A DNA stretch of 43,196 nucleotides from contig JAFZFH010000154.1 of assembly GCA_017555965.1 (NCBI GenBank), positions 1 to 43,196 of the forward strand, in the 5' to 3' direction. The position numbers and the translations under genes are program-made. The notes below the pieces were generated by a model. That model was not told the DNA's origin. It saw only the letters and a program-made list of their open reading frames with translations, and searched no databases. The DNA is from Bacteroidales bacterium. Lineage in GTDB: Bacteria > Bacteroidota > Bacteroidia > Bacteroidales > UBA932. Positions 1-43,196 of the stretch are shown here, one piece after another. The first letter of the stretch is position 1. Every line of letters begins with the position of its first letter.

Positions 1-128
1 AGCGCAAGCGTCGTAACAAGCATGGCTTCCGCGAGCGCATGTCGACTCCTAACGGACGTCGTGTATTGGCAGCTCGCCGTCGTCGCGGCCGCAAGAAATT
101 GACTGTATCATCTGAGGACAGATGGTAA
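1..128 (+). CDS. rpmH: 50S ribosomal protein bL34, 3' end (partial)
   Basis: Reading from base 3 gives the C-terminal 41 residues of bL34, with the hallmark segments [25 protein letters not shown] and GRKKLTV, then TAA at 126-128. The start lies outside the window. bL34 is a small, very basic protein of the large ribosomal subunit. An Arg-rich run near the end and a short acidic tail (SSEDRW) are visible. The gene is followed at once by a rho-independent terminator, so it ends its transcription unit here. The identification is firm because the family sequence is nearly invariant. Confidence 0.95.
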
Positions 129-134
129 AAATAG

Positions 135-163
135 AAACCCGACCATTAAGGCCGGGTTTTTTT
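135..163 (+). terminator. Rho-independent terminator after rpmH
   Basis: A 9-bp stem with one mismatch (136-144 with 150-158) and a five-base loop is followed by seven T (157-163). It lies 7 bases after the rpmH stop and immediately before tadA. The tadA start must therefore be downstream of it. Confidence 0.85.
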
Positions 164-174
164 ATTTGAAATAT

Positions 175-612
175 ATGGAACAGGACGAAAAATACATGAA
201 GGACGCCTTGCGCGAAGCGCAGATGGCAGCTCAGGAAGATGAGGTTCCTATAGGAGCAATCATAACCTGCCGCGGACGCATCATCGGAAAAGGCCACAAC
301 ATGACCGAAAGGCTCAATGACCCCACAGCTCATGCGGAAATGATTGCCATCACCGCTGCAACTGAAGCCATGGGTGGTAAATATCTTAACGACTGCACGC
401 TCTATGTGACAGTAGAACCATGTCCGATGTGTGCCGGAGCGCTTGCATGGTCTCAGATCGGACGTGTAGTATACGGAGCATCTGACCCAAAGAGAGGTTT
501 CTCGACGTTCACTCCGTCCCTGATGCATCCTAAAACAGAGGTAGTATCGGGAGTACTCGCAGACGAGTGCTCAAGCCTTGTCACAGAATTCTTCAGAAAC
601 AAGCGCAAATAA
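175..612 (+). CDS. tadA: tRNA-specific adenosine deaminase TadA
   Basis: This zinc-dependent deaminase converts adenosine 34 of tRNA-Arg(ACG) to inosine. The protein of 145 aa has the cytidine/deoxycytidylate deaminase fold signature. The zinc ligand and proton shuttle are HAE (residues 53-55), and the other ligands are the PCPMC motif (82-86), followed by AGAL. Length is usual for TadA. A TTG three codons upstream (166) would also be in frame, but it touches the terminator's T-tract, so the ATG at 175 is preferred. A further ATG at 196 is possible. A guanine deaminase of the same superfamily is the main alternative, but motif spacing and length favour TadA. Confidence 0.9.
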   Translation: MEQDEKYMKDALREAQMAAQEDEVPIGAIITCRGRIIGKGHNMTERLNDPTAHAEMIAITAATEAMGGKYLNDCTLYVTVEPCPMCAGALAWSQIGRVVYGASDPKRGFSTFTPSLMHPKTEVVSGVLADECSSLVTEFFRNKRK

Positions 613-619
613 CTCCGGA

Positions 620-651
620 TTTGCAGAAAAGCAAAAATAGAGTTATCTTTG
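620..651 (+). promoter_or_regulatory. Bacteroidota-type promoter of tRNA-Gln
   Basis: TTTG at 620-623 and TATCTTTG at 644-651 are separated by 20 bases. This matches the phylum consensus (TTTG, about 20 bases, TAnnTTTG). It ends 10 bases before the mature tRNA, so the primary transcript has a very short 5' leader. Confidence 0.75.
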
Positions 652-661
652 CCGATGGAAT

Positions 662-732
662 TGAGATATGGTGTAATGGTAGCACTACAGATTTTGGTTC
701 TGTCTGTCAAGGTTCGAATCCTTGTATCTCAA
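662..732 (+). tRNA. tRNA-Gln (anticodon TTG)
   Basis: Acceptor arms TGAGATA (662-668) and TATCTCA (725-731) pair perfectly, with discriminator A at 732. The anticodon arm ACAGA/TCTGT holds the loop TTTTGGT, giving anticodon TTG. The T-loop GGTTCGAATCC is canonical. CCA is not encoded. Confidence 0.95.
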
Positions 733-740
733 CCTGAACA

Positions 741-766
741 AAAAGGCGGTCAGATGACCGCCTTTT
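741..766 (+). terminator. Terminator-like hairpin after tRNA-Gln
   Basis: A perfect 12-bp stem (741-752 with 755-766), counting terminal A-T pairs, whose core is GGCGGTCA/TGACCGCC. The tract AAAA before and TTTT after make it usable in both directions. It lies 8 bases after the tRNA. It is the first of four stacked hairpins. Confidence 0.7.
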
Positions 767-825
767 AAAATAAACATCGGTCAGATGAGAGCTTGCTCTC
801 AATCAGACCGATGTTTATTTTAAAA
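763..825. repeat. Long imperfect palindrome, second hairpin of the stack
   Basis: The arms 763-792 and 795-825 are near-perfect reverse complements over about 30 bases, with a two-base centre between GAGAGC and GCTCTC. The outer portion TAAACATCGGTC pairs with GACCGATGTTTA. It is far longer than an ordinary terminator stem. It shares CGGTCAGATGA (747-757 and 778-788) with the preceding hairpin. T and A tracts at both ends could allow bidirectional termination. Confidence 0.7.
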
Positions 826-850
826 AGATGTTCGCAGAACATCGACTTTT
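822..850 (-). terminator. Third hairpin of the stack, minus-strand terminator
   Basis: GATGTTC (827-833), loop GCA, GAACATC (837-843). On the minus strand the stem is followed by TTTTT (822-826). With the hairpin at 870-893 it could end transcription from the lipoprotein gene at 902-1630. Confidence 0.6.
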
Positions 851-867
851 GTTCAGCAGTGCCCCCG

Positions 868-895
868 CGGCAGCGGAAAAGGATAGCGCGAAGCG
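868..895 (-). terminator. Fourth hairpin, terminator of the lipoprotein gene
   Basis: On the minus strand, just after the TAA stop, GGAT-tc-CGC-ttc-GCG-ct-ATCC forms an interrupted stem followed by TTTT. The distance to the stop codon (under 10 bases) suits an intrinsic terminator, although the stem is weak. Confidence 0.5.
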
Positions 896-901
896 GAATC
901 C

Positions 902-1630
902 TTATTTCAGCAGTGCCCTAAGATCCTCCCAAGGGACATCCACATGCACAATCCCTATCACATACGGTCCGATCTCATACCTACCATATATATAGGTAAC
1001 ACCTGAAGGAGTCACATAAAAATTACCGTTGGGCTCTATAGTCTTCACAAACAACATTTCATAAACATCGTCCCCAGCCGATTCAGGCAGTCTTGCAGTC
1101 AGAATCCTGGAAAGTTCCTCCTCATACCCCTCTACAAAAAGATCTGACTCCATCACGCGTGACCCATCCTTAAGATTATAGGTCAATCCGTTCTCATAAT
1201 CGATTCCATGGGCACCCCCGGTATACTCATATCTATACAACAGATAACTCTGAATGTCCCCATATGGTTCCAGGAACCTGCCATCAATCATCTCATCCCA
1301 TGAAAAAATGAATCCTTCATTATATTCCCTATACCTATTCACCAGAGTATCAATATAGGTACCGACTGACGTATCGATATCTGCTGATCCGTCCTGCTCT
1401 CCGAAAGCCTCAGACGCAATATCATTTCTGATATTATCCAGCACTTCCGAACGTAAACCCTCTTCAGGCCATTCAAGCGTGACATCTACCTTGAGAGAAT
1501 CTGCACCTCCCTCCTCGTATGCAACTGAACACGACTGCCTGACTTCCACAACGACCAGACCGGACCTATGGCAAGAAACCACAGCGGACACACAGCAAAG
1601 TAATCCGAAAAAATAAGATGTAATTCTCAT
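902..1630 (-). CDS. DUF3298/RsiV-like lipoprotein
   Basis: A 242-aa lipoprotein precursor. The signal peptide ends in a lipobox with Cys20 (VVSC), so the protein should be anchored in a membrane on the outer side of the cytoplasmic membrane. The segment YTGGAHG is the hallmark of the DUF3298 (RsiV C-terminal) fold. It is preceded by a domain resembling DUF4163. Homologues elsewhere sense lysozyme or have no known role, so no specific function is claimed. An in-frame TTG two codons upstream is less likely than the ATG chosen. It stands alone between two terminators and is probably monocistronic. Confidence 0.75.
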   Translation of the reverse strand: MRITSYFFGLLCCVSAVVSCHRSGLVVVEVRQSCSVAYEEGGADSLKVDVTLEWPEEGLRSEVLDNIRNDIASEAFGEQDGSADIDTSVGTYIDTLVNRYREYNEGFIFSWDEMIDGRFLEPYGDIQSYLLYRYEYTGGAHGIDYENGLTYNLKDGSRVMESDLFVEGYEEELSRILTARLPESAGDDVYEMLFVKTIEPNGNFYVTPSGVTYIYGRYEIGPYVIGIVHVDVPWEDLRALLK

Positions 1631-1643
1631 AAGCAAAGCAATT

Positions 1644-1676
1644 AAAAAATGGCCACCATCAAAGATGGGGCCATTT
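1644..1676 (-). terminator. Terminator of the fumarase gene
   Basis: An interrupted stem (AAATGGCC / GGCCATTT outside, CCATC / GATGG inside, AAA loop) is followed on the minus strand by six T. It lies about 20 bases after the fumarase stop codon at 1697. Confidence 0.85.
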
Positions 1677-1696
1677 CAGATCTTGAAGTGAATTTA

Positions 1697-3319
1697 TTAG
1701 AGTCCGAGCTTCTTGAAGAAGTCGTTACCCTTGTCATCAACGAGGATGAATGCAGGGAAGTCTTCAACGCGGATCTTCCAGATTGCCTCCATTCCAAGTT
1801 CAGGGTACTCAACACACTCGATGCTCTTGATGTTGTTCTGAGCAAGGATAGCTGCAGGACCACCGATTGAACCGAGATAGAATCCGCCGTACTTGTTACA
1901 TGCGTCAGTCACGCACTGGGCACGGTTACCCTTTGCAAGCATGATCATGCTTCCGCCGTGGCTCTGGAAAAGGTCAACATATGAGTCCATACGACCAGCG
2001 GTAGTAGGTCCCATTGAACCACATGCCATTCCTGCAGGAGTCTTAGCTGGACCAGCATAGTAGATTGGGTGATCCTTAAGATACTGTGGCATCTCCTCAC
2101 CTCTGTCAAGGCGCTCCTTGATCTTTGCGTGTGCGATGTCACGACCTACGATGATTGTACCGTTAAGGCTGAGACGTGTAGATACCGGATACTTTGAAAG
2201 CTCCTTAAGAATCTCAGACATAGGCTGATCGAGGTTGATCTTAACTGCCTCGCCCTCGCCTGCCTGGCGGAGTTCCTCAGGGATGAGACGTGCAGGATTG
2301 TCATCGAGCTTCTCGATCCAGATACCGTCCTTATTGATCTTAGTCTTGATGTTTCGGTCAGCAGAGCAGCTTACTCCGAGTCCTACAGGGCAGCTTGCAC
2401 CGTGGCGTGGAAGACGGATGATGCGTACATCGTGAGCGAAATACTTACCTCCGAACTGTGCACCGAGTCCGATCTTGTGTGCCTCCTCGAGAACGAGCTT
2501 CTCAAGCTCTACATCACGGAACGCACGACCTGTCTCGTCACCTGTTGTAGGAAGATTGTCGTAATACTTGCAAGAGGCGAGCTTCACTGTGAGAAGGTTT
2601 CTCTCAGCAGAAGTACCACCAATCACGAAGGCGATGTGATATGGAGGACATGCAGCTGTTCCGAGAGTCTTCATCTTTGCAACGAGGAACGGAACGAGAG
2701 TCTGCGGGTTAAGGATAGCCTTAGTCTCCTGATAGAGGTATGTCTTGTTTGCAGAACCACCACCCTTAGTCACGCAAAGGAAGTGATACTCAGCACCATG
2801 ACCAGCCTCGATATCGATCTGAGCAGGAAGGTTGCACTTTGTATTGACCTCATCATACATGTTGAGAGGTGCATTCTGTGAATAACGGAGGTTCTCCTCA
2901 GTATATGTCTTGTAGACACCGAGTGAAAGTGCCTCTTCGTCGCTGTAACCTGTCCATACCTGCTGACCCTTCTCACCGTGGATGATTGCAGTACCTGTAT
3001 CCTGGCAGAAAGGAAGCTTACCCTTGCATGCAACTTCTGCATTGCGGAGGAAAGTAAGGGCAACATACTTGTCGTTCTCGGATGCTTCAGGATCGTGAAG
3101 AATCTTTGCCACCATCTCATTGTGCTCAGGACGGAGCATGAATGAAACATCACGGAAAGCAGTGTTTGCCATCACTGTAAGACCCTCCTTTGCAATCTTG
3201 AGAATCTCATTTCCCTCAAATTCGCCAGTGCTTACATACTGCTCTGAACCAGGGATCTTGTAGTATTCAGTCTTGTCCTCGCCAAGCTGAAACATTGGTG
3301 CATATTTAAAATCTGCCAT
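1697..3319 (-). CDS. fumB: Class I fumarate hydratase (iron-sulfur)
   Basis: The protein of 540 aa interconverts fumarate and malate in the TCA cycle and fumarate respiration. It belongs to the oxygen-sensitive [4Fe-4S] class I family, with both the N-terminal and C-terminal (beta) domains fused as in E. coli FumA/FumB. Likely cluster cysteines are in [10 protein letters not shown] (Cys105), GTAACPPYH and GVSCSADRN. The C-terminal domain has [11 protein letters not shown] and AKGNR. Start ATG, full length. It has its own -7 box upstream and a terminator downstream, so it is monocistronic. Gene symbols fumA and fumB cannot be told apart here. Confidence 0.93.
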
Positions 3320-3358
3320 TTTGTATAATAATTAGTTTATATTTCGAATCGAATCATG

Positions 3359-3366
3359 CAAATGTA
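3359..3366 (-). promoter_or_regulatory. -7 box upstream of the fumarase gene
   Basis: TACATTTG on the minus strand fits TAnnTTTG and lies 39 bases before the ATG. A clear -33 TTTG is not seen at the usual distance (nearest is GTTTTC), so the call rests on the -7 element. Confidence 0.5.
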
Positions 3367-3401
3367 GCAATTATAAACGAGAAAACTCCGGGTTACCCTG
3401 T

Positions 3402-4460
3402 TTATCCCATAAGGAAAACCTTCATGAAGTCGTTCAGGTCGCCATCAAGCACGCCCTGAGTATCTGAAGTCTCATGACCGGTACGGAGGTCCTTGACCAT
3501 CTTGTACGGATGGAGGACATAGCTTCGTATCTGTGAACCCCACTCGATCTTCTTTTTCTGCCCCTCAAGTTCAGCCTGCTTTTCCTGACGTTTCTTGAGC
3601 TCTATATCGTACAGACGCGATTTCAGGATTCGGAGGGCATTCTGCCTGTTATCCAGCTGCGAACGCGTCTCCGTATTCTCAACTACAATTCCTGAAGGGA
3701 TATGCTTTACACGGACACCGGTCTCTACCTTATTCACATTCTGTCCGCCGGCACCGCTCGAACGGTAGGTATCCCATTCAAGGTCACCCGGATTGATCTC
3801 AATCTCTATCGTATCATCGACAAGCGGATACACAAAGACTGACGAGAATGTCGTCTGACGTTTGCCCTGGGCATTGAACGGCGAGATTCGTACCAGACGA
3901 TGGACGCCACTTTCCGCCTTGAGATAGCCGAATGCATAGTCTCCCTCAACCTGCATGGTAACCGACTTGATTCCGGCATCCTCGCCTTCAAGTTCGTCAG
4001 TGACAGTGACCTTGTATCCGTTTCTTTCCGCCCAACGTATGTACATACGCATAAGCATGGCAGACCAGTCATTCGCTTCTGTTCCACCGGCACCTGAGTT
4101 GATGGTAAGCACTGCTCCAAGGTTATCACCCTCTTCTCCGAGCATATTACGAAGTTCCAGAGCCTCCACCTCATTGAGAGCGGCCTCGTATGCCTGATCG
4201 ATGTCATCATCCTCAAGTTCCATAAGGACATTGAGATCCTCCACCGCAGACAACGCCTTCTCATACCCTGTCACCCAAAACTTCACGCCAGAAAGTTCCT
4301 TAAGAAACTTTTCCGCAGCCTTCGGGTCATCCCAGAAGTCCGGAGCAAGGGTTCTCTGTGTCTTCTCCTCCACTTCAGCACGCTTCTCCTCCACGCAAAT
4401 GCATCTGCCTAGCGTTTCAACCCTCTGCTGAAGTTCCTTTATCTGTTCGTTATTTATCAT
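3402..4460 (-). CDS. prfB: Peptide chain release factor 2
   Basis: RF2 reads UGA and UAA stop codons and triggers peptide release. The 352-aa protein has the SPF anticodon-like tripeptide (residues 193-195), which separates RF2 from RF1, and the catalytic GGQ (238-240) in SSGAGGQNVNK. The whole protein is one uninterrupted frame: the region where most bacteria carry the CUU-UGA-C programmed frameshift reads LGRCICVEEKR with no in-frame TGA. Its own stop is TAA. It has a good promoter inside the 3' end of asnA. Confidence 0.95.
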   Translation of the reverse strand: MINNEQIKELQQRVETLGRCICVEEKRAEVEEKTQRTLAPDFWDDPKAAEKFLKELSGVKFWVTGYEKALSAVEDLNVLMELEDDDIDQAYEAALNEVEALELRNMLGEEGDNLGAVLTINSGAGGTEANDWSAMLMRMYIRWAERNGYKVTVTDELEGEDAGIKSVTMQVEGDYAFGYLKAESGVHRLVRISPFNAQGKRQTTFSSVFVYPLVDDTIEIEINPGDLEWDTYRSSGAGGQNVNKVETGVRVKHIPSGIVVENTETRSQLDNRQNALRILKSRLYDIELKKRQEKQAELEGQKKKIEWGSQIRSYVLHPYKMVKDLRTGHETSDTQGVLDGDLNDFMKVFLMG

Positions 4461-4479
4461 TGCAATATCTTAAATCACG

Positions 4480-4509
4480 CAAATATAATCAATATTTACA
4501 CAAGGTCAA
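4480..4509 (-). promoter_or_regulatory. Promoter of prfB
   Basis: On the minus strand, TTG (4507-4509), 19 bases, then TATATTTG (4480-4487), which is an exact TAnnTTTG. It ends 19 bases before the prfB ATG and overlaps the end of asnA, so prfB can be made independently of asnA. Confidence 0.6.
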
Positions 4510-5533
4510 TCCCGGCCCGGGCACATCTTTCCCTCATTTCTTCAGGCCACAAACTGCTCTGAATTTCGCCGATATGAGCCTTGCGAAGAAGGTACATGCA
4601 AAGACGGGACTGTCCGATACCGCCGCCGATTGTAAGAGGCAATTTTCCCTCGAGCAGCATCTTATGATACATCAGCTCCGACTTGCCTTCCTCACCCCTG
4701 AGCGACAGCTGTCTTCTCAAGGCCTCTGAATCAACTCTTATACCCATACTGGAGACTTCGAAAGCATTTTCAAGTATAGGGTTCCAGAGCAGCAGGTCAC
4801 CGTTCAAGCCACAATATCCGTCTTCATTGACAGTCGTCCAGTCATCATAGTCAGCAGCACGGCCGTCGTGCGGATTTCCGTCCGAAAGAGGGGCTCCGAT
4901 ACCGATGATGAACACTGCCTTATGTTCCTTGACCACAGCATCTTCCCTCTCCTTTGGAGACAGATCCGGATACATCTGCAGCAGCTGCTCCGCATGGATG
5001 AAGAAGATTTCTTCCGGAAGCATCGGTTCAATCTGAGGAAACTCCACATAGAGTTTGTTTTCAGTAACCTTTATGGCTTCATATATCCTGCGCACTGTCT
5101 TCTTCAGAAACGCCAGATTTCGCTGCTCGTGGCCGATGACCTTTTCCCAATCCCATTGATCGACATAGATGGAATGGATATTATCCAGTTCCTCTTCCGG
5201 ACGAAGCGCATTCATATCCGTATATATGCCCCTTCCTTCAGGGACACACATCTGAGCCAGCTTCATCCTCTTCCATTTGGCAAGAGAATGTACGACCTCA
5301 GCCTTCTTTCCATCCATATCCTTCACAGGGAAAGATACAGGACTTTCAACTCCATTCAGATCGTCATTAAGACCTACACCGCTGAGGACCACCATCGGAG
5401 CGGTCACTCTCAGCAAAGCCAGCTGAGCAGACAGATTGTCCTGGAACATATCCTTGACAGCCTTGATCGCTTTCTCGGTATTCTCGACGCCGCCTAATAT
5501 ATTTTTATACCCATTGGGAATTATCAGAGCCAT
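4496..5533 (-). CDS. asnA: Aspartate-ammonia ligase (asparagine synthetase A)
   Basis: AsnA makes asparagine from aspartate, ammonia and ATP. The fold is that of class II aminoacyl-tRNA synthetases. The 345-aa protein shows the family segments SYxxQ-type N-terminal region, WDWEKVIGHEQRNL, YDDWT, GLNGDLL and the C-terminal GGGIGQSRLCM (motif 3-like ATP site). Upstream in-frame codons (to 5596) would add 21 residues rich in Tyr and Ile that overlap the promoter, so ATG 5533 giving MALIIPNGYK is chosen. It is divergent from murI with a shared 68-base control region. Confidence 0.93.
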   Translation of the reverse strand: MALIIPNGYKNILGGVENTEKAIKAVKDMFQDNLSAQLALLRVTAPMVVLSGVGLNDDLNGVESPVSFPVKDMDGKKAEVVHSLAKWKRMKLAQMCVPEGRGIYTDMNALRPEEELDNIHSIYVDQWDWEKVIGHEQRNLAFLKKTVRRIYEAIKVTENKLYVEFPQIEPMLPEEIFFIHAEQLLQMYPDLSPKEREDAVVKEHKAVFIIGIGAPLSDGNPHDGRAADYDDWTTVNEDGYCGLNGDLLLWNPILENAFEVSSMGIRVDSEALRRQLSLRGEEGKSELMYHKMLLEGKLPLTIGGGIGQSRLCMYLLRKAHIGEIQSSLWPEEMRERCARAGIDLV

Positions 5534-5553
5534 AAGATACAGTTTAATCCATA

Positions 5554-5561
5554 CAAAAATA
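5554..5561 (-). promoter_or_regulatory. -7 box of asnA
   Basis: TATTTTTG on the minus strand matches TAnnTTTG, 20 bases before the asnA ATG. No clear -33 element is seen. Confidence 0.45.
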
Positions 5562-5573
5562 CGAAAATTTAAG

Positions 5574-5581
5574 TATATTTG
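5574..5581 (+). promoter_or_regulatory. -7 box of murI
   Basis: TATATTTG matches TAnnTTTG, 20 bases before the murI ATG. It is placed back to back with the asnA box, so the two promoters share about 30 bases and may influence each other. Confidence 0.5.
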
Positions 5582-5601
5582 TGTGATATAACACAAAGCA
5601 G

Positions 5602-6342
5602 ATGATAGGAATCTTTGACTCAGGAGTCGGCGGTCTGTCTGTCTTCAGAGAAATACATAAGATCCTCCCTGACGAGAGGTTCATATATTATTCCGACAAC
5701 GCCCATTGTCCATATGGGGAGAAGTCGCGTGAATATATAATCGACAGAGCACGGACCATCACGTCATTTCTGATAAGCCAGGGAGCAGACATCATCGTCG
5801 TAGCATGTAACACAGCCACAGCAGCAGCAATCAGTACATTGAGAAAAGAATTCCCTATCCCGTTCATCGGTATGGAACCGGCAGTAAAGCCGGCAGCTCA
5901 GGCAACAAAGACCGGAGTAGTCGGAGTACTCGCAACTGCAGGCACATTGAAGGCGACCAAATATATCGACACCAGAGAAAAATGGGCTCAGAACGTAAAA
6001 ATCGTCGAGCACATTGGTCAGGGCTTCGTCGAACTGGTTGAAAACGGAAAGATCACCGGCCCGGAAGCTGAAGAAGTGACATCGAGAAGTGTTAAGCCTC
6101 TTGTAGATGCCGGCGCTGACACAATCGTCCTGGGATGCACACACTATCCGTTCCTTGCTGACACAATCCTTAAGGTAACAGGAAAACATGTCACACTTAT
6201 TGATCCGGCTCCGGCTGTCGCAAAACACCTGCTTGAAGTAATGACAGAGAACGACCTTATCCATACGGACGGGTTCAGCATGGATCTGCATTCTTCCGGA
6301 GACGGCACCACACTCGCAAACACTTATAACAATCTGATTTAA
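5602..6342 (+). CDS. murI: Glutamate racemase
   Basis: MurI converts L-glutamate to the D-glutamate used in peptidoglycan stem peptides. It is a cofactor-independent two-base racemase. The catalytic cysteines are Cys69 in VACNTA and Cys179 in LGCTHYP. The N-terminal FDSGVGGLSV and the substrate-site SDNAHCPYGEKS are also present. At 246 aa it is slightly short of the usual 260-285 but complete. Four bases separate it from the deacetylase gene, so the two are probably cotranscribed. Confidence 0.95.
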   Translation: MIGIFDSGVGGLSVFREIHKILPDERFIYYSDNAHCPYGEKSREYIIDRARTITSFLISQGADIIVVACNTATAAAISTLRKEFPIPFIGMEPAVKPAAQATKTGVVGVLATAGTLKATKYIDTREKWAQNVKIVEHIGQGFVELVENGKITGPEAEEVTSRSVKPLVDAGADTIVLGCTHYPFLADTILKVTGKHVTLIDPAPAVAKHLLEVMTENDLIHTDGFSMDLHSSGDGTTLANTYNNLI

Positions 6343-6346
6343 TAAT

Positions 6347-7294
6347 ATGAAAAAACTCATCATGATGACATCCATGGCAGTAGCAATAGGGTGCTCGGCA
6401 AACATCACTCCAGAGGACGTGAAAGTCGCTGATTACAAAGACGGAAAGGAATGTGCAGTAAGCCTTACCTTCGACGATTCGATGAAGGAGCACTATACGA
6501 TTGTGGCTCCGGAACTTGAAAAGAGAGGTTTCAGAGGCACATTCTGGATGGTAGGTGCCTGGATGCCTGCAGTAGCGGAAGCTGACACCACCCACTTTAC
6601 ATGGGAAGAGGCAAAGGAAATGTCCGACAACGGACATGAAATGTCGAACCATACATGGAGTCATCCATATATGACAATGCTCTCCGACGAGGATCTGTAC
6701 AATGAAATCAAGAAAAACGACGATGCGATCCTCGCGAACATCGGAAAGCCTTCTACAACTTTCTGCTTTCCATACAACGCATTCAACGAGAAGGTTATCG
6801 CAGCAGCAATGGAAGGAAGAGTCGGAGCACGTCTGAAGGAATTCTGGCTCGGCGGACAGAACTCCCCTAAGGAGTATCTTACAAAGACAGTCGAGGATGC
6901 TCTCGCATCAGGTTCATGGATTGCAGGAATGACACACGGCATCAACTACGGATATGACTGCTACTCGGATCCTACAGAGTTCACGGACTTCCTTGACTAT
7001 GTCAAATCTCTGGAAGACCGCATCTGGGTGGGCACATTCCGCGATGTAGCAGCTTACACATCGGTTGCAAAGGATGTTACCCTTTCAGTGACTCCTGCAG
7101 ACAAGGGTATCACTGTGGTTCCGCAGACAGGTCTTGACAAAGCTCTTTATGAGACCGCCCTCACTATGGAGGTTGCTGTAGGAGGCAAGAAAATAAAGGC
7201 AGAACAGGATGGCAAGGCTCTTGAGGTTTCATATAAGAACGACAAGGCATATTTCTCATTCTGTCCTTTCGGAGGCGCAATAAGCATCAGATAA
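6347..7294 (+). CDS. Polysaccharide deacetylase (NodB domain) lipoprotein
   Basis: A 315-aa protein with a lipoprotein signal (Cys16 in AIGC). The NodB/CE4 domain shows motif 1 SLTFDDS (Asp43, Asp44) and motif 2 HTWSHP (His102, His106 as metal ligands). Later motifs include CFPYNAFN and MTHGI. The family removes N-acetyl groups from sugars such as GlcNAc in peptidoglycan or surface glycans. About 80 C-terminal residues after the CE4 domain look like a beta-sandwich tail. Cotranscription with murI suggests a cell-wall role, but the substrate is not shown by the sequence. Confidence 0.82.
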   Translation: MKKLIMMTSMAVAIGCSANITPEDVKVADYKDGKECAVSLTFDDSMKEHYTIVAPELEKRGFRGTFWMVGAWMPAVAEADTTHFTWEEAKEMSDNGHEMSNHTWSHPYMTMLSDEDLYNEIKKNDDAILANIGKPSTTFCFPYNAFNEKVIAAAMEGRVGARLKEFWLGGQNSPKEYLTKTVEDALASGSWIAGMTHGINYGYDCYSDPTEFTDFLDYVKSLEDRIWVGTFRDVAAYTSVAKDVTLSVTPADKGITVVPQTGLDKALYETALTMEVAVGGKKIKAEQDGKALEVSYKNDKAYFSFCPFGGAISIR

Positions 7295-7310
7295 GGTAAC
7301 GTCATACCAT

Positions 7311-7410
7311 AAAGCAGACCGACAGTTTGTTCCGTGACCCTCACACTACGTGGATCCTTCCCCTATCCGGGGGTTGGCATGTCACTCTTAACAAACTGTC
7401 GGTCTGCTTT
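7311..7410. repeat. Large inverted repeat with structured loop between convergent genes
   Basis: Two perfect 21-base arms (7311-7331 and 7390-7410) flank a 58-base centre. The pairing extends a few bases outward with one bulged T. The centre can fold further: GTGAC (7334-7338) with GTCAC (7381-7385), and CCCC with GGGG around TATCC. T-runs on each side would allow termination in both directions, and convergent operons end on either side. The arms and the internal structure are much larger than a simple terminator. It may be a structured RNA or a small repeat element. Confidence 0.7.
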
Positions 7411-7422
7411 TATGTTTGCCAG

Positions 7423-8688
7423 CTAGTTATACTGCTGTCCTACAACTTCGAAGTATGGTTTTCCCTCTGAAATCACAACCTTGAAGATTGTATCGTCAAC
7501 TTTGTAATACTCATTGCCGTCGCTGAGTCTCACCACATCAAAGTCATCAGGAAGAATCTCTACCAGCGCACCTGCAGGAGGGACTATAACCATGTACTCA
7601 TCTGAAGCATTCTTCGCATAGAACACACCGTCCTGATAGAAATACTCCGAACCTGCTGCCGCATAACTCTGAATCAATCCCAATTCATTTGCTTTTGCAC
7701 ACGACGCCTGAGCCAGCTGCTGGTTCTGAAGAATGGCTGAATTCTGTGCCGCTAATGTGGCATTGTTCTGTGCTATGACAGCATTCTGCTCTGCAATGTA
7801 AGCATTGTTTTCATTGATCTGACTGTATGTGTTTGCCACTGTATTGTAATACGACAGTCTCACTGCAGTCCATGCTATGTCAGAAATTATATTCGCTGCC
7901 AGAGAAAGTCCGTATGGCGGTCTGCATACAACATAATATCCGTCGTAAGGACGATACCATATATCATTGTAGCAGTAATATGTTATGCCATGATAGACAT
8001 GTCTGAGGACATGGGACGGTAGCACTTTGACTCTGTATCCGTAATAATGATCATTATGTGACCAATGATATGATGGACGGTCCCAACGCATGAAGTCTCT
8101 TTCACGTGGATGAATCCTAGGATGTTCAGGTCTGTGATTCGGACGCACCTGGACTGGTTTTCCAGGACCATTGCCAGGTTTCTGACCAGGTTTCTGACCA
8201 GGTTTCAATGAAGGTTTATCATTCGGTCTGGCACCAGGTCTGTCTGCCTTAGGTCTATCAGGCTGTGGCTTGTTTGCCTGTGGTCTGTTTGGGGCCGGCC
8301 TTGTAACCTGTGACGGCTTCTTGTCCTGTGAAGGTTTTGTCGATGGAGAAGAAGGTCTGGTCGATGAAGAAGGGCGATCTGACGGACGGGTAACTGTAGT
8401 ACTCGGCTTCCTGTCGTTATCGGCTGATGGTTTTGCCGACGGTTTTGTCGACGGAGCTGACGGCCTTGCAGGTTTATGTTTATTGTCATTCGGCTTTCTG
8501 GTCTGTACTGAAGATGATCTCTCCGGCCTCGAAGACTGAGAAGATGACGAACGAGTCGCCGACTGACGGGTAGGTGTAGATTTCTTCACGTCTGAGGACC
8601 TTCGTGACTGTGCTCCTGCATCAGACACGAACGCTGTCAACGCAAGCATAGCCAGCATTGAAGCCATTACTTTTCTGATTGATCCCAT
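7423..8688 (-). CDS. Secreted DUF6515-like protein with Pro/Ser/Lys-rich region
   Basis: A 421-aa protein with a signal peptide (residues 1-26, ending SDAGA-QS). Residues 30-190 are low complexity, rich in Ser, Pro, Lys and Arg, with a 12-base tandem repeat coding KPGQ at about 8176-8208. The region HGITYYCYNDIWYRPYDG, followed by PPYG, is typical of the DUF6515 Tyr-rich repeat. Next comes an Asn/Ala/Gln-rich helical segment (IAEQNAVIAQNNATLA), and then a C-terminal domain with a second Tyr-rich motif pair. The location is probably periplasm or outer membrane. Function unknown. Last gene of the nine-gene operon, 17 bases after namZ. Confidence 0.7.
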   Translation of the reverse strand: MGSIRKVMASMLAMLALTAFVSDAGAQSRRSSDVKKSTPTRQSATRSSSSQSSRPERSSSVQTRKPNDNKHKPARPSAPSTKPSAKPSADNDRKPSTTVTRPSDRPSSSTRPSSPSTKPSQDKKPSQVTRPAPNRPQANKPQPDRPKADRPGARPNDKPSLKPGQKPGQKPGNGPGKPVQVRPNHRPEHPRIHPRERDFMRWDRPSYHWSHNDHYYGYRVKVLPSHVLRHVYHGITYYCYNDIWYRPYDGYYVVCRPPYGLSLAANIISDIAWTAVRLSYYNTVANTYSQINENNAYIAEQNAVIAQNNATLAAQNSAILQNQQLAQASCAKANELGLIQSYAAAGSEYFYQDGVFYAKNASDEYMVIVPPAGALVEILPDDFDVVRLSDGNEYYKVDDTIFKVVISEGKPYFEVVGQQYN

Positions 8689-8705
8689 GATATGAAAGTT
8701 TTAAG

Positions 8706-9962
8706 TTAATAGATATGGTACTTCTGTGACAGTTCACGGAACGAAGCCTCATCCTTCTGCCAATAATCCTTGATATCTGCCACCTTGTACCTCTTGCTGA
8801 ACTCCTTTCTCACATAATCCGTGCCACAAACTTTATCAAAGAGTCCGTAGCCAGTTATGATCTCGAAAGCCTTCTTGTCAGGATAGAGTTCTGCAACTGC
8901 CTGCATCACATAGAATTGCGTCTCGGTAACACGAGCCTCTTCATAGTCAGTGAAGAAATATTGAAGTCCCTTTACAAGTTCGCCTTTTCTGCTACCTGCA
9001 ATCGGCTTATACCATATCGTACGGAATGAAATGCCAGGCAACCTGTAACTTTCCAGACGAGCCTTAAGTTTATCCGGATCAAGCCATGTTGCTCCGAACA
9101 CCTGGAACGGAAGAGTATATCCTATTCCTATGTCCATGAATCCGTACAACTCACCACAAATACCAGATGCACAATAATATAATGGAGTATCCTTAAACGG
9201 AATATTCGGAGACGGAAGCACCCATGGAAGTCCTGTATCCTCATAGAGCATATCTCTTTCCCAACCCTCCATCGGAACGACAGTAAGCTTACATTTTACA
9301 GGTTCCTGCTTACCGTTCTGTCCCCTGTTCATGCCTTCTTCGTTGATCATCTGCGCAAGTTCGCCTACAGTAAGACCATAGATATAAGGAATCTTATACT
9401 GGCTTACAAAAGAATTGAACGGCAGCTCGACATAGCATCCCTCAATCTTGTTTCCTCCCAGAGGGTTAGGACGGTCAAGGACCATGACTTCAATTCCCTT
9501 CGCCGCACAAGCCTCCATCACGAGTCCCAATGTACTGATGAAGGTGTATGAACGTGCTCCTACATCCTGGATGTCATAGACCATGATATCGATTCCCTCA
9601 AGCATCTGAGGAGTGGGTTTTCTTGTCGAACCATAGAGCGAATATACAGGAAGTCCTGTAGCCTCATCCTTTGTGTCACTGACCTTATCTCCGGCGTATA
9701 CATCGCCACGTACTCCGTGCTCAGGTCCATAAAGGGCTACCAGCTCCACTCCGGGAGCATTATACAGGATATCTACAGTAGACTCCAGATATCTGTCGAC
9801 ACCGCTGGGATTTGTAACAAGGCCGACACGCTTACCGACAAGGCCCCTGAACTCCCTGTCACGCAAAACCTCTATACCAGGCTTCACGACAGGACGGGCC
9901 GCACTCAGTTCAACACATGAAAGACCGGCGATAAGAGCCAGCACGAGAAAAAGTTTCTTCAT
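8706..9962 (-). CDS. namZ: Exo-beta-N-acetylmuramidase NamZ (DUF1343)
   Basis: The DUF1343 family (GH171) includes NamZ, which releases terminal MurNAc from the non-reducing ends of peptidoglycan fragments. The 418-aa protein has a signal peptide (about 1-21). The family motifs are GLVTNPSG, LYGPEHG (PEHG 80-83), YDIQDVGARSYT (129-140) and DRPNPLGG (163-170). The ATG at 9962 is preferred over a GTG at 9974 because it gives a classical signal peptide. Upstream AmpG-like and SpoIID genes in the same operon fit a role in muropeptide turnover. Confidence 0.88.
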   Translation of the reverse strand: MKKLFLVLALIAGLSCVELSAARPVVKPGIEVLRDREFRGLVGKRVGLVTNPSGVDRYLESTVDILYNAPGVELVALYGPEHGVRGDVYAGDKVSDTKDEATGLPVYSLYGSTRKPTPQMLEGIDIMVYDIQDVGARSYTFISTLGLVMEACAAKGIEVMVLDRPNPLGGNKIEGCYVELPFNSFVSQYKIPYIYGLTVGELAQMINEEGMNRGQNGKQEPVKCKLTVVPMEGWERDMLYEDTGLPWVLPSPNIPFKDTPLYYCASGICGELYGFMDIGIGYTLPFQVFGATWLDPDKLKARLESYRLPGISFRTIWYKPIAGSRKGELVKGLQYFFTDYEEARVTETQFYVMQAVAELYPDKKAFEIITGYGLFDKVCGTDYVRKEFSKRYKVADIKDYWQKDEASFRELSQKYHIY

Positions 9963-9980
9963 AGTACGATTCACTAATCT

Positions 9981-11135
9981 TTAGAGATTTACAATCTTTC
10001 CTGCAAAAAGTATATTGTCAGTATCCTTGTCAGCGATAAAGAACACATAAGGGCGGTCAACTGTCATTGTCTTCACATCCACCTGAGGGCGCACTGAAGT
10101 CAGTCGAACCATCACACTTGTCACTGCTGCAGCCTCTGTTCCGGACTCTGCAATATCGATATAACATTTCTGCTTGACCTGACTGAGCACAAGTGGTCCC
10201 ATTTCGGAAATTCCCTTGAAGTCAGCCGCACCGGTAAATGCTGTCCTTACTCCCATACCCATAAGGGCATCATTGAGCAGCATTTCAGTCTCAAGCTTCA
10301 GCTTCGGCATCCTGAACTTGACCTCAACAGGAGCAAACAGGGTCATCGCTTCCGCATAGACCTTATCGTTCAGATATGGAAGGAAATCATCTATGTTCAT
10401 ACCTTCAGGAGGAAGGATCACGAACATGGAATAACTGCTCTGCAGATAAGGGAGTTCTATCATCTGACATCCCTGATATTCCGCATAGTTATAAAAATCC
10501 TTGCGATACATCATCTGTACATCAGAAGTTCCGGAAACACCACGAAAATCCGCCTTGGCAGTAAGCGCCGGATCGAATTCATTCTCCCAAGGAGCATTGA
10601 AATACAATGCATTCAGAAGTACCATGACATCGCCAGGTGTCAGTTTATCTACCATCTTATCGATCTTTCCGTTCGTATTTTCAGAACACCAGTTATTGAT
10701 GGCCTGAACTGTCGCCGGATCGGAAAATCTCAATGTCTCCACCAATGCGTCATAATTTTTCTGAAGGGTATTGACATAGTGGTTCCTCACGCTGAAATCA
10801 CTGTCAATCCAGACAGAATTTGCTGATTTCACGACGACAGAATCACCACTTTCCAGATTCTGATCGGTGAAAAGACATCCATTGAGGGCATTGTCAAGTT
10901 CAACCTTTGTCTGTCCCAGTGCACCTTCTGTCAGCATTGACAATGCTGCGCCGGCGCTGTATGGAGATACTGTCACATTCTCCCCCGACTTAGACAATTT
11001 GTTAACTTCCTTGAAAAAGGAGAGGGCAAATCCTGTCTTGGAACCCTCTGTCGGTGGTACATCCGCCTGTCCGCATGAAAGCAGGCCACATGCGGCCGCC
11101 ATTGAAGCCGCGCATAACATAATCTTTCTGATCAT
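9981..11135 (-). CDS. Serpin-family lipoprotein
   Basis: A 384-aa protein with a lipobox (Cys21 in LLSC) and a complete serpin fold. The evidence is NVTVSPYSAGAALSML near the N-terminus, LLNALYFNAPWENEF in the centre, and the C-terminal DRPYVFFI. The hinge of the reactive-centre loop, ESGTEAAAVTS (from about residue 330), has the small residues needed for loop insertion, so it is predicted to be inhibitory. Counting from the hinge puts P1-P1' near Thr-Ser with an Arg at about P3; this is inference. A GTG two codons upstream is possible. It is placed between ampG-like and namZ genes in the operon. Confidence 0.92.
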   Translation of the reverse strand: MIRKIMLCAASMAAACGLLSCGQADVPPTEGSKTGFALSFFKEVNKLSKSGENVTVSPYSAGAALSMLTEGALGQTKVELDNALNGCLFTDQNLESGDSVVVKSANSVWIDSDFSVRNHYVNTLQKNYDALVETLRFSDPATVQAINNWCSENTNGKIDKMVDKLTPGDVMVLLNALYFNAPWENEFDPALTAKADFRGVSGTSDVQMMYRKDFYNYAEYQGCQMIELPYLQSSYSMFVILPPEGMNIDDFLPYLNDKVYAEAMTLFAPVEVKFRMPKLKLETEMLLNDALMGMGVRTAFTGAADFKGISEMGPLVLSQVKQKCYIDIAESGTEAAAVTSVMVRLTSVRPQVDVKTMTVDRPYVFFIADKDTDNILFAGKIVNL

Positions 11136-11146
11136 ACTCACAATGT

Positions 11147-12463
11147 TTATTTCTTCTTTCCAAACTGAGGATCAACCTTCAGCATCAAGGTCACAAAGAC
11201 TGTCACAAGACAGCAGACCATTACAAAGCCAAAGAACCACACATAACCGATTGCTTCCTGCAGGTAACCTGCCACCATACCCGGAAGCATCATGCTGAGT
11301 GCCATGAAACCTGTACACAGCGAATAATGTGCCGTTTTGAATTCTCCTTCAGAGAAATATATCAGATAGAGCATGTATGCAGTAAAACCGAATCCATATC
11401 CGAACTGGTCCAGAGCCACGCATGAGCTTATCAGCAGCATGTTCTCAGGCTGGAATGCGGCAAGAAATACAAATGACAGACACGGCAGGGTCAGACTCAT
11501 GGCCATCGGCCAGAGAGACTTCTTGAGTCCCCATCTTGATGCTGCGACACCACCGAGGATACCACCGACTGTAAGCGCAGCAACGCCGACTGTTCCATAT
11601 ACGACGCCGACCATTTCAGTCGACAGCCCGAGGCCTCCTTCGGAGAGAGGATCAAGCAGGAACGGATTCATCATCTTGACCAAAAAAGCCTCCGGAAGAC
11701 GGTACAGGAGCATGAAGGCCATCGCTGCCCATACATGTTTCTTCCTGAAGAAAGTAACGAAAGTCTTTCCGAATTCTTCGAAAATATGTCTGGCTGTTTT
11801 TGCTCCGCCAAGCCTTGATGCATCAGAAGACGGACGTGGAAGACGGAATGTGTGCCACAAAGTGATTGCAGCAAAGATGGCCGCACATATGAGGAGGGTT
11901 ATTGACCACGCCTGAGGGATATCTCCCATCTTTCGTTCAAGCAGTCCGGCGATTACGACCAGGACTCCCTGACCGAAGATGGATGAAAGTCTGTAGAATG
12001 TGCTTCGTATACCCACAAAAAGCGACTGGTCGCCCGGTTCGAGAGCCAGCATGTAGAATCCGTCAGCAGCAATATCGTGCGTGGCGGATGCAAATGCTGT
12101 AACCCAGAAAAGTATAAGGGTCGTGATGAAGAGAGACACTCCGGCAGCATCTGAAGCGATTATCTCTGCAGACGGATGCGGGAGAGTGAATGCGAGCAAT
12201 GCAAATGCAGCTGACATCAGGATCTGCATGGCTACAATCCACCACCTCTTTGTTCTGATGATGTCGACAAACGGGCTCCAGAGGGGCTTGATTACCCATG
12301 GAAGATAGAGAAGGCCTGTATAAAGAGCCATATCTCCCTTCGACATGCCCATATTGTTGAACATTATCACCGATATATTATTCACGATGAAATATGGAAT
12401 ACCTTCCGCAAAGTAAAGGGTAGGTATCCACAACCAAGGATTCATTTTGCTTTTCACGTTCAT
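11147..12463 (-). CDS. AmpG-like MFS transporter (muropeptide permease family)
   Basis: A 438-aa integral membrane protein with about 12 transmembrane helices. The N-terminal IPTLYFAEGIPYFIVN and the ATHDIAADGF segment are typical of the AmpG branch of the major facilitator superfamily, which imports GlcNAc-anhydroMurNAc peptides. It sits in the same operon as NamZ, a SpoIID-domain protein and a glycosyltransferase. This supports a muropeptide or amino-sugar substrate, although the exact substrate is inferred. Eight bases separate it from the DUF4922-SpoIID gene upstream. Confidence 0.82.
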   Translation of the reverse strand: MNVKSKMNPWLWIPTLYFAEGIPYFIVNNISVIMFNNMGMSKGDMALYTGLLYLPWVIKPLWSPFVDIIRTKRWWIVAMQILMSAAFALLAFTLPHPSAEIIASDAAGVSLFITTLILFWVTAFASATHDIAADGFYMLALEPGDQSLFVGIRSTFYRLSSIFGQGVLVVIAGLLERKMGDIPQAWSITLLICAAIFAAITLWHTFRLPRPSSDASRLGGAKTARHIFEEFGKTFVTFFRKKHVWAAMAFMLLYRLPEAFLVKMMNPFLLDPLSEGGLGLSTEMVGVVYGTVGVAALTVGGILGGVAASRWGLKKSLWPMAMSLTLPCLSFVFLAAFQPENMLLISSCVALDQFGYGFGFTAYMLYLIYFSEGEFKTAHYSLCTGFMALSMMLPGMVAGYLQEAIGYVWFFGFVMVCCLVTVFVTLMLKVDPQFGKKK

Positions 12464-12470
12464 AGTCTGT

Positions 12471-14729
12471 CTATTGTCTGGAGATTGTTGATCCAGGATA
12501 ATAATGCTGAAGTATCTCCGTATATCCGTATCCTTTTGAAGCCATTACGGCTGCGCCTATCTGGCAGAGTCCGACGCCATGTCCCCAGCCCTTTCCGTCG
12601 AGAATGACCTTATCACCTTCTATCCTCACATCAAAAGCCGAGCTCTTAAGGTGACTCTCGGACAATATGCGTCTGATTTCCAATTCCTTGCCCACAATGA
12701 TTTCGGCCTTATCGCCTTTAATCTTCAGTTTCATGATTCGTCCTGACACTCCTCTTTCAAGAGGTTCCATGGAGATGATTCTGCCGACATCAAGGCCGCT
12801 ACGATGACGGATAAGTTCGGACAGGACATCTATGTCATAGACTTCTGTCCAACGATAGAAATCCGTCGTTTCCTGATCATAGTTGTTGAGAACCTGGGAA
12901 AGAATCTCTTTGTCGGTTGTGTTGCAGAAGCACTCTCCGTCCGGATCGTTTCCCGGAGAGTCTGCGAGCGGCTGAAGATACGGCATATCCACATCGTCCC
13001 AACATGTAGAAAACTTCTCCATCACTCCGCCACAGCACTTCGAAAAGCGGGCATCACATAGCTGTCCGTCATATGTAAGAGTCTGTCCCCATGTCAAATC
13101 TATCACCTTGCGGACAGTTTCTCCGGTCGCACGGGTAAGTCCCTGATATCTTTGACAATGGTCGTCCGCACACACATCGAATGACTTATGGTCATCATGG
13201 TCGTACCATTTCACATATTCATATACCTTCGACGACTGTCCTGCGGCATCGGCACAAAATATCGAATCCAGATATGAGGTCAATGCCGGTACACCGTATA
13301 TTCCTTCCGGAACGCAGGCATGGTGGGCGCAACGGGCCTGTGCGAACTGTGCCATGACCCACGAACGGGAGATCACCGCATGGGCCTTGAGGAATTCCTC
13401 CGATGCCGAAGCACTCATCTCCGAAGATATCACACTCAGGAGATAGTCCTCGACGCCTATGACATTTACAGCTGTAAGCTTATCTTTCTCTACGATTATC
13501 TTGAGGGCTCCGGCAAACTTCTGATCTTCCTGTCTTTCCCAATGGAAATTGACTCCGATCGTCACTCCGAAAAGGGTGAATGAAGGCTCGGCAAAATAGG
13601 TCGAAGGGGTCGGGGCCTCAAAATAGAGCTCGTCGTACAGAGCTCCGTCATATTCGATCTTTCCTTCGCGCAGCACTGCCTTTCGAGGGCCTGCTCCATC
13701 AGAAAGGATCTCAAATCTGATCTCCTTTGCCGACATTATGCCTACATTAAGCAGCGGCTGGGTACGGGTAAGACGGTTTATAATCCTTTTCTGTTCCTCC
13801 TCAGACACCGACACTTCAGCAACCATTTCTCCCAGCAGTTCCGGAGTTATCTTATGATATTCCTCCTCAACGGGAACTATGAAGAAACCTCCCATGTCAG
13901 CGCAACCCGGACTCATCGTAAGATGATCAGGCCCATCACTGAAATAATGGTGAGAACGGTGGCGACTTCTGAAGACCACTACTGAGCGGTATTCTTTTCC
14001 GGTATAGTATGAGAAAAGATTGAACTGAGGCTCAGTGTCTCCTTCACGAAGTTCAGCACAGTCAAGAAGACGATAGAAAAGTTTTGCTGCGGATTTCGCT
14101 GTCTCTGAACGTATTACGAACACTCCACTTGTAAACTTGTCATAGTGGTAGAGATTCGCATCCTGGACAGATGTGATATACGTGACTGCTTCTGCATTCT
14201 GCTGACAGTCAAAAGAACTGTCCACATCCGAGCAAAGAGGAATCAATCCCTTCGGAGCCGCCTGAAAATGGTGATGATCCGGCGCCGATGCCCCACTCTT
14301 AGGACCGTTGTAGAAGAATGTGAATCCGGCATACTTACGGGCCAGATCCAACATGTCAATATATCTGTGCCATATGGTCTGGTCCGTATGCCTTGCTGCG
14401 GCAATGACCAGATGGTCCGGAAAGATCGGATAAGGATTTACAAGTATATGATATTTCTTATTCTTCCTGCCTTCAAATTTCAGCATGCTCTGCTCTGCAG
14501 GACGATTCTCACCGCATAAGAAGCACTTGCGCTTTGCGATCTCCGCCTTATCCAGTTTTGCTGCTGAGGAGACTATTCTTGCAGGATTGAACTGAAGCTT
14601 TACAGTCAGCCCTCCTATTTCCACTTCTCTTACCTTGACATTCTTCAACGCCCTGAAGTTATCACAGGCTAGAGGCCAGCGGGATAACTGGTCACCTACA
14701 AATTTATGCAGTATCTCGTTATTTTTCAT
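12471..14729 (-). CDS. DUF4922 (HIT-like) and SpoIID fusion protein
   Basis: A 752-aa two-part protein. The first 320 residues match DUF4922, related to HIT/galT-type nucleotidyl transferases and phosphorylases. They carry a Cys pair CFLCG (69-73) and APDHHHFQA with His152-154. From about residue 370 there is a SpoIID/LytB domain: [20 protein letters not shown], a region with Cys-Cys (FSKCCGG), and the C-terminal [13 protein letters not shown]. SpoIID domains are lytic transglycosylases acting on denuded glycan strands or amidase activators. No signal peptide is seen, so the location of the SpoIID part is puzzling. The start codon overlaps the upstream glycosyltransferase by 11 bases. Confidence 0.85.
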
Positions 14730-16065
14730 TATTCATCCTGATTCTCGCCTCCAGCTCCCAAGTACGGATCCTGTCCTTATAGAGATTGTTGGCATTGACT
14801 CTTTCCACATCCAAGGCGGCATCTGAATTTCCCTCCCATCTGCGGCAGCAGTAAAGGACATCATATATTCTTCCGATACGGTATTCGCGACATATACGAA
14901 GTCCCAAGGCATAGTCCTCGCCGTAGCTTGTATTTGGAAGATTGATGGTTCTGAGAAGAGGAGTCCAGAACGCTCTAGGAGCGCCTAATCCATTGATGCG
15001 CAACGCATTGTTGCGGCCATTATCTTCCGTCCACTCTCTATGGTCAATGATTCCCGGAGGTATCGGGTTCATCTGGAAATCAGTCATCTGATATGTTCCT
15101 ACGACCATTGCACATTTCTGCTCACGGAAGGCATCCACAACCTTCTGCAATGTATCCGGACCGCTGTACACATCATCGCTGTCGAGCTGTACCGCATATT
15201 CACCACATTTTTCATGGTGGACCGCAAGGTTCCAGCAGCCTCCGATTCCCAGGTCGTTTCTATCCGGTATGACATGGATCATTCTTTCATCCTGCGAAGC
15301 TATCTTTGACAACAGTTCGGTTGTTCCGTCAGTCGAATGGTTGTCCACGACGATGACATTGAACGGGAATCCGCATTCCTGACTCAAGGCACTGGCAACC
15401 GCGTCGCCCACTGTCCTGATTCTGTTGAACACAGGAATGACTACTGTTGCAGTCACAGGAAACTCTCCGGTGATTCCGCACGATTCAGGCTCCTTGAACT
15501 CCGGTTTCAGATAGCCGCCGATTCTTTTCAGATGCTCGGTGCAGACTTTCTCCATTTCGATCTGGACTGCACGATTACGCGGATCGACATAATCAAACTG
15601 CTTTTCTCCGGACTTTCTGTTATCCGTCTCGACATCCGTATACAGGTATTCGTTTATATGGACGATCTTATCCATACGGAGACGAAGGTCATACAATGCA
15701 GCATATTCATAGTCTTCTGTCATTGCATCCACAGCCTTCCTGAATGACGAACTGCGGAAGACAAGGACTGTTCCGAAATCAAAGTCATTTCTCAGAGCCC
15801 CTTTCTGACAATCGATCAGCGGGTGCTTCTTACGGACAGGTTTGCCCTCTGCATCGTTTACGATTCTGTAATGGTCGGCATACAGCATATCGGCCGCCAT
15901 ATCTTCTGCAATGCCGATGATGCGCTCGCAGGCAAACATGCCCATCTCAAGATGGTGCTTGCCGGTATATAAAAGAATGTATTCTCCAGATATGGAAGCT
16001 GCAATCTCGCGCAAGGTCTGTGTCTTGCCGAACGAGAGTCCTTCAAATGATTCAATGACAGACAT
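14719..16065 (-). CDS. Family 2 glycosyltransferase with tandem GT-A-like regions
   Basis: A 448-aa cytoplasmic protein. The second half is a complete GT-A domain: [10 protein letters not shown] (about 206-214), [10 protein letters not shown], the metal-binding QLDSDDV (Asp295-Asp298) and a later YGEDYALG catalytic-base region. The first 200 residues resemble the back half of another GT-A domain ([14 protein letters not shown] and [15 protein letters not shown]) without a nucleotide-binding start. The acceptor and donor are unknown. It overlaps the DUF4922-SpoIID gene and follows the Nudix gene by 20 bases, so the four products are very probably made together. Confidence 0.82.
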
Positions 16066-16085
16066 GAGTGACTATGTTTTATTTT

Positions 16086-16670
16086 CTAAAGAAGAGCCAG
16101 AAGAGACTGGCGGACCATACGGAACTCCGACTCGAAGTTAGGAGTAAACACTCCCTTATCAAGGTTCTCGTCAATATCTGCAAGTTCCCACCATCGGCCC
16201 TCATCCACTTCGTCGTGGTCAGGATGGAGTTCATAGCTGCCGACAACAGCAAAGACATTGACCATCTCCTTCTCTATCTCCGACTCAAACTGATATGATT
16301 CGATATGGATAGGATTGAATTCGGTGAATCCGAGTTCTTCCGATGCCTCTCTATAGACAGCTTCGAGAACACCTTCACCGTAAGAGACGTGTCCTCCGAC
16401 CGCAGTATCCCATTTTCCCGGCTGAATATCCTTATGCATCGCCCTCTTCTGGAGATATATCCTGCTGAAGCGGTCGATTATGTGAATATGGATTACCGGA
16501 TGGAGGGGTTTTGCACCGCTGTGGCAATAGGTGCGGGTAGCACGGCCGATGACCAGACCGTTCGGTTCCACGACCGGGAACCATTCACTTGCAACCGCAC
16601 GTTCAGGCATGCTCTCTGCCGTAGGGGCAGGCACGACCGGTGCAATATCGTATGGGTATATGAGTTCCAT
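16086..16670 (-). CDS. Nudix hydrolase
   Basis: A 194-aa protein with a complete Nudix box at residues 93-115: GHVSYGE, seven residues, then REASEELGF. This matches GX5EX7REUXEEXGU, with the glutamates that bind Mg2+. The upstream half resembles the isopentenyl-diphosphate isomerase-like or YfcD-type Nudix branch (VVEPNGLVIGRATR, LHPVIHIHI). The substrate is not determinable. A start 19 codons upstream would run 56 bases into the thioesterase gene, so ATG 16670, which follows the thioesterase TGA by one base, is chosen. Confidence 0.85.
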   Translation of the reverse strand: MELIYPYDIAPVVPAPTAESMPERAVASEWFPVVEPNGLVIGRATRTYCHSGAKPLHPVIHIHIIDRFSRIYLQKRAMHKDIQPGKWDTAVGGHVSYGEGVLEAVYREASEELGFTEFNPIHIESYQFESEIEKEMVNVFAVVGSYELHPDHDEVDEGRWWELADIDENLDKGVFTPNFESEFRMVRQSLLALL

Positions 16671-16671
16671 A

Positions 16672-17412
16672 TCAGAACAGGATTTCAACGCAGAATGCAG
16701 ACTGTCCGTCCACCTTTCCTTCAACATATACCTTCAGTTCTTCACCATCTTCCACCCTTGCCTTGTATAGCGATACCGTATCGCCAGGCTTTGTCTCATG
16801 GTTGAAGTTTATGGTGAATTCCTTCACAGGCCTTGTCGAAGCCACTTCATAATCGACAGCATCCATCGCCCACTGCATATACATCGCATTATTGGCATGG
16901 CCGTTCATGTCGACATCAGAATATGCGACAAGATGGTCCATCACATGCACAGCCTCGACATCTTTAGGCATCTGCACCTTATCAGCAGGTGTCCCGATGA
17001 CGTTTTCCGCACATACGGTACCGTCTTCCATCAGTTTAGGATCGCGCACAAGCCTTCTTGTTGCAAGATCCAGCACAAGCCACGAAGTCGTGGCCTTAAC
17101 TCTCTCGTGGCCCTCCTTATCGGTCATGATGAAGTCTCTCAGGAAGAACAGTCTGTTAAGTCCTTTGTGCCAGGTGATGAGAGTGATGTCCTCCTTCCAC
17201 TTTGGAGCGTCCACAAAGACAACTCTGACTCTTGAAAGGATCCATGCGGTATTCGATGCGATGAGGTCGTCATATCCGAAGCCAAGGTATACTGCATGGT
17301 TTCCGGCAGCCTCCTGGGCAAAGTTCATGAATGAAGCAGGCTTCAGACGCCACGAGGCATCTGTCTCAAAGCACTGTATAGTGAGGTCTTTTGTATATTT
17401 GATCATTGTCAT
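16672..17412 (-). CDS. Acyl-ACP thioesterase
   Basis: A 246-aa double-hotdog protein of the acyl-ACP thioesterase family, which releases fatty acids from acyl carrier protein. The first hotdog contains [19 protein letters not shown]. The second contains the active-site region [18 protein letters not shown] (about 164-181), in which Asp, Asn and His align with the catalytic network of plant and bacterial homologues. Its ATG overlaps the stop of the upstream gene (ATGA), indicating translational coupling. A second ATG two codons in is possible. It is probably cytoplasmic and may act in lipid remodelling. Confidence 0.88.
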
Positions 17413-18362
17413 CGGTTAAGAATTTCTAACTCTTCAGGTGAATAAAGGAACTGGTCTATCCACTCAGGGCAAAGTCGTCCCACAGCCATATAAGCAACCG
17501 TCAGAAGCACAAATACAGCCAATATGATCAAAATAACCCTACCCCACCTGATGCCGGACTTCTTTGGTTCAGGCGTTGGCGCCGGAACAGGGACCGGTGT
17601 AGGCTCAGGCTCTGTCACAGGTTCTGGTTCCGGAGTCGGAGTTGCTTCCGCCTGAGGTTCAGGAATTGGTTCAATCTCAGGAATTGGAGAGGGTTCAACA
17701 AGAATCTCTGGATCGGGTTCTACTGTCGGTTCTGGTTCTGTCATTGGCTCTGGTTCTACCATTGATTCTACGACAGGCTCCGGCTCCACTACTGGCTCTA
17801 CAGCCGGCTCTTCTACAATTGGTTCCGGCTCTACAACCGGTTCTGCTACGACTGGCTCAGGTTCTGCTACCGGCTCCGGAACAGATTCCAGCATAGTCTT
17901 CAGGCCGACAACCGCCGCACTGACCTCGTCAGCGGTCTCCTTGTGAGTCTTGAGAGAAATCGGCTGCAGACCGAAACCCTCAGGGTAAATATCCAGATTC
18001 TCGTCAGCTATGAAGAACACATTATTCTCCTTCGTAGCCCTCAAACGTCCTAGCCCTGGGAAAACAACGACCTTCTTGGCATGTAGGACAGCTTTCAGCT
18101 CAGCGACAAAATCCTTTATGATCTTTTCTGCCACGTCATATGACACATCATTGGACTTGGCATAGAAATCAATCAGGGCATCTCCCTCATCAGGACGAGC
18201 TCTGAAATACAGCTTTCTATATGGAGGATTGATGGTATATCCCTTATCGGAGAAATAAGCAGGTACAATTTCAGCTACAAAGCAGCCTAGTCCAGGAAGG
18301 ACTACCTTGTCGTCGTCAAGAATCAACTCCTTGACCATTTTCGATAAAAGATCGATATCCAT
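17409..18362 (-). CDS. HU/CCDC81-domain protein with Pro-Glu repeats and a membrane segment
   Basis: A 317-aa protein. Residues 1-150 carry the two prokaryotic HU domains of the CCDC81 type: [20 protein letters not shown], and later [20 protein letters not shown]. Residues 160-268 are a run of PEP, VEP and PxP repeats, followed by a basic KKSGIRWGR and one hydrophobic helix (about 275-297). A SPOR domain, usual after the helix in many relatives, is absent. The role is probably envelope or cell-division related because of the architecture, but this is inference. First gene of the operon. Confidence 0.82.
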
Positions 18363-18411
18363 AAAGTCAATTTTATTTTTTCCTAGGTCAATTAATATCC
18401 GGATAGAGACA

Positions 18412-18446
18412 CAAATTTAGTCAAAAACTTGCGAAATATCCACAAA
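18412..18446 (-). promoter_or_regulatory. Promoter of the CCDC81-to-DUF6515 operon
   Basis: On the minus strand TTTG (18443-18446), 23 bases, then TAAATTTG (18412-18419). The -7 box fits exactly. The spacer is a little long, so the -33 call is tentative. It lies 50 bases before the ATG. Confidence 0.45.
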
Positions 18447-18489
18447 ATGAAGAAAAGTCGCATTTTTTTGTAAAATTTTTGCAAAAAAG

Positions 18490-18520
18490 TTTGGAGGTTA
18501 ATTTTTTTTGCCTACCTTTG
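18490..18520 (+). promoter_or_regulatory. Bacteroidota-type promoter of tRNA-Asn
   Basis: TTTG at 18490-18493, 19 bases, TACCTTTG at 18513-18520. This is a full match to the phylum consensus. The tRNA starts 39 bases after it. Confidence 0.75.
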
Positions 18521-18559
18521 CAATCCCAAACGATAAGAACAGCGTTTGAGACAACAAAT

Positions 18560-18636
18560 TCCCGAATAGCTCAGTTGGTTAGAGCATCTGACTGTTAATC
18601 AGAGGGTCCTTGGTTCAAGTCCAAGTTCGGGAGCCA
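18560..18636 (+). tRNA. tRNA-Asn (anticodon GTT), CCA encoded
   Basis: Acceptor TCCCGAA (18560-18566) pairs with TTCGGGA (18626-18632), discriminator G and encoded CCA (18634-18636). The anticodon stem is TCTGA/TCAGA with loop CTGTTAA, giving anticodon GTT. The D-loop AGCTCAGTTGGTTAGAGC and T-loop GGTTCAAGTCC are canonical. Confidence 0.96.
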
Positions 18637-18640
18637 CACT

Positions 18641-18681
18641 GGACAAATCTTCAGAAATGAGGGTTTGTCCTTTTTCTTTTT
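18641..18681 (+). terminator. Terminator of tRNA-Asn
   Basis: GGACAAA (18641-18647) pairs with TTTGTCC (18664-18670) across a 16-base loop, followed by TTTTTCTTTTT. Confidence 0.75.
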
Positions 18682-18736
18682 CCTCGTAACCCACTGATTT
18701 TAAGTCAAATACAAACATAAATTCGTTCTTGGAAAG

Positions 18737-18774
18737 AGGTGCCTATTTCCCAAATAGCACCTGATTGTTTTTTT
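18737..18774 (+). terminator. Second hairpin with T-tract downstream of tRNA-Asn
   Basis: An 11-bp stem with one bulge (AGGTGCCTATTT with AAATAGCACCT) around CCC, followed by GATTG and seven T. It is a typical intrinsic terminator with no gene of its own, perhaps a backup for tRNA-Asn or the end of a lost gene. Confidence 0.6.
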
Positions 18775-18865
18775 AAAGACTTATAAGTTAGCCGCGGGGG
18801 CGTACTGATCAGGAGACCGACTCATGTATAAGAATATCGGGAACCGATAAAGGAAACATCAGGAC

Positions 18866-19141
18866 ATGAAGATATTTGGACGTTTAATGAAGTCTGGACT
18901 GGCTCTTTGCCTGTTATTATGCAGCGTTTTCATCTTTACCTCGTGTTCGGGACAAAAGCATGACGAAGTTAAGATCGCCATTGCATGGAGAGCAGATACA
19001 GACAGTGAGTTCTGCAGAAATGTTGTCAATTCTTTTGCAGAGGCGGGCGTCCAGGTCGTGATTCTGGATCAGGTGAAGGCATCTTATGTCCAATATGACG
19101 GTGAAATTGTTTCTGCAACATGCATCGATTTAATGAGTTGA
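18866..19141 (+). pseudogene. 5' remnant of a C26-peptidase-like lipoprotein gene
   Basis: The 91-aa product has a good lipoprotein signal (Cys27 in FTSCSG). It continues KIAIAWRADTDSEFCRNVVN and VVILDQVKAS, which resemble the N-terminus of Bacteroidales lipoproteins of the gamma-glutamyl-GABA hydrolase (peptidase C26) type. It ends in TGA after about 65 mature residues, before the catalytic Cys-His-Glu part. No continuation is seen in any frame of the next 150 bases. I read it as a deletion remnant, although a short functional lipoprotein cannot be excluded. A small palindrome TATCGG-gaa-CCGATA lies just upstream (18835-18849). Confidence 0.6.
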
Positions 19142-19295
19142 TAATTTCAGCTTCTAATAAAGTTCGGAAGAAAATTTCAATCCGGCAACAATATTACCCT
19201 CAACATTTATCGAGCTCTGAATATTCACACGAACAACAGCAAATGTTGACGTAAAAGCACTATATTTACAGATTAAGAACACTACACAACGAATT
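19142..19295. other. Intergenic region between the remnant and the GH3 gene
   Basis: AT-rich, without a clear terminator. A TATATTTA at about 19261, near TAnnTTTG, could be a weak -7 box for the GH3 gene 28 bases downstream, but no -33 element is at the right distance. Confidence 0.3.
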
Positions 19296-21635
19296 ATGAT
19301 ATTTGACATTGCCAAAAAAGCTGCAGTCATCGCGATGGCTGTGCTGATGACAAGCTGCAAGACGGTAAATATCGAGCAGTATGTCGATGAACTTTATGAG
19401 AAAATGACTCAGGAGGAGCGTATCGCCCAACTCAGGAGCGACTACATGGACAGTCTGTTTGACGAGAACGGACAACTTGATCCAGAGAAGTGCAAGGAGC
19501 TTATCCCTTATGGAATCGGACATTTCTCTCAGTATGCAAGCCAGAAACCTCTGGACCCTAACGTCTTGAGAGACCGAGTTGCAGCGGTTCAGGACTGGGT
19601 CATGAACAATACACCAAACGGCATCCCTGTCCTCTTTCATGAAGAAGTCCTGACAGGAGTGAACACACAGGGGGCAACAGTATATCCTCAGCAGATCGGA
19701 CAGGCCTGCTCTTTCAATCCGGAGCTTGCCGAGCTCAAGACCCTTCAGACAGGCATCTTAATGAGAAAGATGGGTGGAGTCCTCTCTCTTTCGCCAATGG
19801 TGGATGTGTGCCGTGTACCAAGTTTCAACAGACTTGAGGAGTCATATGGTGAGGATGGCTACCTGTCAGCTGTTATGGGTACTGCATTCGCAAGAGGTCT
19901 TCAGCAGGGCGATCTCACAAAAGGTGTAGGCACATGTTCGAAGCATTATCTCGGATATGGCGGAGGTGGAGACGCTGATGAAAAGGAGATGATAGAGGAA
20001 ATCCTGCTTCCACATGAAACCATGATCAGACTTACCGGCAGCAAGGTCGTAATGCCGGGATATCATGCAGTAAATGGAACCAATTGCGTGGAAAATGAAT
20101 ATATCCTCAAGGAAATACTTCGCGACTATGTAGGATTCGACGGAATGGTGGTAAGCGACTATACTGCCATCAATCAGATTCCAGGTCTTGACACCCCGGC
20201 TCAGAAAGCAGCTGCAGCAATCAACGCAGGTAACGATGTTGACTTCCCTACCGGATCTGACTATCTCTATCTTCAGGAAGCGATAGACCAGGGACTTGTG
20301 AGCGAAGACACTTTTGAAAATGCAGTAAAAAACGTCCTCAGACATAAGTTTCGTGCAGGCCTGTTCGACAAGGACCCATATCTCTACAGCACAGAGTACA
20401 TAGTTTTCGATACTCCACAAGAGCGCCAGACTGCCTACGATATAGCATCCCAGTCAGTTGTACTTCTCGAAAACAACGGAATCCTTCCTCTTAAGGAACC
20501 AGGCAAGGTATTCGTGACCGGTCCGAATGCAAACTCAATGTGGGCAATGTGCGGAGACTACTCATTCCCTGCAATGTCCTATTTCTGGAAATATGTCACA
20601 GAAGGACTCGACAACCCTCATATCGTTGGACTGCTTGAAGGCATGAAGGGTCGTATGCCCGAGGGATTCGAGGTTACATATTCCCGCGGATGCGACTGGA
20701 CCGAGGAGATTGAGACTCAGTATACCCAATACGGTGACGAACGCGCATGGCAATATGGTCTTCTACGCCGCAAGGTTGATTCAGGAGAAATCGCCGACAA
20801 GGAAGAAGCTCTCAGGATGGCATCGGAGAGCAATGTCATCATTGCTGCAGTAGGAGAAAACGTGATGCTGTGCGGAGAGAACCGTGACCGAAAGGGGCTT
20901 CGACTCCCCGGCAGTCAGGAACAGTATGTAGAGGAGCTCATCGCAACCGGAAAACCTGTAGTCCTTGTAATATTCGGAGGACGCGCCCAGGTGATTTCCG
21001 GACTTGCTGAGCGTTGTGCCGCAGTAATTCAGGCATGGTATCCGGGTGAAGAAGGAGGAAATGCAGTTGCCGACATCCTCTACGGAAACATCTCACCTTC
21101 AGCCAAGCTTTCTGTAAGCTATCCTAAGGAAGAAGTTTACGAGGCAATGTGCTACAACTACACAGCCGAGCAAGATCCGCGCGTCCAGTGGCCGTTCGGA
21201 TATGGACTGAGCTACACAGAGTTTGAATATGGAAACTTCAAGATGGATTCTTCAGCTTCCACTTCAGACAAGGCAGTCAAGCTGTCGTTTGAAATAACCA
21301 ACACAGGTTCGGCAGTTGCAGACGAAATCGCACAGATATACATTTCTCCAACAGACGAGGAGCAGAATATCCGTCCTATCCAGCTTCATGGTTTCACAAG
21401 AGTATCCCTTGATCCAGGCGAAACGAAGACGGTAACCGTCAAGCTTTATACAGAGCAGTTCGGATATTACACAAATGACGGAGTGCGTCAATGGAACATA
21501 GCTCCAGGCACATACGAAGTCAAGGTCGGAGCATCTTCGACAGACATCAGACTCAGCGGAAATCTAACCCTGAAGGGAAAACACGTAAGCAAGCCGTTGA
21601 GAGATTATTATTTCTCTGAAGCCACAGTAAAATAA
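19296..21635 (+). CDS. Glycoside hydrolase family 3 lipoprotein (beta-glucosidase/xylosidase type)
   Basis: A 779-aa lipoprotein (Cys21 in LMTSC). The family 3 N-terminal barrel has SPMVDVCR, RLEESYGED (180-187), CSKHYLGYGG (Lys216-His217) and the nucleophile Asp288 in GMVVSDYTA. The second alpha/beta domain has SVVLLENNGILPL. A C-terminal fibronectin III-like domain follows FGYGLSYTEFEY. It hydrolyses terminal beta-linked sugars, probably at the outer membrane or in the periplasm. Exact specificity cannot be read. Five bases separate it from the dehydrogenase gene. Confidence 0.92.
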   Translation: MIFDIAKKAAVIAMAVLMTSCKTVNIEQYVDELYEKMTQEERIAQLRSDYMDSLFDENGQLDPEKCKELIPYGIGHFSQYASQKPLDPNVLRDRVAAVQDWVMNNTPNGIPVLFHEEVLTGVNTQGATVYPQQIGQACSFNPELAELKTLQTGILMRKMGGVLSLSPMVDVCRVPSFNRLEESYGEDGYLSAVMGTAFARGLQQGDLTKGVGTCSKHYLGYGGGGDADEKEMIEEILLPHETMIRLTGSKVVMPGYHAVNGTNCVENEYILKEILRDYVGFDGMVVSDYTAINQIPGLDTPAQKAAAAINAGNDVDFPTGSDYLYLQEAIDQGLVSEDTFENAVKNVLRHKFRAGLFDKDPYLYSTEYIVFDTPQERQTAYDIASQSVVLLENNGILPLKEPGKVFVTGPNANSMWAMCGDYSFPAMSYFWKYVTEGLDNPHIVGLLEGMKGRMPEGFEVTYSRGCDWTEEIETQYTQYGDERAWQYGLLRRKVDSGEIADKEEALRMASESNVIIAAVGENVMLCGENRDRKGLRLPGSQEQYVEELIATGKPVVLVIFGGRAQVISGLAERCAAVIQAWYPGEEGGNAVADILYGNISPSAKLSVSYPKEEVYEAMCYNYTAEQDPRVQWPFGYGLSYTEFEYGNFKMDSSASTSDKAVKLSFEITNTGSAVADEIAQIYISPTDEEQNIRPIQLHGFTRVSLDPGETKTVTVKLYTEQFGYYTNDGVRQWNIAPGTYEVKVGASSTDIRLSGNLTLKGKHVSKPLRDYYFSEATVK

Positions 21636-21640
21636 CAGAT

Positions 21641-22567
21641 ATGAAGATAGTTTTTCTAGATGCGGCGACAATGGGCGATGTCTCATTCGAGCCGTTTGAG
21701 AGACTTGGCGAATTTGTCTCTTATTCAACTTCCACACGTGAAGAGGCTCGTAAAAGAGTCAAGGATGCGGATGTGATGATGATCAACAAGGTTCTGGTAG
21801 ACAAGGAGCTGATAGATGCAGCAGCTTCACTGAAGCTTATATGTGTCGCAGCTACCGGAGTCAACAACATTGATGTCGACTATGCCGCTTCCAAGGGTAT
21901 CCCTGTCAGAAATGTGGCCGGATATTCTACTGACTCTGTAGCACAGGCGACATTCATGCATATTCTTTCCCTGGCAGGCGGAGCACCATATTTTGACATG
22001 AGCGTCAAGTCAGGAAGCTATTCACGCAGCGGAATGTTTACAGATCCGAACTGGAACTGGTGGGAACTTGCAGGGAAGACCATCGGAATCATCGGAATGG
22101 GAAATATCGGAAAGAAGGTTGCAAAGATCGCCGAGGCATTCGGGATGAAAGTCTGCTATTACTCTACCTCCGGCACAGGACATTGCAAGGACTATCCTTG
22201 TCTGCCTCTGGAGCAGCTCCTGAGAGAATCCGACATCGTCTCCGTCCATGCTCCATTGAACGCAAAGACACAGAATCTGCTCGGAGCCAAAGAATTTGCA
22301 ATGATGAAGCCTACAGCCTATGTCATCAATATGGGACGCGGAGCAATCATCGTAGAAGAAGATCTTGCGGAAGCTGTAGATAACGGCACCATCGCCGGAG
22401 CAGGTATCGATGTATTCGTACGCGAGCCTATCCCGGAAGACCATCCATACCTGAAGATGAAGCATCCTGAACGCATGCGTCTGACTCCACATATAGCCTG
22501 GGCAAGCGTAGAAGCCAGAGACCGTCTCGTCGGCATGATGGCAGACAACGTCGCAAAGGGCTGGTAA
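21641..22567 (+). CDS. D-2-hydroxyacid dehydrogenase (glycerate/hydroxypyruvate reductase-like)
   Basis: A 308-aa NAD-dependent oxidoreductase. The Rossmann motif is GMGNIG (152-157). The catalytic triad is Arg233 (NMGRGA), Glu262 (VREPIPEDHP) and His284 (TPHIAW). It belongs to the phosphoglycerate dehydrogenase superfamily, closest in style to hydroxypyruvate or glycerate dehydrogenases. The substrate is not determined. It is cotranscribed with the GH3 gene and ends in a strong terminator. Confidence 0.88.
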   Translation: MKIVFLDAATMGDVSFEPFERLGEFVSYSTSTREEARKRVKDADVMMINKVLVDKELIDAAASLKLICVAATGVNNIDVDYAASKGIPVRNVAGYSTDSVAQATFMHILSLAGGAPYFDMSVKSGSYSRSGMFTDPNWNWWELAGKTIGIIGMGNIGKKVAKIAEAFGMKVCYYSTSGTGHCKDYPCLPLEQLLRESDIVSVHAPLNAKTQNLLGAKEFAMMKPTAYVINMGRGAIIVEEDLAEAVDNGTIAGAGIDVFVREPIPEDHPYLKMKHPERMRLTPHIAWASVEARDRLVGMMADNVAKGW

Positions 22568-22570
22568 ACT

Positions 22571-22602
22571 AAAAAAGCTCAGCTGTAATGCTGAGCTTTT
22601 TT
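22571..22602 (+). terminator. Terminator of the GH3-dehydrogenase operon
   Basis: A perfect 13-bp stem AAAAAAGCTCAGC / GCTGAGCTTTTTT around TGTAAT. The A and T tracts also let it serve the minus-strand tRNA-Leu, which ends at 22605. Confidence 0.9.
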
Positions 22603-22604
22603 AG

Positions 22605-22685
22605 TGCGGATGATAGGACTCGAACCTACATGCCGTGAAGCACTCGCACCTGAAACGAGCGTGTCTACCATTTCACCACATCCGC
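22605..22685 (-). tRNA. tRNA-Leu (anticodon CAG)
   Basis: Acceptor GCGGATG pairs with CATCCGC, discriminator A. The anticodon stem CTCGT/GCGAG holds loop TTCAGGT, giving CAG. A long variable arm (TGCTTCACGGCA) is present, as expected for class II tRNA-Leu. The T-loop GGTTCGAGTCC is canonical. CCA is not encoded. Confidence 0.95.
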
Positions 22686-22700
22686 GACAGAAAGTGGCTG

Positions 22701-22734
22701 CAAAGATACAAAATGTTTTTGAAATCCTAACAAA
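22701..22734 (-). promoter_or_regulatory. Promoter of tRNA-Leu
   Basis: On the minus strand TTTG (22731-22734), 22 bases, TATCTTTG (22701-22708), the same -7 box as at tRNA-Gln. It lies 15 bases before the tRNA. Confidence 0.6.
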
Positions 22735-22749
22735 ATTTGTTCCGATTTA

Positions 22750-23544
22750 TCAAATCTCGACATCATATCTATAGATGCTCTCCCACCCTCCTATAACCAA
22801 CCTGATCTCCGTCTGAGCATAATCCAAAGTAACCGTAACATCACCCAGATCCTCTGCTGTCCAGTCATATCCGCTGGCAACAATATATCTTCCCAATGCA
22901 AACTCTCTATGATTCCCCACACCATCATCAATGACAAGCATAAGGGATGCATCTGTCTGCCTTGGCAATACAGCAGTATAACCTTCAGACAATCCCCCAT
23001 CAGTCAGGAGGAAGTCGAAATCTCCAGGGTAAGGATTCCCCACAGCATCATAACCGGCAACATTACCCTTGAGACGAAGGTCAGCATTTATTCTTCCGTC
23101 ACCTACGACAAGAAGGGTCATAACACAATGGTTTTTCCTCAAGATCACATCTGTCCGGAAACACTCCCCATCAGGTCTCACGTCAGAGTCATGCATATAT
23201 ACCCTGGGGCAATCCTGGCCGGATGGAATCAAGATTCCTTGACCCACCTCCAATTCGCCATAACCTGTCCAAGCCCTGATGTGAAGGTCTGCCCTAGGGG
23301 TATATACAGAGCCTTCCGCTTCAGAAAGATCAATCCTTTCCGACCACATAAATCCTTCACCTGAGGTGATCTGGATCTCAGCAGTCTCTGTCCTCACCTT
23401 ATCCGGGCACGTCATGCCGAACATCAGCAGACAAGAACACGGAGATCGATCCTCCTTGACAGAGCAGGCCGATGAAATCACCAGACCAACCAATGTGGCA
23501 ATACAGATTATATAGTTTCTGACACCTCTTCCGGACCTATCCAT
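22750..23544 (-). CDS. FimB/Mfa2-type fimbrial anchor lipoprotein
   Basis: A 264-aa lipoprotein. After the signal, ACSVKEDRSPCSCLLMF (Cys27) matches the FimB/Mfa2 family pattern of C-x-x-E-D-R-x-x-C-x-C. Members cap and anchor the base of type V (FimA/Mfa1) fimbriae. The rest is a beta-rich two-domain body ending in GGWESIYRYDVEI. It overlaps the 3' end of the fimbrillin gene by 37 bases if ATG 23544 is used. A GTG seven codons in would reduce this. No terminator is clear after it. Confidence 0.8.
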   Translation of the reverse strand: MDRSGRGVRNYIICIATLVGLVISSACSVKEDRSPCSCLLMFGMTCPDKVRTETAEIQITSGEGFMWSERIDLSEAEGSVYTPRADLHIRAWTGYGELEVGQGILIPSGQDCPRVYMHDSDVRPDGECFRTDVILRKNHCVMTLLVVGDGRINADLRLKGNVAGYDAVGNPYPGDFDFLLTDGGLSEGYTAVLPRQTDASLMLVIDDGVGNHREFALGRYIVASGYDWTAEDLGDVTVTLDYAQTEIRLVIGGWESIYRYDVEI

Positions 23545-24500
23545 TCCTCAATTTCGATATTGAATGTTACACCATACCTGTCCATATCCTGTTCAGGACT
23601 TGATGCGCCAGGACGAGTAATGTGCAGAGAGACATAATACCTTGTATTCTGTTCCAGCTTAGGCAGAGAAACAGGGTAATAGTATAACACTCCTCCCAAG
23701 GTTGCCTCTATTACCAGACGTGTAGGACGGGGGCTCCAGTTTGTCGAGAACGAATCACTTTCATAAGGATTCGGATAGCAGTAGAAATGGTGTTTCGTGG
23801 TATATTTCTTTGTTCCCTTGATATTCAGATCTGCAATCTGGTCATATACCATACCGTCCACCTTCGGATCAGACGACTGCACGATCTGATTATACCACAA
23901 TGTAGGATCTGCCGTTTCCGAGAGATAGTTCTTGTCCCCCGCAACATTGGTCAGATAGACCTTCTTCAGAATGAAATCCATATTGTCATATGCATCGACA
24001 TCAAAGTCTACTGTAACAGCATCAAGCACCACCTTGGACACGATTCTCTTTATCTTCACGGAGATACTTCCGCCGGATGCCGTCAGATCTGGCGAAGCAT
24101 ATCCTTCCATGACCAGACGGCCGGCGGAATTATCCGTAAGGCGAGACCTCGTCTTCTTCAGAGCCTCATAAGAAGATATTCCGCTTACATCAGGAGCATT
24201 GGCAAGAACAACTACATCCTTCTGTCCTGTAGTACATTGCATATTCACGCTTTGCGAAGAAGCATCAGGGGTTTCATAAGCCTCCAGCTTTCCGCTGGTC
24301 CTGTCATAAATAAGCACCTGATAACCGGAAACTGCCTTCTCCTCATTTCCACCTTCTCCAGAAACCTTTGTAGCCTCAGATTGAAGCTTTATCTCTAAAG
24401 AAACCATTTCCCTACCTTCCGCAGGCATATCCGCGTACTTCTCCTCACACGACAGCAACGCAAAAGAAAGCATTGCAGCAAAAATCATTTTTTTCTTCAT
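23508..24500 (-). CDS. FimA-type major fimbrillin lipoprotein
   Basis: A 330-aa lipoprotein (Cys18 in LLSC). The FimA/Mfa1-family N-terminal domain is recognised by VSLEIKLQSEATKV and VSGYQVLIYDRTSGKLEAY. Next come KDVVVLANAPDVSG, the SLTDN-like NSAGRLVMEGYAS and SISVKIKRIVSKVVLDAV. These are typical of Bacteroidales fimbrillins secreted as lipoproteins and polymerised by donor-strand exchange after protease trimming. The C-terminal ITRPGASSPEQ...FNIEIEEW motif is also usual. The precise class (major, or tip) is inferred from its size and place before the Mfa2-like gene. Confidence 0.8.
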   Translation of the reverse strand: MKKKMIFAAMLSFALLSCEEKYADMPAEGREMVSLEIKLQSEATKVSGEGGNEEKAVSGYQVLIYDRTSGKLEAYETPDASSQSVNMQCTTGQKDVVVLANAPDVSGISSYEALKKTRSRLTDNSAGRLVMEGYASPDLTASGGSISVKIKRIVSKVVLDAVTVDFDVDAYDNMDFILKKVYLTNVAGDKNYLSETADPTLWYNQIVQSSDPKVDGMVYDQIADLNIKGTKKYTTKHHFYCYPNPYESDSFSTNWSPRPTRLVIEATLGGVLYYYPVSLPKLEQNTRYYVSLHITRPGASSPEQDMDRYGVTFNIEIEEWIGPEEVSETI

Positions 24501-24513
24501 AGCATTATTAAGA

Positions 24514-26388
24514 TTAATTATTAACTGATTGTCTTCTCTTTACAAGATCAGACATTTCCGGATCCAGATTTGCCCTGTATTCCATATATGGATCATAAGT
24601 CAAAGCCAGGTCAAAGTATTTTTCAGCCTCGTCCATCACCCCAAGACGGGACAATATAAGCGCCTTCATATAACACACTCTGGCATCTCTATCATCAAGA
24701 TCATCAAGAACATCCAAGGCAGAATGATTATAATCGGCCGACATATATGCCAGTGCAGAATTGTAATCCCTGTAAGGTCTCAGATTTTCGACAGCCTTCT
24801 TATAATCAAGATTCTTCAAAGCTTCCAGTCCTGCCATATATATAGTATCAAGTTCAGTTGTATGTACCGTATCCTTCTGCATTCCGGCACGATGGAGGTG
24901 AAAGTCAAAACTTACGCTTCTGAGTCTCGGATAGATCTTTTCGCGCAGATACCTGTATTCCGGCATCTTAGAAATCTTCAACTCGACCTCGTCAGGTTTC
25001 TTCATATCTGCTGTAAGGTCCAATATCATCCTCCTGGCCGTCTGGCTCATAACTGTATCATTTGCGACTATGACCTTCAACCGTTCCCAATCCTCAGGTA
25101 CATGGGACGTCTTGACGCTGTCCCTCCATTCCTCAGGAATGAAATCCCATATATAATCCTTAATGGATTCCGATCGGGCTAATGCCAGCCTGCCGTTATG
25201 CGCATACGAGCCTTCCGGAGAGCAGGATGCCTTGATGATCAGAGAGTCCAACACATATTCCTTACGGGACACAACGTCACCGAAACACTTCACTACTCTG
25301 GCAATTTCTGAAGCATTGTCAGCTAGGGAGGTATCAATGACATGACTTCCTTTTGCGAAATCAATCAGGGCCTTCGTATTGTCATATACTGTTCTTTCAA
25401 GCACTATGACACAATATTTCGGCGTCATGTCAGCCATAGTAGATAATGAACTTATGTAGTAAGTCAGTTCTTCCGGGAACGGCAGAGCCTGAAGGCAGAT
25501 ACCATCCTCATAAATCTCCCCGACCAGATTGACCATGACCTTCTTCAAACCGGGACGGCTTCTGAACGTATGCATGTAACGATATATGAAATCGCCATCG
25601 GAAGACGTCAGAACAGTATCCAGACGGATACCCTCAGTCACAATAGGATCGCGCACCAGACGCTGATACATCTGCGACTTTCTGGACTTGCGACGTTCGT
25701 TGAAATAGACCTTCATATGCTTCGTATAGTGCCGCAGAGCCTCCGTCTGCGTCACACCGAATAGATTATGAGCGACAGGATCAGAAATCAGCGATGTATC
25801 ATTCTTCATCGCATAAGTTTCCGGATAATGTCTCTGAAGAAATATCTCCAGCTGCCCTACTCTGACCAGATCAGTAGTATCGTTAATTATGGATGCCAGA
25901 AACTTCCGATATCTCTGATACCCCCTCAACTGACCTTCCCTGTACATCTGTCCGGTAATATACAAGGGTTCCAGACCGAGAGAATCTTCCTGAATCTTCA
26001 TATACGGACGCAACTTCAGCTGCCATCTTGAAGAGGACATTTCTGATGGAACATTGACATCGAAACTTATCGAAACATATCCCGCTCTTTCTGCAACATT
26101 ACGGAACCTGGCAACAACTGTCGAGGCATTGATCACATCGGTTGCGACCATTTCTCCGGTCTCGCTATCTCTGATTGCATTCATGATGATCGGCCCCTCA
26201 GACAGGTCACTCCTTATGCTGTCTATCTTGAATTCCTTATCTGATTCATCTTCCAAGGGCTTCTCATCCGGTACTGAAATATCCATTCTGACCTCTCCGG
26301 TCTTGATTCTCTGCATTACACGTGACGTGGAACAGGATACAGCAATGAATGCAGCAACAACAAGTACAATCTTCACGTCAGAACACAT
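24514..26388 (-). CDS. OmpA-like/TPR lipoprotein of the fimbrial operon
   Basis: A 624-aa lipoprotein (Cys19 in AVSC). Residues 1-330 are of unknown fold. Around 370-430 lies an OmpA-like peptidoglycan-binding region with SPEGSYAHNGRLALARSES. The C-terminal 110 residues contain TPR-like helices (YMAGLEALKNLDYKKAVENL, AEKYFDLALTYDP). The same architecture occurs beside DUF3575 and fimbrillin genes in Bacteroidales, so an envelope anchoring or assembly role is likely. ATG 26388 is preferred to a TTG six bases upstream. It overlaps the DUF3575 gene by 11 bases. Confidence 0.72.
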   Translation of the reverse strand: MCSDVKIVLVVAAFIAVSCSTSRVMQRIKTGEVRMDISVPDEKPLEDESDKEFKIDSIRSDLSEGPIIMNAIRDSETGEMVATDVINASTVVARFRNVAERAGYVSISFDVNVPSEMSSSRWQLKLRPYMKIQEDSLGLEPLYITGQMYREGQLRGYQRYRKFLASIINDTTDLVRVGQLEIFLQRHYPETYAMKNDTSLISDPVAHNLFGVTQTEALRHYTKHMKVYFNERRKSRKSQMYQRLVRDPIVTEGIRLDTVLTSSDGDFIYRYMHTFRSRPGLKKVMVNLVGEIYEDGICLQALPFPEELTYYISSLSTMADMTPKYCVIVLERTVYDNTKALIDFAKGSHVIDTSLADNASEIARVVKCFGDVVSRKEYVLDSLIIKASCSPEGSYAHNGRLALARSESIKDYIWDFIPEEWRDSVKTSHVPEDWERLKVIVANDTVMSQTARRMILDLTADMKKPDEVELKISKMPEYRYLREKIYPRLRSVSFDFHLHRAGMQKDTVHTTELDTIYMAGLEALKNLDYKKAVENLRPYRDYNSALAYMSADYNHSALDVLDDLDDRDARVCYMKALILSRLGVMDEAEKYFDLALTYDPYMEYRANLDPEMSDLVKRRQSVNN

Positions 26389-26941
26389 AGGCAACAGATA
26401 TTACAAAGTCATCCGGACGGAGAAAGAACTTATTACCTGAAGAAAGTGTCAGTCCACATACCGGACAGGAATACTGCCTGTACGCAGCGAGACCGGCCCA
26501 TAATCCCACCCCGAATTCAAGATTGAAATGAGCGGAAAGCATATGGGTATAACCTGCATATAGCCCGGCCCCGAACCGGTCCCCTTCCTCTGTCTTTCTG
26601 GACAGGATTCCTCCTTCGTTATATTCCTGATATCTCAGCTTTCCTGCAAACCACCATCCTGACCATGTGTGCCATGGCCACATCCTCATACCTACAGAAT
26701 AGGATTGCTGACGGCTCTGGAACTGTCGCTGAGCATCACCTTTACGGAAGGTAAAAGGGTTATAACGAGCACCTGCTACAACGCTCCATCTACGGGAGAA
26801 GGCATATGAGGCATCCAGGTTCATAGTACCAAGACGGGCATACCCAAGAAGATCCGTTGAAACACTGAACGTCTGAGCAGAGGCATTATGACCTGACACA
26901 AGCAGACATATTGCCACTATCACTTTCAAATACAGCCTCAT
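26378..26941 (-). CDS. DUF3575 outer-membrane barrel-like protein
   Basis: A 187-aa protein with a signal peptide (1-22, NASAQ). The DUF3575 pattern is clear: STDLLGYARLGTMNLDASYA, RWSVVAGARYNPF, VGMRMWPW, GAGLYAGYTH and a C-terminal strand ending ISVAYVF, typical of outer-membrane barrels. DUF3575 genes are common in Bacteroidales fimbrial loci, where they may help assembly or anchoring. Function is not established. Two bases separate it from the peptidase gene. Confidence 0.78.
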   Translation of the reverse strand: MRLYLKVIVAICLLVSGHNASAQTFSVSTDLLGYARLGTMNLDASYAFSRRWSVVAGARYNPFTFRKGDAQRQFQSRQQSYSVGMRMWPWHTWSGWWFAGKLRYQEYNEGGILSRKTEEGDRFGAGLYAGYTHMLSAHFNLEFGVGLWAGLAAYRQYSCPVCGLTLSSGNKFFLRPDDFVISVAYVF

Positions 26942-26943
26942 GT

Positions 26944-28518
26944 CTACATGTATCTGTTAAAGATCAGTTCAATGGCATCGGAAAGTTCAGGATGACGTGC
27001 AATCAACGCACGTTTAAGTGCATCTTTTGTATTTACAGAAGACTGCAGAAGGGCAAAGATTTCCCCAGTTTCCACCCCCTTTTCCTCGACATAGCGCAGT
27101 ATCTGCGGATAGAACCAGAATGAAGTTCCGAATGCCGGATAATCTCCTCCATACCTGTCGTGCCACATCTTTGACGCCATATGATACGCCCACATCTCTC
27201 CAACCTCGCAATAACCTGAATTCATACCGCCTCCATCTCCATATGTCATTCCTCCGGAAGCCACATAAGATCCGAGAACATACATTATATATTTATTCCA
27301 ATAATCCGTACCTACATTGGAGAAATGGCTGGCATGGGCAAGTTCATGACAGACTTCAGAATAGATGGAACTGTAATCATCGCGTCCCTTCAGGCCGATA
27401 GTAAGATCCGGAAGAAATACTTGGAGCAATGGAGCGAAATCTCCAAGGAAAGAGGACACGAACGACATATCCAGCACGGCACCATGATGCATCATCAATG
27501 CACTGCTTGACTGCAGCTTGTGGAAGATCCATATACGCAGACCCGCAGGAGGCCTGGAGATGTTCAGATCGTCAAAATCGCAACGGTTATAGTAATCATA
27601 TGCAGTATTATTAGCCACGCATCTCTTGAAAAGCTTGCTCTCTGACTTCTCAGTTACAGTAACATTCACACCATCAGGAGCAGAAGTTCCCAGAGTAGAA
27701 GTGGATGCAGGTACCAATATTGCGTTGAAGCCGATGGAAAAGCCCTTAACATTTTCAAATACAAGACGATAATTGAGCTTCAAGGAAAACGTCTTGTCCA
27801 TCTTGTAATAACCGTTTTCATCCGTATAGGCATGAGCGAACTTGACAAATGAATTACATGATACACGCACTCCCTTGACTCCTACAGGTACACCACCGTC
27901 AAGATCTTTATCCACTATGGTAATTCTGCCGGAAGGGTATACCTTCTCCGCCTTTGTCTCAGGCAGCAGATGATCTGCGTTACCTGTCAGGAGGTATGCC
28001 TGACGCTCGACTGCCTCCCAATCTATTCCATCTGCGCTTCTTGTGGCAGGATCGTTCACTGAAATATGGCACTCGTCAATTATTTCATATTCCATTTCCG
28101 GAAAAACAAAATCATGCGGAACGACTGCATACTGCCACGTCATCTTATCGTCGGGGACTTCAGGATCGTGATACCAATCACCCTCCTTGACAATCTCATA
28201 ATCCAACGGATGGTCGCTTAACTTCAACTCATAACTTTCAAGCAATGCGAACTGTTCTTCTGTCTTAGGAAGAAACCTGACATACAGGTCGGTTGTCTTG
28301 ACCTCAACCCTGTCTGCTTTTGTCGGATATAAGGTCTGAAGCGCCTTTGTAATATTTTCTGTCTTGTAAGGATTCTCCAGACGAGCTCCCAAGACCATCT
28401 TCTCGTGGGACAGATTCCTGCCATACTGATAGTCAAGTCCATCATCAGCATCCATCCCTTCACCGCTGCATGACACCAACACCAGAGCCATGAGCATCAG
28501 TCTGATTTTACCTCTCAT
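26944..28518 (-). CDS. Zincin-type metallopeptidase-like lipoprotein heading the fimbrial operon
   Basis: A 524-aa lipoprotein (Cys17 in LVSC). Near residue 215-250 is a carboxypeptidase regulatory-like segment (GVRVSCNS, AYTDENGYYKM). The zincin motif HELAH (391-395) has a possible third ligand Glu438 or Glu441 in YCEVGEMW. This makes it likely to be a Zn-dependent peptidase, although the remaining fold is unfamiliar. ATG 28518 gives a clean signal peptide; the upstream codons to 28545 are unlikely. Being first in the operon, it should be made together with the fimbrillin. Whether it processes fimbrial subunits is inference. Confidence 0.7.
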   Translation of the reverse strand: MRGKIRLMLMALVLVSCSGEGMDADDGLDYQYGRNLSHEKMVLGARLENPYKTENITKALQTLYPTKADRVEVKTTDLYVRFLPKTEEQFALLESYELKLSDHPLDYEIVKEGDWYHDPEVPDDKMTWQYAVVPHDFVFPEMEYEIIDECHISVNDPATRSADGIDWEAVERQAYLLTGNADHLLPETKAEKVYPSGRITIVDKDLDGGVPVGVKGVRVSCNSFVKFAHAYTDENGYYKMDKTFSLKLNYRLVFENVKGFSIGFNAILVPASTSTLGTSAPDGVNVTVTEKSESKLFKRCVANNTAYDYYNRCDFDDLNISRPPAGLRIWIFHKLQSSSALMMHHGAVLDMSFVSSFLGDFAPLLQVFLPDLTIGLKGRDDYSSIYSEVCHELAHASHFSNVGTDYWNKYIMYVLGSYVASGGMTYGDGGGMNSGYCEVGEMWAYHMASKMWHDRYGGDYPAFGTSFWFYPQILRYVEEKGVETGEIFALLQSSVNTKDALKRALIARHPELSDAIELIFNRYM

Positions 28519-28557
28519 AACGTTTTTTATTTTATACAGAGGCAAAGTTCCCGAGAA

Positions 28558-28588
28558 TTATCCGCATACCGAAAAAGTATGCGGATAA
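28558..28588. repeat. Perfect 12-bp hairpin in front of the fimbrial operon
   Basis: TTATCCGCATAC (28558-28569) and GTATGCGGATAA (28577-28588) are exact inverse repeats with a seven-base loop. It is about 40 bases before the peptidase ATG and downstream of the deoC terminator. It lacks a T-tract on the plus side and has a short one on the minus side after a gap. It may be an operator or attenuator. Confidence 0.55.
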
Positions 28589-28589
28589 T

Positions 28590-28629
28590 TAAAAAAATCG
28601 CCCATCCACATAGGTAGAAGGGCGATTTC
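28590..28629 (-). terminator. Terminator of the ftsY-to-deoC operon
   Basis: AATCGCCC / GGGCGATT stem (28596-28603 with 28620-28627) followed on the minus strand by seven T. It lies 47 bases after the deoC stop. Confidence 0.85.
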
Positions 28630-28675
28630 AGTTCTAAAATTTGTTCTATTTTTCTAAAAAAAACTGACAAATTTT

Positions 28676-29563
28676 CTAGAAATATGATACTGTCTTCTGC
28701 TCTACCGCAGACAGAATGCTGTTTGCGACACGGCTTACACCGAAACGGAAGAGGTCTTTTTCAATCCATTCCTTTCCGAGAACAGAATATACGATCGAAT
28801 AATAGCAGAGCGCATCCTCAGCTGAAGAAATTCCGCCGGCAGGCTTGAATCCGATCTTCTTGCCGGTCATCGCATGATACTTTGCAATACACTCGCACAT
28901 CACGTAAGCAGCAACAGGAGTCGCATTGACATCCACCTTTCCTGTCGAAGTCTTGATAAAGTCAGCACCTGCCTCCATAGCGAGGAAAGACGCCTGTGCA
29001 ATACGCTCAGGAGTTCTGAGAAGTCCTGTTTCAAGGATAACCTTAAGATGCACCTTACGACCCTGCTTTGCAGCAACCTCGTCGATACACTTACGTACAG
29101 CACGAATCTCTTCTGCCGCAGCATCATAGTCTTCTGCAAGGAATGAATTGAGAGCCAGTACGATATCCACCTCATCAGCACCCTGCTCCACAGCCATCTC
29201 ACACTCCTTCAGCTTTACTTCAAGGAAACTCTGAGATGACGGGAAACATGCAGATACTACAGTGATGTTGTAATCAGCTGTTCTTGCTTCCTTAATTGTC
29301 TTTGCGAAGTTTGAATATACACATATTGAAGCCGGCAAAGGCCATTCAGGATATGTCTCGTTGAATGTGTTGACCTTATTGACCAGCTTAAGAACTGATG
29401 CAGGAGTGTCATCCGTCTTAAGTGTAGTAAGGTCCATCAAAGAAAAGCATGTCTTGTAAATCTTCTCTGAAGCGACATTCTCAAGATTTGCAGCTATGAT
29501 CTCCAATGCTCTTGCAATAGCCTCCGAATCTGGAGTATAGCCATATTTAGTCAGATAATCCAT
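28676..29563 (-). CDS. deoC: Deoxyribose-phosphate aldolase
   Basis: DeoC cleaves 2-deoxyribose-5-phosphate to glyceraldehyde-3-phosphate and acetaldehyde in deoxynucleoside breakdown. The 295-aa protein has the Schiff-base lysine Lys204 in DFIKTSTGK and the second active-site lysine Lys240 in GFKPAGGI. The segments EVDIVL and ILETGLL are also typical. It is longer than E. coli DeoC (259 aa), with an N-terminal extension usual in this phylum. Last gene of the operon, five bases after dtd. Confidence 0.95.
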   Translation of the reverse strand: MDYLTKYGYTPDSEAIARALEIIAANLENVASEKIYKTCFSLMDLTTLKTDDTPASVLKLVNKVNTFNETYPEWPLPASICVYSNFAKTIKEARTADYNITVVSACFPSSQSFLEVKLKECEMAVEQGADEVDIVLALNSFLAEDYDAAAEEIRAVRKCIDEVAAKQGRKVHLKVILETGLLRTPERIAQASFLAMEAGADFIKTSTGKVDVNATPVAAYVMCECIAKYHAMTGKKIGFKPAGGISSAEDALCYYSIVYSVLGKEWIEKDLFRFGVSRVANSILSAVEQKTVSYF

Positions 29564-29568
29564 ATGTA

Positions 29569-30024
29569 TTAAAATTTCAATTTCGAATCTGTTATTATTG
29601 TTACCGGTCCGTCATTCAGCAAGGATACCTTCATATCCGCACCGAATATTCCTCTGCCTACCGGCTTGCCAAGTTCTGTTTCCAATGCGGCAAGGAACTT
29701 TTCATAAAGAGGCACTGCAACATCAGGCTTTGCAGCCTTGATATATGAAGGCCTGTTTCCTTTTACAGTAGAAGCATACAGTGTAAACTGACTTATTGCC
29801 AGAATCTCTCCTCCAACATCTCTGACTGAAAGGTTCATGACTCCCGACTCATCATCAAATATACGCATGGCTGCAATCTTCTTTGCTGTCCAGAAGACAT
29901 CCTCATCCGTATCTTCATCGATGAAGGCTGCCAGAACCAGCAGACCACCTCCGATCGAAGATTCATACCCCTCATCAGGCACAGCCACCGATGCATTGGT
30001 GACACGCTGTATAACTGTCCTCAT
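29569..30024 (-). CDS. dtd: D-aminoacyl-tRNA deacylase
   Basis: DTD removes D-amino acids (and glycine) wrongly attached to tRNA. The 151-aa protein has the two family signatures, SQFT (78-81, in ISQFTLYA) and NDGPVT (137-142, the cross-subunit Gly-Pro motif). Length is normal. The start ATG overlaps the upstream gene's stop in TAATG, so translation is coupled. Confidence 0.95.
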   Translation of the reverse strand: MRTVIQRVTNASVAVPDEGYESSIGGGLLVLAAFIDEDTDEDVFWTAKKIAAMRIFDDESGVMNLSVRDVGGEILAISQFTLYASTVKGNRPSYIKAAKPDVAVPLYEKFLAALETELGKPVGRGIFGADMKVSLLNDGPVTIITDSKLKF

Positions 30025-30782
30025 TATCCTCTTATCTGTATGTTGTATCCTTCATCAATCAGAGGACGCACGAATTCATGCATTTCCTCTACCGTATATT
30101 TACTCAAAGACTTGTCCGGAGTCTCGCGATCTATAGTATAGACCATGATTTCTCTCGGCTTCAGCTCCTTTACAATCTCAATCCACCCCTTCAATGCTTC
30201 CGGAGAAGCAGTATCAAATTCCGGAGAACGCAGGAACATGGTCTGAAGGACAAAACCTCCTTCGAACTTTCTGAGGTTCTCTACCACTTCTGAAAGTCTG
30301 TATGATCCTGCCGGCTTATTTATCTTACCGATAAGTTCATCCGAAGATGCATCTATCTTCAGTATCGGATTGTCAACACGCATAAGAGCGTCCATCACAT
30401 CCTTCCTGCCGATCAGCGTCGCATTTGAAAGCACCGAAACCTTTGCCTCAGGAAAATATCTGTCCCTCAGTCGAAGAGTTATATCTATCACCTTTGCAAA
30501 ATCAGGATGCATCGTAGGTTCTCCGTTTCCGGAAAAAGTCACAGAGTCAATTCTGACTCCTTCATCTGCTGCCTTGGACAACTTTTCCTCCAGAGCCGCC
30601 TCTACATCTGACAGTTCCGGAAAGACATTGTCTCCCCTTCCGTCCTTGTTCCATCCGCACTCGCAATATACGCAGTCAAAGTTACACAATTTACCTTTTG
30701 AAGGCAAGAGATTCACCCCCAAAGACGAACCAAGACGTCGGCTGAATATCGGCCCGAAGACTATTTCGTCAAAACGCAGCAT
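30024..30782 (-). CDS. Radical SAM protein (COG0731-like)
   Basis: A 252-aa radical SAM enzyme. The [4Fe-4S] cysteines are Cys33, Cys37 and Cys40 in CNFDCVYC (CxxxCxxC). SAM-binding features include SGNGEPTMHP and, further on, VLSNATL. It resembles the COG0731 (wyosine-type or Fe-S oxidoreductase) family. Substrate unknown. It overlaps its neighbours at both ends (the amidohydrolase stop region and dtd), so it is part of a tight operon. Confidence 0.82.
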   Translation of the reverse strand: MLRFDEIVFGPIFSRRLGSSLGVNLLPSKGKLCNFDCVYCECGWNKDGRGDNVFPELSDVEAALEEKLSKAADEGVRIDSVTFSGNGEPTMHPDFAKVIDITLRLRDRYFPEAKVSVLSNATLIGRKDVMDALMRVDNPILKIDASSDELIGKINKPAGSYRLSEVVENLRKFEGGFVLQTMFLRSPEFDTASPEALKGWIEIVKELKPREIMVYTIDRETPDKSLSKYTVEEMHEFVRPLIDEGYNIQIRG

Positions 30783-31975
30783 TAAATTATTCGTTCAGAA
30801 CGGCTTTCTGTTGTCAGGCCACCGTCATTATCAATGTTCTTTATATACACAAGACCCGGTTTCTTGCCAGGTGTAATCGATCCTAATATATCTTCCTTTG
30901 ACAGGAATCGTGCCCCATTCAATGAAGCCCATATCAAAAGCTCGTTCATCGGAACCTCAGGGAAATTTACATGCAGGCATGTAAGTTCCTTGACCATATC
31001 AAGGTCATCATTGCTTGAAAGAGAATCAGTTCCTACCATTATATCAAGGCCGTTCTCCCTCATCAGCGGAACAGGAGGCAGAGACTCGTGTATGAATATA
31101 TTCGACAGAGGACATATTGCCCAATATACATTCTTCATGACCGACTTTGCAGCATCTATATCGTCCTTGCTCAGGCAGACATTATGCACCAGAAGAATAT
31201 GCTCGTCATATGGAGCCTGCTTCACATCTGAGAGTCTGTCAATGAAGTACTTGAGAGAGGACTCTCCTGTAACCGGAGGAGTACTCATTCCTGACCTCTT
31301 TCTGTTTTCATACATCGCGCCCGAACCGCTTCTGATAAGATCTTCCTCTTCCTGACTTTCCTGCGAATGATAAGACAGCCAGCCTTTTTCAAGTCCGGCA
31401 AAAGCTGAAGCACTCAGAAGCTGAGGGCTCATGGTATAGCATGAGTGCGGAGTCGGAGCGGCATCTATTCCTGCATCATCTGCAACTGCATTCAAAGCTG
31501 TCACATCTGCCATGACTCCCTCACACATATGCGGTTCACTTCCGAAAACTTCAAGGAATGTCCTTGTGTACATAGGATGCGAAGCCTTCACTTCAAAAGA
31601 AGAATCATCATTGCTGATGTCTGCCATTGCAGATACACCGTCCTTCCACATCTTGTCCATCCATTCCTTCACGAGAGTAGCCTTCACTTCCCTGCCGGCC
31701 CAGTCACGGAGTTCATTTATCTGATCGATGAAACCTGCCATTCCTGTACCTTTGCGGAATTTTCCGTGAAGATGAGACAATTCCACATGACAGTGCGCAT
31801 TGACAAATCCTGGCACTATGGCACCCTCGAAGAAACGCTCTTCAGAAGCGACATCTTCACACGCTCCAACACCTACAACCGTACCATCCTCATAATATTC
31901 AACATAGCCGTTTCTTATCGGATCTTCTGCGTCCAATGTATATACAAAAGAAGCTGCAACTCTATTTGTTTTCAT
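30782..31975 (-). CDS. Metal-dependent amidohydrolase/deaminase
   Basis: A 397-aa member of the amidohydrolase superfamily, subtype of chlorohydrolases and purine or aminofutalosine deaminases. The first metal motif is VNAHCHVELSHL (His61, His63). Later come TPHSCYTMS, SYHSQES (His), LLVHNVCLS (His) and VGTDSLSSN (Asp), which complete the site. It might be an aminodeoxyfutalosine or guanine-like deaminase, but the sequence does not settle it. ATG 31975 is favoured over a TTG two codons upstream. It overlaps the end of the DUF4296 gene by 14 bases. Confidence 0.78.
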   Translation of the reverse strand: MKTNRVAASFVYTLDAEDPIRNGYVEYYEDGTVVGVGACEDVASEERFFEGAIVPGFVNAHCHVELSHLHGKFRKGTGMAGFIDQINELRDWAGREVKATLVKEWMDKMWKDGVSAMADISNDDSSFEVKASHPMYTRTFLEVFGSEPHMCEGVMADVTALNAVADDAGIDAAPTPHSCYTMSPQLLSASAFAGLEKGWLSYHSQESQEEEDLIRSGSGAMYENRKRSGMSTPPVTGESSLKYFIDRLSDVKQAPYDEHILLVHNVCLSKDDIDAAKSVMKNVYWAICPLSNIFIHESLPPVPLMRENGLDIMVGTDSLSSNDDLDMVKELTCLHVNFPEVPMNELLIWASLNGARFLSKEDILGSITPGKKPGLVYIKNIDNDGGLTTESRSERII

Positions 31976-32585
31976 TATCAAGTAACTTCAGGTTCTGACG
32001 GTTCAACTGTACTTTCTTGGAGGACTCGGGTTTCATGGCGCCGTCAAAGCTACCTGCCATTCCCTTCTTGGCCCTACTATCATATTTCACCGGCTTTTCC
32101 TTCTTTTCCGGTCTTGTTGTGGTGGCTTTCCAAATCGAATCCAACTGCATTCCTGCCTTGAAGACCTCATCCCATTTTACATCAGGTCTGAACTTCTCGA
32201 CCTCTTGCCTGATCTTCTTAAGCCTCTCAAGTTCTTCCTTCTTCAATTCAAGCTCCGCCAATCTTGCGTCAAGAATCGCTCCTGTACCTTTAAGTATCTT
32301 TGCAAAACGCTCCGGATCATCCATATAATGATCTACAGACTTACGATAATCAGCCGCATCGTACCCATATTTCTCCAGGATAGGTGCATATACAAGCGAA
32401 GTATCCGCAATCAGTCTCGCATTTGGGGTTTCAAGTATCCACTGGTCAGTCAACATCATTTCTGCATATATCCTTGACATATCTTCGCGCGGTATGACGC
32501 TCGCTCTGTCTCCCTGACATGAAGTCAGGAAGACAAGTACAGATACCGTCAAGGTAATTATATATGCGAAACGTTTTGTCATCAT
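31962..32585 (-). CDS. DUF4296 lipoprotein
   Basis: A 207-aa lipoprotein (Cys23 in LTSC). DUF4296 is shown by VIPREDMSRIYAEMMLTDQW followed by ILEKYGYDAADY and a helical SVDHYMDDPERFAKIL. A Lys/Glu-rich coiled-coil segment (about 110-140) follows, and the C-terminal 60 residues are basic and low complexity. It lies immediately after pheT (TAATG overlap), as is common in Bacteroidales. Function unknown, periplasmic or outer-membrane lipoprotein. Confidence 0.78.
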   Translation of the reverse strand: MMTKRFAYIITLTVSVLVFLTSCQGDRASVIPREDMSRIYAEMMLTDQWILETPNARLIADTSLVYAPILEKYGYDAADYRKSVDHYMDDPERFAKILKGTGAILDARLAELELKKEELERLKKIRQEVEKFRPDVKWDEVFKAGMQLDSIWKATTTRPEKKEKPVKYDSRAKKGMAGSFDGAMKPESSKKVQLNRQNLKLLDNENK

Positions 32586-35026
32586 TATCTGAGTGTTGCT
32601 CCGAACTCGTTCTGGAATGTAGCAAGAAGCTTGCTCATGATTCTCTCCACATCGTTATCAGTAAGAGTCTTGTCAAGATCCTGGAGAACAAAGCTGAGAG
32701 CATACTGCTTCTTGCCTTCAGCAATCTTGTCTCCTCTGTAAACATCGAAGAGACCCACCTGCTTGAGGAGTTTCTTGCCCACACGGAATGCGCTCTTTCT
32801 GAGGTCTGCGTATGATACAGACTCATCGAGAAGAATCGCAAGGTCACGACGCACCTCAGGGAACTTAGGAAGTTCCTTATACTTGATCTTATTTCTCTTC
32901 ACAAGAGCGAAGAGAGCGGGCCAGTTGATCTCAGCTGCAAATACAGGCTGCTTGATACCGAACTGCTTGAGTCTTGCTGGCGCGATGGTACCCATCACAG
33001 CAAGAGGCTGGCGTGTTCCAAGGAGACTGTATGAAAGTCCCTCTGAGAAGAGGTCAGCAGGAGCTGCATCTGTCTCAAGAGAATAGATATCGCAACCGAA
33101 ACGCTTGAGAAGAAGTTCAAGATAACCCTTGAGCTGGAAATAGTTACCCTTACCAGGATCCACTCTCCAAGACTTCTCAGGCTGTCCGCTCATGAAGAGA
33201 GCGTAGCATGAATGCTCCTCGTATGAATCCAAAGTCTTTCCATCCATCTCAGGGTTGAAAGAATATACAGAACCATACTCGAATGTCTTGATGTTGGTAA
33301 CCTGACGGTTGATGTTGTATGCGATCACCTCAAGACCATTGAGAAGAAGAGTCTGTCTCATCACATTGAGGTCAGAGCTGAGAGGATTCATGATCCTTAC
33401 ACACTTCTCTTCAGGGAAAGTCTTGAGCTTTGAATAATAATCAGACTTTGTAAGCGAGTTATTCATTGTCTCCACGAAACCGTTTGCAGCAAGGAAATCG
33501 GCAACAGCCTTTCTTACCTGCTCTGGCTCTGGCTTCTGAGGCGCATTTACGGACATACGCATTGCCTGAGGGAGCTCGATATTGTTGTAACCGTATACTC
33601 GGAGAATCTCCTCTACGATATCACACTCACGATAAACATCCACCATATATGAAGGAACTGCTACTGTAGAGCCCCCCTCATGCTTCTCAATGAACTCATA
33701 TGCAAGATTTACGAGAAGCGACTCGATAACGTCATGACCGATCTTCTTTCCGATAAATGCCTCGATACGGTTGTAATCAAGCTCGACAACCTTCTTCTCG
33801 ATCTTCTCAGGATAGAACTCCTGAACCTTGCCTATGATTGTACCACCCGCAATCTCCTGGATGAGAAGAGCCGCACGTCTTGCAGCATAATCAACAACCA
33901 GAGGGTCTGCACCACGCTCATAACGGAATGATGCATCTGTCTTGAGTCCATGTCTCTTTGAACTCTTTCTGATCGAAACAGGGTTGAAGTATGCACTCTC
34001 AAGGAAAACGTCCGTAGTAGTCTCTGTAACGCCTGACTCCTCGCCACCGAAAACACCTGCAAGGCACATTGCCTTCTCAGTGTTGGCAATCATAAGGTCA
34101 GCAGCGCTCAATGTGCGCTCTACACCGTCGAGGGTAACGAACTTCTCACCTTCTTCTGCTCTGCGCACAACAACCTTACCGCCTGCAATCTTCGACGCAT
34201 CGAATGCATGAAGAGGCTGGCCGATCTCATGAAGAACAAAGTTTGTGATATCCACAACATTGTTGATAGGTCTGAGGCCGATTGAAAGAAGCTTCTTCTG
34301 AAGCCACTCTGGAGAAGCGGCAACCTTTACACCCTTGATTGTTGTTCCTGTATATCTAGGCGAACCGTCAGCAGCTGTAACCTCTACAGGGATAGCCTCA
34401 CCATCACCTTCAGCAAAAGCAGAAACATCAGGAAGATTGAACGAGCAAGGAATATCGTTATGCTTGAGATATGCATAGAGGTCACGTGCAACACCGATAT
34501 GAGAAGCGGCATCCACACGGTTAGCTGTAAGACCTATCTCAATCACAGCATCTGTCGCAAGTCCGAGATAATCCTTTGCCGGAGTTCCAGGTACTGCCTC
34601 AGGATCAAGCACCATAATACCGTCGTGGGACTCACCGATTCCGAGTTCATCCTCTGCGCAGATCATACCGAACGACTCAACACCACGGATCTTTGACTTC
34701 TTGATCTTGAAATCCTCACCAAGTACTGTACCTACTGTAGCGAGAAGAACCTTCTGACCAGCTGCCACATTAGGTGCACCGCAAACCACCTGAAGGAGGT
34801 CGCCTTCACCTGTATTGAGTTTTGTGACATGAAGATGGTCTGAATCAGGATGCTCAACACACTCCACCACCTCAGCAACGATCACACCGGCAAGTCCTCC
34901 AGGGATCTCTTCTACCTGCTCTACTCCATCCACTTCAAGTCCTATAGAAGTCAGAGCTCCTGCGACCTCCTCTGGAGTAAGGCCGCACTCAAGATAGTCC
35001 TTGAGCCAATTGTACGAAATCTTCAT
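32585..35026 (-). CDS. pheT: Phenylalanine-tRNA ligase beta subunit
   Basis: PheT with PheS charges tRNA-Phe and edits mis-activated tyrosine. The 813-aa protein has, in order, an N-terminal tRNA-binding (EMAP/OB) domain (VVCGAPNVAAGQKV), B3/B4 editing domain, B5 domain (RIEAFIGKKI), the class II-like core, and a C-terminal FDX-ACB anticodon-binding domain (FPEVRRDLAILLDES). Full length. Its partner pheS is not in this window. It is 18 bases after ftsY. Confidence 0.96.
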   Translation of the reverse strand: MKISYNWLKDYLECGLTPEEVAGALTSIGLEVDGVEQVEEIPGGLAGVIVAEVVECVEHPDSDHLHVTKLNTGEGDLLQVVCGAPNVAAGQKVLLATVGTVLGEDFKIKKSKIRGVESFGMICAEDELGIGESHDGIMVLDPEAVPGTPAKDYLGLATDAVIEIGLTANRVDAASHIGVARDLYAYLKHNDIPCSFNLPDVSAFAEGDGEAIPVEVTAADGSPRYTGTTIKGVKVAASPEWLQKKLLSIGLRPINNVVDITNFVLHEIGQPLHAFDASKIAGGKVVVRRAEEGEKFVTLDGVERTLSAADLMIANTEKAMCLAGVFGGEESGVTETTTDVFLESAYFNPVSIRKSSKRHGLKTDASFRYERGADPLVVDYAARRAALLIQEIAGGTIIGKVQEFYPEKIEKKVVELDYNRIEAFIGKKIGHDVIESLLVNLAYEFIEKHEGGSTVAVPSYMVDVYRECDIVEEILRVYGYNNIELPQAMRMSVNAPQKPEPEQVRKAVADFLAANGFVETMNNSLTKSDYYSKLKTFPEEKCVRIMNPLSSDLNVMRQTLLLNGLEVIAYNINRQVTNIKTFEYGSVYSFNPEMDGKTLDSYEEHSCYALFMSGQPEKSWRVDPGKGNYFQLKGYLELLLKRFGCDIYSLETDAAPADLFSEGLSYSLLGTRQPLAVMGTIAPARLKQFGIKQPVFAAEINWPALFALVKRNKIKYKELPKFPEVRRDLAILLDESVSYADLRKSAFRVGKKLLKQVGLFDVYRGDKIAEGKKQYALSFVLQDLDKTLTDNDVERIMSKLLATFQNEFGATLR

Positions 35027-35044
35027 ATATTTTTACTTTTATAA

Positions 35045-35983
35045 TTATTCAATATCCTCCTTTGAGAAGAGAGATCCAACAAACTCCCTCTTATCAAAAA
35101 CCTTAAGATCGTCGATTCCCTCCCCGATACCAACAAACTTGATAGGAACCTTGAACTGATCTACAATGCCTACAACCACGCCACCTTTGGCAGTTCCGTC
35201 AAGCTTGGTAATTGCAAGAGCGGTAATATCAGTAGCACGAGAGAACTCCTTTGCCTGCTGGAACGCATTCTGACCGGTAGAGCCGTCAAGTACAAGAAGA
35301 ACCTCATGAGGTGCATCTGGAACAACCTTCCTCATCACGTTACGGATCTTTGTAAGCTCGTTCATCAGGTCAATCCTGTTATGGAGACGTCCTGCTGTAT
35401 CCACAAGAACCACATCAGCATTCTTTGCCACAGCAGACTTCACAGAGTCGAATGCAACTGAAGCAGGATCTGAACCCATATCCTGCTTTACTATATCTAC
35501 ACCAGCCCTCTCAGACCAGATCGTAAGCTGGTCTACTGCAGCAGCGCGGAATGTATCAGCAGCACCGAGAACAACCTTCTTTCCCTGTGCCCTCAGACTG
35601 CTTGCGAGTTTGCCGATAGTAGTGGTCTTACCTACGCCATTGACACCGACTACCATTATCACATGCGGCTTATGCGAAAAATCAAAAGGAACGACTGCAT
35701 CATCAGAAGTCTCTCCCTCACGGACATTAAGAAGGGATGCAATCTCGTCACGAAGCATATCCACAAGCTCGTTAAGAGACACATACTTTTCAGACCTTAC
35801 CCTTTCTTCAAGGTTCTCGATCACCTTCATAGTGGTCTCAACACCCATATCTGTAGCCAACAATGCCTCTTCAATTGCATCAAGCAAATCATCATCCACT
35901 TCAGTCTTTCCTACAATAGCTTTGGAAATCCTGTCAAAGAAACTCCTGTTGGTCTTCTTTACTCCTTTATCAAAAATACCCAT
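35045..35983 (-). CDS. ftsY: Signal recognition particle receptor FtsY
   Basis: FtsY is the GTPase receptor that docks ribosome-SRP complexes at the membrane. The 312-aa protein has the N domain (1-95) and G domain with P-loop GVNGVGKTT (113-121), the I-box DTFRAAAVDQL, DTAGRLHN and TKLDGTAKGG. The acidic A domain of E. coli FtsY is absent, as in most Bacteroidota. The first gene of the ftsY-to-deoC operon. Confidence 0.95.
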   Translation of the reverse strand: MGIFDKGVKKTNRSFFDRISKAIVGKTEVDDDLLDAIEEALLATDMGVETTMKVIENLEERVRSEKYVSLNELVDMLRDEIASLLNVREGETSDDAVVPFDFSHKPHVIMVVGVNGVGKTTTIGKLASSLRAQGKKVVLGAADTFRAAAVDQLTIWSERAGVDIVKQDMGSDPASVAFDSVKSAVAKNADVVLVDTAGRLHNRIDLMNELTKIRNVMRKVVPDAPHEVLLVLDGSTGQNAFQQAKEFSRATDITALAITKLDGTAKGGVVVGIVDQFKVPIKFVGIGEGIDDLKVFDKREFVGSLFSKEDIE

Positions 35984-36002
35984 AAAACATATGTTTAACC
36001 CG

Positions 36003-36010
36003 CAAATTTA
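36003..36010 (-). promoter_or_regulatory. -7 box of the ftsY operon
   Basis: TAAATTTG on the minus strand matches TAnnTTTG, 19 bases before the ATG. The -33 element would fall inside the terminator stem at 36031 and is not clear. Confidence 0.45.
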
Positions 36011-36025
36011 ATCATTTATAGGATA

Positions 36026-36062
36026 TAAAAAAAGTGGCAGGACAAAATGGTCCTGCCACTTT
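36026..36062 (-). terminator. Terminator of the rpmB-rpmG-DUF4295 operon
   Basis: A perfect 13-bp stem (36031-36043 with 36050-36062) and six-base loop, followed on the minus strand by seven T. It lies 18 bases after the DUF4295 stop. Confidence 0.9.
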
Positions 36063-36080
36063 CAATCTATCTAAAGAAAA

Positions 36081-36236
36081 TTATTTCTTTGCGAAGAAAT
36101 CCTTTGCCTTGTCCTCCTCAACGAGCTCTTCTGTAAATACATAAGCACCTGTCTTAGGAGACTTGTCCATGCGGATACACTTTACCATCTTCTTGAGTGT
36201 ACCGGCCTTGAAGGTTGCGACTGCTTTCTTTGCCAT
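36081..36236 (-). CDS. DUF4295 small basic protein
   Basis: A 51-aa protein reading MAKKAVATFKAGTLKKMVK at the start and ending KDFFAKK. DUF4295 genes lie beside rpmG and rpmB in nearly all Bacteroidota and are thought to encode a ribosome-associated protein. It is too short for ordinary ORF cut-offs and is easily missed. GGAGG (36246-36250) nine bases before the ATG is a clear Shine-Dalgarno, uncommon in this phylum. Twenty bases after rpmG. Confidence 0.85.
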   Translation of the reverse strand: MAKKAVATFKAGTLKKMVKCIRMDKSPKTGAYVFTEELVEEDKAKDFFAKK

Positions 36237-36255
36237 ATATCAATTCCTCCAAAAA

Positions 36256-36444
36256 TTATTTGATCTCGCGATGAAGAGTTACCTTCTTAAGGAACGGATT
36301 GTACTTCTTACGCTCCAGACGCTGAGTAGTGTTCTTCTTATTCTTTGTAGTGATGTATCTTGAGATACCTGGTACACCGCTTTCTCTCTGCTCAGTGCAC
36401 TCAAGGATGACCTGCACCCTGTTACCTTTTGCTTTCTTTGCCAT
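36256..36444 (-). CDS. rpmG: 50S ribosomal protein bL33
   Basis: A 62-aa bL33. [29 protein letters not shown] and the C-terminal LKKYNPF-like [15 protein letters not shown] are diagnostic. It is the zinc-free (C-minus) form, as only one cysteine is present. Eleven bases after rpmB. Confidence 0.95.
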
Positions 36445-36455
36445 AATTCGTAAAA

Positions 36456-36698
36456 TTAAACAAGGTTAATAAATCCTTTCTTCTGAGCGTCCTTGATAGT
36501 AGCGTCGAGACCATTCTTCTCGATTGTTCTCATACCCTTGCAAGACACCTTGAGAGTGATGAATCTCTGCTCCTCCTCTGACCAGAACTTCTTGGTCTTG
36601 AGATTGAGGGCGAAGATGCGCTTAGTGCGTCTCTTAGAATGGGAAACATTGTTTCCTACCATTCTCTTTCTTCCTGTAACTTGACAAACCTTTGCCAT
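36456..36698 (-). CDS. rpmB: 50S ribosomal protein bL28
   Basis: An 80-aa bL28. The family start [20 protein letters not shown] and the segment [13 protein letters not shown] are diagnostic. First gene of the rpmB-rpmG-DUF4295 unit, with its own promoter at 36739-36770. Confidence 0.95.
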
Positions 36699-36738
36699 TG
36701 TATATAACTTTTTTAATTAATTCATTATTAGCGGGCTG

Positions 36739-36770
36739 CAAATATCGTATAAAAAAATTGCAATTGCAAA
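36739..36770 (-). promoter_or_regulatory. Promoter of rpmB-rpmG-DUF4295
   Basis: On the minus strand TTTG (36767-36770), 20 bases, GATATTTG (36739-36746). Only the first base of TAnnTTTG differs. It overlaps nothing but the last bases of lepB and is 40 bases before the rpmB ATG. Confidence 0.6.
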
Positions 36771-36774
36771 ATTT

Positions 36775-38118
36775 CTATACAAATTTGAAAAACCTGCGCC
36801 ATCTTATATTATTCGGGAACTGCTTGTTCCCATCGATAGAGAGCCAGATCAATGCCGGTTTTCCAACTATATGATCTTCAGGTACAAAACCCCAATATCT
36901 TGAGTCAAGTGAGTTGTGCCTGTTATCTCCCATCATGAAATAATAATCCTGTGAGAAAGTATAACTGTGAGCCTCTTCTCCATTGATGAAGATCACTCCG
37001 TCCTTAACCTCGAGGCTGTTGCCTTCGTAAGCTGTGATAATCCTTTCATAAAGCGGAAGATTATCTGTTGTCAGAGCGACTTCTACACCTTTCTGCGGTA
37101 TCCAGAGCGGACCGAAATTGTCTCTTGTCCACTTGTATTCAGCTGTGAACGGGAATATTGTCAGATATGAATCCGGAAAATCCGGAGGATAAGAGTCAAT
37201 ATTCTGTTCTACTGAAACCACATTAGGATAGGTCTTTATCTTTTCAAGCATCTCTTCAGTCAGAGGCATCGCAGGATATCCTGGAAGTTCCGGATGGAAC
37301 CAAAGTTCTCTGAGATTGAGTCCGAGCTTGTCGAGATTAACCGGATTGATCTTCTGTCCGTCAGTAACCACCTTATAGGTATTCTGTACTCCCGGCCAGA
37401 CTTCCTGAGCGACTGAATTGATATATACCGATCCGTCCTTTATCTCAAGTGTATCTCCGGCTGATGCAACGCATCTCTTGACATAATGGTCTTTCTTGTC
37501 AGCTGGTCTGACCTTTACCGGACCATATCTTTTGATCGTGTAGTCCCTTCCGAGAGTTCTTACATATGAGTAATAATCTGCGGCAGGATCCTTGACCAGG
37601 ACTGTATCGCCATGCGGGAATGCAAACACGACATAGTCTCCTGTCTCTACATGACCGAATCCCTTGAGTCTCTTATAATCATTCTGGATAAGTGTCGAAT
37701 ACGATTCCTTACCACGGATGACATTATGTGTAAAAGGGATTGTCAGAGGTGTCTGAGGCATCTTAGGACCATAAGCGAGCTTGCTTACAAACAGGTGGTC
37801 ACCTGTATAAAGCGAACTCTCCATGGATGATGAAGGAATCTTGAATGCCTGGAAAAAGAAAGTATTGACGAAGGTAACGACTACGACTGCGAATACTATG
37901 GAATCAAACCACTCAAGCAGAAAGTTACCCTTTTCTCCCTCCTTATACTCCTTCTTCCAGAACACCCACTTCACCTTCCTGGTGATATGATTATCGAAGA
38001 TAGGGACAAGGCCGAAGAGCCACCAATAATTTCCGAGCCAGATGACCCACAACAGATAGAGTACAGCCCAGATACCGAACCTCGTCCATTTGTTATGGTA
38101 GAATTCCTTCAGGCCCAT
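36775..38118 (-). CDS. lepB: Signal peptidase I
   Basis: LepB cleaves signal peptides of exported proteins. The 447-aa protein has two membrane segments (about 14-40 and 72-90), then the catalytic Ser98 in KIPSSSMESSL and Lys214 in HYVKRCVA, and the C-terminal MMGDNRHNSLDSRYWG box. A large insert (about 220-390) between the Lys motif and the MGDNR box is usual for Bacteroidota. ATG 38118 is used because the longer frame begins with TTG. Eight bases after rplT. Confidence 0.95.
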   Translation of the reverse strand: MGLKEFYHNKWTRFGIWAVLYLLWVIWLGNYWWLFGLVPIFDNHITRKVKWVFWKKEYKEGEKGNFLLEWFDSIVFAVVVVTFVNTFFFQAFKIPSSSMESSLYTGDHLFVSKLAYGPKMPQTPLTIPFTHNVIRGKESYSTLIQNDYKRLKGFGHVETGDYVVFAFPHGDTVLVKDPAADYYSYVRTLGRDYTIKRYGPVKVRPADKKDHYVKRCVASAGDTLEIKDGSVYINSVAQEVWPGVQNTYKVVTDGQKINPVNLDKLGLNLRELWFHPELPGYPAMPLTEEMLEKIKTYPNVVSVEQNIDSYPPDFPDSYLTIFPFTAEYKWTRDNFGPLWIPQKGVEVALTTDNLPLYERIITAYEGNSLEVKDGVIFINGEEAHSYTFSQDYYFMMGDNRHNSLDSRYWGFVPEDHIVGKPALIWLSIDGNKQFPNNIRWRRFFKFV

Positions 38119-38126
38119 CAGCAAAA

Positions 38127-38471
38127 CTATTTTACAGAATTGATAATAGCCTCAAATGCCTGAGGATTGTTCATGGCAAGGTCTGCGAGAACCTTACGGT
38201 TCAAGCCGATGTTCTGCTTAGCGATGCGTCCCATGAACTGAGAATAAGTCATACCGTACTGACGTGCGGCTGCGTTGATTCTCTGAATCCAGAGAGCGCG
38301 GAATGTACGCTTCTTGTTCTTACGGTCACGGTAAGCATATGTAAGACCCTTCTCATAGGTGTTCTTTGCTACCGTCCAAACGTTCTTTCTTGCGAGAAAA
38401 TTACCGCGGGTTCTTTTAAGAATCTTCTTGCGGCGTGCCCTTGAGGCAACTGAATTTACCGATCTTGGCAT
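38127..38471 (-). CDS. rplT: 50S ribosomal protein bL20
   Basis: A 114-aa bL20, needed for early 50S assembly and a known autoregulator. Diagnostic segments are [27 protein letters not shown]-like [17 protein letters not shown], and [17 protein letters not shown]. Preceded by an unusual structured leader (38472-38564). Confidence 0.97.
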
Positions 38472-38487
38472 AAATTTAACTGTTTTA

Positions 38488-38529
38488 TGGAGGCAGTGTC
38501 CATCTTTGGAGCTTTTCGACTGCGTTCCA
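38488..38529 (-). promoter_or_regulatory. Possible RNA leader of rplT
   Basis: In the rpmI-rplT gap, TGGAGGCAGT (38488-38497) can pair with ACTGCGTTCCA (38519-38529), and an inner TCCA/TGGA hairpin (38499-38510) sits within. This could be an L20 autoregulatory leader, as bL20 binds its mRNA in other bacteria. The structure is by eye only. Confidence 0.35.
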
Positions 38530-38564
38530 AGTTTAACTTAATTTTTTACTGTGTAATCCGAAAA

Positions 38565-38759
38565 TTACATACCCAACAAAGCTTTGACTCTCTTCTCGTC
38601 TACGTTAGCTACGAGTGCAATGTGAGTCAAATTTCTCTTCTGCTTCTTGGTCTTCTTTGTGAGAATGTGGCTCTTAAAAGCGTGCTTTCTCTTAACTCTT
38701 CCCGTTCCGGTAAGCGTGAAACGCTTTTTTGAACCGGAGTTGGTCTTAATCTTTGGCAT
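38565..38759 (-). CDS. rpmI: 50S ribosomal protein bL35
   Basis: A 64-aa bL35. [20 protein letters not shown] and [20 protein letters not shown] are diagnostic. Located between infC and rplT as in most bacteria. Confidence 0.96.
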
Positions 38760-38807
38760 AGTTAAATTTGATTTAGTTAATAATTATTTGTTATCCAATC
38801 GCTTGGA

Positions 38808-39410
38808 TTACTTTTTCTTTACAGGGGCGATCATCATGATCATTCTTTTACCCTCGAGCTTAGGCATCTGCTCTGCTCTTCCGTACTCCTCGAGTTCCAC
38901 TGCAAAACGAAGGAGAAGCTTCTCTCCCTGGTCAGCATAGATAATCGAGCGTCCTTTGAAGAAGACAGAAGCCTTTACCTTCGATCCTTCCTGGAGGAAC
39001 TCCTGAGCATGCTTCAACTTGAACTGGAAATCGTGCTCATCAGTATTCGGACCGAATCTGATCTCCTTGATGACTATCTTGGCAGCGTTTGCCTTCATCT
39101 CCTTAGCTTTCTTCTTCTGCTGATAGAGATACTTCTGATAGTCCATGATCCTACATACAGGAGGATCTGCCTTCGCACTAATCTCCACCAGATCAAGATC
39201 CTGCTCATCCGCCATTCTCAAGGCATCTCTAAGAGAGAACACTCCCTGCTCAGGAATATTTTCTCCAACCAGACGAACCTGAGATGCGGTGATCTCTTCA
39301 TTGATTCTCAATCCGTCTTCGTCCTTCTTTACATTGTTAGGCTTCTGGCCTGGACGAGTGGTAGGTCTTGGGCCACTTGGGCGCGGACCTGGTTTAAATG
39401 GTGCTGCGAT
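38808..39410 (-). CDS. infC: Translation initiation factor IF-3, with AUC start
   Basis: IF-3 blocks premature subunit joining and checks start codons. The family core starts RINEEITASQVRLV and continues LDLVEISAKADPPVCRIMDY and IRFGPNTDEHDFQFKLKHA. No ATG lies upstream in frame. Reading back 34 codons gives a basic Pro/Gly/Arg-rich N-terminus, as in other Bacteroidota IF-3, down to an ATC codon at 39408-39410. This is preceded by AGGAGG (39419-39424) at 8 bases. AUU/AUC starts are known for infC, which represses itself through its own start codon. A TTG at 39311 is the alternative and gives a 167-aa protein. Length with ATC is 200 aa. Confidence 0.85.
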   Translation of the reverse strand: MAAPFKPGPRPSGPRPTTRPGQKPNNVKKDEDGLRINEEITASQVRLVGENIPEQGVFSLRDALRMADEQDLDLVEISAKADPPVCRIMDYQKYLYQQKKKAKEMKANAAKIVIKEIRFGPNTDEHDFQFKLKHAQEFLQEGSKVKASVFFKGRSIIYADQGEKLLLRFAVELEEYGRAEQMPKLEGKRMIMMIAPVKKK

Positions 39411-39418
39411 AAATAAAT

Positions 39419-39424
39419 CCTCCT
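39419..39424 (-). promoter_or_regulatory. Perfect Shine-Dalgarno of infC
   Basis: AGGAGG on the minus strand, eight bases before the proposed ATC start. Strong Shine-Dalgarno sites are rare in this phylum. This one supports the AUC start. Confidence 0.75.
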
Positions 39425-39449
39425 ATAAGTTAAGTTATTAATATATTGT

Positions 39450-41408
39450 CTATGACAACTGCTGCCTGATCTCTTCAGATACCAGAGCAACGAAGTCTTC
39501 TGCTGACATAGAACCTGCGTCTACACCGCCCTGTCTTCTGACAGAAACCGTGCCTTCGTTCATTTCTTTTTCGCCAACAATCACGAGGAATGGAATCCTC
39601 TTGAGTTCACTCTCACGGATTCTCTTACCAAGTGTTTCGTTTCGGTCGTCAATAGAGGCGCGAATATCGGAATTATTCAGCAAATCACAAACTTTTTTTG
39701 CATATTCCTCGTATTTTTCGCTGACTGGCACGATGTTAACCTGATCCGGAGTAAGCCAAAGAGGAAGTTTTCCACCTGTGTGCTCAAGAAGTACAGCCAC
39801 AAATCTCTCAAGAGATCCGAATGGTGCACGATGGATCATGATCGGACGGTGCTTCTGGTTGTCGCTTCCGATGTATTCGAGTTCGAAACGCTCAGGAAGG
39901 TTGTAGTCAACCTGGATTGTACCGAGCTGCCACTTTCTTCCGATAGCATCCTTCACCATGAAGTCGAGCTTAGGACCATAGAATGCTGCCTCACCGTACT
40001 CTACCACAGTGTTGAGACCCTTCTCCTGGGCTGCCTCGATGATAGCTGCCTCAGCCTTCTCCCAGTTCTCGTCTGTTCCGATATACTTAGACTTGTTGTT
40101 AGGGTCACGGAGAGAAACCTGAGCGACATACTCATTGAAGTTCAAAGTCTTGAACACGTAAAGAATGATGTCGATCACCTTGCAGAACTCCTCCTTCAAC
40201 TGGTCAGGACGGCAGAAAAGATGTGCATCATCCTGAGTGAAGCTACGTACACGTGTAAGACCGTGAAGCTCACCGCTCTGCTCATAACGATAAACTGTAC
40301 CGAACTCAGCAAGTCTGAGAGGAAGCTCCTTATATGAACGAGGCTTAGCTCTATAGATCTCACAGTGGTGAGGACAGTTCATCGGCTTGAGGAGATACTC
40401 CTCGCCCTCCTGCGGTGTATGGATAGGCTGGAATGAATCCTTTCCATATTTTGCATAGTGACCTGATGTCACATAAAGATCCTTGTTTCCGATATGCGGA
40501 GTTACTACAGGGAGATAGCCATATGACTTCTGAAGCTTCTTGAGGAAGTTCTCAAGACGCTCGCGAAGTGCAGCACCCTTAGGAAGCCACAATGGAAGAC
40601 CCTGACCTACTCTCTGAGAGAATGTAAAGAGCTCCATCTCCTTACCGATCTTTCTGTGGTCACGCTTCTTTGCCTCCTCCATCATCTGGAGATACTCGTC
40701 AAGCAGAGACTTCTTAGGGAAAGTCACACCGTATACACGTGTAAGCATCTGACGGTCCTGGTCACCTCTCCAATATGCACCTGCGATTGCAGTAAGCTTT
40801 ACAGCCTTGATCACAGATGTATCCTTAAGGTGCGGTCCACGGCAGAGGTCTGTAAAATCACCGTTCGAGTAGAATGTGATTGTACCGTCCTCGAGCTCGC
40901 TGATGAGTTCGCACTTGTACTCGTCACCCTTCTCTGTAAATGTCTTGAGTGCCTCGGCCTTAGAGACTTCTGTTCTTACGAAAGGATTCTTCTGACGTGC
41001 AAGCTCGATCATCTTATCTTCGATTGCCTTAAGGTCAGCCTCTACAAGAGTCTTCTCACCGAAGTCAACATCGTAGTAGAATCCTGTCTCTATTGCAGGT
41101 CCGATACCGAACTTCACTCCAGGATAAAGAGCCTCGAGTGCAGCTGCGAGAAGGTGTGAAGAAGAATGCCAGAAAACATGCTTAGCCTCTGCATCCTCCC
41201 ACTTGTGGAGACGGATTGCAGCATCCTCTGTAATCGGGCGTGTCACATCATATACTGTACCCTTTCCTGTCATGTCAGCCGTCGTCACAACAGTTGCAGC
41301 CAGAACCTCCGCTGCAAGTTTGGGGCTGATACTCTGTGCAATGTCGAACGCTGAGACGCCGCTTTCGTACTGTCTCACGCTGCCGTCAGGAAATGTAATA
41401 TTGATCAT
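39450..41408 (-). CDS. thrS: Threonine-tRNA ligase
   Basis: ThrS charges tRNA-Thr and removes wrongly attached serine. The 652-aa protein has an N-terminal TGS domain (1-60), the editing domain with [12 protein letters not shown] and CRGPHL, and a class II catalytic core with [22 protein letters not shown] and FGSLERF. A C-terminal anticodon-binding domain follows. First gene of the thrS-infC-rpmI-rplT-lepB unit; 39 bases separate it from infC. Confidence 0.97.
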
Positions 41409-41457
41409 ATCGTACTAATATTTATATATATAAAAAAGTCTTATCAATCCAAGAATG

Positions 41458-41465
41458 CAAAGGTA
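41458..41465 (-). promoter_or_regulatory. -7 box of the thrS operon
   Basis: TACCTTTG on the minus strand, an exact TAnnTTTG, 49 bases before the thrS ATG. A TTG occurs about 22 bases upstream of it as a possible -33. Confidence 0.5.
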
Positions 41466-41477
41466 TGAATTTTTTCT

Positions 41478-41485
41478 TATCTTTG
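41478..41485 (+). promoter_or_regulatory. -7 box of the DUF4199 gene
   Basis: TATCTTTG, an exact TAnnTTTG, 13-19 bases before the possible start codons at 41499 and 41505. It faces away from the thrS box 12 bases to its left, so the two promoters overlap. Confidence 0.5.
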
Positions 41486-41498
41486 TACAACTAAAGAT

Positions 41499-42059
41499 AT
41501 GAATATGGAACAAAATGTAATTCAGAAGAATATGTGGAATACAGCCGGCAAGGCAGGCCTCTTTCTTGGACTTGCAGCAGCAGCTTTCCTTTTCATCTCA
41601 CAAGGTCTTGAACAGGCTGGGATTCCGGCTATCCTCAAATCGATCCTGAATTTCATACTATGGTCTGCAAAATTCGTGGGATGCATCTGGATAATGAAAT
41701 TCTTCATGAAGAAGTCTGCATCGGAAAACGAATCGGTTACAAATTCCGACACATTCAAACTTGGCATGACGATGGCATTTCTTTCAGCCCTCGTATATTC
41801 TGCCTTTGCATTTGCTAATGTGGCATTCATATCTCCAGATCTCTTTGAAGGTCAGATGGAAGCGATAATGCAGCAGATGGCTCCGATGATGGACTCCAAT
41901 ACAATGTCAATAATGGAGAAGTATCAGGACAATCTTGCACAGATCACATTCTTCTCGAATCTGATCTACTGCTTCCTATATGGAATGATTCTTTCATTCA
42001 TACTTTCACGCAACATCCCGAGCAAGGATCCGTTTGCAGATTACAAACCAGCAGAATAA
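41499..42059 (+). CDS. DUF4199 membrane protein
   Basis: A 186-aa integral membrane protein with about four helices (19-36, 44-67, 86-108 and 150-168). The layout and the Bacteroidota setting beside a GtrB-type glycosyltransferase match the DUF4199 family. Function unknown. ATG 41505 (MEQN) is an equally possible start. Nine bases separate it from the next gene. Confidence 0.72.
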   Translation: MNMEQNVIQKNMWNTAGKAGLFLGLAAAAFLFISQGLEQAGIPAILKSILNFILWSAKFVGCIWIMKFFMKKSASENESVTNSDTFKLGMTMAFLSALVYSAFAFANVAFISPDLFEGQMEAIMQQMAPMMDSNTMSIMEKYQDNLAQITFFSNLIYCFLYGMILSFILSRNIPSKDPFADYKPAE

Positions 42060-42068
42060 TCAGAAGCC

Positions 42069-43031
42069 ATGGAATACACTAAAGATCTGTCTATAGTAAT
42101 TTCATTGTACAATGAAGAAGAATCCCTTAAAGAACTTGTCGCATGGATTGAAACCGTGATGACCAGGGAGGGATACAGATATGAAATCCTGATGGTTGAC
42201 GACGGAAGTACTGACGGATCATGGAATCTGATCAGAACGCTATCAGAAAAGAACGGAAATATCAGAGGTATATCATTCAGACGTAATTACGGTAAATCAG
42301 CAGCCCTATTCCACGGATTCAAGGCAGCAGAGGGAAGAGTTGTAGTGACCATGGATGCTGATCTTCAGGACTCACCTGAAGAAATTCCTGAAATGTACAG
42401 GATGGTTACTAAGGAGGGCTATGATATCGTATCTGGCTGGAAAAAACAGCGTTACGACAATAAGCTCACTAAGAATCTCCCTTCAAAGCTATACAACTGG
42501 ACAGCCAGAAAGATCACAGGAATCAAGCTCCATGACATGAACTGCGGTCTCAAGGCATATAGAAACGAGGTTGTAAAACACATCGAGGTGTATGGAGAAA
42601 TGCACCGTTATATACCATATCTTGCTAAAAATGCAGGTTTCTGCAGAATAACTGAGAAGCCTGTACAGCACCAGAAAAGAAAATATGGTGTCAGCAAATT
42701 CGGATTGGAAAGATTCGTTAACGGATTTCTTGATCTGATATCGCTCTGGTTCCTCAGCAAGTTCGGTAAGAAACCTATGCACTTCTTCGGATTTACAGGT
42801 ATCCTGATGTTCCTTACAGGCGGATTCATGACAATCTGGATCATTGTCGAAAAACTCATTCAGCAGAGTAACGGACTGATATTCAGACCTGTAACAGAGC
42901 AGCCGCTTTTCTACCTGGCACTATTGGCAGTGGTATTGGGATTCCAGTTGTTCCTCGCAGGATTCATCTGCGAAATGATCTCACGCAACAGCACAGAACG
43001 TAATCAATACAATATCAGAGAGGAGTTTTAA
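42069..43031 (+). CDS. GtrB/ArnC-type polyprenyl-phosphate glycosyltransferase
   Basis: A 320-aa GT2 enzyme with a membrane tail. The GT-A domain shows SIVISLYNEEESL, MVDDGSTDGSW, RRNYGKSAAL, DADLQDSPEE and KYGVSKFG. Two C-terminal helices (about 238-262 and 280-303) anchor it in the inner membrane. Relatives move a sugar from a nucleotide donor to undecaprenyl or dolichyl phosphate. It is probably cotranscribed with the DUF4199 gene. Ends in a terminator overlapping its stop codon. Confidence 0.88.
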   Translation: MEYTKDLSIVISLYNEEESLKELVAWIETVMTREGYRYEILMVDDGSTDGSWNLIRTLSEKNGNIRGISFRRNYGKSAALFHGFKAAEGRVVVTMDADLQDSPEEIPEMYRMVTKEGYDIVSGWKKQRYDNKLTKNLPSKLYNWTARKITGIKLHDMNCGLKAYRNEVVKHIEVYGEMHRYIPYLAKNAGFCRITEKPVQHQKRKYGVSKFGLERFVNGFLDLISLWFLSKFGKKPMHFFGFTGILMFLTGGFMTIWIIVEKLIQQSNGLIFRPVTEQPLFYLALLAVVLGFQLFLAGFICEMISRNSTERNQYNIREEF

Positions 43032-43045
43032 ACTCCTCTTTTTTT
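43020..43045 (+). terminator. Terminator of the DUF4199-glycosyltransferase unit
   Basis: GAGGAGTT / AACTCCTC with a three-base loop, then seven or more T. The left arm contains the last codons of the gene. Confidence 0.85.
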
Positions 43046-43071
43046 ATGCTGTATAATAATGATTATATAAC

Positions 43072-43104
43072 AAAACACCCCGTCATCGTATGATGACAGG
43101 GTGT
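43072..43104 (-). terminator. Terminator of the rRNA operon (3' of 5S)
   Basis: A 13-bp stem with one mismatch (43075-43087 with 43092-43104) followed on the minus strand by TTTTG. It lies just after the 5S rRNA end. Confidence 0.7.
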
Positions 43105-43113
43105 CGTATAAGA

Positions 43114-43196
43114 AAGTGGCAGCTACCTACTCTCCCACCTGGTGGGGCAGTACCATCGGCGATGGTGAGCTTAACTTCTCTGTTCGGAATGGGAAG
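43114..43196 (-). rRNA. rrf: 5S ribosomal RNA, 3' part (partial)
   Basis: The minus strand reads the conserved 5S segments CCGAACAGAGAAGTTAAGC, and later CCACCAGGTGGGAGAGTAGG, which form the loop B-C and helix IV-V region, ending GTAGCTGCCACT. The 5' part is beyond the window. It implies an rRNA operon upstream on the minus strand outside this region. Confidence 0.93.

Follow-up and report, generated by a model that had tools for sequence, protein, structure and literature searches.

Type V pili of Bacteroidota are built from pilins that are made as lipoprotein precursors and carry a basic cleavage site. In Porphyromonas gingivalis, Mfa1 is cleaved at Arg49 by gingipains, according to one report (PMC10201998), and the maturation of both FimA and Mfa1 is ascribed to gingipain in another (PMC11316588). 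Bacteroides pilins are cleaved by the surface clostripain during assembly, according to a 2025 review (PMC12632263), and PmC11 is described (PMC4850288) as accepting Arg and Lys in the P1 position. One published table (PMC10434189) lists DUF3868 and DUF3575 genes of Bacteroides thetaiotaomicron (BT4233-36) together with its Mfa1-type gene BT4227.

Here we report the analysis of a fimbria-like locus from a gut Bacteroidales bacterium (GCA_017555965.1, contig JAFZFH010000154.1). The window, by which we mean the whole analysed stretch of 43,196 nucleotides, contains five minus-strand genes, for a peptidase, a DUF3575 protein, an OmpA-like/TPR lipoprotein, a FimA-type pilin and an Mfa2-type anchor, with the following features.

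28595..28628, minus strand: hairpin followed by a T run, the probable terminator of the upstream deoC gene (87% complementary; not listed by a simple terminator scan)
28556..28590, no strand: perfect palindrome (arms of 14 nt) that occupies 38-72 nt upstream of the peptidase start and is a member of a family of REP-like repeats
26944..28518, minus strand: peptidase, a lipoprotein (Cys17) of 524 aa, made up of an N-terminal domain (about 27-190) and a thermolysin-like part (195-524)
27334..27348, minus strand: HELAH motif, residues 391-395, counted from the ATG at 28518
27196..27198, minus strand: Glu441, putative third zinc ligand, E in 62 of 65 aligned peptidases
26378..26941, minus strand: DUF3575 protein (Pfam, 2.6e-36), predicted small outer-membrane beta-barrel (OMP_b-brl 0.0047, below cut-off)
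24514..26394, minus strand: OmpA-like/TPR lipoprotein, likely ATG at 26388 (TPR_8 1.3e-4, below cut-off)
23508..24500, minus strand: FimA-type pilin, a lipoprotein (Cys18) (Pfam 3.6e-8; PDB FimA 1.4e-12 by profile)
24366..24368, minus strand: Lys45 codon, putative pilin processing site, basic (K or R) in all 15 aligned pilins
22750..23544, minus strand: Mfa2-type anchor lipoprotein, with an export-signal-like stretch, CSVKEDR, at its lipobox cysteine

The five adjoining genes had been noted in an initial sequence-only reading and are confirmed as such, and its description of a fimbria-like operon headed by an HExxH lipoprotein also stands: the operon is of the type V kind, with a FimA-family major pilin and an Mfa2/FimB-type anchor, and genes two to five are an ordinary type V pilus set. 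The five genes are probably co-transcribed, the peptidase gene included. The pilin family, anchor fold, lipoprotein precursors and basic cleavage site are common to this operon and the type V pili of Bacteroidota, DUF3575 is also shared, and the TPR accessory lipoprotein has a relative in a DUF3868 protein encoded by the same genome; what sets the operon apart is its first gene, which codes for an unrelated zincin lipoprotein.

The lipobox cysteine was present in all 15 aligned pilins (both ORFs of L046 were left out of the alignment). The FimA-type gene gave the sole tip-adhesin signal, a score of 74.3 bits against the FimD tip model, below its cut-off of 170, and no separate tip adhesin gene was recognised in the operon. 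Rebuilt profiles of the OmpA-like/TPR lipoprotein and of FimA brought in no additional members, and OmpA was matched in 10 of 14 homologues of the former (best 0.0018). An export-signal consensus from other genera, as given in a section of the review (PMC12632263), was found in 22 of 33 anchors, 3 of 65 peptidases, none of the 14 OmpA-like/TPR lipoproteins and none of the 15 pilins, and is a weak guide because the pilins themselves fail it; since it is absent from all 14, the OmpA-like/TPR lipoprotein may be periplasmic. At least two acidic residues follow the lipobox cysteine in 18 of the 65 peptidases.

At the Lys45 column, K occurs in 11 and R in 4 of the 15 pilins, and in a profile alignment the column coincides with the NRAF arginine of P. 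gingivalis FimA, which we take to be the exact cleavage site. That every pilin is basic at this position is more in keeping with cleavage by a clostripain specific for Arg/Lys than by a zincin. Gingipain-type C25 peptidases, a family that also covers the T9SS sortase, were matched in only 2 of 37 genus genomes, both weakly though over the cut-off, versus 21 of 24 other genomes of the order, and on this count a gingipain was rejected as the processor in the genus. C11 peptidases were matched in 35 of the 37 genus genomes and 5 of the 24 others. The genome of the window itself encodes one of these clostripain (C11, fragipain-like) surface proteases, which by sequence is a lipoprotein (Peptidase_C11, 5.9e-25); it is a cysteine protease encoded elsewhere in the genome, on contig C5, and unrelated to the operon peptidase. 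By analogy with Bacteroides, a C11 clostripain is the likely pilin processor in the genus. The pilin would be exported as a lipoprotein precursor, cleaved behind Lys45 by a surface protease of Arg/Lys specificity whose gene lies outside the operon, most likely the clostripain on contig C5, and assembled via donor-strand exchange onto the lipid-held Mfa2-type anchor.

The fold of the peptidase had been called unfamiliar, which did not hold up, as structure comparison finds residues 195-524 of the predicted model to resemble thermolysin. The modelled fold is shared with thermolysin (M4) at 11% identity, and the two differ around the third ligand: in M4 enzymes it lies in an NExxSD context, which is absent here, whereas the Glu of the window peptidase lies in GEMWAY (440-445), 50 residues past the first His. 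Unlike M4 enzymes, the window peptidase is a lipoprotein with a further N-terminal domain. The first gene would thus encode an outer-membrane lipoprotein zincin in which H391, H395 and E441 bind zinc and E392 acts as the catalytic base, and whose own job is most likely the cleavage of other envelope proteins. The HELAH motif, whose conservation had been named as a point on which the interpretation hung, is kept: H391, E392, H395 and E441 are present together in 58 of 65 aligned peptidases, the window's included. M4 was absent from the Pfam and NCBIfam matches of the 65 members at an E-value of 0.1, the family has no Pfam or NCBIfam model of its own, and we found no description of it in the open-licence papers searched. 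In its own genome the peptidase is single-copy at an E-value of 0.001.

The palindrome ahead of the peptidase gene occurs in two places in its own genome by a strict pattern and in four by a looser one, the second strict copy preceding a gene for a 406-aa lipoprotein that is present in 60 of 61 genus genomes and none of 40 others. Both upstream regions could be read in 26 genomes (30 lipoprotein loci were taken; G056 was unreadable, and G035, G037 and G040, with no mapped peptidase locus, lie outside the comparison). The palindrome arms match within the genome and differ between species in five of these (G000, G012, G016, G026 and G039); the other 21 lack such a matching pair and have a palindrome at one site, a hairpin of another kind, or none. 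Eight copies, among 12 pattern matches, precede unrelated genes in G021; next to one of them is a weak Y1_Tnp match that misses its cut-off (8.8e-4), and another stands in front of a PDDEXK_2 gene. We therefore read the palindrome as a REP-like repeat and reject a role as dedicated operator of the peptidase, which had seemed promising at first.

The peptidase was matched in 57 of 61 genus genomes (the window's own counted; a few partial) and in 2 of 40 other genomes of the order; a wider even draw gave matches in 29 of 393 genomes, two of them marginal, and at the level of genera in 25 of 206. We compared the surroundings of the gene at 60 genus loci, among them four MAG contigs (L031-L034) placed in the genus by their position within the clade; the quick tree was built without L036, which lies on the same contig as L031, and without L090-L092. 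All four pilus genes stand beside the peptidase at 16 loci, DUF3575 alone at 16, DUF3575 and the anchor at 11, the anchor alone at six, and at two DUF3575 and the anchor, with fimA located upstream in the opposite orientation; at nine loci none of the four adjoins, a count that, like the other absences, is an upper bound because contig ends truncate several stretches (that of L076, for example, stops shortly past the gene). The five-gene set, whose conservation in relatives had been proposed as a check, is present at 16 of the 60 genus loci; the lack of synteny with fimbrillin genes that had been named as counting against the interpretation is largely seen, fimA not adjoining at 42 of the 60. 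A single branch sets the 16 fimA-bearing operons apart as one clade (its SH-aLRT of 88 falls short of the 95 mark), and in all 16 the five genes are together. The count of fimA-bearing operons is compatible with either gain or loss of fimA. Given this intact clade and the presence of DUF3575 and/or an Mfa2-type anchor beside the peptidase at 51 of the 60 loci, some link between peptidase and pilus is plausible.

Peptidase and pilin are also found apart. PF06321 (FimA) had no match in 15 of the 16 non-genus peptidase genomes tested, out of 26, although no match is not the same as no pilus because PF06321 missed a FimA-like gene on contig C101 of the window's genome; G273 has five PF06321 matches, and one of its peptidases (L140) lies near a FimA-like ORF. 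Searching the 18 non-genus loci with profiles of the four pilus genes of the window family matched a single gene, in L140, a locus view that agrees with the PF06321 result on the separation of peptidase and pilin. FimA was matched in 52 of 63 genus genomes; it occurs without a peptidase match in G025, G036, G037 and G040 of the same genus (G025, G036 and G040 being 58-78% complete) and in G186, G284 and G365 of the same family. Within the sensitivity of PF06321, the conserved co-occurrence with a pilin expected of a dedicated processor was not seen. In the window's genome, which has 11 DUF3575 and five PF06321 matches, contig C101 carries DUF3575, DUF3868/TPR (8.8e-10), FimA-like and Mfa2 (2.2e-63) genes in the same order as the window operon, the FimA-like gene being matched by its own profile only (E 7e-5). 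No peptidase occurs in the fetched C101 stretch (L163), and the next upstream ORF, cut by the contig end, presumably resembles MnmG rather than the peptidase. Contig C165 holds DUF3575, a relative of the OmpA-like/TPR gene and three FimA-like ORFs.

Beyond the genus, we examined 18 loci in 15 genomes (L137-L154). A small lipoprotein-like ORF of about 135-250 residues adjoins the peptidase gene in 15 of them, L154 being doubtful, and the other three end at a contig edge. It lies mostly downstream of the peptidase, upstream in L140 and L141, and is often overlapping or in tandem. Among eight loci with divergent peptidases, five have such an ORF (L035, L093, L094, L096 and L097), L090 and L095 have no clear one, the neighbour in L095 looking unrelated, and L091 runs off its contig. 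Eight of the small lipoproteins scanned against Pfam gave nothing over the cut-off (best E-value 0.014); judged from the sequences, a Y.i.N.s-like motif at the start and an [FI]T[DE]xD-like one at the end are common to them. Profile scores for the neighbours are circular because the profile was trained on them, and L153, outside the training set, matches at 4.8e-15. The peptidase is one member of a broader family in Bacteroidales, and this family is normally accompanied by a small lipoprotein; comparison with relatives suggests that it is an older neighbour of the pilus genes and not the enzyme that trims the pilin. From the pairing one might guess that the small lipoprotein inhibits the peptidase.

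We consider it probable that the locus is a type V operon whose C11-type processor is encoded elsewhere and whose peptidase has other envelope targets. The sequence-only reading had instead made the peptidase a dedicated FimA maturase within a self-contained system for processing and assembly. The intact five-gene clade would suit that role, as would the finding that all seven rows with a lost catalytic position fall outside this clade and that gingipain-type C25 is unmatched in 35 of 37 genus genomes; but the many loci without an adjoining fimA and the small-lipoprotein neighbour beyond the genus leave dedicated pilin processing unsupported. Peptidase and FimA each occur without a match to the other, a conserved Lys/Arg site comes with an available C11 protease, the same genome has a pilus operon without the peptidase (C101), and export signals are few among the peptidases, so that a maturase is quite improbable, and a self-contained system unlikely, strong though the co-location within the genus is. 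Trimming or clearing of another pilus part, the Mfa2-type anchor or the DUF3575 barrel, would agree with the 45 of 60 genus loci that have DUF3575 and the 35 of 60 that have the anchor; we nevertheless regard it as doubtful, as nine of the 60 loci (at least L076 among them ending soon after the gene) have neither neighbour, neither was found beside the peptidase at the 18 non-genus loci, and loss of catalytic residues has occurred in six peptidases from a clade that retains DUF3575. This clade of six (L034, L084-L088), which lost HExxH residues and kept the gene and H398, is what one would expect of a protein turned structural or binding component of the envelope, no longer an enzyme, yet retention of all four catalytic and zinc positions by the great majority of the family, the window's peptidase with them, makes such a change very improbable.

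A more novel picture may be offered tentatively, which we rate as unlikely: a Bacteroidales module in which a thermolysin-fold outer-membrane lipoprotein protease is inhibited or guarded by a small lipoprotein that changes fast and often occurs in tandem. Pilus parts, the DUF3575 barrel and the Mfa2-type anchor, would have taken the place of this guard in one genus, coupling pilus assembly to a further proteolytic step independent of both gingipain and clostripain.

An operon neighbour that resembles the missing pilus maturase is thus probably not one, and the evidence points to clostripain as likely to process the pilin here, given that only 2 of 37 genus genomes have gingipain-type C25. The more interesting lead is the unnamed zincin family itself, matched in 25 of the 206 genera sampled across the order, with its recurring small-lipoprotein partner.

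Upstream of the peptidase gene of the pilus operon lies a repeat unit of about 140 nt, which comprises up to three palindromes followed by a TTTGC promoter-like box. In the last palindrome of the unit, the ends (TTATCCG/CGGATAA) are conserved and the inner arms are species-specific. A strict pattern returned two sites in the window's own genome (G000), and eight repeat copies are present in the relative G021. One of these eight adjoins a weak Y1_Tnp match. The unit is read as a REP-like repeat. Its copies, and the gene at the second palindrome copy, are located as follows.

Window 28556-28590; G000:C4:23057-23087 (loci L170 and L172); relatives G021 and G026 (L248-L255): REP-like repeat copies
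L172:5804-7021, equal to G000:C4:21803-23020, minus strand: 406-aa lipoprotein

The second copy of the palindrome sits immediately upstream of the gene for this 406-aa lipoprotein, which has no Pfam match and is present in 60 of the 61 genomes of the genus versus none of the 40 others searched.

Small lipoproteins adjoin the peptidase, mostly at loci outside the genus and at some loci two or three in tandem; none of the eight scanned reaches the Pfam cut-off.

L138-L144, L146-L149, L151-L154, L093, L094, L096, L097, L035: small lipoproteins adjoining the peptidase

In one relative, the fimA-like gene occupies two ORFs (L046:6947-7957). Other features of the window include the following.

12471-14729, minus strand: single protein with DUF4922 and SpoIID domains
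22604-22685, minus strand: tRNA-Leu(CAG); the pilus operon ends 64 nt upstream of it
43114-43196, minus strand: 5S rRNA, truncated at the edge of the contig

The tRNA gene is a possible integration landmark, and an rRNA operon is probably where the contig breaks off.

In one peptidase clade (L034, L084-L088), HExxH residues have been lost and the gene, DUF3575 and residue H398 are retained; its members are probably pseudoenzymes.
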